From Malaciobacter marinus (GTDB lineage Bacteria > Campylobacterota > Campylobacteria > Campylobacterales > Arcobacteraceae), in the NCBI RefSeq assembly GCF_003544855.1, contig NZ_CP032101.1, positions 2,294,001 to 2,358,000 of the forward strand: 64,000 bases of DNA. Direction: 5' to 3'. Below, in pieces: positions 1 to 64,000 of the stretch. Numbering within the stretch: the first letter of the stretch is position 1; each line of letters starts with the position of its first letter. Under the pieces are notes generated by a model. That model was not told where the DNA came from and made no database searches. It saw only the letters and a program-made list of their open reading frames with translations. Both the position numbers and the translations under genes were made by a program.

Positions 1-1057
1 CTTTTAATTCTTCAACACTTTTTGATGTTTTAGCATCACCTTTTTTAGGTGCATCTGGTTTAAAAAACCTTGTAATTGAGTTATCTTGTTGTTCTTCTAC
101 CATAAAAATAGTATAACTAGTACCCATCATTAAAAGTCCCATAATAGACAATATTCCAGTTGGAAATCCTGGTATAAATCCAAAAAGAATCATTCCTATA
201 CCAACAAGCATTAAGGCTTTACTATCTTTTACTAATTGTAAAATTGATTGATTTGCAAATCTATCCTCATCCATATTTGAACGAGTAATAATAATAGCTG
301 TTGCAGTTGATAAAATAAGAGCAGGAAGTTGCGCTACTAAACCATCTCCAATAGTTAAAATAGTGTAAATCTCTCCACTTTGAGAAACAGTCATATCATG
401 TTGAAATAGTCCTATTAAAAGTCCACCAATTAAGTTTACTAAAGTAATAATAATACCAGCAACAGCATCACCTTTAACAAACTTTGATGAACCATCCATA
501 GCTCCATAAAAGTTAGCATCAGAGATCAACTCTTTTCTTCTTATTTGTGCTTCTTTATCATCAATAAACCCAGCATTTAAATCAGCATCAATTGCCATTT
601 GTTTACCAGGCATTGAATCAAGTGTAAATCTCGCAGTAACCTCAGCAACTCTGGTAGCACCTTTTGTTACAACCATAAAGTTAATTAATACAAGAATAAT
701 AAAAATGATAATACCAATTACCATATTACCACCAACAACAAAATCACCAAAGGCGGAGATTATTGAACTTACGGCTTCTGGACCGTTATGTCCTTCACTT
801 AAAATTGATCTTGTAGTTGCAATATTTAAAGACAATCGAAAAAGTGCAAGTATTAAAATAATTGTGGGAAATGTAGTAAGATCAGATGGTCTTTGAATAT
901 ATAATGAAATCAATAATATAAGTAAAGACAAAGATAAAGATACTACCAAGAAGAAATCTAAAACTCCTTTTGATAAAGGAACAATAATAATCATAAGTAT
1001 AGCAACAAAAAGTGCTACTACAAATAAATCTTTTGACAGTATCTTTCTTATATTCAT
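1..1057 (-). CDS. flhA: Flagellar export apparatus protein FlhA (N-terminal part, cut by window edge)
   Basis: FlhA is the large inner-membrane subunit of the flagellar type III export gate; its membrane part helps couple proton flow to export and its cytoplasmic part docks substrates and chaperones. The reverse strand reads openly from an ATG at 1057 to the left edge, giving about 352 N-terminal residues. It starts MNIRKILSKDLFV and has several hydrophobic segments. The FHIPEP-family cytoplasmic loop lies near residues 135-175 and contains RFTLDSMPGKQMAIDADLNA. The C-terminal cytoplasmic domain lies outside the window. It follows flgL by 12 bases on the same strand and is probably the last visible gene of the flagellar run. 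The family assignment is secure from the loop motif. Confidence 0.95.
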   Translation of the reverse strand, partial: MNIRKILSKDLFVVALFVAILMIIIVPLSKGVLDFFLVVSLSLSLLILLISLYIQRPSDLTTFPTIILILALFRLSLNIATTRSILSEGHNGPEAVSSIISAFGDFVVGGNMVIGIIIFIILVLINFMVVTKGATRVAEVTARFTLDSMPGKQMAIDADLNAGFIDDKEAQIRRKELISDANFYGAMDGSSKFVKGDAVAGIIITLVNLIGGLLIGLFQHDMTVSQSGEIYTILTIGDGLVAQLPALILSTATAIIITRSNMDEDRFANQSILQLVKDSKALMLVGIGMILFGFIPGFPTGILSIMGLLMMGTSYTIFMVEEQQDNSITRFFKPDAPKKGDAKTSKSVEELK

Positions 1058-1069
1058 TTAAACCTAAAA

Positions 1070-2215
1070 TTATCTAACAAAATTAACTAATGACATTTCA
1101 TTAGCTTTATTTATCGTCGTATAAAGTGATGTATATGTTAATTCTAATGCTTTTGCTTCCATTGCAACTTTTGCAAGATTTGCTCCAGCAGTTTCTTCGT
1201 ACAACACATTATAATGTGTTAATTTCGATGAAACTTTTTCTAATGAAACTTCAAAAATTCTATTTCTAACACCTAAATTAGTATGAGCTGCATTTATAGT
1301 GTCATATGCTGCATTTACATTTTCTAAAGTTTCTCTTAATTTATCCATAGCTTCAGCTTCAGTTACAGGAGTACCAGTTGAATCAACTTGTCTTAAAGCA
1401 TTAATACCTGTATCTAAAATATCGAAAATATTCTCTTTAGCTTCTAAAACTTGCCCAGGAATTGCTACAGGATTAGTTGTTTCATATGTTTTTGGTGTAG
1501 TTGAAGGCAAGATTTCAGTAACTGGCATAGTTTCAGTAGTAGCACCCATTTCAGTATGCTTAACTATTTCAGGAACAGCTGGATTTAAAACCCACTCATT
1601 ACCAGATTCATCTATTATTCTTTGATTTTCACTAAAATTTAATTTTTCTCCAACTGCTGCTTCATCTACAGTGTTCATCATCAAATCAAAGCCAGATACA
1701 CCTCTTTCTCTATAAGAGCCTTCTTCCACAGCAACTTTTTTTAAATATCCATTACCCTCATAAGTAATCTTTCCAGTTACAGGATCTTCAACAAAAGGAG
1801 CTTGACCACCATTTGTTCCACTAAATAAATACTCACCATTTGCTTGTTCATTTGAAAATAAAAGAATACTTTTTTTCATACCCTCAAGATTAATAGCAAT
1901 ACTTTTCTTTGATTCAGCATCCATAGTACCATCAAGTGCTCTTAAAATTTCAGATTTAATTGTTGACATCAAATCTTTAATATCAGCAACTGAAGAGTCA
2001 GCTGAATTATTTTGAGCATCAATTATTTCAATTTGTTTTTTTATTCCCTCATAAACTGAAACTTTATCCTCAATATAAATCTCTTTTGTAAAAACTAAAG
2101 AATCATCACTTCCATCGTCTATTTTCTTTTTAGTACTTTGTTGATAATTTATTCTTTCATACTTTTCATTTAATATATCTAATCTGTACATAGATTCACT
2201 TAAACTATTAATCAT
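1070..2215 (-). CDS. flgL: Flagellar hook-filament junction protein FlgL (HAP3)
   Basis: FlgL forms the second junction ring between hook and filament and is exported through the flagellar channel. The 381-residue protein has the flagellin-like N-terminal coiled region (about 1-140, with SMYRLDILNEKYERINYQQS and later NGEYLFSGTNGG) and a C-terminal helical region ending in LTYTSLYTTINKANEMSLVNFV, which matches the D0/D1 ends of the flagellin/FlgL family. The variable middle carries a Thr/Pro/Glu-rich stretch (about 215-265). The start overlaps the fliI stop by 4 bases, so the two are translationally coupled. Its partner flgK is not in the window. Confidence 0.9.
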   Translation of the reverse strand: MINSLSESMYRLDILNEKYERINYQQSTKKKIDDGSDDSLVFTKEIYIEDKVSVYEGIKKQIEIIDAQNNSADSSVADIKDLMSTIKSEILRALDGTMDAESKKSIAINLEGMKKSILLFSNEQANGEYLFSGTNGGQAPFVEDPVTGKITYEGNGYLKKVAVEEGSYRERGVSGFDLMMNTVDEAAVGEKLNFSENQRIIDESGNEWVLNPAVPEIVKHTEMGATTETMPVTEILPSTTPKTYETTNPVAIPGQVLEAKENIFDILDTGINALRQVDSTGTPVTEAEAMDKLRETLENVNAAYDTINAAHTNLGVRNRIFEVSLEKVSSKLTHYNVLYEETAGANLAKVAMEAKALELTYTSLYTTINKANEMSLVNFVR

Positions 2216-3519
2216 TGTAGCACCTCCTTAAGCATATTAACAATATCTTCAAAGGTATATTGTTCTTTAGTGCCTTGAGTAAGAAATTCTCTTATCTTCT
2301 CTTTTTTAGCTAATGCATTATCAAGTTCTGGATCCATTCCAGCTTTATATGCACCTACTCTAACAAGTACCTCATTCTCTTTTATAAGAGATAATACCCT
2401 TTTTAACTTTAAAAAGTAATTATAGTGATTATCATCAACAACCTTATCCATTACCCTTGAAGCTGATTTTAAAAGATTTATTGGAGGATAAAAACCTTGC
2501 TCTGTCAAATCTCTTGTTAATACAATATGACCATCTAAAATTGACCTACTTTGATCTGCTATTGGATCATTCATATCATCACCATCAACTAAAACAGTAA
2601 AAAATGCTGTTATTGAACCTTTTGCATTGCTACCAGCTCTTTCCATAAGTTGAGGCAAAAGTGCAAAAACAGAAGGTGGATAACCTCTACTTACAGGTGG
2701 TTCACCTGTACTTAAACCTATTTCTCTTTGTGCCATTGCAAATCTTGTAACTGAATCCATCATCAAAAGGACATCATGACCTTTATCTCTGAAAAATTCT
2801 GCAATAGCCATTGCTGTAAAAGCACCATATTTACGCATCAATGCTGACTCATCAGAGGTTGCAGCTACAATAATTGTATTTTCCAAATTGTCATCTAAAT
2901 TATAATGAATGAACTCAGGAATTTCACGCCCTCTTTCACCAATTAATGCAACAACTTTTATCTGAGCTTCACAACCTTTTACAATCATTCCCATAAGCGT
3001 TGATTTACCAACACCAGAACCAGCAAAAATACCTACTTTTTGACCTTTCCCTGATGTAAGCATAGAATCAACTGCCTTAACACCTGTTGAAAATCTTTGA
3101 TTAATTATACCTCGTTCTAATGCAGGCATAGAAAGCTTATTGATTGCTGAACTCTCAGGAGTATCTCTAATCTTTCCTTTGCCATCAATAGGATCACCAA
3201 GTGCATTTACAACTCTATTTAAAAGACCATATCCAGTTTTAACATTCAAGCCCTCTTTTTGCAAGTAGACTTTATCATGTATTCTAAAACCTTCAATAAA
3301 AGAAAAAGGAACGATTGTAAAATCTTGTCCATCAATTGAAGCTATCATTCCAAGTACAGTATAAAGGTGTTGAACTGATTCAATTTTAACAATATCTCCA
3401 ACTGCAACTTCAATTCCTGTTGCTACAATTGTTGTTGTACTTATGTGTTTTATTCTTCCAAAAGGAATTGATAAATTTGCACTATCTATGCTATTTAGTA
3501 AACTATCAATATCCATCAT
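2212..3519 (-). CDS. fliI: Flagellar export ATPase FliI
   Basis: FliI is the F1-beta-like ATPase that works with FliH to deliver export substrates to the FlhA/FlhB gate. In the 435 residues I see Walker A AGSGVGKST at about 166-174, the catalytic-glutamate region GERGREI at 194-200, Walker B VLLMMDS at 250-256, and the ATP-synthase alpha/beta signature GYPPSVFALLPQ near 279-290. Length and motif spacing are normal. The gene starts immediately after the stop of the upstream TPR gene (ATGATG context) and overlaps flgL downstream, so it sits inside a tightly packed flagellar operon. FliH is encoded separately, near 24.4 kb. Confidence 0.97.
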   Translation of the reverse strand: MMDIDSLLNSIDSANLSIPFGRIKHISTTTIVATGIEVAVGDIVKIESVQHLYTVLGMIASIDGQDFTIVPFSFIEGFRIHDKVYLQKEGLNVKTGYGLLNRVVNALGDPIDGKGKIRDTPESSAINKLSMPALERGIINQRFSTGVKAVDSMLTSGKGQKVGIFAGSGVGKSTLMGMIVKGCEAQIKVVALIGERGREIPEFIHYNLDDNLENTIIVAATSDESALMRKYGAFTAMAIAEFFRDKGHDVLLMMDSVTRFAMAQREIGLSTGEPPVSRGYPPSVFALLPQLMERAGSNAKGSITAFFTVLVDGDDMNDPIADQSRSILDGHIVLTRDLTEQGFYPPINLLKSASRVMDKVVDDNHYNYFLKLKRVLSLIKENEVLVRVGAYKAGMDPELDNALAKKEKIREFLTQGTKEQYTFEDIVNMLKEVLQ

Positions 3520-5513
3520 TACATCTCATCACACATTTTTTTATATAAACTATCTTGTGTACCCTCAACCTCTTTGCACTTTTTAACATATTCTTCTTTT
3601 TTTTGATTATTTTCTAAAGTTTCATAAGCTTTTATAACCTCATAATATGATTTTACTAAATCATTTGGCTTAATCTTTCTATTTGTATCTAAGCCCTCAA
3701 GTAAATAGTTTAAAGCTTTTTGTGTATTGTTTTTATTTTTTTCATATTTTGCAAGTTCTTGTTCAACAAAAGGAGAATAAACTCTTGCTTTTATATCTTT
3801 TTGTTTATTATATAAATTAGTCAATATTTCATAAGCTTCTTCTTTTTTATCTTGCTCTAATAAATAAAGATAATATTGATAGTAAAAGTCAATAATCATA
3901 GGATTATTTTCATTTGCTTTTATATAGTCTTTATTATTCTGAGCATATGAATAAAATCTTTTCATTGATATTGGTTCATTTTTTGAATTTAAAATCAAAA
4001 ATCTATATAAAAACTCTTTTGCTAAAACATCTTTATCATCTACCATTTCTACTTTGGCAGAAAAGCCCATTGCTTCATCTAATAAGCCTAATTTATATGC
4101 CATTTGTTCCAAATAAAGATATATTTGTGCATCTCTGCTTCTATTAAATGCATCTTTCATAAGTAAGTATGCTCTTTCATATGGTTCTTGAACCATACAC
4201 TGGAAAAAATCTTCTTTTGTTTCTTCATCATCTATTAATTTTTGTAAAGTTTCTCTTCTTGATGTTTTTAGTGTAGTATTTAATAAAGCACATTTTCCTT
4301 CTGATAAATACTGTTTTATCATCTCAATATTAACTACATCAAAAATTGCATTCATACTATCATAACCAAATCTTTTAGCAATTGAATTTGAAATTTTACT
4401 ATAAACTCTTTTTTTCCTTAATATTGTTTCATACTTTTTATCTCTTTTCTCATTTAGCAACTCTTGTAATAATACTTTTTGTTGCATTGACGCAGATTCA
4501 TTGTATTTGTTTGAAACAACATTTGGATCAATTTTTCCTTCTCTCATATAAATTTCATCAATATACATTTTTGCTTTATCAACATACATACCATTTGGAT
4601 AATTCTTTAAAATATCTTCATATAATTCTCTTGCTTTTATTAAATATTTTGGTGTTCCCTCATACATAAGCATATATGTATTTGCAAGTTTAATTTTAAA
4701 CTCTTCAATCATTTGTTTATCATCTGTTCGTTTAATCAGTTCAGTTAAAATTTTAATTGCAAACTCTGGCATTTTTGCATTTATTAATCTATCTACTTTA
4801 TCTAAAGCTAAATAAGAATCCTTTGCATAATACTCTATATTTTTATCTAATACTTTAGAGATTAATTCATAAGCTTCATCATATTTATTATCTGCAATAT
4901 AAACATCAAAAAGTTCATCTGCTACAATTGTTGCTACTAAAATATCTGTTGTTTTAGTTAAAACTTCATATAAGATTCTAGCAGCTTTATCATATTTGTA
5001 TTGAAATTTATATACTTTTGCTAAATGTATTTTTCCATAAGCTTTAGTAACATTGTCATTAAAACTATTAATAATAATATTTGCAAAATATTCAGCCTCA
5101 CTAGTTTTGTTTGAATAAAGTTTTAAATCGACTAAAAGCATATAAGCTTTTGCAAGTTGGTCTTCTCTTATTTTTGAACTATTTATAGCAGTTTCTAGCT
5201 CTTTTACTGCATCTAGGATAAATCTTTTTGTTTTCTTTTTGAGTGATAATTCAGCATACAATACATAAATATCTGTTTCTAAAAGTTTTATTTTATTTTT
5301 ATTTTTAAAATCATTTATTTGATCATAGGCTTCATCAACCTTACCTTTTTTTGCGAGCATTCTTACATTTTCAATAATATCAAAACCATCTGCAATTGCT
5401 TGCTTTCTTTCTTGAGAAATTTGTTCATTTGCAGAGTTTATAAAGCTATAGTAAAAATCTTTTTTAGCAAAAGAAAATGATACTAATAAAAATAAAATTA
5501 TTATATTTTTCAA
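3519..5513 (-). CDS. Exported TPR-repeat protein, candidate flagellar motor accessory (PflA/PflB-like)
   Basis: The 664-residue protein has a Sec signal peptide (MKNIIILFLLVSFSFA, cleavage near 16) followed by an almost entirely helical, TPR-like architecture with many A/Y/L-spaced helix pairs, for example KAYGKIHLAKVYKFQYKYDKA near 155-180 in a longer array to the C-terminus. It should therefore be periplasmic or surface-associated on the periplasmic side. It lies between flhB and fliI with 4-base or shorter junctions, so it is expressed with the export apparatus. Campylobacterota have periplasmic TPR proteins (PflA and partners) that build motor disks around the stators, so I infer such a role. 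I cannot tell from sequence alone which Pfl protein it would correspond to. The start is a TTG with an AGAGG-like ribosome site just upstream. Confidence 0.75.
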   Translation of the reverse strand: MKNIIILFLLVSFSFAKKDFYYSFINSANEQISQERKQAIADGFDIIENVRMLAKKGKVDEAYDQINDFKNKNKIKLLETDIYVLYAELSLKKKTKRFILDAVKELETAINSSKIREDQLAKAYMLLVDLKLYSNKTSEAEYFANIIINSFNDNVTKAYGKIHLAKVYKFQYKYDKAARILYEVLTKTTDILVATIVADELFDVYIADNKYDEAYELISKVLDKNIEYYAKDSYLALDKVDRLINAKMPEFAIKILTELIKRTDDKQMIEEFKIKLANTYMLMYEGTPKYLIKARELYEDILKNYPNGMYVDKAKMYIDEIYMREGKIDPNVVSNKYNESASMQQKVLLQELLNEKRDKKYETILRKKRVYSKISNSIAKRFGYDSMNAIFDVVNIEMIKQYLSEGKCALLNTTLKTSRRETLQKLIDDEETKEDFFQCMVQEPYERAYLLMKDAFNRSRDAQIYLYLEQMAYKLGLLDEAMGFSAKVEMVDDKDVLAKEFLYRFLILNSKNEPISMKRFYSYAQNNKDYIKANENNPMIIDFYYQYYLYLLEQDKKEEAYEILTNLYNKQKDIKARVYSPFVEQELAKYEKNKNNTQKALNYLLEGLDTNRKIKPNDLVKSYYEVIKAYETLENNQKKEEYVKKCKEVEGTQDSLYKKMCDEM

Positions 5514-5517
5514 ACAA

Positions 5518-6570
5518 CTACCTCTTTTTCTTTTTTAATTCAAATACATATGCAAATATCTCTGCAATTGCCTTGTAAAACTCACCTGGTATTTCTTGAG
5601 ATATTTCAATTTGATCATGTATAGATCTAGCTAGTGCAGGGTTTTCAATAATTGGAATATCATTCTCTTTAGCTACATCTTTTATTCTTAATGCAATAAA
5701 ATCAATACCTTTTGCAATCATTTTAGGAGCAGTGTCTACTTGATTATCATATTTTAAAGCAACAGCATAATGAGTAGGATTTGTAATAACAACATCCGCA
5801 TCTGGAACATCTGACATCATTCTTTTCATAGACATTTCCATCTGTATTTTTCTAATACGCCCCTTTACTTGAGGATCACCATCCATATTTTTAAATTCAT
5901 CTTTTATATCTTGTTTACTCATTCTTAATGATTTTAAATAATAAAATCTTGTAAAGAAAAAATCCATTATAGCAAAAATTATTATAATAAGTAATATACT
6001 TGCTAAAAAGATAACAGTTAAATCAATCATTTTGCTTAATGTTGCATGCAAAGACATATTCATCATCGCAAGATAATCTTCTCCTGTTAGCAAAATAATA
6101 ACAACCATTACACCCATAATAATTATTAACTTCATTGTTAGTTTTAATGATTCAATGGCTTTTTTTAAACCAAAAATATTTCCAAAACCTTTTATTGGAT
6201 CTAGCTTTTGCAAATCAAACTTCAAAGGAGTAACAACAAATCCAAATTGAGTCCAATTTGTAATTAAAGTTAGAAGAAAAACTAAAGCAAATAATGGAGC
6301 TAGTGCTGATAACATAGTCATAGTAATAGTATAAGTTAATGTATAATATATATTAGCATCTAACTCTTGTCCTATAAAACCATAAGAGTAAAGCATTAAT
6401 TTTTTTATTTGAGTCCAAAAATGACCTGAAAAAAATACTAAATAAATCGATCCAAAAAATAAAATTGCAGCACCTGTAACTTCCATAGATTTATTGACAT
6501 TACCCTCTTTCTTGGCGTCTTCAATCTTTTTGGGTGTGGGTTCTTCGGTTTTTTCATCTTCATCAGCCAT
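5518..6570 (-). CDS. flhB: Flagellar export switch protein FlhB
   Basis: FlhB is the substrate-specificity switch of the flagellar secretion system. The 350-residue protein begins with the typical acidic and lysine-rich segment (EKTEEPTPKKIEDAKKEG), then four membrane segments (about 30-50, 85-105, 145-162, 184-204), and a cytoplasmic domain with the autocleavage motif NPTH at 264-267. Cleavage there changes export from rod/hook to filament proteins, in concert with FliK, which is encoded two genes upstream. It follows fliR with a 9-base gap and precedes the exported TPR gene by 4 bases. All key residues appear intact. Confidence 0.97.
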   Translation of the reverse strand: MADEDEKTEEPTPKKIEDAKKEGNVNKSMEVTGAAILFFGSIYLVFFSGHFWTQIKKLMLYSYGFIGQELDANIYYTLTYTITMTMLSALAPLFALVFLLTLITNWTQFGFVVTPLKFDLQKLDPIKGFGNIFGLKKAIESLKLTMKLIIIMGVMVVIILLTGEDYLAMMNMSLHATLSKMIDLTVIFLASILLIIIIFAIMDFFFTRFYYLKSLRMSKQDIKDEFKNMDGDPQVKGRIRKIQMEMSMKRMMSDVPDADVVITNPTHYAVALKYDNQVDTAPKMIAKGIDFIALRIKDVAKENDIPIIENPALARSIHDQIEISQEIPGEFYKAIAEIFAYVFELKKKKR

Positions 6571-6579
6571 AAATTAACC

Positions 6580-7329
6580 TTATTGAAACTTGTTTATAAA
6601 AAAATTTGTAAACGAGTGTGTAAAAATTTCCATTCCAAATATTAAAAATAGAAAAATAACTGCAAATTTCAACTGAAACGTAATAACAAATGGAGAAAAT
6701 GCAGGCATTGATCTTGTACCATAACCATAATATAAATCAAGTATAAATGCAATAAAAAAAAGAGGCAATGCAAAAGAGAAAGAAAAAGCAAAAAGCCTAT
6801 TTATTTCATCAATAATAATCTGTATTCCATCATATGAGAATATATCAAAATAACCCAAATGAATTATAGAAAAACTTTTTACTAGAATAACAAATGTCAT
6901 CTCATACATGCCTGTTTCAAAAAAAAGCACTAAAGCAACCATATACAAAAATCTATTAACAACACCTTCTTGTGTCCCTGTTGCAGGATCAAACATATTT
7001 GCCATAGATAAAGCTGTTGAGTACTCAATTAACTCCCCTATTATTCTAACAGCAGAAAATATAATATGTACAAAAAAAGCAGCAACTGCTCCTAATGTTA
7101 TTTCACTTATTAGTGAAAGTACAAACATATCTTGAGTAACTAAATTTTTTACTTCAATAATTGGAAATAAAAAAATAGTAACAAAAAAGGCAAAAGTTAC
7201 TCTAATTTTTGGACTAACTGCACTATGACCATAAACTGGCATAAAAGCTACAAAAGATAATATTCTTGCAAGAAGTAGTAAAAATTTAATTACTACAGCT
7301 TCATTTAGTAAGGATAAAAAGGCTTCCAT
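6580..7329 (-). CDS. fliR: Flagellar export gate protein FliR
   Basis: FliR is the polytopic membrane subunit that, with FliP and FliQ, forms the core export gate. The 249-residue protein is very hydrophobic, with about six membrane helices and the family features LLARILSFVAFMPVYG near the N-terminus and a central FDPATGTQEG stretch. Its ATG overlaps the end of fliK by one base. fliP and fliQ, which often neighbour fliR in other phyla, are absent here, as is common for dispersed flagellar genes of Campylobacterota. Confidence 0.95.
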   Translation of the reverse strand: MEAFLSLLNEAVVIKFLLLLARILSFVAFMPVYGHSAVSPKIRVTFAFFVTIFLFPIIEVKNLVTQDMFVLSLISEITLGAVAAFFVHIIFSAVRIIGELIEYSTALSMANMFDPATGTQEGVVNRFLYMVALVLFFETGMYEMTFVILVKSFSIIHLGYFDIFSYDGIQIIIDEINRLFAFSFSFALPLFFIAFILDLYYGYGTRSMPAFSPFVITFQLKFAVIFLFLIFGMEIFTHSFTNFFINKFQ

Positions 7330-9836
7330 TACATATAATTTGAGCTTTCTTCAGATTTTTTATTTGAGTTATTCATTGAATTTAAAATATCAGCAGAAGA
7401 TGGTGTTTCTCTTCTATTTTGTTGTCCTTGGTGATTTGAAGAGTTGCTATCTTGTCCTTGATTATCAGAACTTGTACTATCATCAGATGCAAAATTAAGA
7501 TTAAATTTAGTATCAGAATCAAAATTCTTTAAAAGTGCATTTCTTAAACCTGTTTCATTATTAACAAAGGCATCAAGTGTTGCTGCATTTGATATATTTA
7601 AACTAATATTAAGACCTGAGTCTTTATCACTTTTCATTAAAATAGCAATTGACCCTAATTGCGCTGGTAAAAGATTTATTCTAAAAGCAGTTACAGGTGG
7701 TTTGTAGTTTTCATACATATTTCTTGCAACATCAGACATCATTGAAGACATTTGTTGTTGTGCACCTATGATTCTACTTTGAATACTCATGGCTAAGTTA
7801 TTTGGAACATTAATATTAACATCAGCTCCTTGATTAGCCGATGAAGAAGATGAAGAGTTTGATTGTGAATTTGCAATATTACTATTTGATATTTCTTGCA
7901 TAATATTTTTATTTGTTGTTAGTTTTTCTATAAAATTATTTCTTTGTATCTCTTTTTGTTGATTATCTTTTAGTTCGATTTTTGTTTCTTGTAAACCCAA
8001 GTCAAGCTGTTTTGCACTTGTTTTTATATCATCAACACTTTTACCTTCTTTAGCAGTTTTTACACCCTCATGCTTCGCAATAATTGATTGACTAGCAATA
8101 CTATTTTTTTGAGAACTTAAATAAATATTTGTTAAAACATCATTTCTATTACCCAATGGTACTTTTTGAGGTTCATTTACTTCTAATTTTTTTGAATCAA
8201 TTATCTCTTTATTTGAAAGTTTTGAGTCATCAACTAATTTTTCCAATAAGCTTTTTGATGAGTTTTTATTTTCTAAAGAAACTTCAGCTTTTTTATTCTC
8301 TGTAGAAGTTTTTGGATCAAGTTTTGATAGTTCTTGTGCTACTTTTTCATTTTTAGTATTATTTTCTGTTGTAGAAGATGTATTACTTGATGAGTTTTTA
8401 TTAACTTCTGTTGAATTTTCACTTACTTTGTTTTCTTGTGTTTTTAAAATTTGATTTTTATTATCACTTATATTTTCTTGTATTTTTGAACTATCTTTTT
8501 TTATTTCTAATTTTTGATTATCTATTGATTCTTTTGAGTTATCTACTTTAACTTCTTTACTATTTTGTAGATTATTCTGTTTTTGTTCAATATTTTCATT
8601 ATCTACTTTAGTATCTTTTATATTATTTTCTATATTCAAATTTTCATTTTTACTAATTTTTACTTTATTATCTGTTTGTTTTGATGTTTCAATTGTATTT
8701 GTATTAGTATCTTTTTTTGCATTATTTGCATTTATAATTATCTCTTCTGTTTTTAAAACAGTTCCATCTTGTTTAGTTTTTGAATTTGTATTTTCTGTTT
8801 TATTATCACTATTAGAACTATCAAGTTTTTTATCATTTTCTATATTTTCTAAAGAGTTATTATTTACTTTAATTTCACTTTTAGTATCTTTTAATTGTAA
8901 ATCAGGTGTCTTTTCACTATCTTTTTTTGATAATTTTTCACTATTTTGTGTTTGTGTTTTTTCTTCTTTTTCTATCTTATTATCACTATTTTTATCTAAA
9001 GAGTCTTTAGTAACTTTTTTCTCATCGCTATTTATATTCTGTTTTGACTTTTCAATATCTTTTGTATCTAGTTGATTTTGCAATAACTCTTTTATATTTT
9101 TATTATTGCTATCTTTTTTTACTTCTTTAGTATTATCATTGCTATTTAAATCATCTGTTTTTTCAGACTTATTAGCTTTTTTCTCAGTTGTTTCTTCTTT
9201 TATATTAGGATTTACTTCTTCTTTTTGATTATTAGTTTTTGATGTCAAAGATGTATCATCTAAACTTTTATCTTTTTTAGTTTGTGTTTCTATCTCTTTT
9301 AAAATATCACCACTTTTAATATCTGTTTTTTTATTATCTTTTGATTCTACGTTCTTTGAATCCTTTGATGATTCATCATTTTGAGTAGTTTTGTCTTTTG
9401 TATTAGATGTATCAGGATCTTTTTCTTTTGCATCTTCTTTATTAGAGTTTTTTGCTTTTTTTGCTTCTAAAATCATTCTATCAAGCATAGACATTGAATT
9501 ATTATCTTTTTTTGTTTCTTTAGTAGTATTGCTTTCAACATTATCAACTTCTGCATCGTTTTTTGTTTTTTCTTTATTTATTACACTACTATTTGAAGAG
9601 TCAGTTTGCTTTGTATTTTCAGATTTTTGAGTTTCACTTTTTGTATTTAATACTTTTTCTTTTTCAATTGATTTATTATCTTTAGTAGAAACTTCTTCTT
9701 TACCCTTTGAGCTTTGTGCTAAAATTGAATCAAATAAAGATAGCCCTTCTTTTTTTTCTTTAGTTTCTTTAGTACCAAAACTATTTTCAGAAGATGACTT
9801 AGTCTTTGAAGATGATAATAAATCCATTTCTTTCAT
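7329..9836 (-). CDS. fliK: Flagellar hook-length control protein FliK, very long low-complexity form
   Basis: FliK is a secreted molecular ruler that stops hook growth by acting on FlhB. At 835 residues this one is about twice the usual enterobacterial length (around 400). Roughly residues 15-600 are a Lys/Asn/Asp/Glu/Ser/Thr-rich, apparently disordered stretch with almost no hydrophobic patches. The C-terminal part (about 690-790) matches the hook-length control fold, with TAFRINLLPAQLGSIAILMK and the following GLNISLNISNAATLDAFV. Gln/Asn/Ser tails flank that domain. The gene lies between flgC and fliR. The assignment rests on the C-terminal domain and the location. Confidence 0.9.
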   Translation of the reverse strand: MKEMDLLSSSKTKSSSENSFGTKETKEKKEGLSLFDSILAQSSKGKEEVSTKDNKSIEKEKVLNTKSETQKSENTKQTDSSNSSVINKEKTKNDAEVDNVESNTTKETKKDNNSMSMLDRMILEAKKAKNSNKEDAKEKDPDTSNTKDKTTQNDESSKDSKNVESKDNKKTDIKSGDILKEIETQTKKDKSLDDTSLTSKTNNQKEEVNPNIKEETTEKKANKSEKTDDLNSNDNTKEVKKDSNNKNIKELLQNQLDTKDIEKSKQNINSDEKKVTKDSLDKNSDNKIEKEEKTQTQNSEKLSKKDSEKTPDLQLKDTKSEIKVNNNSLENIENDKKLDSSNSDNKTENTNSKTKQDGTVLKTEEIIINANNAKKDTNTNTIETSKQTDNKVKISKNENLNIENNIKDTKVDNENIEQKQNNLQNSKEVKVDNSKESIDNQKLEIKKDSSKIQENISDNKNQILKTQENKVSENSTEVNKNSSSNTSSTTENNTKNEKVAQELSKLDPKTSTENKKAEVSLENKNSSKSLLEKLVDDSKLSNKEIIDSKKLEVNEPQKVPLGNRNDVLTNIYLSSQKNSIASQSIIAKHEGVKTAKEGKSVDDIKTSAKQLDLGLQETKIELKDNQQKEIQRNNFIEKLTTNKNIMQEISNSNIANSQSNSSSSSSANQGADVNINVPNNLAMSIQSRIIGAQQQMSSMMSDVARNMYENYKPPVTAFRINLLPAQLGSIAILMKSDKDSGLNISLNISNAATLDAFVNNETGLRNALLKNFDSDTKFNLNFASDDSTSSDNQGQDSNSSNHQGQQNRRETPSSADILNSMNNSNKKSEESSNYM

Positions 9837-9840
9837 AATA

Positions 9841-10302
9841 CTATGCCTTTAAAATATCAAGTGTTTTAGTATCAATATTTTTGTGTGTATTAAAAGCAGC
9901 AATATTTGCTTCATATGATCTTTGAGCTTCTATTAAATTAACCATTTCAATAACTGGATTAATATTTGGATAAGCTACATATCCATCTTTATTTGCATCT
10001 GGATGTGCTGGCTCAAATCTCATAATAGGCTCTGCATCATTTTGAACAATTGATTTAACACCAACTCCTCTTAATTCATCTGCGCTTTTTTTACTATTTG
10101 ATTGTTCAATATCATTACTATTTGATTTTTCTGCTTTATTTAATAAAATTTCCTCAAATACAACATCTTGTTTTTTATACGGTCCACCACCAATTGTATT
10201 TGTAGTTTGAGCATTTGCTATATTCGCACTTACTACATTTATTCTAGTTCTTTGTGCACTCATTCCAGAAGTTGCTACATTGTATCCATCAAAAAAACCC
10301 AT
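9841..10302 (-). CDS. flgC: Proximal rod protein FlgC
   Basis: FlgC is one of the four axial rod proteins. The 153-residue sequence has the rod N-terminal motif (ATSGMSAQRTRINVVSANIANAQT, residues about 10-33; the family form is SGM-A-R-N-ANN-ANA) and the C-terminal rod/hook helix NPVIEMVNLIEAQRSYEANIAAFNTHK. A clear ribosome site (AAGGAG) stands 6 bases before the ATG. FliE, its assembly partner, is encoded immediately upstream. flgB is located away from flgC, near 28 kb, a split also seen in other Campylobacterota. Confidence 0.96.
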   Translation of the reverse strand: MGFFDGYNVATSGMSAQRTRINVVSANIANAQTTNTIGGGPYKKQDVVFEEILLNKAEKSNSNDIEQSNSKKSADELRGVGVKSIVQNDAEPIMRFEPAHPDANKDGYVAYPNINPVIEMVNLIEAQRSYEANIAAFNTHKNIDTKTLDILKA

Positions 10303-10314
10303 AAAATCTCCTTA

Positions 10315-10617
10315 TTATGCTTGCATTCTTGAAATTTCTTTATATGCAGCGATTGCTTTATTTTGAACTTCTAAACCTAATTTCAATGAAAGTTCAGCTT
10401 CTTCAATTTTTTGAACTGCCTCTTGAAGATTTTCAACCTTACCTGTTGCAATACCTTCCATAGCATTATATCCATCAATTTGATGCTGATTCACTTCACC
10501 TACTGCACCTTTTAACATACTAGCAAAAGATTCATTTTCTTTTGGAGAATTTACTTCATTTTTTACTTGCGATAGTCCTAAAGAACCAATTGAGTCTTTA
10601 ATTGAAGAAATATTCAT
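10315..10617 (-). CDS. fliE: Hook-basal body junction protein FliE
   Basis: FliE joins the MS ring and export gate to the rod and is the first exported axial component. The 100-residue protein has the expected disordered start (SSIKDSIGSLGLSQVKNE) and the family C-terminal helices (VENLQEAVQKIEEAELSLKLGLEVQNKAIAAYKEISRMQ). Length is normal. It sits 8 bases after the small membrane protein gene and 12 bases before flgC, in the order fliE-flgC-fliK-fliR-flhB. Confidence 0.95.
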   Translation of the reverse strand: MNISSIKDSIGSLGLSQVKNEVNSPKENESFASMLKGAVGEVNQHQIDGYNAMEGIATGKVENLQEAVQKIEEAELSLKLGLEVQNKAIAAYKEISRMQA

Positions 10618-10625
10618 TTTTTACC

Positions 10626-10949
10626 TCACTCTTTTTTATCAACACTTGCATTAGCATCATTAATACTCATTTCTGCAAGCATTGCATCAATTTTTTCAGA
10701 ATTATATTTAAAATCTAATTCCTCTTTTTTGTTATCTAAACTAAAAAGCAAAATGATCAAAGATAACATCATATTAGATACTCCTTTTAAAACAATTGTA
10801 ACACCAACTATTCCAAAAAGCATTTCCAAAGGAGTAAATAAGTCTGCATTAACTACAAAAAATATAAGTGTAGCAAAGAATCCAGTTGCAATATACAACC
10901 TAAAGATTCCCGTATTTATTACGTTTTGGGAAAACTTTTCTACTACCAT
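10626..10949 (-). CDS. Small inner-membrane protein of the flagellar operon, function unknown
   Basis: I do not recognise a named family. The 107-residue protein has two or three hydrophobic segments (about 13-34, 40-54 and 58-71), then a charged C-terminal tail of about 36 residues. The tail includes SEKIDAMLAEM (84-94), an amphipathic helix that resembles the CheY-binding peptides of FliM (EIDALL type). It leads the fliE-flgC-fliK-fliR-flhB group and is 8 bases from fliE, so a flagellar role is likely. About 72 bases of non-coding sequence separate it from flhG; they contain an AAAGGA ribosome site and possibly a promoter. The CheY link is speculation from the motif only. Confidence 0.7.
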   Translation of the reverse strand: MVVEKFSQNVINTGIFRLYIATGFFATLIFFVVNADLFTPLEMLFGIVGVTIVLKGVSNMMLSLIILLFSLDNKKEELDFKYNSEKIDAMLAEMSINDANASVDKKE

Positions 10950-11021
10950 AGTATCATAGTTCCTTTAAAACAATAATATTTAATACACTTTTTCTGTAAT
11001 ATACAGACACCTTACGCAACC

Positions 11022-11837
11022 TTATTTTATATTTTTAAGTAAAGTATCAATTATAGCTTGTAGTTCCTTAGTTGAGTCATCATTTTTAAACTCAAAACTA
11101 AATAATTTTCTTAACCGGCCAGTTGTTGAAATATTTGCAGAAGTTGATACATTACCTATATATTTTACCATAAAATTATCATTTAATCTATTTTTTTTAG
11201 CCAAATTTATTAAAGAATTTGAAATTGTATTTCCAATTTGATGATTTTTTGTATGATTAAAACATAACATAAGCTGTTCTTTATCTTTGGATAGCATTTT
11301 TATTAAAGCATACAAATCAGTTAATGCACTAGGATCAGTTGTAGTAACTGCTAAAATATTATCAGATATTGCCAAAAATTCTTTAACATACTCATTTAAA
11401 CCAGCTCCTGTATCAACTAAAACAACATCAAATTCATTTAAACTTATAATATCCTCAACTATTCTTGCAAAAACAAAAGAGTTAGAGTGATTTGAGTATT
11501 GATAACCACTCTTACCAGCAACTAGTGAAATATTTTTATAAGCTGTTTGAAGTAAAACCTCATCAATAGTAACTTTTCCTTCAATATAATCAAATAGTGT
11601 ATATCTTGGTTTCATATCAAATAGTACTTGCATATTTGCTAAGCCAATATCAGCATCAACTATTGCCACTTTAAAACCTCTTGAAGATAATAAATACGCA
11701 ATGTTTCCAGTAAAAGTTGATTTACCTACTCCACCCTTACCTGATGTAATTGTTAGTAATTTAGTTTTTGACTCTCTTTGTCTATTTTTTGTAAGATTGA
11801 TTAATCTACTTGCTTGATTTGAAATACTATTAAACAC
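11022..11837 (-). CDS. flhG: MinD-like ATPase FlhG controlling flagellar number and placement
   Basis: FlhG (YlxH/FleN) is a MinD/ParA-family ATPase that limits flagellar number and acts on the GTPase FlhF. The deviant Walker A motif TSGKGGVGKST is near residues 31-41, followed by DADIGLANMQ and VLVDTGAG, the ParA switch motifs. A longer reading from a TTG at 11855 is possible, but I choose the GTG at 11837: AAGGAG lies 6 bases before it, whereas the TTG would place that ribosome site inside the coding sequence. With this start the gene begins 2 bases after the flhF stop. The flhF-flhG pair is the usual arrangement in polar flagellates. Confidence 0.93.
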   Translation of the reverse strand: MFNSISNQASRLINLTKNRQRESKTKLLTITSGKGGVGKSTFTGNIAYLLSSRGFKVAIVDADIGLANMQVLFDMKPRYTLFDYIEGKVTIDEVLLQTAYKNISLVAGKSGYQYSNHSNSFVFARIVEDIISLNEFDVVLVDTGAGLNEYVKEFLAISDNILAVTTTDPSALTDLYALIKMLSKDKEQLMLCFNHTKNHQIGNTISNSLINLAKKNRLNDNFMVKYIGNVSTSANISTTGRLRKLFSFEFKNDDSTKELQAIIDTLLKNIK

Positions 11838-11839
11838 TC

Positions 11840-13003
11840 TTATCTCCTTGGACAAGAACTATTCATAAAACAGTCAATCAAAAAAGATGCATCTGATACG
11901 ATTAAGTCATCTGGAACATTTTGTCCTATAGAAAAATATGTAATTGACTTTTTTGTTTTATGTGCAAAAGAAATCAAATTTCCAAAACTTCTAGTTTCAT
12001 CAAGCTTAGTAAAAGTCAAATAATCAATATTTAATCTTGAGTAGTTTGCATAAATATCAATTAAATCACTTTGTTTTACATTTGCAGGAAGTACCAATAT
12101 TTTTTCAATAGGTAATTCTTCTATTCTATTTTGATACTCATTTATTAACTCTATTTTATCCACATCATATTGACTAGAACCAGCAGTATCTATAAATATA
12201 TAATTGCAATCTTTTAATCTAAGTAATGCTTCTATTAAATCCTCTGGATTTTTAACAATTTCTAAAGGTAAACGCATAATATTTGTATAAGCTTGCAATT
12301 GTTCAATAGCTCCAACTCTAAATGAATCTAAAGTTACAATTCCAACTTTATAATTTTGTCCTAATTTATATGCATATCTAGCAGCTAATTTTGCAATTGT
12401 TGTAGTTTTACCAACTCCTGTTGGGCCAACCATCATCGTAATTTTTCTTTGATGTTTTCTTAATGGTACTTCATGTTTAATAGGAAGTATTCTTCTTAAA
12501 ATTAATTTAAAAAAATCATTGACTTTTTTAGGATTTGCTTTTAATGAAACTGGCAATTGTTTTATTGTTTTTTTCATTATTGTGTAGGTCATCTCTTGAT
12601 CAAATTCATTTTGTTCAAAAAGATTATACATATCTGCAAATTCAGGAGGGATAGTCAAATCATACAGTTGACTTTTAGGATCCCATATTGATTTTTGAAC
12701 CTGTCCAATTGCATCTTGCATTTTAAGTATTTCTGCTCTAAAATCATACACAGAAGCTTGAAATTTTTCATCTTTTTTTGGATCTTTTGAAACAATTTTT
12801 TTTGTATAAGTTGACTTCTTTATAGGTTCATTCATAGTATTACTATCTTCTAATGCAACAACCACCTCATACATATCTTTATTACCATCTTTAGCACTAG
12901 ATATTTTTTTAGTAGATATTACAATTGCTTCTTCACCACACTCTTCTTGAGCCTTTTTTAAAGCAATTGTTGGTGTTTCTCCTAAAAATGAAAGCATATT
13001 CAT
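11840..13003 (-). CDS. flhF: SRP-type GTPase FlhF (flagellar pole targeting)
   Basis: FlhF is an Ffh/FtsY-like GTPase that marks the cell pole for flagellar assembly. The 387 residues contain an N-terminal B domain (about 1-140, Lys-rich), an N domain, and a G domain with P-loop GPTGVGKTT at 193-201, then TLDSFRVGAIEQLQAY, FIDTAG and TKLDETRSFG, which are the SRP-GTPase motifs G2-G4. It overlaps the upstream mini-FlgA gene by 4 bases and is followed by flhG. The linker around 55-80 is charged and likely flexible. Confidence 0.96.
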   Translation of the reverse strand: MNMLSFLGETPTIALKKAQEECGEEAIVISTKKISSAKDGNKDMYEVVVALEDSNTMNEPIKKSTYTKKIVSKDPKKDEKFQASVYDFRAEILKMQDAIGQVQKSIWDPKSQLYDLTIPPEFADMYNLFEQNEFDQEMTYTIMKKTIKQLPVSLKANPKKVNDFFKLILRRILPIKHEVPLRKHQRKITMMVGPTGVGKTTTIAKLAARYAYKLGQNYKVGIVTLDSFRVGAIEQLQAYTNIMRLPLEIVKNPEDLIEALLRLKDCNYIFIDTAGSSQYDVDKIELINEYQNRIEELPIEKILVLPANVKQSDLIDIYANYSRLNIDYLTFTKLDETRSFGNLISFAHKTKKSITYFSIGQNVPDDLIVSDASFLIDCFMNSSCPRR

Positions 13004-13392
13004 TCTACTCTTCCATCTTTATAGATTTTTTCAATTTTTCCATCACTTCTTTTTATCCTAATATACTCATCATTTTGAAAAATTATCTCACCTCTTTTTT
13101 CTATTTCTAATGCACCAAATTTAAATACAATTGCTTCTTTTTTGTAAGGCTTAACATCTTTTGTACAAATTACACTATTTTTTCTAATATAGTGTAGTGC
13201 TTCATATTTTTTATTATTTAAATCAGCTAATTTAAGTGGTTTGCAATACTTTTCAACACTGTCAACTTTTCTAAGCATTAAATCTCTTGTATCAATTATT
13301 GATTTATAATGAATTGGTTTTTTAGCAACTAGTACATCAATTGCATTTGCACTAACAAAAAGAAATATAAGTAAAAAACTAAGCCTTAACAT
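13000..13392 (-). CDS. Short exported FlgA-like (SAF domain) protein, possible P-ring chaperone module
   Basis: The 130-residue product has a signal peptide (MLRLSFLLIFLFVSANA) and then a pattern like the C-terminal SAF domain of the P-ring chaperone FlgA: DVLVAKKPIHYKSIIDTRDL, a later YIRKNSVICTKDV, and a beta-rich end with GEIIFQNDEYIRIK. FlgA proteins are usually over 200 residues, so only the SAF module seems present. Cys50 and Cys76 could form a disulfide. A longer ORF opens at 13434, but the ATG at 13392 is chosen because GGGGGAG lies just upstream and the signal peptide then begins at residue 1. The gene overlaps the upstream FlgN-like gene by 14 bases. Function is inferred. Confidence 0.7.
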   Translation of the reverse strand: MLRLSFLLIFLFVSANAIDVLVAKKPIHYKSIIDTRDLMLRKVDSVEKYCKPLKLADLNNKKYEALHYIRKNSVICTKDVKPYKKEAIVFKFGALEIEKRGEIIFQNDEYIRIKRSDGKIEKIYKDGRVE

Positions 13393-13756
13393 CAAGTAAA
13401 GCTCCCCCATTATTTTTTGTAATATCATCAACAATTTCTTTATACATTTGTTGAACAGGTAATACTATTGATGCTAATTCTTTATTAAGTTTATAAAGAT
13501 TTCGTAATTCCTCTTCTAAATTATCAACCTTTTGTCTATAAATATCAACATCCTCACCAGCTTTTACTTTATTAATAATTAAATCATTTAATTTTATTTT
13601 CAATGATGATATTTCATTAATCATCTCTTCTTTTTCACTATTTCTATCCAAAAGTTTTTCATGTTTTGCTTGCTTTATATCTTCAATATCTAATTTTATT
13701 GATTCTTTCATTTTATCTATAAGTTCTAACATTGTTTCAACTGTTTGTTCAATCAT
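13379..13756 (-). CDS. flgN: FlgN-like coiled-coil protein, candidate hook-associated protein chaperone
   Basis: The 125-residue protein is nearly all helical, with charged heptads (SIKLDIEDIKQAKHEKLLDR, then DIYRQKVDNLEEELRNLYKL) and no membrane segment. Size and coiled-coil character fit FlgN, the cytosolic export chaperone for FlgK and FlgL. The position between the flgJ-like gene and flhF supports this. FlgN sequences are poorly conserved, so the name rests on size, helix pattern and neighbourhood. Its 3' end overlaps the next gene by 14 bases. Confidence 0.65.
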   Translation of the reverse strand: MIEQTVETMLELIDKMKESIKLDIEDIKQAKHEKLLDRNSEKEEMINEISSLKIKLNDLIINKVKAGEDVDIYRQKVDNLEEELRNLYKLNKELASIVLPVQQMYKEIVDDITKNNGGALLDVKA

Positions 13757-13771
13757 CGTAAATCCAATCTA

Positions 13772-14068
13772 TTATTTATTGTTTTGGCTTAAAAATTGAT
13801 ATAACATATCACTAATACCCATAGTACCTTTTGTATTTTTCGATACAGTTTCTGTGTACATTCCTTTTATAATATCAGAACCAGTACCCTCACCTGCAAC
13901 ATTAGTACTCTTTAATGAAATATCCATCAACTGTTGAGCAAAAAAAGATTCAAAATCATCACATACTTTTTTTAAATTATCATCATCTAAGGTTTTTGCG
14001 TCTATATTTTCAAATTTGTTATTACTAAATTCATTTTTAGTAACAATTGGTGTGCTAAGTTCAATCAT
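13772..14068 (-). CDS. flgJ: Rod-binding protein (FlgJ N-terminal domain only)
   Basis: The 98-residue protein matches the rod-binding half of FlgJ: KKVCDDFESFFAQQLMDISLKST followed by GSDIIKGMYTETVSK and a terminal SDMLYQFLSQ. The muramidase half found in enterobacterial FlgJ is absent, as in many bacteria where the peptidoglycan hydrolase is a separate protein. It acts as a rod-capping or scaffold protein in the periplasm and has no signal peptide, consistent with flagellar export. The start overlaps the motB stop by one base. Confidence 0.85.
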   Translation of the reverse strand: MIELSTPIVTKNEFSNNKFENIDAKTLDDDNLKKVCDDFESFFAQQLMDISLKSTNVAGEGTGSDIIKGMYTETVSKNTKGTMGISDMLYQFLSQNNK

Positions 14069-14844
14069 TATTCCAACCTATCAAAGAAATTTTCTTCACT
14101 TAAAATATCAGATTGATCATTTTCAGAAAAAAATCTGATTTCAACTCTTCTATTATCAGAAGCAACTTCACTTTTTGGATGATATGAACCATATGCAGAA
14201 ACTTTTAACTGTCCTGGTTCAATCCTGTTTTTAATTAATTCTTTTACTACTTCAACTGATCTTAATGCAGACAAATCCCAATCATCTCTTGGTATATCTT
14301 TGTTTTTATAAGCCGCATTATCAGTATGCCCTATTACTTCAATTGCAAAAGTTTGAGGCATAGTTCTTATTACTCTTGCTATTTTAGCAATAAACCTCTT
14401 AGAAGCAGCATCATTTATTCTATACTCACCTGGTTTAAACATTATAGTTGAAGGAATATCTAAAACAAACTCATTTTTGCCTTTTGTTATTTGCATAATT
14501 TGAGATTGATCTGCTGCAGTGTCATTTGCAATCTCAACTATTTCTTTAATTTCATTTGAAGCTTGCTCAATTCCTTCTTCTGCTGCTGTCATACTATCAG
14601 GACTATCACTATTACTTTGATTATTTGAATGTTGATCTGTTTGTTCTCTAACATCAGAAGTTTTATCTAAAAACCCCATTGCCTTTTTCATAATATCAAA
14701 GTACTCTTCAACTTTTTTCTTATCCATAACAGCCATGGATAAAAGTAAAATAAAAAAAGTAAGCAATAAAGACATAAGATCACCAAACTGAACTAACCAA
14801 CCTGGTAAGCATTTAGGACAATCTGGACATTTTTTCTTTGCCAT
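14068..14844 (-). CDS. motB: Stator protein MotB
   Basis: MotB anchors the proton-driven stator to peptidoglycan. The 258-residue protein has a single membrane helix at about 17-40 with the proton-carrying Asp22 (FGDLMSLLLTFF), a plug/linker region, and a periplasmic OmpA-type peptidoglycan-binding domain (about 130-245, with EVIGHTDN and DLSALRSVEVVKELI). An N-terminal cysteine cluster (CPDCPKC, residues 6-12) precedes the membrane helix. The gene follows motA by 8 bases. No sodium-type features are decisive, so ion choice is undetermined. Confidence 0.97.
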   Translation of the reverse strand: MAKKKCPDCPKCLPGWLVQFGDLMSLLLTFFILLLSMAVMDKKKVEEYFDIMKKAMGFLDKTSDVREQTDQHSNNQSNSDSPDSMTAAEEGIEQASNEIKEIVEIANDTAADQSQIMQITKGKNEFVLDIPSTIMFKPGEYRINDAASKRFIAKIARVIRTMPQTFAIEVIGHTDNAAYKNKDIPRDDWDLSALRSVEVVKELIKNRIEPGQLKVSAYGSYHPKSEVASDNRRVEIRFFSENDQSDILSEENFFDRLE

Positions 14845-14852
14845 ATCTATTT

Positions 14853-15608
14853 CTATTCTGGAAGTTCAACTAAAATTGAATTTAGTTTCATCTTAATATT
14901 ACCTATTGACTCCTCTGCTGCAATCATAGAAGCACCTGAAATAATAACTTCACAAGCTGTTATCTCAATATCATTTTTTCTTGCTAGTTTATTTTCAATT
15001 ACACCTGCAAATAAAGTACCAATTAAAGCTCCATACATAGTTGTAATCAAAGCAACTGCCATTGCTGGACCAACTGCTGCTGGATCTGATAAGTTTGCAA
15101 GCATAGCAACCAATCCAACTAAAGTACCAATCATACCCATTGAACCAGCTGTTCCTCCCATATTTCCAAACAAACCAATCATAATGCCATGTCTTTTTTC
15201 CATATGTTCCATTTTTAGTTCAAGTAAAGGCTCTAATACTTCTGGTTTTGTTCCATCAACAATCAATTGAAAGGCCTCTTTTAAAAAAGGATTATTCTCT
15301 TGCATTACTTTTTGTTCAATATGCATAACACCATGTTTTTTCACTTCTGTTGCATAAAATATTATTTTTTCAACTAATTCAGGTAAAGATTCAGTTTTTA
15401 CTTCATTAAATGCAACTTTAATTGCAGGCGTCATTCTTTTTAATTCATTAACTTCAAATTGACCAGCTGTAACAGCTAATGTACCACCTACAACAATTAT
15501 CAATGACGGGATGTCAATATATGCACCAAAACCTGCACCACCAAGTGCAATTGCTAAGATTACAAATGACCATCCCGCTATAATTCCGCCTAATGTACCT
15601 TTATCCAT
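14853..15608 (-). CDS. motA: Stator protein MotA
   Basis: MotA forms the pentameric ring that couples proton entry to torque. The 251-residue protein has four membrane segments (about 7-25, 31-50, 150-172, 180-205) and a cytoplasmic loop between the second and third. The conserved region GGTAGSMGMIGTLVGLVAMLANL is followed by PAMAVALITTMYGALIGT, with the typical Pro between helices. It starts one base before the end of the fliY gene region and is followed by motB. Length and motifs are normal. Confidence 0.97.
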   Translation of the reverse strand: MDKGTLGGIIAGWSFVILAIALGGAGFGAYIDIPSLIIVVGGTLAVTAGQFEVNELKRMTPAIKVAFNEVKTESLPELVEKIIFYATEVKKHGVMHIEQKVMQENNPFLKEAFQLIVDGTKPEVLEPLLELKMEHMEKRHGIMIGLFGNMGGTAGSMGMIGTLVGLVAMLANLSDPAAVGPAMAVALITTMYGALIGTLFAGVIENKLARKNDIEITACEVIISGASMIAAEESIGNIKMKLNSILVELPE

Positions 15609-16526
15609 TTACTTCAATCCTAACTGGTTTAATCTTAGTGCTTCGTTTCCTATACTTTTTACTTTAAGTCCAAATTTTCCTTCAACAATAACTGCTTCTC
15701 CCTCACCAATTTTAACACCATTTACAAGTATTTCTAAAGGTTCATTTACCATTTGGTCAAGCTCTATTATTTCACCTATATCCCAACGCAAAATATCTTT
15801 TAATAAAAAGTTTTTTGTTCCTAATCTTACACTAAGTTTTAACTTTATATTAAACAATAATTGTAAATTATGTGCAGAATTTTCAGATAACAAAGAACTA
15901 ATACCAAGATTATCACTTGATGAAGTTTTATTTGATTGATTTGAAGGACTACTTTGTTCACTATTGCTTGAATTTTCTGATGCTAAAGGTAAATCCTGAA
16001 CATCATCTTTACCTGTTATTGAACTAATAAAAGGAAGTATTAGTTTATCAAAACTGATAATAACAGGTAATTTTTCAGAATCCATAGATAAAGAAAATTC
16101 ATAAATATTTTCAGCTTCTTTCATAGATGAAGATTCAACAATTGATGAGTTTAATACTTCAAACTTAATACTTCCTATATCATCAAAATTTTGTGCATTA
16201 ACAGATGTTGAAAAACTTCCACAAATATTAGAAGTGATTTCATTAACTGCATCAGCAATTTCATCATCTATATGTTCTTTTAAATCACCCATTCCACCTA
16301 GCATAAAATATTCAAATTTTGTAGCTGAAATAGTTGGAATAAAAAATGACCAATTACTCGTACCAGCATTAAAATCAAACTTAACATCAACTTGTATACA
16401 TTGAGTTGGCTCATAATTCTCTTTATCTAACTCTTGTATATTATCAATTGTTGAACTTTTTGACAATAATTGCTCTAATGTGTTTGTTAACTCATCTTTT
16501 AATATATTTGATAAATCTGATGCCAA
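15609..16526 (-). CDS. fliY: Flagellar motor switch protein FliY
   Basis: FliY is a switch-complex component of Campylobacterota that carries a CheC/FliM-like middle domain and a FliN-like C-terminal SpoA domain. In 305 residues I see the middle domain at about 45-170 (DDEIADAVNEITSNICGSF) and the SpoA domain at about 225-300 (KLSVRLGTKNFLLKDILRWDIG, then LEILVNGVKIGEGEAV). A Ser/Asn-rich linker joins them. The CheC-type phosphatase pattern E-x2-N is not kept exactly: after Glu the Asn falls one position late. No FliM-like CheY-docking peptide is present at its N-terminus. The start is a TTG 9 bases after an AAGG site. A separate short FliN is encoded at 24 kb. Confidence 0.88.
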   Translation of the reverse strand: MASDLSNILKDELTNTLEQLLSKSSTIDNIQELDKENYEPTQCIQVDVKFDFNAGTSNWSFFIPTISATKFEYFMLGGMGDLKEHIDDEIADAVNEITSNICGSFSTSVNAQNFDDIGSIKFEVLNSSIVESSSMKEAENIYEFSLSMDSEKLPVIISFDKLILPFISSITGKDDVQDLPLASENSSNSEQSSPSNQSNKTSSSDNLGISSLLSENSAHNLQLLFNIKLKLSVRLGTKNFLLKDILRWDIGEIIELDQMVNEPLEILVNGVKIGEGEAVIVEGKFGLKVKSIGNEALRLNQLGLK

Positions 16527-16539
16527 TTAATATTACCTT

Positions 16540-16860
16540 TTACTTAGACTCGTCTAGTTTTTGTTTAAGCTCATTAAGTAATTGAGCTTTTACTCTCATC
16601 ATATCTTCTGTTGGGTATTTATACTCAGCATCGCCTCTTTTAACTTTTACAAAAAAATCTTGTGAGCTTTTGTTATATCCAAATCTAACATTATCCAAAA
16701 TTACTTCATTTTTATCATAATCTTGTTGAGAACCTTGTGCATTTTTATACTTTTCATCAGATTCAACTTTATTATTGTTATCTACTTCAGAAACTTTTTT
16801 TGCTTTTTCTACATGATTAACTTTTGCATTATCAATGTCTGCAACTCTTCCTAATTCCAT
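16540..16860 (-). CDS. Small flagellar-operon protein, possibly FlaG-like
   Basis: The 106-residue soluble protein has a charged, disordered first half and a compact end (VRFGYNKSSQDFFVKVKRGD, then YPTEDMMRVKAQLLNELK). The pattern of a short beta hairpin, a proline and a terminal helix recalls FlaG proteins, which affect filament length, but the similarity is weak. It is the first gene behind a clear -10 box at 16893-16898 and has an AGGAG ribosome site, so it leads the fliY-motA-motB-flhFG transcription unit. I give no firm function. Confidence 0.6.
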   Translation of the reverse strand: MELGRVADIDNAKVNHVEKAKKVSEVDNNNKVESDEKYKNAQGSQQDYDKNEVILDNVRFGYNKSSQDFFVKVKRGDAEYKYPTEDMMRVKAQLLNELKQKLDESK

Positions 16861-16892
16861 AGCAATCTCCTATAAAATTGTGTATTACCTAG

Positions 16893-16898
16893 ATTATA
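16893..16898 (-). promoter_or_regulatory. -10 box before the FlaG-like/fliY/motAB unit
   Basis: On the reverse strand the sequence reads GATATAATCTAGG, a perfect TATAAT preceded by a T-rich tract, about 33 bases before the ATG at 16860. No sigma-54 (GG-N10-GC) pattern was seen here. This suggests housekeeping-sigma transcription of the downstream motility genes. Confidence 0.6.
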
Positions 16899-16926
16899 TC
16901 AAAAAACAAATAAATTTTTAACTCTT

Positions 16927-18921
16927 TTATAAAGATTCTAAAAACTCATCTAAGCCATTAAGCCTAATATCAATCATACTATCTAAATATTTTGACTTAA
17001 AATACTGTTTAGCACTAGATAATTTCAAATCTTGAATTAACTGAACTCCCGTTAGAAAATCAGCATCATGATCATTTAAAACTGCTTTAATAAGCGATAT
17101 TTGAATAGAAGCTTCGTTATTTCTACCTTGATCAAGTAAAGCCGCAACTTGTAAATACATCGTATATTTATCTTCTAATCCATACTCTTGCTGTAAACTA
17201 TTAAGAATTTCTAATGTTTTTTTAGAATTGCCTATATATAACTCTTTTAATGCTTCAGTTCTCAAAAAAGATGGAGTACTTTTAGCTTTTAATTCTAAGT
17301 TTGCTTTATAAAAAAGTCCTAATGATTTTAAAATATCAATATAATATCTAGTAACCACAAGTGGACCTTCTAAAAAATTATCATTTATATATAAAGGAAC
17401 ATTATCTTGTAGTCTTGAGAAATAATCAAAATTACTTTCATTTTTTCTTTTTTGTATTAGTTTCATTAAATAAACAAATGGATCTTTATTATATTCTTCA
17501 AATAAAACACTACTTGAAATATCTTTTTTATCTTTTTTATTTTTTAAAAACTGTATTGCAGTATAAAAAATTGTATCTTCATAATATAAAGGTTTTTCTT
17601 TTACTTTAGTTTCAGGTTCTAAAAAAAGTGAAAAAAGCGCTTGTCCAAAATATTTATATAAACCTTGGTCTGATTTAATATTACTTTTTATATATTTTAT
17701 ATCTGGTACTTTCTTATCTATTCTTTTTGCAGCAATTAAAGTCATAACAGAAAATAGTTTATTTCCAGGATTTAATTTATATGCTTTTTCAAAATAGTTA
17801 TATGCATTATGAAAATCATAAATATGTGCATATGAAAGTGCAAGATTATAATAAACATAAGATTTTGATTTAGTATTAATCAAACTTTTAAGCTTATTCA
17901 CTCGAATTATTGGATCTTCTTTTATTATTTCTATAAATTTTGCATTATACTCAACCATCTTCTCAAGGCTTTGTATATTTTGTTTACTTTTAAAAATAAA
18001 ACCTTTTGAAATATCATAAATAATCTCTTGGTTATCAGAAAATACAAAAGGAGCAAAATAGAAAATATAATCAATTTCTCTTTTTTTTGTAAAACTTGTA
18101 ACAAATTCTAAATACTCTTTTGATGAATACTTATCTTTATTAAAAAATAGTTTTAAAGGCAGTTCTAAATTTGCTTTAAAACTATTTTTTCTTTTATTAA
18201 TAACATCAATATTATCCATAAGCTTTTCTAGTTCATTTGCTTTTAAATCTCTATAAACCATAATCCATAAGATTTTATCAAATCTATTTTTATTATAACT
18301 ATTTGCTTTTGCAAGTTTTAGATACTTCTCAGCTTGTACATAATTTTTTAACTTCAAATGTAATAGTGCTTTTTTTAAATCTAAAGGAAATTTCATTTTA
18401 TTTAAAATTTGTAATGCTTTTTCATACTCTTTTAAAAGTATCAAAGTATCAGCTAACATTCTTTTTGAATGCTCTGTTAAATTTTTATGTTTTTTAGCAA
18501 TATCTATTATAATATCTAAGTATCTAGTGTCTTTTGTAATTTGATATAAATAATAACAAGATGACATATATGAAAATGTATTTTTATATATGGCTTTTTT
18601 ATAATTATAAATATTGTTAAAATATAACTTTGCATTTTCAATCTCACCTAATTTATAATAAGCGATTGCTATATTTAAAAATGAGGGTATTTTAATTGCA
18701 GTTGCAGTTTGTTTGAATATTTCTATTGCTTTTTTATACTCTTCTTTTTCCATCATCAATACAGCTTTATTAAAATCAAACTGCAAAGAAAAACTATCTT
18801 GTTTTTGCTTTATTTTATCATAATTAAAAATTATTTCTGGTTGAGATTCTATTAAATTCTTATTCGCAAAAACATCAGTAATAAAAAGTATAAAGAAAAA
18901 ATAAAAAAAAGTTTTTTTCAA
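16927..18921 (-). CDS. Second exported TPR-repeat protein, candidate flagellar motor accessory
   Basis: The protein has 664 residues, the same length as the other TPR protein here, but no obvious sequence match to it. A signal peptide (MKKTFFYFFFILFITDVFA) is followed by helical repeats. The clearest TPR units are FNKAVLMMEKEEYKKAIEIFKQ near 49-70 and YYNLALSYAHIYDFHNAYNYFEKA near 355-378, followed by AYKLNPGN. It should be periplasmic. It lies between the small coiled-coil membrane gene and the fliY-motAB unit; proximity to the stator genes makes a stator-scaffold (disk) role plausible, as for PflA/PflB of Campylobacter. The start is a TTG with an AAAAGG site. Confidence 0.72.
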   Translation of the reverse strand: MKKTFFYFFFILFITDVFANKNLIESQPEIIFNYDKIKQKQDSFSLQFDFNKAVLMMEKEEYKKAIEIFKQTATAIKIPSFLNIAIAYYKLGEIENAKLYFNNIYNYKKAIYKNTFSYMSSCYYLYQITKDTRYLDIIIDIAKKHKNLTEHSKRMLADTLILLKEYEKALQILNKMKFPLDLKKALLHLKLKNYVQAEKYLKLAKANSYNKNRFDKILWIMVYRDLKANELEKLMDNIDVINKRKNSFKANLELPLKLFFNKDKYSSKEYLEFVTSFTKKREIDYIFYFAPFVFSDNQEIIYDISKGFIFKSKQNIQSLEKMVEYNAKFIEIIKEDPIIRVNKLKSLINTKSKSYVYYNLALSYAHIYDFHNAYNYFEKAYKLNPGNKLFSVMTLIAAKRIDKKVPDIKYIKSNIKSDQGLYKYFGQALFSLFLEPETKVKEKPLYYEDTIFYTAIQFLKNKKDKKDISSSVLFEEYNKDPFVYLMKLIQKRKNESNFDYFSRLQDNVPLYINDNFLEGPLVVTRYYIDILKSLGLFYKANLELKAKSTPSFLRTEALKELYIGNSKKTLEILNSLQQEYGLEDKYTMYLQVAALLDQGRNNEASIQISLIKAVLNDHDADFLTGVQLIQDLKLSSAKQYFKSKYLDSMIDIRLNGLDEFLESL

Positions 18922-18931
18922 AATTTACCTT

Positions 18932-19261
18932 TTAAACCATTGTATTAACTTGAGCATATAACTCTTCAGTTCTATCTTCTAATACTTCTACTTTATGCCT
19001 TAATTCTGCATTTTCTAATTTTGCTTTTTGTAAATCATTTCTTGCTACTTGTAAAGTATCTTGATTATTTTTAAGTGTTGAAGTGCTTATTTTTAACTGT
19101 TTTTCATATTTTTCAATAATCTCTTCTAGTTTTTTATACTCTTCTTCCATAATGTTTTTTTCTTCATTTACTTTTCTATATAAAGATTTATAAACATTCA
19201 TACTTGAGAAAAAATACAATAATAAAACACCAAATAATATCAATAATAAAAAATTTTCCAA
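18932..19261 (-). CDS. Membrane-anchored coiled-coil protein of the flagellar cluster, function unknown
   Basis: The 109-residue protein has one N-terminal membrane helix (about 3-20, LLLILFGVLLLYFFS) and a long coiled coil (about 30-105, with NIMEEEYKKLEEIIEKYEKQ). I know no named family for it. It begins with TTG six bases after AAAAAGG, and starts in the tail of the hairpin that follows the hook gene. It is ten bases from the downstream TPR gene, so the two may act together at the motor. Domain topology suggests a bitopic protein with a cytoplasmic or periplasmic rod. Confidence 0.65.
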   Translation of the reverse strand: MENFLLLILFGVLLLYFFSSMNVYKSLYRKVNEEKNIMEEEYKKLEEIIEKYEKQLKISTSTLKNNQDTLQVARNDLQKAKLENAELRHKVEVLEDRTEELYAQVNTMV

Positions 19262-19277
19262 TTTTTACCTTTTTATA

Positions 19278-19303
19278 ATAAAATAGGGAATACCCTATTT
19301 TAT
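19278..19303 (-). terminator. Hairpin at the end of the major hook gene
   Basis: A perfect inverted repeat with 11-base arms (ATAAAATAGGG / CCCTATTTTAT) and a 4-base loop overlaps the hook gene stop codon. On the reverse strand it is followed by TATAAAAAGG rather than a long U tract, so it may attenuate or stabilise the hook transcript instead of fully ending it. Confidence 0.6.
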
Positions 19304-21645
19304 CTTTTTAGATTTATCAATGTGTTTAATAATTGATCTGAAGTTGTAATTGATTTAGCATTTGCTTCAAAGGCTCTTTGAAATACCATTAGATTAACTA
19401 AACTTTCACTCAAATCAGCTGTACTTAATTCTAATGTTTTACCTTCAATTTTTGCAGTTTTTGAATTGTTAGTATTATAAATTGGATCACCAGACTCATT
19501 TGTTTTTGCAAGTAAGTTATCTCCTGATGGTAAAAGTCCTCTTTGGTTATTAAACAATGCAATAGAAACTTGTCCAATAGCAAAATCTACTCCACCTTGT
19601 TTCATAGTAATTAAACCTGATTGATCAATATTAAACTCACCAAAAGGAGAGTTTGAAATATTTAAAGCATCTAGTTTTAATTGAAGTGAATTTTGTGTTG
19701 ATGTTTGCTCAATTGTATTTGTTATTTCTAAAAATTCTGCTCCTGCACCTTTTCTACCACTATAATCAGCATTTTTATCTTTAACTATACTATTTACAGT
19801 ATCTGTTAAAGTTGTACTAAATTCTAAGTCATATTTTGAATCTTTAGTTGATATTACTAAGTTTCCATTTACATTTTCAACTTTGAAATAGTTATTAAAT
19901 TGAACTTGTTTTGGAGTATCAGTAGGATTTCCACCATTTTGAATAGCAGCTACCATTTCATCTACATTTGTAATATCACCCCCACCACTTGTTCCATCTA
20001 ATGTCAATGAAAACTCAATATTCTTTTTCAATGTTGGATCATATATAGAAAAGTCTAAAGTATGGTCAATACCTGTACCAAGAGTTGCTAAATCAGCTGG
20101 AGCGTATACATTTCTTTGATTACCAGTTATTGCTCTTGCAAGGGCATCTTGAATACTTTCCAATGCACCAACACCTGTTCCTGATTGTGCTTTTGTTCTA
20201 CTTAAAGTATCATTTACTTCACCACTTACAGTTGTGCTTGAACTCATTTCTTGAACACTATTAATAATAAAATCTTGACCAGGTATAAGAGATTTTATCT
20301 CTATCATACCTTTGTATACATCTAAAGGATTTGTTGTTGCATTAAAAGTATCTTTTTCTTCAAACTTTCCTTGATCAACTGCTGTTGCAGTAACTGGATC
20401 AATTACATTATAAGCTACCATTCCAGGAATTCTAAAAGAGATTTCATCTGCTAAAGCTTTATAAGTTGCTATTTTACTAGCTACTAAATCATAATCTTCT
20501 GTTACACTACTAGCATATGTTGCTTCTGTAGCAGTTGCATTTGAACCAAATGTAACTGCAATTGTACCTGTACCATTATTTTTTGTAATACCTGTTGGAG
20601 GATTAGTACTTGAAGTTAAAGTCTCATTTGTATTAATAGCATTTTCTAAACCATCTAATATCTCTTGCATTGTTGCATCTGTATCAGAATCATAGTGAAC
20701 TTCAGTTCCATCAATAGTCATAGAGTATCTTGTATTATTAGCAGCAGTAATAGTATTTGTAATAGTTGTAGTTCCTGAACCTGCAACTACTGAATTACCA
20801 GTATCACCACCTGCAAAATCCACTAAAGAAGTAATAAAGTCATCTGTTGCATTTGTACTTATAAACTTTTGAGCAATTTTTGTCCCATCAATAGTAATTG
20901 AAATTTGATGCCCCTCACCTCTAAGAATATCACCTTCAAACCTTATTTGTGATTTTTGTGAAATTGAAGTTGCAGAAGGGCCATCAGGAGTATTTTTCAA
21001 ATCTTGTAGTCTTCTTGTATACTCTTTTTTTAGTACTTCAATATCATTTAATTTTGCTGCTTTATTTTTAAGACCTGTTCCAGAAAAGGCATCACTTGCA
21101 TCAGCTCTAGTTGTTGTAACATAATCAGTTGCTTTTGCTGTAATTGTTTCTACATAAGTGTCATGCCTAATAATTCTTGAACCTAATAATTCAGAATAAT
21201 CATCAGTAAATAAAGTTGCATTTGGATTAGTTGAAATTACATCAGTTTCAGTATCAAGTGGCCGCATAGCCCATCCTTGAACTTCATTTCCTGCTGCATC
21301 TTGTAAAGTTCCATTATCACCCATTCTGAAGTTACCAGCTCTTGTATAAAAAGATTCTGATGTTCCACCTTGGGTTTTATTTTTTACTGTAAAAAATCCA
21401 TCTCCACTAAGTGCCATATCATAATTTACACCAGTTAGCTTCAAGTTCCCTTGCACATAAAGTTTTTCTGCATCTAAAATTTTTGACCCTTTACCAATTC
21501 TATCTTGGTACATTTGATCTGCAAAAGAGATTCTTGAACTTTTATATCCTATTGTATTTACATTGGCTATATTATTAGACTCATTGTCTAATGCTGTTTG
21601 TTGTGATGATAACCCTGAAATACCTGTCCAAAGTGCTCCAATCAT
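19300..21645 (-). CDS. flgE: Major flagellar hook protein FlgE (long form)
   Basis: The 781-residue protein builds the flexible hook. It has the rod/hook N-terminal motif (ISGLSSQQTALDNESNNIANVNT, about 9-31), the D1 region with GDGFFTVKN and FYTRAGNFRMGDNGTLQDAAG, and the C-terminal motif LVNLMVFQRAFEANAKSITTSD. The middle (about 150-640) is large and Thr/Asp/Ala-rich, typical for the long surface-exposed hook proteins of Campylobacterota. A second, shorter hook paralogue is directly upstream. Hairpins lie on both sides of the gene, suggesting separate control of its transcript. Ribosome site: AAAAAGG before the ATG. Confidence 0.93.
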   Translation of the reverse strand: MIGALWTGISGLSSQQTALDNESNNIANVNTIGYKSSRISFADQMYQDRIGKGSKILDAEKLYVQGNLKLTGVNYDMALSGDGFFTVKNKTQGGTSESFYTRAGNFRMGDNGTLQDAAGNEVQGWAMRPLDTETDVISTNPNATLFTDDYSELLGSRIIRHDTYVETITAKATDYVTTTRADASDAFSGTGLKNKAAKLNDIEVLKKEYTRRLQDLKNTPDGPSATSISQKSQIRFEGDILRGEGHQISITIDGTKIAQKFISTNATDDFITSLVDFAGGDTGNSVVAGSGTTTITNTITAANNTRYSMTIDGTEVHYDSDTDATMQEILDGLENAINTNETLTSSTNPPTGITKNNGTGTIAVTFGSNATATEATYASSVTEDYDLVASKIATYKALADEISFRIPGMVAYNVIDPVTATAVDQGKFEEKDTFNATTNPLDVYKGMIEIKSLIPGQDFIINSVQEMSSSTTVSGEVNDTLSRTKAQSGTGVGALESIQDALARAITGNQRNVYAPADLATLGTGIDHTLDFSIYDPTLKKNIEFSLTLDGTSGGGDITNVDEMVAAIQNGGNPTDTPKQVQFNNYFKVENVNGNLVISTKDSKYDLEFSTTLTDTVNSIVKDKNADYSGRKGAGAEFLEITNTIEQTSTQNSLQLKLDALNISNSPFGEFNIDQSGLITMKQGGVDFAIGQVSIALFNNQRGLLPSGDNLLAKTNESGDPIYNTNNSKTAKIEGKTLELSTADLSESLVNLMVFQRAFEANAKSITTSDQLLNTLINLKR

Positions 21646-21695
21646 GATTTATCCTTTTTATATAAATCTTAAACATCTAAACTTTAAATGTTCAA

Positions 21696-21723
21696 ATATT
21701 AATACTTTAAAAAGTACTAATAT
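21696..21723 (-). other. Second inverted repeat between the two hook genes
   Basis: Arms ATATTAATACTTT and AAAGTACTAATAT (13 bases, one G-U type mismatch) flank a 2-base centre. It sits between a stronger hairpin at 21735-21770 and the ATG of the long hook gene. It could be a leader structure or a symmetric operator. No U tract follows, so I do not call it a terminator. Confidence 0.45.
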
Positions 21724-21734
21724 CTAAACACTAA

Positions 21735-21770
21735 AGCAATACAGTTAATTATTTTTTTAACTGTATTGCT
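21735..21770 (-). terminator. Strong hairpin over the stop of the short hook paralogue
   Basis: Perfect 14-base arms (AGCAATACAGTTAA / TTAACTGTATTGCT) surround an 8-base loop and include the last codons and stop of the upstream hook paralogue. The reverse-strand RNA continues with UUUAGUGUUU, a weak U-rich tail. It probably ends or dampens transcription from the fliN-flgD-hook unit before the long hook gene. Confidence 0.6.
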
Positions 21771-23212
21771 GTTTTTAAAAAATCATCAGAAGTAGTAACT
21801 GATTTTGAGTTTGCTTCAAATGCTCTTTGATATACCATAAGATTAGTTAAGTTATCACCTAAATTTGAATTACTTAATTCTAAAGTTTTCCCCTCAAGTG
21901 TATTTGCATTACTAGCATCAATTGCATCACCTGAAAGATTTGATTTAGAAAACAAATTATCACCTTCTGGGTTTAAACTAAGTTCATCATTAAAGTATGC
22001 AGTTGAAATAGAACCAATAATAAATTTATTATCTCCATCTTTTACAAATATCTTTCCATTATCAATTTCAAGTTCACCAAGACCATTTTCTGAAATATTT
22101 AAATTGTCAAGCTTTAGTTGAAGATCAGTAGTTGCAAGATTTCCTTGGTTTGCAGTATTCAAATTTGTAGTTAAATCTATAAACTCAGCACCTGCTGCTT
22201 CAATAGCATCTTTTAAAGCATCTCTTGCAGAAGTTACTAAACCAATTCCTGAACCTGCTACTGGTTTTGTCACTTCATTAACTGAAGGTGCGTTACCATC
22301 ATTTACAGATGGATATGTAACTTTTAAATCTTTTCCTGGAATCATTGATGTAATTGTTACTAAACCATTTGTGTCAACTTCTCCTTTAATTCCTTGAATT
22401 TCAGAGATTTCATCTGCAAATTTATTCATTGTTGTTTGAATATCAGTGTCAAATTTTTGTTTTACTGTGATATTGCCAATAGTTACTTTTATAATATCAT
22501 CTTCATTTTGTAAATCATTTATCAAATTACCATATGGAACTTGTGTAACAGCAGCAACTGATTCAACAGGATTTGCTGTTGGATTAGAGCTATATAATTC
22601 TAATTTTTCTTTATAATTTGTACTTAATGCTTGAATATCATTTATTTTTGAAGAAGCTGATTTATATCCTTGTCCAGATGCACCACTAGCTTCTGCTGTT
22701 TGCCTAAAATTAGTAGATCTTGCATTGATAGTTTGAATATTATCTCCATAAACAATTGTATCACTTGCTAGAAATTGGTTATATTTATCACTAAATTGTG
22801 TATCATTAGGATTAGTTCCAACTGCAATTGTGCCTTGAGATTGAATACCTTGAACAGTCATTCCATTACTACTTTGTAAAGTACCATTAGAACCCATTTT
22901 AAAATTACCAGCTCTTGTATAAAAAACTTCATCTGTTCGTTGCTCTTTTACAAGGAAAAAACCTCGTCCATCTATTGCAACATCATACTCATTTCCTGTA
23001 ATTTTAAGGTTTCCTTGAGAAAAGTTTTTTTCAACTGTTTGAATATTTGTACCTTTCCCATAACCTCCAGCATCATACATTAAATCTTCAAATGATACAG
23101 TATCAGATTTATGTCCTATTGTATTAACATTGGCAACATTATTTGATTCTGCACTTAATGCTTTTTCAAATGAGTTCAATCCAGATATTCCATTCCATAA
23201 TCCACCAATCAT
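21749..23212 (-). CDS. FlgE-like hook protein paralogue (short form)
   Basis: The 487-residue protein shares both ends with FlgE: N-terminal ISGLNSFEKALSAESNNVAN, then GRGFFLVKEQ and FYTRAGNFKMGSNGTLQ, and C-terminal LTNLMVYQRAFEANSKSVTTSD. The middle is much shorter than in the neighbouring 781-residue hook protein. Campylobacterota often have two flgE-like genes; the second may form a minor hook segment or adapter. It follows flgD by ten bases. Because the paralogue downstream is longer and carries its own flanking hairpins, I assign the main hook role to that one, but the roles could be reversed. Confidence 0.85.
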   Translation of the reverse strand: MIGGLWNGISGLNSFEKALSAESNNVANVNTIGHKSDTVSFEDLMYDAGGYGKGTNIQTVEKNFSQGNLKITGNEYDVAIDGRGFFLVKEQRTDEVFYTRAGNFKMGSNGTLQSSNGMTVQGIQSQGTIAVGTNPNDTQFSDKYNQFLASDTIVYGDNIQTINARSTNFRQTAEASGASGQGYKSASSKINDIQALSTNYKEKLELYSSNPTANPVESVAAVTQVPYGNLINDLQNEDDIIKVTIGNITVKQKFDTDIQTTMNKFADEISEIQGIKGEVDTNGLVTITSMIPGKDLKVTYPSVNDGNAPSVNEVTKPVAGSGIGLVTSARDALKDAIEAAGAEFIDLTTNLNTANQGNLATTDLQLKLDNLNISENGLGELEIDNGKIFVKDGDNKFIIGSISTAYFNDELSLNPEGDNLFSKSNLSGDAIDASNANTLEGKTLELSNSNLGDNLTNLMVYQRAFEANSKSVTTSDDFLKTAIQLKK

Positions 23213-23222
23213 TTTCTATCCT

Positions 23223-23969
23223 TTAAAATACTTTTGTAATATTTTCAAAAGGAATTGTTGAAATTTCACTTGAATACACAGGTGTGTAATTACCCTCATA
23301 TACAAAATCATGTTCAGCAACTTCTTCATCATTCTCATCTAAAATAACAGGTTTTCCATCTTCATTAACTACTATTTCACCAGGATTTTTAAGAACAATT
23401 TTTTGCCCTGTTTTTTCACCCTCTTCATTATAAATAAAGCCATTTGCGTCATATGCTAATCTATTTCCATCAGCATCTTTTACAACATCTTCATAATATA
23501 AAATTTGTCTAGCTTTTACAACCATCTCACCATTTAGTGTCTCAACAGATAATACACTATATGCTTTTGAAACTCCATTTTCATCTGTGTTTACATCTTC
23601 AATATTTTTCCCAATTAAATTCGTAGCATTTGATAAAGAAGTTTGATTAAAAGTAGCAACAAGCTTTTCCATAGATGCAGCCATAGCTCTATTTGTTTCC
23701 ATTGTTGACATTTGAAGTTGAGAGTCCATCATTCTTTGAGAATCCATAGGTTTAGTTGGGTCTTGTAGTTTTAATTCTTGAATCATAAGATTTAAAAAAT
23801 CTTTATTAGTTAACTTATCATTACTAACAGAGGTTGTATAACTATTTCCACTAGCATCAGTTGCACTCTTTGTTTTTACAGTTCTTGTAGTATAGCCATC
23901 ATTATCTCTATTTTTTATTTGATTATATTTACTTTCGTCATATGTTCCTGTGTAATTTCCTGTGTACAT
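23223..23969 (-). CDS. flgD: Flagellar hook capping protein FlgD
   Basis: FlgD forms the cap under which hook subunits polymerise. The 248-residue protein has the conserved N-terminal segment (LTNKDFLNLMIQELKLQDPT, then DSQRMMDSQLQMSTMETNRAM, about 53-95), followed by a beta-rich domain with an acidic insert. The first 50 residues are Tyr/Asn/Thr-rich. It lies between fliN and the hook genes, the logical place for its job. The C-terminal part (about 115-248) shows little family conservation. Confidence 0.93.
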   Translation of the reverse strand: MYTGNYTGTYDESKYNQIKNRDNDGYTTRTVKTKSATDASGNSYTTSVSNDKLTNKDFLNLMIQELKLQDPTKPMDSQRMMDSQLQMSTMETNRAMAASMEKLVATFNQTSLSNATNLIGKNIEDVNTDENGVSKAYSVLSVETLNGEMVVKARQILYYEDVVKDADGNRLAYDANGFIYNEEGEKTGQKIVLKNPGEIVVNEDGKPVILDENDEEVAEHDFVYEGNYTPVYSSEISTIPFENITKVF

Positions 23970-23979
23970 GATTTATCTC

Positions 23980-24267
23980 CTACAGTAAGTTTTCTTCAAA
24001 GAAATATCTAACAACATTATCAGAATCCATAGCATCTTGAACTCTAACTGCTAGTTTCTCATCAATTACAATAATATCACCTGTTCCTATGATTCTTGAG
24101 TTTACGTAAATATCTCCACCTGTTCCAGCTTGTTTATCCAAAGATAAAATATCACCTTCACTTAAATCAAGAAATTCTTTAATAGTAATGCTTGTAGTTC
24201 CTAATATAACATCAACTACTATTTCCGTATCTACTAGTAAGTCATAGTCTCTTTCACTAATTTCCAT
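23980..24267 (-). CDS. fliN: Flagellar motor switch protein FliN
   Basis: FliN is the small SpoA-domain subunit at the base of the C ring. The 95-residue sequence is essentially one SpoA domain: VDVILGTTSITIKEFLDLSEGD followed by IYVNSRIIGTGDIIVIDEKLAVRV. It leads the fliN-flgD-hook unit behind a TATAAT box about 29 bases upstream of the ATG. It coexists with FliY, which carries its own SpoA domain, as is usual in Campylobacterota. Confidence 0.93.
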   Translation of the reverse strand: MEISERDYDLLVDTEIVVDVILGTTSITIKEFLDLSEGDILSLDKQAGTGGDIYVNSRIIGTGDIIVIDEKLAVRVQDAMDSDNVVRYFFEENLL

Positions 24268-24295
24268 GAGTTATCTTTTTTCTTGTTTTGCATAT

Positions 24296-24301
24296 ATTAT
24301 A
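24296..24301 (-). promoter_or_regulatory. -10 box before fliN
   Basis: Reverse strand GTGATATAATATATGC contains a perfect TATAAT about 29 bases before the fliN ATG, in the 93-base gap after fliH. It likely drives fliN-flgD-hook genes independently of the fliF-fliG-fliH unit. Confidence 0.6.
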
Positions 24302-24360
24302 TCACAAAGTTTTAGATTTTGAGTTAAAGGAAGTGTATATATAAAAAATTTTTAATATTA

Positions 24361-25035
24361 TTAAATTACAGTATCAAGTGTTTCAAGCATTGAAGCAACT
24401 TTTGCTTCTATATTTCCATCAAAATTACCAAGGTCACTTGCAATTACAACTCCACCAGGAGCAACATTTATATCATCAGTTAACTCAATAAAAGATTCCA
24501 ATTTCAATTCATGTCTTAGTATTTCATAATCCCTTGGATTAAGATGAATTTTAACTCGTGAAGCAGTTTTGATTTTTGATAATAGATGAGATATAGTCTC
24601 TTTTGCAATTTTTGTAGAGTTTTCTCCAACTTCAATTGAGATTATTTTTTGTGCTAGTGCAACAGATGTTTTTAATAGTTTTGATTCCATTTGAAAAGTT
24701 GCTTGTTCAAAAAAAGTTGCATAATGTTTTAAGTCTTTTATAGCTTCTACCACTTGTCTATCAACATCCCTTGAAGAAACACCACCTTGCTCAATAGTAT
24801 CAACTTTTAGGTTCAAATTTGCAATTTGTGCTGAAATATTTTTAATTTCTTCAACTAGTGGATCTACACTTAAAGGAATTTCTCTTTCACTTAAAGTTGC
24901 AATATTTTGCATTTGCTCTTTTTGAGCACTATTATCTAATGTATTATTATGTAAAAAAGTCCCTAATTTATAATCTTGAACATTATCTTCACTACTAATA
25001 ACTTTTGCTGTTGAATAAACATTATTATTTGCCAT
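24361..25035 (-). CDS. fliH: Flagellar export regulator FliH
   Basis: FliH binds FliI and tethers it to the C ring and FlhA. The 224-residue protein has a helical middle (about 60-120) and a C-terminal globular domain with LLKTSVALAQKIISIEVGENST and KTASRVKIHLNPRDYEILRH, the FliH/YscL type pattern. It lies 2 bases after fliG. The first 50 residues are polar. fliI is located about 20 kb away in the same cluster. Confidence 0.88.
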   Translation of the reverse strand: MANNNVYSTAKVISSEDNVQDYKLGTFLHNNTLDNSAQKEQMQNIATLSEREIPLSVDPLVEEIKNISAQIANLNLKVDTIEQGGVSSRDVDRQVVEAIKDLKHYATFFEQATFQMESKLLKTSVALAQKIISIEVGENSTKIAKETISHLLSKIKTASRVKIHLNPRDYEILRHELKLESFIELTDDINVAPGGVVIASDLGNFDGNIEAKVASMLETLDTVI

Positions 25036-25037
25036 TT

Positions 25038-26045
25038 TTACTCATCCATATCTCTATCGATTACACCCTCTTCAATCATCTTTTGTGCTACATCAAGCAT
25101 TTTTCTTTGGGCTGCTTCAATATCTTTTATTTTGACTTTATTAAGCATCTCAAACTCTTCTTTAAATCTATCACTTGCTCTTTGAGACATAGCTGATGTA
25201 ATTTTTTCTAAATCCTCTTCTGTTGCATTTTTCATAGCAACAGCAACATCAGCAGTATCAACATTTTGCAAGATTTTCATAACATACTCTGTTTCTAAAT
25301 TTAATAAATCTTCAAATACAAACATATTCTCTTTTATCTTAGTAGCTAATGAAGTATCAACCCCATTTATATTTCTTAAAATTTCTTGAGATTTTGGACC
25401 AACTCTATTTAACATATCAGCAACAACTTTTACACCACCAACATCAACAATAGATGACAATAAAGACTCTAGTTTTTTCTCTAAAATAACAGAAATTGTT
25501 CTTACTACATCAGGAGAAACATCTTTGATTGTAGCCATTTGCATGGTTACTTTAACTCTTATATCTTCTTCTAATTGCATCAAAACTTCTGCTGCTCTTG
25601 GAGCTTCCATATGTGATAATATAACTGCGATAGTTTGAGGAGATTCATCTTTAATAAAGTCAGATAATTGCTTTGGATTTATTGCATCTAAATAAGCAAA
25701 TGATTGAGAAGCAAGTTTCATTCTAGATAGTTTTGCTAATACATCATCAGCTTCACCTTTTCCTAAAGATTTATATAATATATCTTTTGCATAATCAAAT
25801 CCACCAGAACTAATAAATCCTTTTGTTCTAGTATAAAGATGAAATTCATCTAATATTGCCAAAGAAACATCTTTGTCAACAGAATTTATTTGAGTAATAG
25901 CAGTAGATATCTCTTCAACAACATCTTTTGGTAAATGTTGGAAAATTTTAACAGTAGCATCTTCTCCTATAAGTACAAAAAAGTGGGCAATCTTTTCAGA
26001 CATTGACATGCCTTTTAATACTTCTCTATCTATATCTTCTGACAT
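25038..26045 (-). CDS. fliG: Flagellar motor switch protein FliG
   Basis: FliG forms the rotor ring that interacts with MotA. The 335-residue protein has the N-terminal FliF-binding domain, a middle domain with the ESPQTIAVILSHMEAPRAAEVL segment (the EHPQ motif appears here as ESPQ), and a C-terminal charged torque helix region (about 280-335, with ITSAMSQRASDRFKEEFEML). It overlaps fliF by one base and precedes fliH by 2 bases. Confidence 0.97.
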   Translation of the reverse strand: MSEDIDREVLKGMSMSEKIAHFFVLIGEDATVKIFQHLPKDVVEEISTAITQINSVDKDVSLAILDEFHLYTRTKGFISSGGFDYAKDILYKSLGKGEADDVLAKLSRMKLASQSFAYLDAINPKQLSDFIKDESPQTIAVILSHMEAPRAAEVLMQLEEDIRVKVTMQMATIKDVSPDVVRTISVILEKKLESLLSSIVDVGGVKVVADMLNRVGPKSQEILRNINGVDTSLATKIKENMFVFEDLLNLETEYVMKILQNVDTADVAVAMKNATEEDLEKITSAMSQRASDRFKEEFEMLNKVKIKDIEAAQRKMLDVAQKMIEEGVIDRDMDE

Positions 26046-27787
26046 TATTTACCTTTTTTCTTACCTGATGTAAATTTTGAATTACCCTCTGATAGTAGTA
26101 ACTCTATCATTTTTGCCATATCAGATGGATTAGTATTTATCTCTTTATCAAGTTCTTCAATTAAGATTTCATACTTAGCTGCGCCTTCTTCATCTAATCC
26201 AGTCAAATTATTCATTATTTGACTTTTGATTTTTGCTTTTAATCTTCCTTTAGCACTTTGAGCATTAAATTCATCCTCATATCCATGAAGCATATCTCCA
26301 ACTAAATCAATATCATTGCCATCTTGATCTTTTTTCTTTGCAGTTCCATCACCTAATACCACAACTTCATGATTTACAATAAATTTTCTATAAAAAATAA
26401 ATAATAAAATTGCTGCAATTATATATTGAATATATTCACTAAACTCTTTAAGTAAAGTTTTAATCATAGTAATTGTATCAGCTGATTGCTCTTGGATTAT
26501 ATTACCATTTTCATCCACTCTTTGTCCAGCTGCATTCCCAAGTGCTTTAAGTCCAACAAACTTAAAGCTTTTTACACTAATCTTATCACCTCTTTTTTGC
26601 TCATAACCAATTGTCTCTTCAACAATTGATTCAACAGAAGCTAAAAACTCTTCTTTATTTTCAGAATCTTCAAGTATTGTAGAATCAAAAGTTACTGCTG
26701 CACTTATTTTTTTAATACGTGAATAGTTATTGTCTTGTTCTTCAATAATCTTTTTTGATATTTCATAATTTGTTAAGGTTTTTGTTGATTCATTTGAAGA
26801 TTGGCTATTGTTATTGCCATTGCCATTTTGAGGTTCTTCAATATTACTATCAACACCTGCAACTGCACCATTATTTCCAGGTCCACCTTGTGAAGAAGAG
26901 ATATTTTCTTGTGTTTCTTGACTTCTAATTGTACCCTCAGGATCAAAAATCTCTTCTTGAATATGTTTTTTTGTAAAATTTAAATCTACACTTACCCTTG
27001 CTACAACCCTATTTGGGCCTACAATTGGTTCTAGCAAAGATACTATTTTCTTTTCATAATCAGACTCAAGCTTTTTTTTATATTTATTTTGTGTTAATGA
27101 TTGTAAGTTATCAATCTCATCTTTAGAGTGTTCTAATAAAGCTCCATCTTGGTCAATTAATTTTATATTTCCATCTTTTAAATCTGATACAGCAGAAGCA
27201 ATAAAGTTTTTTATTCCATCAATTTGTTTTTGAGTTAAAAATACTCCTGGTTTTAATGTCAAAACAGCTGATGCTGTTGGTTCAGTCTTTCTTTCTGTAA
27301 AAATTGTATCTTTAGGAATTGCTATTTTAACACTTGCTCTTAAAATACCTGAAAGTGACTCTAATGATCTTGAGAGTTCACCTTCTAAAGCTCTTAAATA
27401 CTTAACTTTATTTTCAAAATTTGTTGTTCCTAAAGAGGATTTTTCAAAAATCTCCCATCCAACATGTTTACTAGTTGCTGCTTCACTTGTAACAAGTTTT
27501 ATTTTTGCAATATTAATAAACTCTTTTGAAGTTTTTAAAGTCAAATCATTGCCATTTCCAATTACAGAGAATGGTACTCCTGAATTTTCCAACTCATTAC
27601 TTGCAAGCATTACTTGATTTTTTGTTAAGTTTGAAGCAATTATATAATTAAATTTTTTATCTTCTGCTTTTATATTTGAGTAAATTAATAACCCTACTAA
27701 TAATACAAAAAGTAAAGAAAAACCTCCAATTATCACGGCTCTTTGTGCAGCATTTAAATTATTTACAAACTTAAAAAGTTGATCCAT
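26045..27787 (-). CDS. fliF: MS-ring protein FliF
   Basis: FliF builds the membrane ring on which the motor and export gate assemble. The 580-residue protein has membrane helices at about 18-36 and 445-465, the ring-building motifs between (VGWEIFEKSSLGTTNFENKV, YLRALEGELSRSLESL), and a Lys-rich C-terminal tail that binds FliG. An Asn/Gly/Ser-rich insert (about 295-335) lies in the RBM3 region, where many FliF proteins vary. It follows flgB and precedes fliG. Confidence 0.97.
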   Translation of the reverse strand: MDQLFKFVNNLNAAQRAVIIGGFSLLFVLLVGLLIYSNIKAEDKKFNYIIASNLTKNQVMLASNELENSGVPFSVIGNGNDLTLKTSKEFINIAKIKLVTSEAATSKHVGWEIFEKSSLGTTNFENKVKYLRALEGELSRSLESLSGILRASVKIAIPKDTIFTERKTEPTASAVLTLKPGVFLTQKQIDGIKNFIASAVSDLKDGNIKLIDQDGALLEHSKDEIDNLQSLTQNKYKKKLESDYEKKIVSLLEPIVGPNRVVARVSVDLNFTKKHIQEEIFDPEGTIRSQETQENISSSQGGPGNNGAVAGVDSNIEEPQNGNGNNNSQSSNESTKTLTNYEISKKIIEEQDNNYSRIKKISAAVTFDSTILEDSENKEEFLASVESIVEETIGYEQKRGDKISVKSFKFVGLKALGNAAGQRVDENGNIIQEQSADTITMIKTLLKEFSEYIQYIIAAILLFIFYRKFIVNHEVVVLGDGTAKKKDQDGNDIDLVGDMLHGYEDEFNAQSAKGRLKAKIKSQIMNNLTGLDEEGAAKYEILIEELDKEINTNPSDMAKMIELLLSEGNSKFTSGKKKGK

Positions 27788-27802
27788 ATAATATATATCC
27801 TA

Positions 27803-28207
27803 TTAATTTTTTGCAGAAGATTCTATAACTGATCTAAATAGTCTTGAATCTTTTTTAATGGCTGTTTGTAACGCATCAAAAATAACTTTGTTTTTTGACA
27901 TTTCACTCATTTGTGCATCTAAGTTAACATTATTACCATCATTTTGTTCTTCTAATCCTTTTACTTCAACAAGATGTTTTTGATTAGGGTTTGAAATATT
28001 ATCAGAAGATGAAAGATGCATTGGATTAGTTTTATACATTTGCAAGCTTGGACTACTTGCTTTTTTTAATTCACTTTCAAAAACTAACTCTTTTGTTTTA
28101 TATCCAGGTGTATTAATATTTGCTATATTACTTGAAATAACTTTTTGTCTGTCACCTCTAAAGTTTAGCTGATTAAATAATGTATCTGTTACGCTACTTG
28201 GTTTCAT
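27803..28207 (-). CDS. flgB: Proximal rod protein FlgB
   Basis: FlgB is the rod subunit nearest to FliE. The 134-residue protein has the rod N-terminal pattern (LNFRGDRQKVISSNIANINTPG, then YKTKELVFESELK) and a C-terminal helix (KNKVIFDALQTAIKKDSRLFRS). It overlaps the FlgF gene by 4 bases and precedes fliF by 15 bases. Normal length for the family. Confidence 0.93.
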   Translation of the reverse strand: MKPSSVTDTLFNQLNFRGDRQKVISSNIANINTPGYKTKELVFESELKKASSPSLQMYKTNPMHLSSSDNISNPNQKHLVEVKGLEEQNDGNNVNLDAQMSEMSKNKVIFDALQTAIKKDSRLFRSVIESSAKN

Positions 28208-28923
28208 CTAGTATTATTTCCTATTTTATCAATAACTTTTGCATTTAACTCATCAATAGTAGTTATACCTTTTTGAGTTTGTTGAAATCTTCTATTTGCA
28301 TCAATTAAAGCAACCATTGTTGAAACTGTATTAATATTTGATTTTTCTAATGAACCTTGGAGTATTTCTCCATCATTTAGCTCAAGTTGCTCAATTTGTG
28401 CACCTTCTTTTGTCTTATAGTTGTTGTACCCTACTTTTTCTAAATCTTTAAAATCAATTTTAACTACAGAAATTAAATTTATATACTCATCTTCTGTAGC
28501 AATTGGTTCATTGTTATTATCAAGGATATTTCTACCTTTTGAATCAACTAACATATTATCTAAAATTTTAAAAGAACCATCTCTTGTGTATTCAACTTCA
28601 CCATTATCATTTAAAACTTTAAAAAAAGAGTTTGAATCTTTTAATGCAAAATCTAATGCATTTCCTGTTGCAACAATAGGTCCAACTTCTTCATTTATAT
28701 ATTTGCCATTTAATTTAGGAACTGTATTTGTAATAGTATTTACTTTATTTGGAGTAAACCCCTCACTCTCAGCTCTTTGTAAATAGTGATTAAATGAACC
28801 CTCAGTCATTCCCTCTTGTTTAAAACCTCTTGTATTTGCATTGGCAAGATTATTTGAAATCATATCAACTCTATTTAGTTGATTTACCATTGCTGCTGCT
28901 AGGGGGTATGTTCCTTGATTCAT
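28204..28923 (-). CDS. flgF: FlgF/FlgG-type rod protein
   Basis: The 239-residue protein has the rod motif (MVNQLNRVDMISNNLANANTRGFKQEG) and C-terminal STMVALIDANRRFQQTQKGITTID, with a central DFALKDSNSFFKVLND and YTRDGSFKI typical for FlgF/FlgG. As the genuine distal rod protein FlgG is encoded at 30.6 kb, this is the FlgF-like proximal rod member (called FlgG2 in some genera). It follows the CheZ-like gene by nine bases and overlaps flgB. Confidence 0.87.
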   Translation of the reverse strand: MNQGTYPLAAAMVNQLNRVDMISNNLANANTRGFKQEGMTEGSFNHYLQRAESEGFTPNKVNTITNTVPKLNGKYINEEVGPIVATGNALDFALKDSNSFFKVLNDNGEVEYTRDGSFKILDNMLVDSKGRNILDNNNEPIATEDEYINLISVVKIDFKDLEKVGYNNYKTKEGAQIEQLELNDGEILQGSLEKSNINTVSTMVALIDANRRFQQTQKGITTIDELNAKVIDKIGNNTR

Positions 28924-28932
28924 TCTATCTCC

Positions 28933-30054
28933 TTAGTTCCCAAACTCTGAAATTAATGATTCTAAATCTTCGTCATCTAAGACATCAGCTGTACTATCTC
29001 CATGAATATGTCTTGCAACTGCAATCTCTTGATGAGAACCTTCATCTTCAAATAAGTTATTAAGATAAATTGAAAGTTTTCTAATTACAGTCATAACTCT
29101 TTCAATTTTTTGCCTATTAATATCATGAAATTGCATTAACTCCATTGCTTCAAATATTTGCATATTTTCAGCATCAAGTTTTCCACTTACAGAAGCTATC
29201 TCTTGTTTTATTTTTGCAGTTTCATTTAAATGTTGCTCAAAAATTGATATATTTGGAAACTTTTTATTTAAAGATTCTAAAAGTGCAGTTTGTTTATTTA
29301 AAAATTCGTCTGTTGTTTTTAAAGACTTTTGAACATCATTATTATCATCAAGTACATAACTTAATACATCAAAAATTTTAGAGGCTTTTTCTTCTGAATC
29401 ATTTGCAACTTGGCTTAATTGATTAACAACTTTAGTATCTTTTTCTGCTGGAAAAGGGAAAATCCCTTCATCTATTTTACTCACAATATGCTCTTCATGA
29501 TCATTATTTCTTTCTTGAACTTTTTCAGTTTTATCTTCGACTTTAGGAGTTTTTTCTTTTTTTGATTCTGTATTTGTTTCTACTGGCTCGTTATCTGTAA
29601 TTCCATCAATTCCCGCTAAAATATCATCATAATTTTCTTCACTAATTTCATCATTTTCACTAGATAGATCTGAATTATCAATTTCACTTTCATTAGATGA
29701 GTAAGAATCATTAGAATCATCATCTACTCCATCAATCCCTTTTAAAAGCTCATCAATATCTTCATCACTTGCAGTTTCATTATCTTCTACATCATCAATA
29801 TTAGCTAATATATCATCCAATCCATCATCAGTTGAAGAATATTCTTCTTCTAAATCTGTATCTGTTGTATCTGTATCATTAGCTTCATCGGTCTTATTAA
29901 CAGTTTCATCTACTTTAGGCTCATCAATATTTTCTTCAACATCATTAGTTTCATTTTCGTCATTCTCTTCTATTTTAACTTCTTCAGAATTTTCATTTTC
30001 ATCTAAATCTAGCCCATTCATAAGTGATTCTATTTCTTCTTGACTCATACTCAT
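28933..30054 (-). CDS. cheZ: CheZ-like CheY-P phosphatase with multiple CheY-docking-like motifs
   Basis: The 373-residue protein has an acidic, disordered first half and a helical phosphatase region (about 205-340). The latter contains EAMELMQFHDINRQKIERV, which aligns with the catalytic Asp and Gln of E. coli CheZ (D-x3-Q; here Asp311 and Gln315). The C-terminus DDEDLESLISEFGN resembles the CheZ peptide that binds CheY. The N-terminus SQEEIESLMNGLD (4-16) resembles the FliM CheY-binding peptide, and three more related motifs lie at about 77-91 (LDDILANID), 97-110 (IDELLKGID) and 139-153 (YDDILAGID). It is 39 bases downstream of cheY. CheZ of Campylobacterota is divergent, which explains the weak overall similarity. 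Catalysis is inferred from motif and context. Confidence 0.78.
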   Translation of the reverse strand: MSMSQEEIESLMNGLDLDENENSEEVKIEENDENETNDVEENIDEPKVDETVNKTDEANDTDTTDTDLEEEYSSTDDGLDDILANIDDVEDNETASDEDIDELLKGIDGVDDDSNDSYSSNESEIDNSDLSSENDEISEENYDDILAGIDGITDNEPVETNTESKKEKTPKVEDKTEKVQERNNDHEEHIVSKIDEGIFPFPAEKDTKVVNQLSQVANDSEEKASKIFDVLSYVLDDNNDVQKSLKTTDEFLNKQTALLESLNKKFPNISIFEQHLNETAKIKQEIASVSGKLDAENMQIFEAMELMQFHDINRQKIERVMTVIRKLSIYLNNLFEDEGSHQEIAVARHIHGDSTADVLDDEDLESLISEFGN

Positions 30055-30093
30055 AATTTAAACCTTTTTATTTAAAGTTGCTAAAACCATAAC

Positions 30094-30465
30094 TTAGTTT
30101 TTCAACACTCCATCAAGTTTTTCTTTTAAAATATCTGCACTAAATGGTTTAACAATATAGTTATTAACTCCCGCTTTCAAAGCTGTAATAACTTCTGATT
30201 TACCACCTTCTGTAGTAATCATAATAATTGGAGTTTTTTGATGATTACCTTCTGATCTTACTTTTTTTACTAATTCAAGTCCATTCATATTTGGCATATT
30301 CCAATCAGTTAAGATTATATCAAAATGTGATTCTGAAAGAAGTTTCCACGCTTTAACTCCATCTTCTGCTTCATCAAAATCTTCTTTTGAAAAGCCTAAC
30401 TGCATTACAACATTACCAATGATTCTCCTCATTGTAGAACTATCATCAACTATTAAAATTTTCAT
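30094..30465 (-). CDS. cheY: Chemotaxis response regulator CheY
   Basis: CheY-P binds the flagellar switch and changes rotation. The 123-residue single receiver domain has the acidic pair Asp7/Asp8, phospho-acceptor Asp54 (LTDWNMPN), Thr84 (MITTEGG), Tyr103 and Lys106 (YIVKPF), all as in classical CheY. No output domain is present. It heads the minus-strand flagellar run, behind a TATAAT box, and is followed by the CheZ-like phosphatase gene. Confidence 0.95.
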   Translation of the reverse strand: MKILIVDDSSTMRRIIGNVVMQLGFSKEDFDEAEDGVKAWKLLSESHFDIILTDWNMPNMNGLELVKKVRSEGNHQKTPIIMITTEGGKSEVITALKAGVNNYIVKPFSADILKEKLDGVLKN

Positions 30466-30509
30466 TATTCAAGCCTTTAAAACATTTTATTTTCAAAAAT
30501 TTGTTAACT

Positions 30510-30515
30510 ATTATA
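30510..30515 (-). promoter_or_regulatory. -10 box before cheY
   Basis: Reverse strand AAATATAATAGTT holds a perfect TATAAT about 45 bases before the cheY ATG, in the 154-base divergent spacer shared with flgG. It probably starts the cheY-cheZ-flgF-flgB-fliFGH transcript. Confidence 0.55.
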
Positions 30516-30583
30516 TTTAATTTGTTTTAAATTTACACTTAATATTTTAATAAAATTTTATCTAACTTTAAAAATTCTTTAAA

Positions 30584-30589
30584 TATAAT
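30584..30589 (+). promoter_or_regulatory. -10 box before flgG
   Basis: Plus strand AAATATAATTTAAT contains TATAAT 30 bases before the flgG ATG, with a strong ribosome site (AAAAAAAGGA) ending 6 bases before the start. The divergent spacer holds both this and the cheY promoter; no sigma-54 or sigma-28 style pattern was seen. Confidence 0.6.
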
Positions 30590-30619
30590 TTAATAATATC
30601 TCTAAAAAAAGGATTTTTT

Positions 30620-31408
30620 ATGATTAGGGGCTTATACACTGCTGCAACTGGAATGAATTCCCAGCAGAGTCAAATTGATGTTACTTCAAATAACATCGCA
30701 AATGTAAATACATTAGGTTTTAAAAAAGATAGAGCTGAGTTTCAAGACTTAATGTATGAAACATTAAACTATACAGCGGGGCAAACTTCTGAAACTACAA
30801 GAAATCCAACTGGAATTGATGTGGGAATGGGAGTTAGAGTTTCAGGTGTACAAAAAAGCTTCTTACAAGGTGATTTAAAATCAACAGGTAACCCCCTTGA
30901 TATTGCAATTGAGGGAAATGGTTTTTTTAGAATAACTATGCCTGATGGCGAAGCTGCATACACTAGAAGTGGAGCATTTAAAGTAAATGATGAGGGTGCA
31001 ATAGTAAATGCTAATGGTTACCAATTGGATCCTGAAATTGTAATTCCTGATAATGTAATAAAACTTACAATTGCAAAAGATGGTTTAATAACAGCTACTG
31101 ATAAAGCAACTGAAACAGTTGTTACTTTAGGGCAAATTACAATGTCAGATTTTATTAATCCAGCAGGACTTGCACCAATTGGAGAATCTCTTTTTAAAGA
31201 AACAGAAGCATCAGGAGCAGCACTTGATGGAAATCCAACAGAAAATCAATTGGGTAATCTAAGACAAGGTATGATTGAGCTTTCAAATGTAAAATTAGTA
31301 AATGAAATGGTTGATTTAATTACAGCACAACGTGCTTATGAAGCCAACTCTAAAGCTATAACAACAACAGATGAAATGCTTGATATTGTTAATAGACTAA
31401 AAAGATAA
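30620..31408 (+). CDS. flgG: Distal rod protein FlgG
   Basis: FlgG forms the distal rod inside the P and L rings. The 262-residue protein is canonical: LYTAATGMNSQQSQIDVTSN with NIANVNTLGFKKDR, then DIAIEGNGFFRITMPDG and YTRSGAFKVNDEG, and the C-terminal VNEMVDLITAQRAYEANSKA. It is transcribed divergently from cheY and is followed by two genes of unknown function on the same strand. Confidence 0.97.
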   Translation: MIRGLYTAATGMNSQQSQIDVTSNNIANVNTLGFKKDRAEFQDLMYETLNYTAGQTSETTRNPTGIDVGMGVRVSGVQKSFLQGDLKSTGNPLDIAIEGNGFFRITMPDGEAAYTRSGAFKVNDEGAIVNANGYQLDPEIVIPDNVIKLTIAKDGLITATDKATETVVTLGQITMSDFINPAGLAPIGESLFKETEASGAALDGNPTENQLGNLRQGMIELSNVKLVNEMVDLITAQRAYEANSKAITTTDEMLDIVNRLKR

Positions 31409-31431
31409 TTGGTAGGTTAGCCTAGATAATT

Positions 31432-31866
31432 ATGGATTTAAGAGAATTAAAAAAACTTAGAGAAGAAAACTTTTTAGCTCACAAAAAGAAAAAAAGAGAG
31501 TATTACTTAAAAAGTAAACTTGAAAAAAAGCTTGAAAGAAAATCTACTAAAAGAGAAGTATTTGATTATGAAAGTCATTTAGGTGGTATTGACTTTAATC
31601 AAAGAATAAAAGATATAATCAGGCAACAAAAGCAACATGTAGATGATAGAAAAGATAGAATAGTAGCAAAGATAAAAGAGTATAAAAGTAAAAAAAGAGA
31701 ATACTATATCGAGAATAAAGATAAAAGATTGCAGTATGATAAAGAGTATCGAGAAGAAAAAAAAGAAGAATTAAGGGAATATAGAAGAAGATATTATCAA
31801 AAGAATAAAGATAAAATCTTAGAAAAACAAAGAAAAAGAAGAAAACAACAAAAAGATAAAGAGTAA
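31432..31866 (+). CDS. Very basic, charged-helix protein downstream of flgG, function unknown
   Basis: I do not recognise a family. The 144-residue protein is dominated by Lys, Arg and Glu and is predicted to be one long charged helix, broken near residues 43-55 (VFDYESHLGGIDFNQ). Tyr-containing blocks recur (KKKREYYLKSK, KKREYYIENKDK, RRRYYQKNKDK), a spacing of about 35-60 residues. It has no signal peptide or membrane segment. It starts 23 bases after flgG and ends 3 bases before the next gene, so the three are co-transcribed. Nucleic-acid binding or a structural rod are both possible; nothing in the sequence decides. Confidence 0.7.
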   Translation: MDLRELKKLREENFLAHKKKKREYYLKSKLEKKLERKSTKREVFDYESHLGGIDFNQRIKDIIRQQKQHVDDRKDRIVAKIKEYKSKKREYYIENKDKRLQYDKEYREEKKEELREYRRRYYQKNKDKILEKQRKRRKQQKDKE

Positions 31867-31869
31867 ATA

Positions 31870-32967
31870 ATGGCAGAAAAAGATATAAAAATTGAAGATG
31901 ATTCGAATGAGATTGTTGATGAGATAAAGCTTGATGTAGAAGATTCTAATCTTGATAATAGTGAACTATCATTAGATAAAGATGAAGTAGAGATTGAACC
32001 AGTTAGTGAAAGTTTAGAAGCAACACCAGAAGATAATGAAGATTTATCTTCAAATGAAGAAAAAGATATAAGTGAGTATGCCCTTGATGATGAAGAATTA
32101 GATGATTATTCAATTCAAAAAAAACAAACTAAACTTCAAAAAATATTAACAGCAATTGCAGCTATACTTCTTATTACCTTATCAGTTGGTCTAATATTAT
32201 ATTTTTTAGGTTTTTTTGATGAAAAAAAAGAAGAGCCTAAAATTGAGAAAAAAGTAGAAAAGAAGATAGAAGAAAAGAAATTCGACTTTAAATCAAGAGA
32301 TATTGATCCAGATAAGTTAAATGAAAAATTTGATAGATTAACTAAATATGATCCAAGTTTAGAAACTAAACGAGCACAAGAAGAAGCAAAAAGAAAAGCA
32401 CAAGAAGAAGCAAAGTTAAAAGCAGAAGAAGAAAAAAAACGTATTGAAGAGATTGAAAAGTTAAAAGAAGAATTAAATAATCAAAAACAAGCCTTAGAAG
32501 ATAGAAGAACTGAATTACTATCTCAAAAAGAAGAGTTAGTAAAATTAAAAGAACAATTATTAGAAGAAGTAGAGCAGAAAAAAGAGGAATTAAAGCAACT
32601 TGTTGAAAATAGTAGCAATGAAAAGGTTGATACTGAAATAAAAATAGTACAAGAGCCAATTCAAGAAGCTGTAGAGCAAACAAACTTAAATACTACACAA
32701 ATGCATTCAAATACTTTTTTACCTTTAATAAACGTTGCTATTATAAAAAATGAGTTAACAAAAGATTACTTAGAAAAAGTAGAAAAAATAGATAAAAACA
32801 TTTTGTTATGTAGAGATAATAAAAATAACATTGAGATATATGTAGGTCCATATGAGATGCCAAGTGCTAGAAAAAATCTACTAAATAAATTTTTATCTAG
32901 TGGTTTCAATAAAGCTATGCTTGTTGATTTAACAAAAGAAGAATTTAATAAAAGATGTAACTATTAG
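31870..32967 (+). CDS. Bitopic coiled-coil membrane protein with SPOR-like C-terminus
   Basis: The 365-residue protein has an acidic cytoplasmic segment (1-85), one membrane helix (about 90-114, ILTAIAAILLITLSVGLILYF), a periplasmic Lys/Glu coiled coil (about 150-250) and a compact end (about 282-360). The end reads IEIYVGPYEMPSARKNLLNKF and resembles a SPOR domain (peptidoglycan binding). It is co-transcribed with flgG and the basic helix protein. The topology would suit a peptidoglycan-linked scaffold near the motor or at the septum. The SPOR call is by pattern only. Confidence 0.7.
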   Translation: MAEKDIKIEDDSNEIVDEIKLDVEDSNLDNSELSLDKDEVEIEPVSESLEATPEDNEDLSSNEEKDISEYALDDEELDDYSIQKKQTKLQKILTAIAAILLITLSVGLILYFLGFFDEKKEEPKIEKKVEKKIEEKKFDFKSRDIDPDKLNEKFDRLTKYDPSLETKRAQEEAKRKAQEEAKLKAEEEKKRIEEIEKLKEELNNQKQALEDRRTELLSQKEELVKLKEQLLEEVEQKKEELKQLVENSSNEKVDTEIKIVQEPIQEAVEQTNLNTTQMHSNTFLPLINVAIIKNELTKDYLEKVEKIDKNILLCRDNKNNIEIYVGPYEMPSARKNLLNKFLSSGFNKAMLVDLTKEEFNKRCNY

Positions 32968-32989
32968 AAAACTTTTAAGAGTTTTCTAA
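32964..32989. terminator. Bidirectional terminator between the flgG unit and rimM
   Basis: Arms TTAGAAAACT and AGTTTTCTAA with a 6-base loop span the stop codons of the two converging genes (stops at 32967 and 32975). The A/T-rich arms give U-rich tails in both directions. Confidence 0.6.
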
Positions 32990-33508
32990 TATGTCAAATG
33001 CCTTTTGAACCTCAATACTTTTATCTTTTATATTAACATTTAAAATATAAGTTTCTAAAATATAAGGAAGTAAAAACACTTGAGGCAAGCCTTCTTTTAC
33101 TAAACTTTCATCAGTTTTAATTTCTAAATAGTCATTAAGTGGATATCTATGAATATCAATAACCTTACCCAATTTTTTACTATCTTCATAAATTATACAA
33201 TCCATAATATCAAACCAAAAATGTTCATGTTTTTCTAATTGACAATTTTCTTTGGTTTTATTTTTTGTAGTGAATAATTCTTGATTTGTTAATTTTTTTG
33301 CAAGTTCTATATCTTCAAAATCTTCAAATTTTATGATTTGTCTTGATTTATTATAAGATATAACTTTTAGTGTAAGGTTCTTGTTAGTTGTGAATGTAGC
33401 ACCAGTTTTAAATTGATTAGGAAAGTCAGAATCAAGGAAGATTTTTAAATCTCCTTTTAATCCTACTGTTTTTCCCAATCTTGCTACGTAAATTTTATCT
33501 ATAGACAT
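32975..33508 (-). CDS. rimM: 16S rRNA processing protein RimM
   Basis: RimM assists 30S subunit maturation, binding the 16S head and S19. The 177-residue protein has the N-terminal beta-barrel (IYVARLGKTVGLKGDLKIF) and the C-terminal PRC-barrel region (HFWFDIMDCIIYEDSKKLGKV, then YPLNDYLEIK, and LLPYILETYILNVN). It ends the ffh-rpsP-khpA-rimM operon in this window. trmD and rplS, which often follow, are not present here because the operon meets a convergent gene. Confidence 0.93.
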   Translation of the reverse strand: MSIDKIYVARLGKTVGLKGDLKIFLDSDFPNQFKTGATFTTNKNLTLKVISYNKSRQIIKFEDFEDIELAKKLTNQELFTTKNKTKENCQLEKHEHFWFDIMDCIIYEDSKKLGKVIDIHRYPLNDYLEIKTDESLVKEGLPQVFLLPYILETYILNVNIKDKSIEVQKAFDILENS

Positions 33509-33512
33509 CTTT

Positions 33513-33755
33513 TTAATCGTTTGCTAATACTTGTATCTTATAAGATACACCATCTTTAGCTTTACAACCATTTGCCATAACTTTTAATGCATTAATCATA
33601 TTACCATTTTTACCAATTAGTTTTCCAATATCTGCACTATTTGCATAAACAGTTATTTCAGTAAAAGTATCATCAATTTTTTCTTGAGAAATTTTTACTT
33701 CATTTGGTTCGCTAACAATAAGTTTGGCATAGTTTTCTATAAAATTTACTATCAT
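33513..33755 (-). CDS. khpA: KH-domain RNA-binding protein KhpA
   Basis: A single KH domain of 80 residues with the RNA-binding loop IGKNGNMINALKVM. KhpA binds RNA, often with KhpB, and is usually encoded between rpsP and rimM, as here. It is 4 bases from rimM and 15 bases from rpsP. Confidence 0.9.
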   Translation of the reverse strand: MIVNFIENYAKLIVSEPNEVKISQEKIDDTFTEITVYANSADIGKLIGKNGNMINALKVMANGCKAKDGVSYKIQVLAND

Positions 33756-33770
33756 AATAAAAAGCTATAA

Positions 33771-33998
33771 TTATTTTGAAGCTAATTTTTTAACTTTTTC
33801 ACTTGGTTTTGCACCAACACTTAACCAATAGTTATATCTTTCTTCATCAAGTTTTAAAACTTTTGGTTCAGATACTGGGTTAAAGTAACCAATTGATTCA
33901 ATCCATCCTGAATCTCTTCTTTTTCTTGAATCTGTTACAACGATTCTGTAAAATGGCTTTTTGTTTCTACCCATTCTTGTTAATCTAATTGTTGTCAT
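33771..33998 (-). CDS. rpsP: 30S ribosomal protein S16
   Basis: The 75-residue protein has the S16 signature ([20 protein letters not shown], then [19 protein letters not shown]). It is preceded by an AAAGGAAAAAT ribosome site and a long hairpin at 34021-34067. It is co-oriented with ffh upstream and khpA-rimM downstream. Confidence 0.97.
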
Positions 33999-34020
33999 AT
34001 ATTTTTCCTTTGTTTTATTA

Positions 34021-34067
34021 TAGTATTGAATTCTAAACTCAAGTTTTAAGTTTACAACTCAATACTA
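34021..34067 (-). promoter_or_regulatory. Long hairpin between ffh and rpsP
   Basis: A 47-base element has two 22-base arms and a 3-base loop (AAC on the transcript). In the reverse-strand RNA 21 of 22 positions pair, two as G-U, and one is a G-G mismatch. It lies 23 bases before the rpsP start and has no U tract after it, so a processing site or a leader control element fits better than a terminator. Confidence 0.6.
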
Positions 34068-34080
34068 TTTATTATTTTAT

Positions 34081-35439
34081 TTATCTAGGTATTTTTGGCA
34101 TTCCACCACCAGGTCCTTGCATTTGACCTAACATACTGCTTAAACCTTTCATACCACCTTTTGATGAAAGTTTTTTTGCCATTTTTGAAGCACTTTTAAA
34201 CTGCTTCAAAATTTTATTAACTTGAACATCATTTAATCCTGAACCTTTTGCAATTCTTCTTTTTCTACTTGGATTAATTAAACTTGGTTGTTCTCTTTCT
34301 TTAGGAGTCATAGAGCCAATCATAGCTTTTATTCTTTTAATTTCATCAGAATTCTCAAAATCCATATCTTTAATAGGTCCAGCCATTTGTGAAAGTCCTG
34401 GAATCATTCCAATAATTGATTTCATAGAACCTAATTTACTCATCATTGCTAATTGTTCTAAAAAGTCATTAAAGTTAAATTCACCTTTTTTAATCTTTTT
34501 ACTTACTTCTTTTGCTTTTTTCTCATCAATTACAGCTGAAGTTTTTTCTGCAAGACCTTCCATATCTCCAAGCCCTAGAAGTCTTGATACAATTCTATCA
34601 GGAATAAATACTTCTAAATCTGGCATCTTTTCACCAACACCAATAAATCTTAAAGGAACTCCAACTTGATGTGCGATAGATAGAGCAACTCCACCTTTTG
34701 TATCACCATCATATTTTGATAATACAACTCCATCTATTCCAATTTTTTCTTTAAAAGTAATTGCTGTTTTAGTTGCATCATGACCTGTTAAAGAGTCTGC
34801 AACATAAAATATTTCATCAGGATTTATTGCATTTTTTACCTCAAAAAGTTGATTCATCAACTCTTCATCAATTGCAAGTCTACCAGCTGTATCAACTAAT
34901 AAAACATCATATAATTCTTTTTTAGCTTTTTCTTGTGCAGCTTTTGCAATTACAACAGGATCTTTTTCATTATCATCAAAATAGATATCTACTTCAACTT
35001 GATTGGCAATTTGTTTTAATTGTTCAACTGCTGCTAATCTTTGTAAGTCACAAGCTGCTACTAAAACTTTTTTCTTTCTAGTTTTTAAATAGTTTGCAAG
35101 TTTACCTGTTGTTGTTGTTTTACCAGAACCTTGAAGTCCTGTCATTAATATTGTAGTTGGAGGTGTGCTTGAAAAAACAAACCCTTGATTACCTTCAGTT
35201 GATAATATTTTATTTAACTCTTTTTTTAGTGCATTTATAAAAGAGTCTTGTCCAATTCCATTTTTCTTTGTTTCTAATTCAACTTCAGTTATTAATTCTT
35301 TTGATGTTTTATGATGTACATCAGATTTTAATAATGATTTCTTAAGTTCTGTAGTAGCTTTTTTTAAAGCTGCTGCATCATCTTTATGTCTTATCTTATT
35401 TATCGAATTTCTAAGTGAGCCTGTTATTGAATCAAACAA
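34081..35439 (-). CDS. ffh: Signal recognition particle protein Ffh
   Basis: Ffh is the SRP GTPase that binds signal peptides and 4.5S RNA. The N domain, G domain (P-loop GLQGSGKTTTTGKLA, about 104-118; DTAGRLAIDEEL; TKYDGDTKGG as SKYDGDTKGG) and the Met-rich M domain (about 295-452, ending in GQMQGPGGGMPKIPR) are all present. An in-frame TTG at 35451 would start 4 codons earlier, but the GGAG ribosome site lies between it and the TTG at 35439, so I choose the latter. The product then begins MFDSITGSLR, as usual for the family. Confidence 0.95.
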   Translation of the reverse strand: MFDSITGSLRNSINKIRHKDDAAALKKATTELKKSLLKSDVHHKTSKELITEVELETKKNGIGQDSFINALKKELNKILSTEGNQGFVFSSTPPTTILMTGLQGSGKTTTTGKLANYLKTRKKKVLVAACDLQRLAAVEQLKQIANQVEVDIYFDDNEKDPVVIAKAAQEKAKKELYDVLLVDTAGRLAIDEELMNQLFEVKNAINPDEIFYVADSLTGHDATKTAITFKEKIGIDGVVLSKYDGDTKGGVALSIAHQVGVPLRFIGVGEKMPDLEVFIPDRIVSRLLGLGDMEGLAEKTSAVIDEKKAKEVSKKIKKGEFNFNDFLEQLAMMSKLGSMKSIIGMIPGLSQMAGPIKDMDFENSDEIKRIKAMIGSMTPKEREQPSLINPSRKRRIAKGSGLNDVQVNKILKQFKSASKMAKKLSSKGGMKGLSSMLGQMQGPGGGMPKIPR

Positions 35440-35469
35440 AATTATCTCCAACTATTTAAAATTTTGGCA

Positions 35470-35475
35470 ATTATA
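35470..35475 (-). promoter_or_regulatory. -10 box before ffh
   Basis: Reverse strand CAATATAATTGCCAAAA has TATAAT about 30 bases before the chosen TTG start. Almost the same string (GATATAATTGCCAAAA) precedes the U32 gene at 43.07 kb, which supports both as real promoters. Confidence 0.6.
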
Positions 35476-35590
35476 TTGTTTATATACTTTAAAATAGTTT
35501 AAAGAAGATATATTTTAAGGTAAATTTAATATTAGTGAGTTAAGAAAAACCCATATCAAGGCTTTTCTTCTTAAAAGTTAAACTTAAAAA

Positions 35591-36337
35591 TTAATTAAAA
35601 TCAAACACTTTAAATTCTCTTGGCTCTTGTGATTCAAATTCATAATCAAAAATTCTTGTAACTTTTGAATGAAGTAAAACTCTATTTACATTTGGATTAG
35701 TTTTTCCATATACACTATCACCTATAATAGGAAAACCAAGATGATTTAAATGTACTCTAATTTGATGTGTTCTTCCAGTATCAATTACAACTTTAATTTT
35801 TGATTTATTACCCTCAATAAGCATAGGATATATAGTTGTTGTTGCAGGTTTACCTTTTGTCATATCTATTTTAGATTTAGCCACACCTCTATTTTTGATA
35901 GTTAAAATAGGTAAATCAATTGTTGTTTCTTCTATAACTTTTCCCTCAACAACAGCAACATACTCTTTATAAACCCTATTCTTTTTAAATTCAGTAATAG
36001 CTTTTGTTTGAAACTCTTCAGTTTTAGCAAATAGCATAACCCCACTTGTCTCTTTATCAAGTCTATTTAATAAAAAATAATCTTGGTATTTATTTGAAAC
36101 TTCATCTGTTGTCATATACGCAGGTTTATCTATTGCTAAGATATCATCATCTTCAAATATAACTTTTATATTAGCAAGTTTTTTTACAACAAATTTTGTA
36201 TCAGTTTTAATTTCTCCTCTTGCAATAACAACTTTTTTACCAGATGCTCTTACTAGTCCTCTATCAATTAACTCTTTTGCTTTTGAATTAGAGATTTTTT
36301 CTTGCTTTGCAAGAAGCTTATACGCCTTTTCATACAT
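35591..36337 (-). CDS. RluA-family pseudouridine synthase
   Basis: Converts uridine to pseudouridine in rRNA or tRNA. The 248-residue protein has an N-terminal S4-like domain (about 1-50, SNSKAKELIDRGLVRASGKK) and the catalytic motif NRLDKETSGVMLFAKT, where the Asp is the nucleophile. The later GRTHQIRVHLNHLGFPIIGD is also family-typical. It overlaps waaA by 8 bases. The exact RNA site cannot be told from sequence; in Campylobacter the gene occupies the same place next to ffh. Confidence 0.9.
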   Translation of the reverse strand: MYEKAYKLLAKQEKISNSKAKELIDRGLVRASGKKVVIARGEIKTDTKFVVKKLANIKVIFEDDDILAIDKPAYMTTDEVSNKYQDYFLLNRLDKETSGVMLFAKTEEFQTKAITEFKKNRVYKEYVAVVEGKVIEETTIDLPILTIKNRGVAKSKIDMTKGKPATTTIYPMLIEGNKSKIKVVIDTGRTHQIRVHLNHLGFPIIGDSVYGKTNPNVNRVLLHSKVTRIFDYEFESQEPREFKVFDFN

Positions 36338-37475
36338 TTTTTAATTCCTTTAGTATTGGCTTTATTGAACCAGCTTTAGCTAAAACTGGTTTTTTTAATT
36401 TTTTAATATCATTTAAATATTTTTCAAGTTCGTCATTTTGTATTATATAATAATTATTGATACAATCAAATAATGACTTTTGATTAAATATATGTTTCCC
36501 ACTTATTAATTTACATCCAAAATATGCAGGTTCTACAGGATTGTGACCTCCAATTTTTTCAAAAGCACCACATAAAATCACAACATCAGATATTGCGTAT
36601 ATATTATTTAACTCACCCATTTTATCAATCAAAATTATATCAGAATCAAAATTTTCTTTTTGTGAAAATCTATGGCAAGATAAATTATTTTTTTTACTAT
36701 ATGTGTCAATTAATTCATATACTTTATCAAATCTTTCAGGATGTCTAGGAACAATTACTAATTTTCCATGCTCTTTTTTATAAGCTTTTAAAATTAGTTC
36801 TTCTTCTTTTTCATGACTACTTCCTGCTGTGATTAAAGTAGAATTTGGTTTTTTATACTCTTTTGTAATTTTTGGTAATTGTGCTAATTTAATATTTCCT
36901 ATAACTTCAATATTCTTTCCACCAAGTTCTTCTAATCTTTTTTTATCTATTTCACTTTGAGCATAAATTTTATCAATATTTTTAAATATATACTTATAAA
37001 ACCAACTCATTTTTTTATATGAGTTATAAGACTTATCTGAAATTCTTGCATTAATCAAATATGTTTTTGCACCTTTTCTTTTAGCAAATAAAAATAAGAT
37101 GTACCATAATTCTGCTTCCATAACCACGAGTGCTTTTTGTCTATTTATCCAAAATGGCAAAAATATTTCATATGGCAAATATCTTGTACTTCTACTAGTA
37201 CTAATTGCTTCATCATAACCTGTATTAGTTATTACTGATAAATTACAATCTTTAAACTCATCTATTAAAGGTCTAATCGCTTTTGTTTCACCCATTGAAC
37301 ATGTATGAAACCATATTTTATTTTCATTTTCAAACTTTGGATTTTTTCTTAAAAAAAATTTCGCGGGAATTGCAATTTGATATTTTTTATTTCTTAGTTT
37401 TAGTAGTAGTATAGGAATAGCAATTATATATAAAATAACTGCTAATACATAATAAATAAAATAAAAGAGGCTCAA
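36330..37475 (-). CDS. waaA: 3-deoxy-D-manno-octulosonic acid (Kdo) transferase WaaA
   Basis: WaaA (KdtA) adds Kdo to lipid A precursors at the inner membrane. The 381-residue protein has an N-terminal membrane anchor (about 5-25), then IWFHTCSMGETKAIRPLIDEF, TNTGYDEA, and the C-terminal GT-B donor site with ILCGAFEKIGGHNPVEPAYFG. The start is a TTG, 9 bases after GAGG; no ATG in this frame lies nearby. The gene is in the conserved glyQ-ffh run. Confidence 0.93.
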   Translation of the reverse strand: MSLFYFIYYVLAVILYIIAIPILLLKLRNKKYQIAIPAKFFLRKNPKFENENKIWFHTCSMGETKAIRPLIDEFKDCNLSVITNTGYDEAISTSRSTRYLPYEIFLPFWINRQKALVVMEAELWYILFLFAKRKGAKTYLINARISDKSYNSYKKMSWFYKYIFKNIDKIYAQSEIDKKRLEELGGKNIEVIGNIKLAQLPKITKEYKKPNSTLITAGSSHEKEEELILKAYKKEHGKLVIVPRHPERFDKVYELIDTYSKKNNLSCHRFSQKENFDSDIILIDKMGELNNIYAISDVVILCGAFEKIGGHNPVEPAYFGCKLISGKHIFNQKSLFDCINNYYIIQNDELEKYLNDIKKLKKPVLAKAGSIKPILKELKNV

Positions 37476-37478
37476 AAA

Positions 37479-38198
37479 TTAAGCCTCTACAGTTTCATCT
37501 TCTTTATAAAGGATTCTTCCACAGTGAGGACAATTTATAATCTCATCTGATTTAACAACCTCTGCATAAGTTTTGTCATTTATTTTCATATGGCATCCAT
37601 AACAAGCTTGTTTTTTAACAGGTACAACAGCTGTATCTTTTGCCCATCTTCTAATTTTTTCATAAAATGTTAAAATTTTACTATCAACTTTTTCTAATAA
37701 TTCACTTCTTTGTTGATAAACAACATTTCTTTGTTTATTTATATCTTCAATTTGATTATCAACTGCAATTTGAATATCTTTTATTGATTCTTCTTCTTGG
37801 GCTAATTTCTCTTGAAACTCTTTTAATTGTGATTCTCTTTCTTCTGTAATCTCATCAAGTCTAGCTATCTCTTCATTTGCAAATGAAATTTGTTCTTTTG
37901 CAATCTCTTCTTCTAGTTGTAAAGCTTTTAGCTCTTTTTCATTTTGCACTTCTTTATGCTTTTTTGCAATATCATCTAATTTAGTTTTTAATTCTGCTAA
38001 ATGAATATTATTTTTAGTTCTTTTTGATTTTACTTCATCTATTAGAACATATGTATTATTAATTGATACTTTTATTGCCTCTGCTGTTTCAACAAAAGTA
38101 GCTAACTTTGCTTTTTCATTCTCGATTTGAGGTTCAAACATACTAATTTGTGTATCAAATTTTGATAATTTAACTAGATCCTCTAAATATTTATTCAA
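37479..38198 (-). CDS. Coiled-coil zinc-ribbon protein (FlgZ/HP0958-like)
   Basis: The 239-residue protein is a long antiparallel coiled coil (about 1-185) followed by a C4 zinc ribbon (about 198-232: CYGCHMKIN, then CPHCGRILY). This fits the C4-type zinc-ribbon family that includes Helicobacter HP0958 (FlgZ), needed for RpoN stability and flagellin mRNA handling there. Here it sits in the housekeeping run between the Nif3-like gene and waaA, the same place as in Campylobacter. A role in flagellar control is therefore possible but not shown. Confidence 0.85.
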   Translation of the reverse strand: MNKYLEDLVKLSKFDTQISMFEPQIENEKAKLATFVETAEAIKVSINNTYVLIDEVKSKRTKNNIHLAELKTKLDDIAKKHKEVQNEKELKALQLEEEIAKEQISFANEEIARLDEITEERESQLKEFQEKLAQEEESIKDIQIAVDNQIEDINKQRNVVYQQRSELLEKVDSKILTFYEKIRRWAKDTAVVPVKKQACYGCHMKINDKTYAEVVKSDEIINCPHCGRILYKEDETVEA

Positions 38199-38955
38199 CT
38201 GTTTCTCCTTGTATACAAAACTTAAATGGATTTTTCGAAGCTGATATTATAGCTTTTAATTCATTTTTTTTCAAATTTTTTTCTAAAACACCGACTAAAA
38301 GCTCATTGAAGTACTTTTCGCTTTCATAATGTCTTATATCTATTAGTGATATATTTCTACTTTTTGCATCCATTGCATCATGATACTTTATATCACCTGT
38401 TAAAAAGCAATCAGCTTTCACCTCACTTAATAAAGACATTCCTGCACCAGTAACAATCCCTACTTTCTCAACTCTTTCATTACACTTTACCACATTTGTA
38501 AATTCAATACCTAATTTTGAAGTAATCTCTTTTGCAAACTCATCAAAATCTTTATTTACATTTGCATAAATTATAAAATCATTTATATCCTCTTTTTCAA
38601 TAATATCAAGTTTTAAAATATCTTTTGCAACATACATATTTAAGTGTGTTTTATCTATGTTTGTGTGCATTGAAATTAATGCAATATTTTTTTGAATTAA
38701 GATTTTTAATAATTTTGTACAATAATTATCATAATTTATCTTTTTAAGAGGTGCAAAAATCAATGGATGATGAGTAATAATTAAAGAGTTCTCTTCTACT
38801 TCATTTAAAAAATCTTCATCCAAATCAATACTTACATATATTTTTTTTATTTTATCCTCAAAATTTCCAACTAATAAACCTGAGTTATCCCATTTTTCTT
38901 GTAAAGAAAAAGGAGAAATTTCATCTAAAATATTATAAATATCTAAAATTTTCAA
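38191..38955 (-). CDS. Nif3-like dinuclear metal centre protein
   Basis: The 254-residue protein is of the Nif3/YbgI (GTP cyclohydrolase 1 type 2 homologue) family: WDNSGLLVGNFEDKIKKIYVS near the N-terminus, ITHHPLIFAPLKKI (metal His), SMHTNIDKTHLN, and the C-terminal FLTGDIKYHDAMDAKSRNIS and DIRHYESEKYF with further metal ligands. Cellular role is unclear in this family. It overlaps the zinc-ribbon gene by 8 bases and follows glyQ by 2 bases. Confidence 0.9.
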   Translation of the reverse strand: MKILDIYNILDEISPFSLQEKWDNSGLLVGNFEDKIKKIYVSIDLDEDFLNEVEENSLIITHHPLIFAPLKKINYDNYCTKLLKILIQKNIALISMHTNIDKTHLNMYVAKDILKLDIIEKEDINDFIIYANVNKDFDEFAKEITSKLGIEFTNVVKCNERVEKVGIVTGAGMSLLSEVKADCFLTGDIKYHDAMDAKSRNISLIDIRHYESEKYFNELLVGVLEKNLKKNELKAIISASKNPFKFCIQGETVE

Positions 38956-38957
38956 GA

Positions 38958-39839
38958 TTAGCTTCCAACTCTTTTTGTTCGTTCTTCTTCTTGTTCTTTA
39001 TATAAAACAGCACAACCTTGAGCTAGCTCTCTTACTTTTAAAATATAATTTTGTCTTTCTGTAACTGAAATTGCTTTTCTTGCATCAAGTGTATTAAATG
39101 CGTGAGAAGCCATCATACATTGGTCATATGCAGGTAAAGGAAGCTTTGCTTCAAGACAAGATTTACACTCATTAAAAGCATCATCAAAATGTCTAAATAA
39201 CATAGAAGTATCTGCTACTTCAAAATTATATTTAGAAAACTCATATTCACTCTCTTTATGAACATCTGCATAAGTAGTTGTTCCATATTTATTCTCATTC
39301 CAAACAATATCAAATACAGAATCAACACCTTGTAAATACATAGCTAATCTTTCTGTCCCATAAGTAATCTCAACAGCAACAGGGTCACAAGCTAAACCAC
39401 CAACTTGTTGGAAATATGTAAATTGTGTAACTTCCATACCATCAAGCCAAACTTCCCAACCAAGTCCCCATGCTCCAAGCGTTGGAGATTCCCAGTTATC
39501 TTCTACAAATCTTATATCATGTTTTGAAGTATCAAGTCCTAAATACTCTAATGATTGTAAATATAAATCTTGAATATTATCTGGACTTGGTTTAATCAAT
39601 ACTTGAAACTGATAATATGCACCCAATCTGTTTGGATTCTCTCCATATCTTCCATCAGTAGGTCTTCTACTTGGTGCAACATATGCTGTACTCCAAGGAG
39701 TTGAATCTAAACTTCTAAGTATTGTTGCAGGATGGAAAGTACCTGCACCTGCTGGAATATCGTAAGGTTGAACAATATTGCAACCTTGATTTGCCCAAAA
39801 CTCTTGTAATTTTAATAATATCTGTGAAAAAGTAGTCAT
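38958..39839 (-). CDS. glyQ: Glycine--tRNA ligase alpha subunit
   Basis: GlyQ is the catalytic alpha chain of the tetrameric glycyl-tRNA synthetase. The 293-residue protein matches closely: [38 protein letters not shown], and [21 protein letters not shown]. glyS is elsewhere. It is preceded by a TATAAT box at 39887-39892, and heads the glyQ-Nif3-zinc ribbon-waaA-rluA run. Confidence 0.97.
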
Positions 39840-39886
39840 ATTTATCTAAGTCCTAATCCTTGTAAGTTATTGTGTTAATTCTTTAA

Positions 39887-39892
39887 ATTATA
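39887..39892 (-). promoter_or_regulatory. -10 box before glyQ
   Basis: Reverse strand AATTATATAATTTAAAG gives TATAAT about 48 bases before the glyQ ATG, overlapping the region just before the end of the PurE-like gene. An AAGGA ribosome site lies closer to the start. Confidence 0.5.
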
Positions 39893-39898
39893 TAATTT

Positions 39899-40393
39899 TT
39901 ATAAAAGTACTTCTATATTTTTTGCAGCTGTTTGTACTTTATTTAACATTACGATTCTATCTTCTTTAAGTTTAACTGCTAACTCATTATCATTTAATGC
40001 TAAAATTTGTACAGCTAGATAAGCTGAGTTTATAGCACCTTCTTCATCCAATGCAACAGTTGCAACTGGCATAGCTAAAGGTTTATTTATTGTAGAAAGA
40101 ATAGCTGTTGAACCATCAAAATTTTTATCTTTTATTGGTACTGCAATTATCGGTTTTGTTGTACCAGAAGCTACACTACTTGCCAAACATCCATTGATGC
40201 TTGAAGCAACAATAAATGAAACAGCACCTTTTTCTTCAGCACATTTAATATAATCTTTTATTTTTTCTATTGAATCATAAAGTGACAATACAGTTAGTTC
40301 ATAATTTACATTAAACTTTTCAAAAGTCTCGGTACATTTTTTCATAACATCAAAATCTGAGTTACTTCCAATTATAATAGAAACAAATTTCAT
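39899..40393 (-). CDS. PurE-family protein lacking catalytic residues
   Basis: PurE (N5-CAIR mutase) normally works in purine synthesis. The 164-residue protein has the fold and phosphate-binding start (IIIGSNSDFDVMKK) and late motifs (MPVATVALDEEGAINSAYLA). However the catalytic SAHR motif is SLYD here (Tyr39, Asp40), and the conserved His of the glycine-rich AAHL loop is Cys69 (INGCL). The reading frame is intact. The gene keeps the position of purE next to glyQ seen in Campylobacter. I infer a pseudoenzyme or a changed reaction; a genuine purE may exist elsewhere in the genome. Confidence 0.8.
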   Translation of the reverse strand: MKFVSIIIGSNSDFDVMKKCTETFEKFNVNYELTVLSLYDSIEKIKDYIKCAEEKGAVSFIVASSINGCLASSVASGTTKPIIAVPIKDKNFDGSTAILSTINKPLAMPVATVALDEEGAINSAYLAVQILALNDNELAVKLKEDRIVMLNKVQTAAKNIEVLL

Positions 40394-40435
40394 TTTTTAC
40401 CTTAATTAACTTTGTAATTTATCATTTTATCTAAA

Positions 40436-41734
40436 TTAATCTAATAGTTTTATAATCTGTTTTATTTTAAGCTCTTTCCAAGCTTCAAATCTATTTACTA
40501 TTAAGCTTGTTTCTTTAAAATTAAAAAGTGATAGATTTTTTGATTTATCTTTTACTAAAACAGCTTTTGCATTATTATAATAATCAACTCTTTTTATAAG
40601 TTTTTCATCAGTAAAAATAACAACAGTAGGAATAAAAAAGATATCACTTATATGGTAAGTAGCAGTATCCACTGTAATAATTTTATTTGCCCATGAAATA
40701 ATATAAGAATAATCTAAAAAACTCTTAGAATAATCTTTTAAACAAACATAAGATTCATCTTTAACACCATCAATTTGTAAAACAGAAATTATTGTATAAT
40801 CTGGCATTTTTTTTATCATTTTTTTAAGTAATTCTGATGCAATATCTCTTGGTATTGATCTATTTACATTTGCAGAATAAGGATGAAAAAGAAGAATTTT
40901 TCCTTTAAGTTTAATCTCATTAAGCTTTGATTTTAAAGCATTTGATGGCTTATAATTATTTAAAGATAAAGTATTATATTTTCTATTGTTTTCTATTTTT
41001 TTATAATCAATACCAAATTTATAAAGCCAAGAATCTACATAATTTAGTTCACTATAATAAGGTTTTTTTGTTACTAAACTTGTATCTATATAATAATCAT
41101 ACTCGTAAAGTTTTTTTACACTAATTGATAATGCTGTTACTTTATTAATAAATTCTTGATTTAAAAAAATTTGTTTATCTCTTGTAAATTGTTTATTCTC
41201 AGAAGAGTTTAAATATATATCAATAGTAACTGTTTTAAATGTTTTTTTTAGCTCTTCATAAAAAATCCTTAAAGCACTTATACTATTAACCATCTCTCCT
41301 ACTTTAAAACCCATATTACCTAGTATTGCAACTTTTACATCTTGTTTTAAAGTATTTGAAATTTGTGTTTTTAAACTATTATTTGAAGCATTTAAAAATA
41401 TTGATAAATAATCTAAGTTTTCACTAAAATTTACATTTTTTGTAACTAAGGCTTTTTTATTTTGAATAATAGTATTAAATTCATTTTTATTTAAAATTCC
41501 CAACTCTTTTGGAAAATACTTATCACTAGTTAATCTAGTTTCTTCTATAACTTTTAGTTGATATTTCTTATCAACACTTTTAAAAACTCTTTTTAAATCA
41601 AGAAAGTCTTCATATGTAGTTATATATAAAGTATCATTTATAAGGTTTGATGGATTCTTTAGTTTAAAATAAGAAACTAAAGTTCCATCAGTAGTTTTAA
41701 TATTGATATTTTGTGTAACTCTAAATATTACCAT
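40436..41734 (-). CDS. Glycosyltransferase family 9-like protein
   Basis: The 432-residue protein has a C-terminal half like heptosyltransferases (GT9): ILLFHPYSANVNRSIPRDIA, then IISWANKIITVDTATYHISDI and PTVVIFT. The corresponding ADP-heptose site usually has a PGS..KRWP pattern, which is replaced here. The N-terminal 130 residues have no clear match. It overlaps the U32 gene stop by one base (TAATG). Sugar donor and acceptor are not predictable; an LPS or glycan role is likely. Confidence 0.7.
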   Translation of the reverse strand: MVIFRVTQNINIKTTDGTLVSYFKLKNPSNLINDTLYITTYEDFLDLKRVFKSVDKKYQLKVIEETRLTSDKYFPKELGILNKNEFNTIIQNKKALVTKNVNFSENLDYLSIFLNASNNSLKTQISNTLKQDVKVAILGNMGFKVGEMVNSISALRIFYEELKKTFKTVTIDIYLNSSENKQFTRDKQIFLNQEFINKVTALSISVKKLYEYDYYIDTSLVTKKPYYSELNYVDSWLYKFGIDYKKIENNRKYNTLSLNNYKPSNALKSKLNEIKLKGKILLFHPYSANVNRSIPRDIASELLKKMIKKMPDYTIISVLQIDGVKDESYVCLKDYSKSFLDYSYIISWANKIITVDTATYHISDIFFIPTVVIFTDEKLIKRVDYYNNAKAVLVKDKSKNLSLFNFKETSLIVNRFEAWKELKIKQIIKLLD

Positions 41735-43029
41735 TAATAATTACAACTTGCCTCATCTTCATTTTTAATTCTAAGCATAGTTAAATATGGTAATTTAGAA
41801 GGAAGTTTGATTTTATTCGTATTTCCACTATGAACTGAGTCTAACTCTTTATTTGTATCAGTTAAAATCTTTTTAAAATTTATATAATACTTTCCATCTT
41901 CTTTTTTATAGATTTTACCTATTTCATTCTCACATTCAGTGATTTGTGCATCAATTGGAGCAAAAATTTCAATCTCATCACCTGGATAAGTTTTATATTT
42001 ACACATAAAATACTCTTCATCTTCAGTAACTAAACCACTTACCTCATAACTTCCTTTACTTAGTGCATATTCATGATTTTGTGTATCACTTTTATCAAAT
42101 GGTCTATGAATCAAATATGCATCTGTAAAACCTCTGTTTTTAGTAGTGTAAAGTTCCTCTTGATATTTTTTTGCATCAAATTTATCTTCAAAATAATCAT
42201 CAATTGCTTCTCTATAAGCATAAGAAGTAACAGCAGCATAATAAGGTGATTTTGTTCTTCCTTCAATCTTAACTGAATCAACTGCATTTGAATCAAGAAT
42301 CTCTTGCATATGAGAAGCTAAATTCATATCTTTTGAATTAAATATATATGTTCCCACACCTGGTTCTTCTTCAAGTCTAAATAACGAGCTATGATCCTCA
42401 TTTGCAGCATAAAGTGTATACTCAAATCTACAATCATTTGCACAACTTCCTCTATTTGGTACTCTTCCCATTTGAACTGCACTTACTAGGCATCTGCCAC
42501 TATATGCAAAACACATTGAACCATGTACAAAAATCTCTATTTCCATATCAGGAAGATGTTTTTTTATTTCTTTTACATCTTTCAATGAAATCTCTCTTGC
42601 TGCAATAATTCTTTTTACACCCATATCCCAAAAAACTTGTGCATCAAGATAGTTTAATACATTTGCTTGTGTTGACAAATGAATTGGTATTTGAGGAGCT
42701 ATATCCCTACAAAGTTTTACCACACCAGGTGCAGCTACAATAAAAGCATCAGGTTCTAATTCAGCCATTTTAATAATATGCTTTTTTAATAACTCAATTT
42801 GAGAGTTAAAAGGAAAACCATTAATAGTTGCATAAACTTTTTTACCCCTTGCATGAGCATAATCTATACCTTCTTTAAAACTTTCAAAAGTAAACTCTTT
42901 TCCTGCTCTAATTCTTAAACTAAAATGACTAACCCCACCATAAACAGCATCAGCACCATATGCAATAGCTATTTTTAATTTTTCTAAATTTCCAGCTGGT
43001 GATAATAATTCTACGTTATTTTTCTTCAT
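41734..43029 (-). CDS. U32-family peptidase-like protein, probable tRNA hydroxylation factor (TrhP type)
   Basis: The protein, about 431 residues, begins MKKNNVELLSPAGNLEKLK and carries the U32 signature: FVHGSMCFAYSGRCLVSAVQ, then RGSCANDCRFEY. Conserved cysteines in this block are shared by TrhP/YegQ-type proteins, which make 5-hydroxyuridine in tRNA. A longer reading from a TTG at 43071 is rejected because that codon lies in the -10 box; the ATG at 43029 has AAGGA 7 bases upstream. In Campylobacter a U32 gene occupies the same neighbourhood. Confidence 0.88.
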   Translation of the reverse strand: MKKNNVELLSPAGNLEKLKIAIAYGADAVYGGVSHFSLRIRAGKEFTFESFKEGIDYAHARGKKVYATINGFPFNSQIELLKKHIIKMAELEPDAFIVAAPGVVKLCRDIAPQIPIHLSTQANVLNYLDAQVFWDMGVKRIIAAREISLKDVKEIKKHLPDMEIEIFVHGSMCFAYSGRCLVSAVQMGRVPNRGSCANDCRFEYTLYAANEDHSSLFRLEEEPGVGTYIFNSKDMNLASHMQEILDSNAVDSVKIEGRTKSPYYAAVTSYAYREAIDDYFEDKFDAKKYQEELYTTKNRGFTDAYLIHRPFDKSDTQNHEYALSKGSYEVSGLVTEDEEYFMCKYKTYPGDEIEIFAPIDAQITECENEIGKIYKKEDGKYYINFKKILTDTNKELDSVHSGNTNKIKLPSKLPYLTMLRIKNEDEASCNY

Positions 43030-43070
43030 CAATAATCCTTGTGCTTTTGCACATTTTAAATTTTTTGGCA

Positions 43071-43076
43071 ATTATA
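43071..43076 (-). promoter_or_regulatory. -10 box before the U32 gene
   Basis: Reverse strand TTTGATATAATTGCCAAAA has a perfect TATAAT 42 bases before the chosen ATG, and matches the ffh promoter over 14 bases. It probably transcribes the U32, GT9-like and PurE-like genes. Confidence 0.6.
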
Positions 43077-43153
43077 TCAAATAATATTTATAAATAAGAT
43101 TTTACATTAAATGTAGAATTTTTATATAAAAAAAAGTTAATACTAGTAAGTAA

Positions 43154-43173
43154 GAAAGCTTTTAAAAGCTTTC
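43154..43173 (-). terminator. Palindrome over the chemoreceptor stop codon
   Basis: A perfect 20-base palindrome, GAAAGCTTTTAAAAGCTTTC, includes the last two codons and stop of the chemoreceptor gene. On its transcript a U-rich stretch follows some 25 bases later. It may work as a weak terminator. Confidence 0.4.
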
Positions 43174-46095
43174 CCACTCATCATCACTAGCATTTGAAGT
43201 AAACTCTTTAGGCTTTTGTGTTTCTTTTTTTACTTCTGCTTTTTTCTCAGGTTTTTCAAAACTTTTAGTTTTTAAGCTTTGATTTTTATCTATTTGTTTT
43301 GAACTATTATTAGTATTACTTAATGTAGGAGTACTTTTTTCAACCTTTTTTTCAACATAAGTAGTACAATACTCAATTTTAATAATATCTAAACACTCAA
43401 ATAATTTAAATGTACAATCATCTACTTCTTTTGAAATTCTTGATAAAACTTCATTTTCAGCTTTATTTGCATTTTCATTTACATAATCTTGTACTCTTTG
43501 ATGTACACACTCATGATACTCTTTTAGTTTTGCCCAATTTGAACTTTTTGTAAATTCAGTACCTTTTGACTCTTCTTGTGCCATCCACTTACCAAAGTTA
43601 CAATCTGTATGTTTAGTAACACTCCAAGTTTTTACATCTTTTTGTCCAACTTTTGCAAAATTCGTATCTTTAAATAAAATATGATCATTTTTTATTTTAG
43701 AAATTTTAAATACTAAATCAATATCACAAATTTGTTTCTCTTTTGTTTTATCAAAATTTGCTCTTTGCGAAATAGCATTTAAGTCTGCTGAAAGTTTTGT
43801 AACTCCATCAGATAGTCCACTTATCTCACTTGCTGAACTTGCATTAACTTGTGTTGCTCTATCTAATGAGTTAATTGCATCATTAATTTGTACAATTCCT
43901 GATTCTTGTTCTTTACTAGCACTTGAAACATCTTCAATTAAAGTAATTGTTTCATTGATTTTTGAAGTCAAATCAGTATAACCACCAATCATCTTATCTG
44001 AAATAGTTTTACCTTCATTTGCTTTTTGTGTTGCATGTTCAACAATATCTTTAATCTCTTTTGCAGCTTGTGCACTTCTACTTGCTAGATTTCTTACTTC
44101 TTGGGCAACAACGGCAAAGCCTTTTCCAGCTTCCCCAGCAGTTGCAGCTTCTACTGCTGCATTTAATGAAAGTATATTTGTTTGAAATGCTATTTGATCA
44201 ATTACACTTATGGCTTCATTTATTGATTTTACTTGTTTATCAATATCATCCATTGCTTTTGTTGTCATATTTGCATAATTTTCACCCTCTTTAGCTGAGC
44301 CATTTAAATCATTTGCAAGAACTGACATTTTGTTCACTTTTGTTGCACTTGATTTAATAATAGAAGTAATTTCCTCAACAGCAGCAGCTGTCTCTTCTAA
44401 ACTTGCAGCTTGTTCATTTGCTGATTTTGCAAGTTTTGATACTTCAGTTGATAAAACTTCTGTATCAGAATTAAGTTTTCTACCACTTGTTGTAATCATA
44501 GCTAAAAATTCAGAAACAGTATTTCCAATAAATGATGTACTAGTAGAAATAGAACCTACAATTCCATTTGCATTATGGTGCTCATTTTTACTTGTTTTAT
44601 AATCAAAATTTGAATTACCATATTCAACTAAAATATTATTAATCTCTTCAAGTTTTTCATTTGTTTTATCAATCATTGAATTAATAGATAATTTTAACTT
44701 TTGAATTTGTGGATTTGGAGAGTCACTATGAACCTTATAAACATAGAATCCATTATTTACTTTAGTAATTACGTCTTCAACTTCTTCAATTACTTTTGCA
44801 TCTTGTTTAAATCCATCTTTTAGTTTATTGATGTAAGCATTGAAACTATCAATAACTTTCCCAATTTCATCATTTGAATTTTTCTCTATAAAATTATTTG
44901 TATTAGAATCTGAACCTAAATTAGCAATAGCAAAATCCAATTGACTCAATGGATTAATGATGGCTCTTTTGATTAAGAATGTATATAATATATATATAAG
45001 TATTACTGCAATTAATGTAGAAATTACAAGAAACTTAACAATAGTAGCTATCTCTTCATTTGTGGTTTCTTCCATACTTGCAATTTCTGCTTTTATATCA
45101 TCAATATACGCACCTGTTCCAATAATCCAATTCCATGGTCCAAATTTTTGAACATATGAAAATTTCTCTTGAGGTTCTTCAAAATTTGGTTTTGGCCACA
45201 TATACTTAACTAATGCACCATTTTCATTATTATTAGTAACTGTAACAAACTCTTTAAATAAGTACTTTCCTTTTTTATCTTGAACATTTGCTACATTCTT
45301 ATTATTTAGTGATGGTTTAATAGGATGCATTATCATTTTAGGTTTTGTATCATTAATCCAAAAATATCCGTTAGTACCATATCTCATATTAGAAATAGTT
45401 TCTAAAGCTTCTTCTTGAATATTTTTAGTTACATCAGCAACATAAGAGCCTGTTCCAATAACCCAATTAAATGGTTTAAAAAGTTTTACAAAAGATACCT
45501 TTAATTGAGGCTTATCAAAACCTGGTTTTGGCCATGAATAATCTACAAATCCAGAACCTTTTGTTTTTCCAACTTCAGCAAATACTGAAAATATTTTTTT
45601 CCCACCTTCATCTTTAAACTCAGACAAATCTTTTCCATCAAGGTGTGGTTTTGTAGGGTGCATTACAATAACTGCATCTGTATCATTAACCCAAAAATAA
45701 CCTGTTTTACCATATCTTGTTTCAGAAATTATCTCTCTTAATCTTTTCTTTAACTCACTATTTGGTACTTTTCCTTTTAGTTTATTATACTCAGCATCCA
45801 AAATTGAAAAAATAAATCCAGATTGCTCTTTTAAATACTCTTGTACTTCTAGCTTTATTTTATCTATTGATGTTCTTTTATGATAAGCATTAACTGTTTT
45901 CATAGCTAATGATACATAGTTTTTGAGTTCTTCCTCTTTCTTTTCATAAGCTTCTTTTTTATATTTTTCAACATTCTTTTTTGAAAACTCTTTAATTGAA
46001 TATATTGACTCAATAGATACAATCAAAGCAATCCCAACAATTGTTAAAAAAGCTAACATAAGTAGCTTAGATTTTATAGTAAGGTTACCTAGCAT
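43162..46095 (-). CDS. Methyl-accepting chemotaxis protein with tandem Cache and CZB domains
   Basis: The 977-residue receptor has membrane helices at about 8-30 and 352-375. Between them lie two tandem Cache_2 domains, each with the same motif set: [14 protein letters not shown] and [11 protein letters not shown] in the first, [14 protein letters not shown] and [11 protein letters not shown] in the second. HAMP (about 372-430) and the MCP signalling hairpin (about 560-785; [20 protein letters not shown], then [15 protein letters not shown]) follow. The end has a CZB zinc domain (His in [22 protein letters not shown]) and a terminal EWESF, like the CheR-binding pentapeptide. It therefore probably senses small ligands and, at the CZB domain, zinc or oxidants. 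Ligand identity is unknown. Confidence 0.95.
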
Positions 46096-46119
46096 TAAAC
46101 ACTCCTTTTATAATCTTAT

Positions 46120-46125
46120 ATTCTA
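46120..46125 (-). promoter_or_regulatory. Possible -10 box before the chemoreceptor gene
   Basis: Reverse strand GATAGAATATAAG contains TAGAAT about 25 bases before the start, with AAAGGAG as ribosome site. The box is one base from consensus, so this is a modest call. The rest of the 190-base divergent spacer to the ankyrin gene shows no other clear element. Confidence 0.4.
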
Positions 46126-46285
46126 TCTATCCAAACTTAAAAAAGTCAATAAAATGACATTAGAAGAATAAAATAATAATTTTTTGTTTACTTTTGTTTC
46201 ACCATCAAAATTTTATTTTATTTTATGAAAACTTTAGGTATGTTATGAATTAGATTTAAAACTCAAAAGGTACAGGTTACAATTA

Positions 46286-48178
46286 ATGTTTAATAAACTT
46301 TTTAAAAAATATACACGAGAAGATTTACTCGAAGAACTAAGAAACTCAACCTTTAAAGACTCAAAAGCCGATTCAATATTAAAAGATGTAGATATTCATT
46401 ATAAAGACGAATTTAATAAATCATACCTGCATATAGTTGCAGAAGAAAATCTTGTAGAATCTGTAAAATGGCTTGTATCAAAAAAAGTTGCTATAAATAA
46501 TACTGATTCAGAAGGTGACACTGCTTTAATTTGTGCAGCAAGAAAAGGTGCAACACAAACAGTGAGAACACTACTTCAATTAAAAGCAGATCCAAATATT
46601 GTAAATTCAAAAGGAAGAACTGCTATACAAGAAGCAGTGAAGTTTAATAAAAAAGATTCATATGTATTATTAAAAGAAAGAACTAAAAAATTAGACAATG
46701 CTGATGAAGAAGGATACACTTTAATTTTTGATGCAATTCATAGTCAAAATTTAGACTTAGTAAAAGATGTAATAAAACTTCAAGGTAATTCTATAGATAA
46801 GAAAATTTTATTCTATCCAGACACTTATTTAAATACAAATGTATTAAAATTTCTTGGTGATTATATAGATTTAAACATCACAGATGAAAAAGGAAGAACT
46901 CCTCTTTTTTATCTAGTTCAAAATGGTGCTTTAAATGTTGATTCTTTTAATTTTGCAATTGAAAAAGGTGCAAATATAAATCATATTGATGATGAGGGAA
47001 ATAACGTTTTACTGGCATTAATTCAAGAAATACTAAAAATCAACCCAAGAGAAAAAGAGACTATAAAAAATCTACTTGATATGATTCCTTGGCTAATAGA
47101 TGAGCATGTTGATTATAATCACTGCAATAATAACGGTGATAATGCCTTAATGCTTGCTACAAAAAACAGAAATATAAAATTAGTAGAAACACTATTAGAG
47201 TATGAAGTTGACCCAAACTTTATAAATGATAGAAATGAAACAGCATTAGCATTAGCTGCAATTAAAGGTAAATCAAATATTGATTTAGTTGCACTATTAC
47301 TAGATTATGGTGCAAGACCTAATATTAGTGATGAAAATGGAAAAACTATCATTGAAAAACTTTTAGAAGTTGAGTTATTTTTAAGAAATAGAAAAAAACT
47401 TAAAATGAAAGCAAGGCAAAATATAAATGAAAATGAAAACTATAAATCAGTATTAGAAGAGATTTTATTAAATGGTGAAGTAAATCTTACAATGCTGAAC
47501 TCACAAGGAAATCCATATTTCTTTGATGCAGTTGAATATGGAAATATTGATTTAGTTAAAATGCTAGTAAAATATGGTGCTGATATTAATCTAAAGAATA
47601 AAGATGGTTATAATATTATTTATTATTATATGTCAAAAAATATCTCATTTAGAAGAGTTGCTGAGCAACAAAACTATCTTGTAATGCTTAGAAATATAAT
47701 CACTTTAGGGGCTGATGTAAACTCAAGGGATGATTATGGTGGAATAACTTTACATAAAGCTATACTTGATAATGATATTCAAACTATAAAAGTCTTAATA
47801 AATGCAGGTGCTGATATAAATGCAGTAGATAATAAAGGTAGAAATATGGTTCACAATGCAATGTGGCAAAATAAAGTAAAAGTATTTAGACTTTTATACT
47901 CATATAACAAAAACCTGATAAATAAACCTGACAAGTTTGGTGTTTTACCTATTAATTATGCAGCATTTTTAGGATATAACGAATTAGTAATTGAGCTTAT
48001 TGATTCAGGATCTTATGTAAATAATCCTTATAAAAAGACACATTATATTTTCAACTTCTTGAAGAAATTTCATAAAAATTTAAGACCACTTTTAGAAAAT
48101 ACAAGAAACCCAGCAGATCACTTAAAAATGAAAACATTAGTAGAAAATATGGTCAAAGAGTTTAGTGTAAAGCTATAA
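46286..48178 (+). CDS. Ankyrin-repeat protein
   Basis: The 630-residue protein has no signal peptide or membrane segment. Ankyrin units are recognisable throughout: DSEGDTALICAARKGATQTV near 75, NGDNALMLATKNRNIKLVET near 283, QGNPYFFDAVEYGNIDLVKM near 405, and YGGITLHKAILDNDIQTIKVL near 485, about a dozen in all. It is likely a cytosolic scaffold or binding protein. It is divergent from the chemoreceptor gene and converges on recN, so no operon partner exists. The biological role cannot be inferred. Confidence 0.85.
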   Translation: MFNKLFKKYTREDLLEELRNSTFKDSKADSILKDVDIHYKDEFNKSYLHIVAEENLVESVKWLVSKKVAINNTDSEGDTALICAARKGATQTVRTLLQLKADPNIVNSKGRTAIQEAVKFNKKDSYVLLKERTKKLDNADEEGYTLIFDAIHSQNLDLVKDVIKLQGNSIDKKILFYPDTYLNTNVLKFLGDYIDLNITDEKGRTPLFYLVQNGALNVDSFNFAIEKGANINHIDDEGNNVLLALIQEILKINPREKETIKNLLDMIPWLIDEHVDYNHCNNNGDNALMLATKNRNIKLVETLLEYEVDPNFINDRNETALALAAIKGKSNIDLVALLLDYGARPNISDENGKTIIEKLLEVELFLRNRKKLKMKARQNINENENYKSVLEEILLNGEVNLTMLNSQGNPYFFDAVEYGNIDLVKMLVKYGADINLKNKDGYNIIYYYMSKNISFRRVAEQQNYLVMLRNIITLGADVNSRDDYGGITLHKAILDNDIQTIKVLINAGADINAVDNKGRNMVHNAMWQNKVKVFRLLYSYNKNLINKPDKFGVLPINYAAFLGYNELVIELIDSGSYVNNPYKKTHYIFNFLKKFHKNLRPLLENTRNPADHLKMKTLVENMVKEFSVKL

Positions 48179-48190
48179 ATTTAGCTTTAC
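48167..48190. terminator. Bidirectional terminator between the ankyrin gene and recN
   Basis: Arms GTAAAGCTA and TAGCTTTAC with a 6-base loop overlap both stop codons of the converging genes. Confidence 0.5.
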
Positions 48191-49713
48191 TCTAAAAGAT
48201 TTTTAGCAAATTCCAAAGCTTCTTTTGTGATATCTTCACCACTAATCATTCTTGAAATTTCATTTATTCTTTCTTCTTTATTTAAAACTTTAACTTTTGA
48301 TTTTTGATTAATTTTATCTACTAAAAAGTGTTGATTTGCACTTGAAGTTAACTGAGGTTGATGAGAAATAGCAAATATTTGATAAGATTTTGCAAGTTGT
48401 GTCAACACTGTAGCAATTGCTGAGCTCTCTTTTCCACTTAAATTTGCATCAATTTCATCTAAAAATAGCACTCCATTTTTAACTATTTGAAACTCACTCA
48501 TTGAAGTTAACAAAGCAAGTCTTAATCTGTTGAATTCTCCACTACTAATAGTGTCTAAATCAACACCATTTAGTTCAAATATAACTTCATCTATACCATT
48601 TGAATCTAACTGTTTTTCATTTATAATTATTTTTGCATTTGAAAGATATAAAAACTTTAAATAGTGATTTATTCGTTTTTCTAAATCTTTTACAGATTTT
48701 TTTCTATGTTGACTAATTTGTAAAGCTAATTCATTTACATTAAGCTCTATTTTTTCAATATCATTTTCAAGTTTTGTTTTTTCAAAAGTTAAATTCTCAT
48801 ATTTTTGTAAATCTTGCTTTTTTTGTTCTTTATACTCAATTGCTTCTTTAATAGAACCAAATCTTTTTTGTAAAGAAGATAGTTTTTCAATTCTATCTAA
48901 CACATTTTCTATATCTAACTCTTCAAGTTCAAATAGTGAATCATTAAATCTTTCAAAATGATTATTAAGCTCATTTATTGCATCATCAAAAAAAGAACTA
49001 TTTATTTCTAAAAGTTCTAATGCATTAGAAACTTGATGAGAATTTTCAAATATAGCAGAAGCATTTTTAATGGCATCTTCAATTTTATCTTTTTTTGAAA
49101 GTTTCTTTTTTATATCCATAAGTTCATCATATTCATCAATTTTAGGATCAATTGATTCTATTTTATCAATCTCAAATTTTGCAAACTCTTTTAACTCTTC
49201 TACTTTTAATTCATCATCAGTTAACTTTTTTAACTCTTTTTTTAATAAAGTTAATTCTTTATATGTTTTTGTAAAATCATCTTTTAATTTTGTAAAATTT
49301 TTATTCTTATTTTTTGATAATAAATCTAAAAAGTCCAATAATTTATTACTTTCAAAATCAGTTTTATCTTTTAAACTAAGATGCTTGATTAGATTTGAAG
49401 AAAATAGTTGAAGTCTTTTTTTTGATATTGTTTGATTGTTTAATAAATATCTAGTTTTGTCTTTTTTTATCTCTTTTATTACAATTTCATCATCAATATT
49501 AACATCAAAATCTTCATCTTTAATTGAACTTTTAAGAACAACTTCCCCAAGTCTAGCTTTTGCTTCTTGTATTGCAAATAATGATAAAATCGATTCCATT
49601 AAAACTGATTTTCCAGCACCACTAGGTCCAGTAAAAACTACTAAACCCTTATCAAACTCTAAATCAACTTCATTAAAAGATAAAAAATCTTTTAGGTATA
49701 TTCTACTAATCAT
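48187..49713 (-). CDS. recN: DNA repair ATPase RecN
   Basis: RecN is an SMC-like ATPase that acts at double-strand breaks. The 508-residue protein has Walker A GPSGAGKS at 29-36, a long coiled-coil middle (about 130-350), the ABC signature region TISSGEFNRLRLAL, and Walker B GVLFLDEIDANLSGKES. It is shorter than the E. coli protein (about 550), as in other Campylobacterota. It starts 5 bases after nadK. Confidence 0.93.
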   Translation of the reverse strand: MISRIYLKDFLSFNEVDLEFDKGLVVFTGPSGAGKSVLMESILSLFAIQEAKARLGEVVLKSSIKDEDFDVNIDDEIVIKEIKKDKTRYLLNNQTISKKRLQLFSSNLIKHLSLKDKTDFESNKLLDFLDLLSKNKNKNFTKLKDDFTKTYKELTLLKKELKKLTDDELKVEELKEFAKFEIDKIESIDPKIDEYDELMDIKKKLSKKDKIEDAIKNASAIFENSHQVSNALELLEINSSFFDDAINELNNHFERFNDSLFELEELDIENVLDRIEKLSSLQKRFGSIKEAIEYKEQKKQDLQKYENLTFEKTKLENDIEKIELNVNELALQISQHRKKSVKDLEKRINHYLKFLYLSNAKIIINEKQLDSNGIDEVIFELNGVDLDTISSGEFNRLRLALLTSMSEFQIVKNGVLFLDEIDANLSGKESSAIATVLTQLAKSYQIFAISHQPQLTSSANQHFLVDKINQKSKVKVLNKEERINEISRMISGEDITKEALEFAKNLLE

Positions 49714-49718
49714 TTATA

Positions 49719-50594
49719 TTAATTTCCCCATTGTAATTTTTCGTTTAATACTTCAAAATAGTTTCTCTCTTTTCGATGAAGAAGCTTTGCTTTTTTTGAT
49801 GCAATTTGAATCTTTATTGATTGATTTTGCTCTACTTCATATATATCTTGTCCATCAACTATTACCATTGCTCCTTGATTGTCTGTAATTGTAAACTCTA
49901 TTTCAAAATCTGCTGGTAATACTAATGGTCTTTGAGTTAATGAGTGTGGAGCAACAGGTGTTACAATAAAAGCATCAGTTAAAGGATAAACCAAAGGACC
50001 ACCAACAGACAAATTATAAGCAGTTGAGCCAGTAGGAGAAGAAATAATTATTCCATCACCATAATAAGAATTAAAAGGTTTACCATCTATTTTAGCATCT
50101 ACTTTAATCATTGAAGATAATGAATTTCTTGATATAACAATATCATTAAAAGCAAAAAAATTTTTTAAATTTGCATTTCCTTTTATCATCATTCTACTAT
50201 CAATTCTATAGTTTTCATCATCAGATAAATTTTGTAAAAATGACTCAAGTTCGTTTAAACTAACATCAGTTAAAAACCCCAAGGTTCCAAGATTGATTCC
50301 AAGTACGGGTTTTCCAGATCTAAAGGTTCTTCTAACAACTGAAATTAAAGTTCCATCACCACCAATAGAAACTAAAAAATCTACAGTATCACATAAAATA
50401 TCTAAATCAATACCCTCTTCATCAATCATATTAGCACTATTTTTTTCTAAAAATATTTCAATATTTTGTTTCTCAAAATATCCTTTTATTTTTATATAGT
50501 CATCTTTTATTTCAGGAGTAGAAGGTCTTAGAACTATTCCCGCTTTTGATTTTGATTTTAGTTTTTCTTTAGTAATTGTTGATTTCAAACCCAT
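49719..50594 (-). CDS. nadK: NAD kinase
   Basis: Phosphorylates NAD to NADP. The 291-residue protein contains GGDGT at 78-82, GINLGTLGFLTDV, and DGIIISSPTGSTAYNLSVGGP, all typical. It is immediately upstream of recN, a pair found in several bacterial groups. A possible TAGAAT box lies 26-31 bases before the ATG. Confidence 0.95.
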   Translation of the reverse strand: MGLKSTITKEKLKSKSKAGIVLRPSTPEIKDDYIKIKGYFEKQNIEIFLEKNSANMIDEEGIDLDILCDTVDFLVSIGGDGTLISVVRRTFRSGKPVLGINLGTLGFLTDVSLNELESFLQNLSDDENYRIDSRMMIKGNANLKNFFAFNDIVISRNSLSSMIKVDAKIDGKPFNSYYGDGIIISSPTGSTAYNLSVGGPLVYPLTDAFIVTPVAPHSLTQRPLVLPADFEIEFTITDNQGAMVIVDGQDIYEVEQNQSIKIQIASKKAKLLHRKERNYFEVLNEKLQWGN

Positions 50595-50619
50595 ATCCGC
50601 TTCTTTTAAATTTATGTTA

Positions 50620-50625
50620 ATTCTA
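50620..50625 (-). promoter_or_regulatory. Possible -10 box before nadK
   Basis: Reverse strand TTAGGTAGAATTAAC has TAGAAT 26 bases before the start. A perfect TATAAT further upstream (50678-50683) is an alternative. The call is tentative. Confidence 0.35.
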
Positions 50626-50691
50626 CCTAAAATGTTAATAAAACTGCTTTAAATTAACAAATTGTAATATTTTATGGATTATATAAGAATA

Positions 50692-50723
50692 AAAAAAGCC
50701 TACTCTTTCAAGTAGGCTTTTTT
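50692..50723 (-). terminator. Intrinsic terminator of the rpsL-rpsG-fusA operon
   Basis: Perfect 13-base arms (AAAAAAGCCTACT / AGTAGGCTTTTTT) with a 6-base loop and a T run on the reverse strand; the best terminator in the window. It stands 43 bases beyond the fusA stop. Confidence 0.85.
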
Positions 50724-50730
50724 ATAGAAG

Positions 50731-50758
50731 AAATAAAAGTCAAAATTGACTTTTATTT
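50731..50758 (-). other. Second hairpin after fusA
   Basis: Arms AAATAAAAGTCAA and TTGACTTTTATTT (13 bases, perfect) with a 2-base centre lie between the fusA stop and the terminator at 50692-50723. It may protect the 3' end of the transcript or assist termination. Confidence 0.5.
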
Positions 50759-50765
50759 AAGGTTA

Positions 50766-52871
50766 TTAACCATTTCTTTTTTTAATAATTTCTTCAGAAA
50801 CATTTTTTGGAACTTCTTGATAAGCATCAAATAACATAGAGTAAGTTGCTCTACCTTGAGACATTGATCTTAAGTCAGTTGAGTATCCAAACATTTCAGA
50901 TAATGGAATCATTGCAGTAACTAGTTTAACACCAGCTCTATCATCCATTGATTGAACTTGTCCTCTTCTTTTGTTAACGTCACCGATAACATCTCCCATA
51001 TACTCTTCAGGAGTTTCAATTTCAACTTTCATCATTGGTTCTAAGATTATAGCTTGAGCATCAGCTTTTCTACAAGCTTCTTTGAAACCCATAGATGCAG
51101 CTAATTTAAACGCCATTTCAGATGAGTCAACATCATGGTAAGAACCATCATATAATGTTACTTCAATATTAACCATTGGGTAACCAGCTAGGATACCACC
51201 TTGCATAGCTTCCTCACAACCTTTTTGAACAGCTGGAATATACTCTTTTGGTACAACCCCACCTTTAATTGCGTTGTTGAATTTAAAGTTATCTTCTGAA
51301 TCAACTAATGGTTTAATATCTAAATATACGTGACCATATTGACCTTTACCACCAGATTGTTTTGCATATTTAAATTCATTTTTAATTTGGTTTTTAATTG
51401 TTTCTCTATAAGCAACTTGTGGAGCACCAACTTCAGCTTCAACTTTAAATTCTCTTTTCATTCTATCTACAAGAATTTCTAAGTGTAACTCACCCATTCC
51501 TGAAATAATAGTTTGTCCAGATTCTTCATCAGTTGCAACTCTAAATGATGGATCTTCTTCTGCTAATTTACCTAATGCAATACCCATTTTTTCTTGGTCA
51601 GCTTTAGTTTTTGGCTCAACTGCAACAGAAATAACTGGTTCAGGGAATTCCATTCTTTCTAAGATCACTGGATCTTTATCAGAAGCTAGTGTATCACCTG
51701 TAACAGTTGATTTAAGACCAACTACTGCACCGATTTCACCAGCATATAATTGAGAAACTTCTTCTCTATTATTTGAATGCATTTTAAGTAATCTTCCGAT
51801 TCTTTCTTTTTTCATTTTTGTTGAGTTCATTACATATGTTCCAGATTCTAAAACACCTCTATAAACTCTTGCGAAAGTTAACTGTCCAACAAATGGGTCA
51901 GTCATAATTTTAAATGCTAAGGCTGCAACTTCACCCTCATCAGTTGATGGAACAATTACTGCTTCACCATCTTGAGTTTCACCTCTAATATCTGCAACTT
52001 CTGTTGGAGCTGGTAAATATGTAGAAACTGCATCAAGTAAAGTTTGAATACCTTTATTTTTAAAAGCAGTACCACAAGTCATAGGAGTAATATTCATAGC
52101 TAAACAACCAGCTTTAAGACCAGAAATAATCTCTTCTTCGCTTAAATCACCTTCTTCAAAATATTTTTCCATTAATTCTTCTGAAGATTCAGCAGCTGCT
52201 TCAATCATTTTTTCTCTGTACTCTTGTGCTTGTTCTAATAACTCAGCTGGAATTTCTTCTACTGAATAAGCAGAACCCATTGCAGCATCTTCGTCCCATA
52301 CTAAAGCTTTCATTTTTACTAAATCAACTACACCATGGAAGTTTTCTTCTGCACCGATTGGTATTTGAATTGGAACAGGATTAGCTTTTAGTCTTTCATT
52401 TACTTGTTTTTCAACATTAAAAAAATCTGCACCAGTTCTATCCATTTTATTAACGAATATCATTCTTGGTACTTTATATTTATTAGCTTGTCTCCAAACA
52501 GTTTCAGATTGTGGTTGAACCCCACCTACTGAACAAAATACTGCAACTGCACCATCAAGAACTCTCATAGATCTTTCAACTTCAATTGTAAAGTCAACGT
52601 GACCTGGAGTGTCAATAATGTTTATTTGTAGTTGCTCATTTGTTTTAGGGTGTGGCCAAAAACAAGTTGTAGCAGCAGAAGTAATTGTAATACCTCTTTC
52701 TTGCTCTTGTTCCATCCAGTCCATAGTTGCAGCACCATCATGAACCTCACCAATTTTGTGAGAAACTCCTGTATAGAATAAAATTCTTTCAGTAGTTGTT
52801 GTTTTACCTGCATCAATGTGCGCTGCAATACCGATATTTCTAACTCTTCTAAGTGGTGTTTTTCTAGCCAT
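50766..52871 (-). CDS. fusA: Elongation factor G
   Basis: EF-G drives ribosomal translocation. The 701-residue protein has the G1 motif AHIDAGKTT (17-25), [26 protein letters not shown], and the C-terminal domains with [17 protein letters not shown] and [13 protein letters not shown]. It is the last gene of the rpsL-rpsG-fusA operon. Length and motifs are normal. Confidence 0.98.
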
Positions 52872-52880
52872 TAATAATTC

Positions 52881-53360
<480 letters not shown>

Positions 53361-53364
53361 CTAC

Positions 53365-53739
53365 TTATTTCTTAGGTCTTTTAGTACCATATTTAGATCT
53401 TGCAACAGTTCTGTTTGCAACACCAGCTGTATCTAAAGCACCTCTTACAACGTGATACTTAACACCAGGTAAATCCTTAACTCTTCCCCCTCTAACTAAT
53501 ACGATAGAGTGTTCTTGTAAGTTGTGACCTTCACCACCGATATATGAAATTACTTCATAACCTGTTGTTAATCTAACTTTTGCAACTTTTCTTAAAGCCG
53601 AGTTAGGTTTCTTTGGAGTTGTAGTATATACTCTTGTACATACCCCTCTTCTTTGTGGACATTTTTCTAATGCTGGTGATTTAGATGTTTTAATCACCTT
53701 TTTTCGCTCTTTTCTAATCAATTGATTGATAGTAGGCAT
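53365..53739 (-). CDS. rpsL: 30S ribosomal protein S12
   Basis: The 124-residue protein has the S12 decoding-site motifs [18 protein letters not shown] and [17 protein letters not shown]. The lysines linked to streptomycin response (in [10 protein letters not shown] and GRVKDLPG) are wild type. It opens the strep operon behind a TATAAT box about 126 bases upstream. Confidence 0.98.
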
Positions 53740-53864
53740 TTTTTCCCTTTATTTAAATTGGTTTGAGCAATTAAAGCAATGCTCATGCTTCTCGTGCAAA
53801 TCAACATATTGTTGAAACGATACTACCATTCTAGGAAACGTGAAGTTTTCTAAAAAAGTTCGTG

Positions 53865-53870
53865 ATTATA
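53865..53870 (-). promoter_or_regulatory. -10 box of the rpsL operon
   Basis: Reverse strand AAGTATAATCACG has a TATAAT giving a leader of about 118 bases before rpsL. This 248-base spacer to the divergent MFS gene holds no other gene; a leader of this length suits an operon under post-transcriptional control. Confidence 0.55.
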
Positions 53871-53953
53871 CTTAATTTAATCTTAAACAGTACTTAGTTA
53901 ATAATTAAATCACTTTAATACAATACTATTACTTTAATTTAAACTATTATTAC

Positions 53954-53959
53954 TATAAT
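53954..53959 (+). promoter_or_regulatory. -10 box before the MFS transporter
   Basis: Plus strand TTACTATAATTCGC contains TATAAT 29 bases before the ATG at 53988. An AAAGA element is the only ribosome-site candidate. Confidence 0.5.
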
Positions 53960-53987
53960 TCGCAAAAATTAATACAAAGAATATTTT

Positions 53988-55142
53988 ATGATGACAAAAC
54001 AACTATTTCCATTAGCCTTAGGTGGACTTGGAATTGGCACAACAGAGTTCGTAATAATGGGGCTTTTACCAGATGTTGCAAATGATATAAATATAACAAT
54101 ACCAGTTGCTGGACATCTAATATCTGCATATGCATTTGGTGTTGTAGTTGGTGCACCAATTTTAGTTGCATTAAGTGCAAAATTTACTCCTAAAAATGTA
54201 CTTATAAGTTTTATGGTTTTATTTACATTTTTTAATTTTCTATCAACTATTGCACCTGATTATAATACTTTAATGATATCAAGATTTTTTAGTGGTTTAC
54301 CCCATGGTGCTTTTTTTGGTGTAGGAACTGTAGTTGCAGCTAAACTTGCAAAAGAAGGAAAAGCAGCTCAAGCAATTGCATCCATGTTCACAGGACTTAC
54401 AGTTGCAAATCTTGCCATGGTACCTCTTGTTACATATATAGGGCACCATTATCATTGGAGATATGCCTTTGGTATCGTTTCTTTAATAGGAATAATTACA
54501 ATAATATCTTTATATAAATATCTTCCAAAACAAAAACATTTAAGAACTGTAACATTAAAAGAGGAATTAGAGTTTTTCAAAACAATAAAAGCTTGGCATA
54601 TTTTACTTATCGTTGCAATTGGTTTTGGAGGGCTATTTGCATGGTTTAGTTATATCGCACCTTTATTAATTCATGTTTCAAATTTTGATGAAGGAAATGT
54701 TTCTTATCTTATGATTGTAGCAGGTGCGGGTATGGTTGTTGGAAATATCTTAGGAGGAAATTTAGCAGATAAGAAAAATCCAATTAAAGTAGCAATATTT
54801 TTATTATCAAGTATGGTAATAGCTTTAAATTTAGTTTTCTTCTTCTCATCAATTCAAATTGTCTCTATAATATTAACATTTATTTGCGGGGCTTTAGCCA
54901 TGTCTATTGGAGCGCCTATTAATATGATTATGTTAAATAGTGCAAAACATTCAGCTATGTTAGGTGCTGCTTTTTTACAAGCTGCTTTTAATGTTGCAAA
55001 TTCACTTGGTGCCTTCTTTGGTGGTATTCCATTATTTTTAGGATTTGATTATAACTACCCAGCTTTAATTGGTGCATTTATGGCTTTAATTGGTGCAATT
55101 TTATGTACGATATTTTTGAAAAAATATAATTTCAAAGGATAA
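53988..55142 (+). CDS. MFS exporter of the DHA1/AraJ type
   Basis: The 384-residue protein has 12 predicted membrane helices and begins QLFPLALGGLGIGTTEFVIM, typical for AraJ/YdhP-like major facilitator exporters; a basic loop KFTPKNV after the second helix and an R-rich motif near SRFFSGLPHGAFFGVG fit the family. The substrate is unknown (sugars or drugs in relatives). It is followed closely by a hydrolase gene, and both may be expressed together from the TATAAT box at 53954. Confidence 0.85.
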   Translation: MMTKQLFPLALGGLGIGTTEFVIMGLLPDVANDINITIPVAGHLISAYAFGVVVGAPILVALSAKFTPKNVLISFMVLFTFFNFLSTIAPDYNTLMISRFFSGLPHGAFFGVGTVVAAKLAKEGKAAQAIASMFTGLTVANLAMVPLVTYIGHHYHWRYAFGIVSLIGIITIISLYKYLPKQKHLRTVTLKEELEFFKTIKAWHILLIVAIGFGGLFAWFSYIAPLLIHVSNFDEGNVSYLMIVAGAGMVVGNILGGNLADKKNPIKVAIFLLSSMVIALNLVFFFSSIQIVSIILTFICGALAMSIGAPINMIMLNSAKHSAMLGAAFLQAAFNVANSLGAFFGGIPLFLGFDYNYPALIGAFMALIGAILCTIFLKKYNFKG

Positions 55143-55145
55143 AAA

Positions 55146-55901
55146 ATCTATCTAAATTATAAAAAAGTAGGCTCAGGAAATAAAGCAATTTTCTTCCTAC
55201 ACGAACTTATGGGAGATTGTAGAAACTATGAAGCAATACTTCCATATTTAAATACAAAAGATTTCACATACTATTTTATTGATTTAAGAGGTTATGGTTT
55301 ATCAAAAGAGTTAAAGGGTGACTATACTTGTGCTGAAGCTTCAAATGATATTAAGAATCTAATCACAAAATTAAACTTAAAAGAAGTAAATTTATTAGCT
55401 CATTCAATGTCTACAATGATAGCTCAAAAAGTAGCCCTAATTGATAATAGAATCAAACAACTAATTTTAATCACACCAATTTCAGCTGCTGGCATAAAAA
55501 TGAAACCACAAGCCCAAGCTAAGCTAATAGAAAAAATGAAAGATAATAAAGAGCTAATTGAGCAAGTAGTACAAAGTGCAAGTAAAAGATACAACCAACA
55601 ATGGAAAGATTATAGAATCAAAATGGGATATACTTCTTCAACTTTAGAAGCTAGAACTGGATATATGAATATGTATTTAACAACTGATTTTATAAATGAA
55701 GTAAAAAATATAAATATACCAATCAAAATAATGCTAGGACACCATGACTTACCAGCTTTTAATAAAAGTACCATCAAAAAACAGTTTGAAAAGTATTATA
55801 ATGATTTTAAGATCATAGAGTGTATGGAAGCAGGACACTACCCAATGATAGAGTGTCCTGTTTATTTTGCTAGTGAAGTAGAGAAGTTTTGTAAAAGTTA
55901 A
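55146..55901 (+). CDS. Alpha/beta hydrolase without a canonical start codon
   Basis: The coding frame clearly extends upstream of the first ATG (55209): codons from 55146 give IYLNYKKVGSGNKAIFFLHE, the first strand and the oxyanion-hole turn (HELMGD) of the alpha/beta hydrolase fold. AAAGGA lies 6 bases before an ATC codon at 55146, where ATG would be expected. The nucleophile elbow is AHSMST (GxSxG altered), the acid is in GHHDLP, and the His in AGHYPMIECP. It follows the MFS stop by 3 bases. It may be translated from AUC, or be inactivated by a start-codon change. The substrate is unknown. Confidence 0.7.
   Translation: MYLNYKKVGSGNKAIFFLHELMGDCRNYEAILPYLNTKDFTYYFIDLRGYGLSKELKGDYTCAEASNDIKNLITKLNLKEVNLLAHSMSTMIAQKVALIDNRIKQLILITPISAAGIKMKPQAQAKLIEKMKDNKELIEQVVQSASKRYNQQWKDYRIKMGYTSSTLEARTGYMNMYLTTDFINEVKNINIPIKIMLGHHDLPAFNKSTIKKQFEKYYNDFKIIECMEAGHYPMIECPVYFASEVEKFCKS
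55831..55860 (+). other. Inverted repeat near the 3' end of the hydrolase gene
   Basis: Perfect 9-base arms (CAGGACACT / AGTGTCCTG) with a 12-base loop lie about 40 bases before the stop, followed by TTTATTTTG. It may act as a terminator or be coincidental, as it lies in coding sequence. The hydrolase and the FkbM-type gene overlap by 4 bases with no spacer. Confidence 0.35.
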
Positions 55902-56980
55902 TTTTTAATTGGTATAAAATACATAACCGTTTCAAAAATACCTTCCATATAATGTCTTAGATAAATTTTATAATTTGGATTGATATCTAGTACAATTTGA
56001 GGAATTTTATACCAATCTTGTGCTTTATGATATATACAAATAGCAAGGATTGCTTGGTTTTCTTTTATTGTATTTTTTGCTCCAATTAAAGCATCTTGTT
56101 CTGCACCTTCTATATCTAGCTTTATAAAATCAACTTTTTCATTTATCAAATTATCTATTGTATTTATATTTGATGCTTGATAATCATGTGCACAGTTATT
56201 TTGTAGTTGTTGATTTGTCATATTTTCTATTTTTTTATTTCCTAATCCACAATTTATAAACTCAATATTTTCATATTTAGAAAAATTCTTTTTTGCTATA
56301 TTTATATGCAAATTATTTGGTTCAATACAATATATCTTTTTAAAATCAGGGAAATTACTTATAATTTGAGGAATAGTATCACCCACATATGAACCACCAT
56401 CAAGAAAAACTATATCTTTGATATTTGGTACTAACTCTTTATCAAAGTATTGTTCTTTGTGATTATTTGTAAATCCTTGCATAAAATCAAAATCAAAACT
56501 TATCTTAAAATTTATTACTTTTGTAAAAATCTCTTTTGACTTTTCATCACAAAGTAGATTGTAAACTTTTTCATACTCTATTTTATTATTTTTGAAATCA
56601 TCCTCAAAGTCAGTTATAAAAGGTGGTTTTGCTAAGAGTTCTTTTTCTATTTTACTATATTTATAAAAGCTAAGATAATTTATATTTTCAAAACCTTTTT
56701 TATCAAGTACACTTTTTACTTCTAAAGGACTTCCTGTTGATACAGATAGAATAAGTGCATCTTTTGGTACCTCATCAATTTTATAAATTGATTTTTTTCT
56801 TGAACTTTGCACCCTTGTAAAATCATCAATTATTCCATCAATTTGTACATGTTTTTGAATAGATTTTGTATATTTATTAATTCCAAGAATAAATTTCTTT
56901 TTAGTAAAAGAGTAAAGAAACTCTTCTACAAGCTCTTTATCTTTTTTATTTATGTAAGTTTCATCAATAAGATTTAGCAT
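55898..56980 (-). CDS. FkbM-family methyltransferase
   Basis: The 360-residue protein has an N-terminal region (about 1-180) without a clear match and a C-terminal SAM-dependent methyltransferase with VFLDGGSYVGDTIPQI, IYCIEPNNLHINIAKKNF and the FkbM hallmark VDFIKLDIEGAEQDALIGA. Relatives methylate sugars or small molecules. It starts 7 bases after the DUF234 gene on the same strand and converges on the hydrolase gene. The target is unknown. Confidence 0.82.
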   Translation of the reverse strand: MLNLIDETYINKKDKELVEEFLYSFTKKKFILGINKYTKSIQKHVQIDGIIDDFTRVQSSRKKSIYKIDEVPKDALILSVSTGSPLEVKSVLDKKGFENINYLSFYKYSKIEKELLAKPPFITDFEDDFKNNKIEYEKVYNLLCDEKSKEIFTKVINFKISFDFDFMQGFTNNHKEQYFDKELVPNIKDIVFLDGGSYVGDTIPQIISNFPDFKKIYCIEPNNLHINIAKKNFSKYENIEFINCGLGNKKIENMTNQQLQNNCAHDYQASNINTIDNLINEKVDFIKLDIEGAEQDALIGAKNTIKENQAILAICIYHKAQDWYKIPQIVLDINPNYKIYLRHYMEGIFETVMYFIPIKN

Positions 56981-56987
56981 GAATAAA

Positions 56988-57800
56988 TTAAAGTATTAGT
57001 GCTTTTAAACTCTTAACTGTATATAGTTTTAAAGCATTCCCTTTTTCAGCTTTTAGTTCATTTGAAAATCCACTTTTTGAAAATAGTACTGTACAATCAG
57101 GTACAATTTCTAATTTTTCACAAATTGCATGCAATCTATTTAGTTCATTTTTCTTAACTTTTGTATTTGTATATTTACAGCTTCCAATTAAGATTTTTCC
57201 ACTTTTTGTTTTGGCAATTAAATCTAAATCATTTTTATCTTCATCCCAATATCTTCCGATTTTTTCAATCTCATCATCAGCAAAAGCACTTTTAATAAAC
57301 TCATGACTTAATTGTTCAAATATTAAGTGCATAAACTCTAATTGATAGTTATTAAATCTTTCAAAACTCTCATCATACTCTTCTCTAGCTATTCCTCTAT
57401 ACAAAGGAGATACAAAAGCAAACCAAAATCTTAAAAATGGTGTTGTGAATAGTAGTTTATTTAATTTTTCATTTCTTATTTTTTCACTTTGTACAAAATC
57501 AACAGGTGTCTCTTTTGTTAATATTCCCAAATGAGCTAAGTTTGAAATTGTTTCTATTCCCTCATCATAGTCAACATCAGCTCTTTTAAATGCTGTTGTT
57601 GTTCTTCTATCTCCAAGTGCAAGCCCTGTTAATATTTTATGATAAGGAGCATTATTTTGAGTTAGTTTTTCTATACTCTCTTGAATCTCATAATACTCAT
57701 CTAAAATATGCCTTATGATAAGTGTTCTAAGAGGTTTTGATGTATCAATTTTAACATCTAATCCACCAAAAACAGCAAAGTAATTTACCGCTGTTTGCAT
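56988..57800 (-). CDS. DUF234-type protein, possible nuclease-fold domain
   Basis: The 270-residue reading has a helical DNA-binding-like region (about 15-110) and a C-terminal segment DLDLIAKTKSGKILIGSCKY (about 192-211) as in DUF234 proteins, where the D...(E/S)CK pattern recalls a PD-(D/E)XK nuclease fold. The full-length ATPase fusion found in some relatives is absent. The ATG at 57800 has no ribosome site, and coding sequence seems to continue upstream to 57869 (ILNDKTLIEQFKIFCEKNKP); AAAAGG there precedes an ATT codon. I keep the ATG coordinate as the conservative one. Function is unproven. Confidence 0.65.
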   Translation of the reverse strand: MQTAVNYFAVFGGLDVKIDTSKPLRTLIIRHILDEYYEIQESIEKLTQNNAPYHKILTGLALGDRRTTTAFKRADVDYDEGIETISNLAHLGILTKETPVDFVQSEKIRNEKLNKLLFTTPFLRFWFAFVSPLYRGIAREEYDESFERFNNYQLEFMHLIFEQLSHEFIKSAFADDEIEKIGRYWDEDKNDLDLIAKTKSGKILIGSCKYTNTKVKKNELNRLHAICEKLEIVPDCTVLFSKSGFSNELKAEKGNALKLYTVKSLKALIL

Positions 57801-57898
57801 ATCTTTTGGTTTATTCTTTTCACAAAATATCTTAAATTGTTCTATTAATGTTTTATCATTTAGTATAATAGTAAAGCCTTTTATATTTTATTTTTGTA

Positions 57899-57904
57899 AT
57901 TATA
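57899..57904 (-). promoter_or_regulatory. -10 box before the DUF234 gene
   Basis: Reverse strand ATGTTATAATTAC contains TATAAT and places the transcript start near 57891, upstream of the in-frame ATT codon and AAAAGG site discussed for the DUF234 gene. The 143-base spacer shows no terminator hairpin for the ABC gene. Confidence 0.5.
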
Positions 57905-57943
57905 ACATAAAAGGTAACTATCTTTTAATGTGATATTATTTTT

Positions 57944-59680
57944 CTATGATTTTATAACTTGCCATGTTAAACTTTTCTCTTGGTAAGCTAACATATCTTT
58001 AAATAAACCATCACTTTTTGATAAAAGCTCAAAACTACCTTTTTGTGCAATTTTCTTATCATTTATTACATAAATATTTTTAATTCCTTTTAACATCTTT
58101 AGTTTATGAGCTATCATGATAACTGTTTTATTTTTTGTAAGTTTATAAATTGATTCTTGTACAAAATACTCATTTATACTATCAAGAGAAGATGTTGGTT
58201 CATCTAAAAGTAAAATTGGTGCATCTTTTAAAAAAGCTCTTGCAATACTAATTCTTTGTTTCTCTCCACCACTTAATTTTGTACCTCCCTCTCCTACTTT
58301 TGTATCAAAACCATTCTCTAGCTTTTCGATAAACTCTAAACAATTTGCCTTTTTACAAGCTTCTATAATCTGATTTTTTGAAGCATTTATTTTTGCTATT
58401 TGTATATTATTATAAATAGTATCATCAAACAAATATACATCTTGAAAAACTTGACTTATATTTAAGTAAAGCTCTTCTATTGGAATATCTTTTATATTTA
58501 CTCCTGCTAATTTAATCTCTCCACTTTTTACTTCCCAAAATCTTGCTATTAGACTTAAAATTGTAGTTTTTCCTTCTCCGCTTAAACCAACTAAAACACT
58601 AATATCATTTGATGGAAAAGTTAAGTTAATCTCTTTTAAAAGCTCCTTGTTATCATATGAAAAACTTACATTTTCAAATTTTATCTCACTGTTTTTTAAT
58701 TTTTTAAAAGAAGGAATTCTTTTTATAGTTTTAAGTTCTAAAATTTCTTTAATCCTAATAATTGCATTATTCATATATTTTAACTCTAAAAAATCTACTA
58801 AAAAGACTTTTATTGGTTCAAATAATCTATATCCTATTATTAAAAAAGCCACAAGAAAAGTTAAGTTTAAACTATTATCATTAAAATAGTTTAATGCATA
58901 AAATACCATAAACAAAAATCCCAATTCACAAAAAACAAATGATAATAAAATCAATGGCCCTGGAAACATCTCTAATTTAAATGATTTTAATTTAAAATCA
59001 TACAAGACTTTTTCTAATAACTTATATTTTTTGTCAATATAATTAAAACTTTTTAAATATTTCATTCCTTCACAATACTCTAAAAACTGCTTTGACATCT
59101 CTTCTTTTGCTTCAATATGTTTTTTTCCAAAATAAACAACAATTAAGTTTGCAAAATATATAAAAGGTACAATACACAAGATTCCTAAAGTTAAAACAAA
59201 AGCTAATCTATAATCTAAAAAAGCTAAAAACAAAAGTATAAAAAAAACAGAAAAAATTCCTGTTATGGTACTTGGTATGCTATGGGAAAAAAAATTCTCA
59301 AAAATTCTAATATCTTGCAATAAGCAAGAAGAATAATAAGAACTATGTTTTTTATTTAATATACCTAATGGCAACTCATATATATGAGTTCCTAATCTCA
59401 TTCTTAACTCTTTAGAGATTGAATAAGTAAGTTTAGAACCTCTTTTATATGTAATTTTTGAGATAAAAAGTTGTAATAATAAAAAAAAAGTTAATAAGCC
59501 TACTAAAGAGTAAACAAAAACTCTATTAGGTTCTTTTTTAAGAAGCTCCCATAAAATAGCTACTAAAACTCCACTTGAAGAAGATATTAAAAAAGAGTGA
59601 ATCATATGAAAAGCGACCACTTTATAAAACTCTTGTTTAAAATTACCTATTATAAAAAGTATATTTTTAATAAAACTCAT
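57944..59680 (-). CDS. Exporter-fold ABC protein (YbtQ/IrtB-like), siderophore uptake candidate
   Basis: The 578-residue fused permease-ATPase has six membrane helices (about 20-300) and an ATPase domain with Walker A GLSGEGKTT, signature LSGGEKQRISIAR, Walker B ILLLDEPTS and H-loop IAHKL. It overlaps the second ABC gene (ATGA junction), so the two likely form a heterodimer. Together with the MFS and TonB receptor genes the set resembles yersiniabactin YbtP/YbtQ/YbtX and IrtAB, exporter-fold proteins that import iron-siderophores. Direction of transport is inferred from neighbours only. Confidence 0.85.
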   Translation of the reverse strand: MSFIKNILFIIGNFKQEFYKVVAFHMIHSFLISSSSGVLVAILWELLKKEPNRVFVYSLVGLLTFFLLLQLFISKITYKRGSKLTYSISKELRMRLGTHIYELPLGILNKKHSSYYSSCLLQDIRIFENFFSHSIPSTITGIFSVFFILLFLAFLDYRLAFVLTLGILCIVPFIYFANLIVVYFGKKHIEAKEEMSKQFLEYCEGMKYLKSFNYIDKKYKLLEKVLYDFKLKSFKLEMFPGPLILLSFVFCELGFLFMVFYALNYFNDNSLNLTFLVAFLIIGYRLFEPIKVFLVDFLELKYMNNAIIRIKEILELKTIKRIPSFKKLKNSEIKFENVSFSYDNKELLKEINLTFPSNDISVLVGLSGEGKTTILSLIARFWEVKSGEIKLAGVNIKDIPIEELYLNISQVFQDVYLFDDTIYNNIQIAKINASKNQIIEACKKANCLEFIEKLENGFDTKVGEGGTKLSGGEKQRISIARAFLKDAPILLLDEPTSSLDSINEYFVQESIYKLTKNKTVIMIAHKLKMLKGIKNIYVINDKKIAQKGSFELLSKSDGLFKDMLAYQEKSLTWQVIKS

Positions 59681-61434
59681 TTATCACTTCCTTTTAACTC
59701 AAACTCTTTACTATTTATATAATTATTCCACATAAATTTATAAGTATCACAAACTTCTAATAACTCTTCATGTTTTCCAATACTTTGTATTTTACCTTCA
59801 TTAAAAACTACTATTTTATGTACATTTTGAATAGTTGAAAGTCTATGTGCAATCATAATTACTGTTTTATTTTTAATAACTTCACTTAATGCTTTTTGAA
59901 TTTCATACTCATTTTTTGCATCGGAAAAAGAAGTTGCTTCATCTAAAATGACAATAGGTGAATCTTTTAGAACAACTCTTGCTAACTGTATTCGTTGTAT
60001 TTGTCCTCCACTTAAACAGACTTCTTTAGAGTAGACAGTTTCATAAGTATTTTCTAATTTAGAGATAAAATCATGGGCTTGTGCAATTCTAGAAGCACTT
60101 ATAACTTCTTCTAAAGATACATCTTTACCCATTGCAATATTTTCAAATATAGTACTATTGAACATAAAGTTATCTTGAAAAACAAAAGAAACTTTATCAA
60201 TTAAAGAAGAGTAACTAACGCTTTTTATATCAACTCCTCCAATTGAAATATAACCTTTTTGAGGATCATAAAACCTTGCTAATAGTTCTGCACAAGTAGT
60301 TTTTCCAGCTCCACTTAATCCAACAAATGCAGTTATTTCACCTTGATTAAGTTTTAAATTTATGTTTTTAAGAACCTCTTTTTTACCATATGCAAAACTT
60401 ACATTATTATATTCAATCTCATAGTTTTTAAAATTTGCTTTTTTATTATTAAGTATTAATTTCTCTTTCTCTTCTAAAATATTATCAATTTCATTCACAG
60501 CTTCATAAGTTATAAATATGCTATTTGCTAAAGTTGAAATTGCTAATACAGGTTTTAAATAAGCAACCCCTAAAATTAAAAAAAGTAACAAAGTAGCAAA
60601 ATTTATCTCTTTTTGAAAATAAAAATATACACCAAAAGCTAAAATAGGAAGAAGTGAATTACTAATAAATGAAACTATAATTGCGTAAAATCCACTATTC
60701 TTTTCAATATACTCTTTTACACAAGAAGTATGTTCTTCAACTGTGTTTTTATAGTTTTTAAATCTATTTGCATCTTGATTAAAAATTTTCATTAAAGCAA
60801 TTGAACGAATATATTCAACAATAACACTATCCATTTTTTTTGTACTTTTAGAGTATTGTTTAGTTATTTCTTGCAAAGCTTTTGTTTTAAATAACACAAG
60901 AAGCCAAAGAAAAAAAACTATAAGAGGAATTAAACTTGCAATAGCTAATATATAATCTATAATAAACATATATATTAAAATAATAATTGGCATTATAGAA
61001 GCTTTTATTATATCTATTAAATTATGTGCAATAAACTTCTCTATTTTTTCAATATCATCAACTAATATTTTTTTCAACTCTCCTGTTGCCCTATTTTGTA
61101 AATAACCTATTGACAAGCTTGCAAGTTTTTTTGCTATTAAAACTCTAAAATTATATAGAATTTCAAATGCTGCCATATGTGAAAATATAAGTGCAATATA
61201 TAAACATAAATATGATATTACAACTGTAATTATTGTATAAAATACATAGGTTTTTAATAATTTAATATCCAAGTCATTACTTGTAGTTTGATTTAAAATT
61301 TCATAACTTAAAATATAAGGGGCCAAAGTCAATATTGCATGTAAAACTGCAAAAAGACAAGCTATAAAAAGTAAATATTTTTTAGCTTTTGCTATTTGAA
61401 GAAGTCTTAATAATTGAACTTTTTTAGTTTTCAT
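59677..61434 (-). CDS. Exporter-fold ABC protein (YbtP/IrtA-like), siderophore uptake candidate
   Basis: The protein has six membrane helices (about 15-310) and an ATPase domain with Walker A GLSGAGKTT, signature LSGGQIQRIQLAR, Walker B IVILDEATS and IAHRLST. An ATG at 61455 is possible, but the one at 61434 has GGAG eight bases upstream and starts MKTKKVQLLRL, so it is chosen; it overlaps the MFS gene end by 11 bases. It pairs with the downstream ABC gene (4-base overlap). A role in siderophore import is inferred from the TonB receptor and MFS neighbours. Confidence 0.85.
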   Translation of the reverse strand: MKTKKVQLLRLLQIAKAKKYLLFIACLFAVLHAILTLAPYILSYEILNQTTSNDLDIKLLKTYVFYTIITVVISYLCLYIALIFSHMAAFEILYNFRVLIAKKLASLSIGYLQNRATGELKKILVDDIEKIEKFIAHNLIDIIKASIMPIIILIYMFIIDYILAIASLIPLIVFFLWLLVLFKTKALQEITKQYSKSTKKMDSVIVEYIRSIALMKIFNQDANRFKNYKNTVEEHTSCVKEYIEKNSGFYAIIVSFISNSLLPILAFGVYFYFQKEINFATLLLFLILGVAYLKPVLAISTLANSIFITYEAVNEIDNILEEKEKLILNNKKANFKNYEIEYNNVSFAYGKKEVLKNINLKLNQGEITAFVGLSGAGKTTCAELLARFYDPQKGYISIGGVDIKSVSYSSLIDKVSFVFQDNFMFNSTIFENIAMGKDVSLEEVISASRIAQAHDFISKLENTYETVYSKEVCLSGGQIQRIQLARVVLKDSPIVILDEATSFSDAKNEYEIQKALSEVIKNKTVIMIAHRLSTIQNVHKIVVFNEGKIQSIGKHEELLEVCDTYKFMWNNYINSKEFELKGSDK

Positions 61435-62614
61435 TTTTAAATCTCCAAATTGCATAAAAATATGAAAACAAATAAATACAAGCTAAACAAATAAAAGCTA
61501 TTTTAAAGCCATACATAGAACTTATAGATAAAAATATTTTTGTAAAAACAAGTGATACAAAAAGCATCAATCCATGTTGAATATTTACTTGTGTTCCTGC
61601 AAACTCTCTTGAGCTATTTTCCATGATAAAAGTATAGTATAAAGTCATAAATAGACCTAAACAAAAGTAATTATATGAAAGGAATAGTGTTGTTAAAATA
61701 TGGTTATTTACAAATAATTCTAAATTTATCATAACAATAATATCAAATAAAATCAAAGTCGATATCAAAAAATAACTTTTATATTTTCCTAAAAATCCCA
61801 TGATATATCCAGATAAAAAAGCTGCAAAAATACCAAAAAATGAACCAATAATATTTTGAGAAATAGCTATTTGTATTAAAGTCCATTCATTTTTAATCAA
61901 TAGTTGTTGAATTAAAGAAAAACTTCCCTCAACTACAAAATATGCAGGAGTCATAATAATAAGAAGTTTTAAAACTTTCTTATTTCCTAAAAAACCAAGT
62001 ATTTTAAAATAACTTACTCTTTCAGGTTTAATATCATTAATCTTTTCTTTATAAAAAAGCAACAAAAGTGTTGGAGATATAACAAAAACACTCAAAATTG
62101 AAAGTGTAACTTTCCACGTATAAACTTCATAAGAATATAAAGGTAAACAAAGTCCAATAAATGAACCTAAAAAAGTTCCAGCTGTTTGCATTGAGTTTGC
62201 ATATTGTAACTGCTCTTTTTTTATACTATTTACAACTAATCCATCTACACATATATCTTGAGTAGAAGAGAAAAAGTTAATAAAAAGTATCAAAATAAGT
62301 GATACTGTAAAAGAAGATGTTATTGGATAAAAACTACAAATGAACATACTTAATGATAAAAGTATTTGAACTACTATTAACCAAGAACGATAATGTCCTT
62401 TTAAAAAGCTAATTTTATTTTTATCTATAAAAGGTGCCCATAAAAACTTTATTACCCAGATAAGTCCTAACATATAAATAGTTCCAATAGTTTCCATTGA
62501 TACACCATTTGTTGCAAGTATTGCAGGAATTGCACCAAAGAAAAATCCTAAAGGAATAAATTGCGTGGTATATAACACCAATAAAAAACTAGATTTCTTA
62601 GAAAAAATATACAT
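61424..62614 (-). CDS. MFS permease of the AmpG/RhtX/YbtX type
   Basis: The 396-residue protein has about 12 membrane helices and begins with YTTQFIPLGFFFGAIPAILATNG and GLIWVIKFLWAPFIDKNKIS, like AmpG and the siderophore permeases RhtX/FptX and YbtX. The later STQDICVDGLVVNS is also AmpG/RhtX-like. It lies between a TonB receptor and an ABC pair, so transport of an iron-siderophore is more likely than of muropeptides. It starts 11 bases after the receptor gene. Confidence 0.8.
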   Translation of the reverse strand: MYIFSKKSSFLLVLYTTQFIPLGFFFGAIPAILATNGVSMETIGTIYMLGLIWVIKFLWAPFIDKNKISFLKGHYRSWLIVVQILLSLSMFICSFYPITSSFTVSLILILFINFFSSTQDICVDGLVVNSIKKEQLQYANSMQTAGTFLGSFIGLCLPLYSYEVYTWKVTLSILSVFVISPTLLLLFYKEKINDIKPERVSYFKILGFLGNKKVLKLLIIMTPAYFVVEGSFSLIQQLLIKNEWTLIQIAISQNIIGSFFGIFAAFLSGYIMGFLGKYKSYFLISTLILFDIIVMINLELFVNNHILTTLFLSYNYFCLGLFMTLYYTFIMENSSREFAGTQVNIQHGLMLFVSLVFTKIFLSISSMYGFKIAFICLACIYLFSYFYAIWRFKNEN

Positions 62615-62625
62615 AAGCTTCTCTA

Positions 62626-64000
62626 CTAAAATTTATATGCAAGTTCAAAACCAAAAGTTCTACCCTCACCAGCTCTTGCATACCACTCATTATTCATCTC
62701 AAAAGCTCTTGTTGTATAAGTTTTATCAAAAATATTTTTACTCCATAATCTTATATCACAATTATTAAAAGAGGTACCAAAACTTAAATCTACAAGTTCA
62801 TAAGATTTTTGTTTTACACTATTATCTAAATTATAATATATGTCTCCTACACCATTTAATTTTGCAAGAATATAAGTATCTGCTAAAAAATTATATTTTG
62901 CGGTGATATTGTATGTATATTTTGGAGTATTAGGAGCTCTTTTACCACTATAATCTTTTTGTCCAATTATATTTCCTGAACCATCTAAAATATTATCTTT
63001 ATATTCATCAAATTTTGAATCGTTATAACCTATACCTGCTGATAATACTAATTTATCTGTTGCTTGATAAGTTATATCTAAATCTAAACCTTTAATCTCT
63101 GATTTTCCAGCATTTGAAGTAATTGAATCTGGATAATACTGTTGTTCTACTTGTTGATCATCAATATAAATTTGATATATTGCCAAATTTGTAAATAATC
63201 TATCATTTAAAAATCTAGATTTTAAACCTATTTCAAAGTTATTAGAAAGTTCATCTTCAAACTCTTGATTATTAATTGGTGCTAAAGAGTTATACCCACC
63301 AGCTTTATACCCTTTTGTATAACTTGCATATAATAGATGTTTTTCAAAGTTAAAGTTAAATGAAACTTTTGGTAATACTTGAGAAGAGGATTTACTTTTT
63401 TTAATTGAATCTTTTATCATACCAAACATTGATAAATCTTTATCATAACCTACTTTATATTTATAATCTTTATGCTCTTTATCATATCTAAGTCCAAGTG
63501 TCACATCAAAAAAAGAGTTAAAAGCATAGTTTGCTTGAGAAAATAAAGCATAATTATTTGTACTATCATCACTACTTGTAAGTTTAGTAAATTTTGGCAT
63601 TCCGTATAAAGGATTTGCTTGTCGCATCTCAAAGTCAACTGATTCCTTATTGTCTTCTTTACTAAAATACCCGCCTATTAAATATTTTAAGTTTTTATAA
63701 GAAGAATTAACTCTAAACTCTTGAGATAAGAAATCTATATCTCTATTAGTTTTAAGTCTCATCAAATCATTAGTAGTAAAATCTAAATCATTATAATCTA
63801 TATTTTTTGTATTACTAGCTGCTGTAATTGAAGTAAAAGTCAAATTCTCATTTTCATAAATAGATTTTAATGCAAATTTATCATTTTTAAATTCACCTTT
63901 TCCATCAAAATCAACATTAACTTTTCCTGGATTTTTCAATACTTCATTAAGTGTATTAAAACCTGAATATCCATTTTCATAATCATTTCTATCATATGAA
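62626..64000 (-). CDS. TonB-dependent outer-membrane receptor (C-terminal part, cut by window edge)
   Basis: The reading frame is open from its stop at 62626 through the right edge, so the N-terminal plug and signal peptide lie outside; a start at 63939 (TTG) would be internal. The 450-odd visible residues are a beta-barrel: repeated aromatic strands, YASYTKGYKAGGYNSLAP, NFEIGLKSRFLNDRLF, NAGKSEIKGLDLDITYQ, and an end IFDKTYTTRAF with FGFELAYKF closing on Phe. This is typical for siderophore and heme receptors. It leads the MFS-ABC-ABC genes. The ligand cannot be told. Confidence 0.88.
   Translation of the reverse strand, partial: SYDRNDYENGYSGFNTLNEVLKNPGKVNVDFDGKGEFKNDKFALKSIYENENLTFTSITAASNTKNIDYNDLDFTTNDLMRLKTNRDIDFLSQEFRVNSSYKNLKYLIGGYFSKEDNKESVDFEMRQANPLYGMPKFTKLTSSDDSTNNYALFSQANYAFNSFFDVTLGLRYDKEHKDYKYKVGYDKDLSMFGMIKDSIKKSKSSSQVLPKVSFNFNFEKHLLYASYTKGYKAGGYNSLAPINNQEFEDELSNNFEIGLKSRFLNDRLFTNLAIYQIYIDDQQVEQQYYPDSITSNAGKSEIKGLDLDITYQATDKLVLSAGIGYNDSKFDEYKDNILDGSGNIIGQKDYSGKRAPNTPKYTYNITAKYNFLADTYILAKLNGVGDIYYNLDNSVKQKSYELVDLSFGTSFNNCDIRLWSKNIFDKTYTTRAFEMNNEWYARAGEGRTFGFELAYKF

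Follow-up and report, generated by a model that had tools for sequence, protein, structure and literature searches.

What would a CheY-P phosphatase gain from carrying, besides its catalytic core, five related short motifs of the kind that FliM and CheZ itself use to bind CheY? The question is raised by the cheZ gene at 28933..30054 (minus strand) of the 64,000-nucleotide stretch of Malaciobacter marinus DNA analyzed here (the window), which belongs to a genome of 2.92 Mb in one contig. The open reading frame encodes a 373-aa CheZ-type phosphatase with a multi-motif N-terminal arm, and a flagellar gene cluster (gene names assigned by eye) surrounds it. The neighboring cheY named in a preliminary description of the locus was confirmed: it lies 39 nt upstream (30094..30465, minus strand), is of the CheYz type, and encodes a 123-aa protein that is the putative docking partner and substrate of CheZ.

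By homology the window protein is a flagellar CheY-P phosphatase, its activity being predicted. In profile searches, NCBIfam Phos_CheZ matched residues 158-372 (E 4.3e-34, 118.1 bits) and Pfam CheZ matched with an E of 0.0039 (17.5 bits); both scores fall under the curated cut-offs (350 and 30.7 bits, respectively), so automatic annotation by these rules would miss the CheZ name. The Phos_CheZ profile matched 41 of the 41 sequences in our CheZ alignment, throughout which Asp311 and Gln315, proposed earlier as a catalytic D-x3-Q pair, proved invariant. This pair, within D311-I-N-R-Q315 (29110..29124, minus strand), aligns with the D-x3-Q of E. coli CheZ (1KMI chain Z) at an E of 0.38, a barely detectable sequence similarity. 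The pattern D-I-[NH]-[RK]-Q was found in all 92 orthologues of the family Arcobacteraceae (91 by regular expression and one, L091, by reading). A Pfam scan of the protein up to E 1 returned just CheZ and a weak TPR_P4H match, with no FliM or FliMN_C domain. An AlphaFold2 single-chain model built on the 41-sequence alignment placed the CheZ core, residues 205-340 (29035..29442, minus strand), in a predicted long helical hairpin consisting of helices 205-265 and 270-340, mostly with pLDDT above 80. When this model was submitted to Foldseek, 1KMI appeared at rank 17 (E 2.3) amid many unrelated helical hairpins, and it was not among the best 50 VIA-align matches; both searches returned chemoreceptor coiled coils and helical hairpins of a generic kind, and the fold comparison was not counted as evidence.

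The positions given earlier for the five related motifs held in the translation, all on the minus strand. At the N-terminus lies a FliM-like motif, SQEEIESLMNGLD (residues 4-16, 30007..30045), recognized by regular expression and predicted as a helix at 5-12. It is followed by an acidic linker (residues 17-185, 29500..30006) that mostly has pLDDT below 50, a disordered-looking stretch that bears out the acidic tether of the preliminary description. Within it, three internal motifs were identified by profile and as DNA repeats: DGLDDILANIDD (residues 77-88, 29791..29826; helix 79-84), EDIDELLKGIDG (residues 98-109, 29728..29763; helix 97-107) and ENYDDILAGIDG (residues 140-151, 29602..29637; helix 141-147), with the cores LDDILANID (79-87), IDELLKGID (100-108) and YDDILAGID (142-150), respectively. 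The C-terminal motif, EDLESLISEFG (residues 362-372, 28939..28971), resembles the CheZ tail and was recognized by regular expression, with a predicted helix at 361-372; the protein ends in DLESLISEFGN (363-373). AlphaFold2 thus gave short helices at all five motifs, with pLDDT below 50 between them, and also two helices outside the motifs (49-53 and 185-195). In the model of one orthologue (L062), helices at 5-17, 29-38, 54-61, 77-83 and 281-292 covered all five of its motifs, situated at the N-terminus and at residues 29, 52, 75 and 282.

A direct-repeat search made at the DNA level, without the protein motif, yielded as the longest family of the gene three 42-nt copies (29602-29643, 29728-29769 and 29791-29832) that coincide with the three internal motifs. 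A further copy has been lost: at residues 44-56 (29887..29925, minus strand), a six-species alignment and per-species motif lists showed that the other five species of the genus keep SNDDIDKLLAE or SNDDIEKLLSE where the window protein has lost the motif. This loss, and the fact that the DNA copies are still recognizable at 64-76% identity, would suit neutral duplication products in an acidic low-complexity arm, a reading that the conservation and shuffling results given next make highly improbable.

A strict regular expression hit the window protein once, and 11% of the protein's own shuffles also matched; as this single-protein result is not significant, family statistics were used instead. 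CheZ matches were obtained in 95 of 104 Arcobacteraceae genomes, and the orthologue set comprised 92 full-length proteins from 17 genera after a split gene, a degenerate copy and a genome with a short paralogue alone had been left out. Regular expressions for the internal, N-terminal and C-terminal motifs were composed after the sequences had been inspected; the internal one gave 194 hits in 91 linkers, compared with a shuffled mean of 15.3 and a maximum of 26 (500 shuffles). With a leave-one-genus-out position-specific scoring matrix (PSSM) at 8 bits, 208 internal motifs were counted in 92 linkers versus a mean of 1.35 and a maximum of 3 in shuffled linkers (20 shuffles), and the excess persisted at 6 bits (230 versus 2.6) and at 10 bits (177 versus 0.4). 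Scored by BLOSUM62 against the FliM peptide of the window genome, 53 segments reached a value of at least 22 (shuffled mean 9.15, maximum 14; 20 shuffles). The orthologues share ancestry, so these totals represent non-independent events; even so, across the family they are strong evidence against chance repeats. In the six-species alignment of the genus, invariant positions made up 21 of 36 internal-motif residues (58%) as opposed to 12 of 131 other linker residues (9%; Fisher p 2e-9), a contrast inflated by the tendency of the aligner to anchor on motifs; invariance in the same alignment was complete for the N-terminal motif, 82% for the C-terminal motif and 72% for the core. The PSSM totals and the invariance contrast both argue against neutral duplication.

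Members of the wider phylum indicated how old each part of this arrangement may be. A CheZ search over 397 genomes of the phylum matched 329, and from the matches we hand-picked an outgroup sample of 20 CheZ proteins belonging to seven other Campylobacterota families. All 20 start with M[TN]Q[ED]ELD and end in a [DE]xIExLI-type tail, and the two-ended form, an N-terminal peptide plus a C-terminal tail, is therefore probably ancestral in the phylum. The FliM-like N-terminus pointed out in the preliminary description is thus present in the window protein without being peculiar to it. In contrast, internal motifs are missing from the 20 outgroup proteins: the regular expression that hits Arcobacteraceae linkers 1.79 times per 100 residues had no hit in their linkers (988 residues), where acidity is the same as in Arcobacteraceae (0.33 in both) and linker length is 27-92 residues versus 64-217. 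Chance repetition in an acidic arm was rejected on this null count and on the PSSM totals, and the equal acidity of the barren outgroup linkers also speaks against neutral duplication. Judged from these sequences, the internal copies are an Arcobacteraceae addition with respect to the 20 outgroup CheZ sampled.

Within the family, both end motifs were detected by regular expression in 92 of 92 orthologues, and the number of internal copies ranged from 0 to 6, with at least one in 87 of 92 (PSSM, 8 bits): five proteins had none, 19 had one, 32 two, 22 three, 12 four, and one protein each had five and six. Whether repeat number varies among orthologues, a point raised in the preliminary description, is thereby answered. 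Copy number increased with linker length (Spearman 0.65), and successive internal copies were separated by 18-101 residues (median 31). That description had let its docking proposal depend on the retention of motif spacing; spacing was not conserved, though the end motifs were kept without exception. Such free spacing fits a flexible tether and rules out a fixed geometry. The constancy of the ends beside so variable an interior, together with the occurrence of ends only in the 20 outgroup proteins, would agree with a division of labor in which the end motifs dock CheY and the internal repeats act as a spacer or bind another short-motif partner. We regard this division as improbable: conservation of the internal repeats far exceeds that of the surrounding linker, and the repeats share with the end motifs the heptad-like pattern I-[DE]-x-L-L.

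We then considered which partner the motifs point to. The FliM N-peptide MAEFLSQDEIDALL starts all 31 FliM proteins examined, out of 94 genomes with FliM, and the N-terminal motif of the window CheZ matches it with a sequence similar to S-Q-x-E-I-D-A-L-L, as do those of all 92 orthologues. The pattern QxxI[DE]xL[LM] had five DNA hits in the window genome: three lie within 20 residues of a protein's N-terminus, in FliM, in CheZ and in an unrelated enzyme (MQEEIEPLL), and the remaining two are protein-internal in one case and across a stop codon in the other. Of the 104 genomes, 92 have cheZ together with fliM, seven have neither and five have one of the two. A FliN/FliY-type protein is also encoded in the window (15609-16526, minus strand; FliMN_C with a weak CheX match), and inspection by eye revealed no SQxEIDALL or EIDAL motif at its N-terminus.

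On the CheY side, 91 of 92 loci have a cheY gene immediately upstream of cheZ, with gaps of up to 46 nt; at the remaining locus (L091) no cheY was found in the 687 bases upstream of cheZ. The closest solved chain to the window CheY is a CheY homologue, 3gwg_A (E 6.4e-46), and the window protein has D54, W55, T84, K89, Y103, K106 and K116. The peptide-groove residues T84, K89, Y103, K106 and K116, equivalent to T87, K92, Y106, K109 and K119 of E. coli CheY, are invariant in 91 of 91 adjacent CheYs; D54 and W55 are invariant as well, but these were required by the search pattern. When the PSSM of the internal motifs was applied to the candidate relatives, the C-terminal tail of the window CheZ scored 9.4 bits, FliM 7.5 and the N-terminus of the window CheZ 6.1, and one outgroup CheZ tail scored 18.9 bits and one outgroup N-terminus 2.9. 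The internal profile thus prefers the C-terminal tail, a result in favor of CheY as the partner of the internal copies, with the partner of the N-terminal motif less certain; being under the 8-bit threshold, the N-terminal motif may be of another class.

The EIDAL motif of FliM is itself the contact with FlhG. FlhG is reported to interact with FliM via the FliM N-terminus (PMC12826062), so motif resemblance alone cannot name the partner. The N-terminal and internal motifs might accordingly mimic the FliM N-peptide and, with FlhG or some other polar protein as their partner, bring CheZ to the flagellated pole, the tail alone docking CheY-P. A MinD-like ATPase that reads by eye as FlhG is encoded in the same window (11022-11855) beside a FlhF-like ORF, the polar localization of H. 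pylori CheZ needs ChePep (PMC11237671), in an alpha-proteobacterium the N-terminal region of CheZ directs its placement (PMC7750401), and the differing profile scores of N-terminal and internal motifs would suit polar placement as well. On the other hand, one partner site would be enough for placement, yet copies have multiplied to as many as six, and the internal copies score closer to the CheZ C-terminal tail than to the N-terminal peptide; polar placement, the chief rival of CheY docking, is in our estimate unlikely.

The interpretation that we favor, and consider moderately probable, is that Arcobacteraceae CheZ is a CheY-P phosphatase that gathers CheY-P around itself through docking on its end and internal motifs. 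Dephosphorylation of CheY-P would be the task of the helical hairpin with D311 and Q315, and all five motifs, from the FliM-like N-terminal peptide through the three internal helices to the C-terminal helix, would be docking sites for the alpha4-beta5-alpha5 groove of CheY, with a preference for CheY-P. The FliM EIDALL peptide binds the alpha4/alpha5 groove of CheY with a Kd of 27 uM, and the FliM N-terminus has been portrayed as a tether through which more CheY-P molecules reach a second site (PMC9126983). Since single peptides of the FliM type bind weakly, several on one flexible tether would be expected to recapture CheY-P by rebinding and keep it close to the active sites; one CheZ dimer could in this manner hold many CheY-P molecules, and shared CheY-P could link CheZ dimers. 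What we observed directly are the motifs, their conservation and predicted helicity, an expansion confined to the family, and the conservation of the groove in the neighboring CheY. From these sequence features we infer CheY-P binding by every motif, along with all of the kinetic consequences. Counting against docking, internal motifs are missing at 8 bits from five of the 92 orthologues, and spacing is free.

Each element of the proposed arrangement has a counterpart in a known system. E. coli CheZ (1KMI) likewise carries its D-x3-Q in a long helical hairpin, and its main CheY-P binding element is a C-terminal helix on a flexible tether (PMC1447658, PMC7750401); it differs in having an N-terminal helix of unknown function and, as far as it is described in the relevant part of PMC7750401, no FliM-like peptide or repeat arm. 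Campylobacterota CheZ of the H. pylori/C. jejuni type (NCBIfam NF041271) shares the core, the C-terminal tail and the N-terminal M[TN]Q[ED]ELD, but has a shorter linker and, in the 20 proteins sampled, none of the internal motifs of Arcobacteraceae. FliM has the same S-Q-x-E-I-[DE]-x-L-[LM] at its extreme N-terminus as a single copy ahead of C-ring domains, whereas in the window CheZ the motif heads a phosphatase and related copies follow. In the oligomer model of E. coli CheZ and CheYp, tethered docking sites also let CheY-P bridge CheZ dimers, with one docking helix per CheZ subunit as compared with five motif copies here (PMC1447658). FliY/CheC-type phosphatases such as B. subtilis FliY similarly begin with an EIDAL docking peptide, but they have an unrelated CheC-like fold, are components of the C-ring and contain a single motif (PMC12826062, PMC9126983). 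In the literature that we searched, CheZ is nowhere reported to carry FliM-like or repeated motifs, and an earlier mention of the N-terminal motif is possible. What is new is the lineage-limited array of repeated docking-like motifs; the CheZ phosphatase family is already known.

A further-reaching version of the docking interpretation, which we put forward tentatively and think rather doubtful, casts Arcobacteraceae CheZ as a multivalent scaffold that would buffer CheY-P, compete with FliM for it and crosslink it into stimulus-dependent assemblies. Five motif copies per subunit would make ten per dimer, and motif number, repeatedly changed by evolution across the 0 to 6 internal copies, would set signal lifetime. 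An earlier study, which had come to our view of CheYz and FliM, noted that Arcobacter has kept cheYZ while F7 took the place of its F3 kinase class; CheZ motifs are not discussed in the available part of that paper (PMC9321776). As the motifs expanded in the family in which the ancestral F3 system gave way to F7, the expansion may have adapted an old phosphatase to a new kinase.

If the motifs do dock CheY-P, the orthologues would constitute a natural series of phosphatases differing in docking-site number, suited to measuring how multivalency affects signal lifetime, motor bias and noise. Docking would also explain what the N-terminal region of Campylobacterota CheZ does, and would illustrate how a phosphatase that was kept may be retuned once its kinase system has been replaced. 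Binding to FlhG or another polar protein would supply a candidate mechanism for the polar placement of CheZ.

Several minor observations were made in the course of the survey. An 835-aa low-complexity protein rich in Lys, Asn, Glu and Ser is encoded at 7329-9836 (minus strand), where a hook-length control protein would be expected. In metagenome-assembled genomes (MAGs) labelled Desulfurellales (L209, L210), CheZ begins with M[SA]QNEIDDLIAEFNK (M[SA]QNEIDDLIAEF), an N-terminus that resembles the C-terminal tail of Arcobacteraceae CheZ (LIAEF). One CheZ homologue (L095:790-1329) keeps the N-terminal and one internal motif but has neither D-x3-Q nor the C-terminal motif; it resembles a decaying gene, and its genome (1.5 Mb, 88% complete) had no FliM match. 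The Malaciobacter marinus genome itself encodes, outside the window, a short CheZ-like paralogue of about 117 aa (G000:C1:926625-926990; L240:1516-1875, plus strand), adjoined by an ORF that reads by eye as chemoreceptor-like; the paralogue has a D-x3-Q (HQDLHRQRIER) and a C-terminal EEDLEALIKQM tail and is without the long hairpin. A MAG labelled Helicobacter pylori PMSS1 (L182, L211) contains both an Arcobacteraceae-type CheZ and a short paralogue, and its label is probably wrong. Similar short proteins, some of which start with MTQEELDALM, occur in other genomes (L096-L099, L211-L214) and possibly represent a mini-CheZ class.
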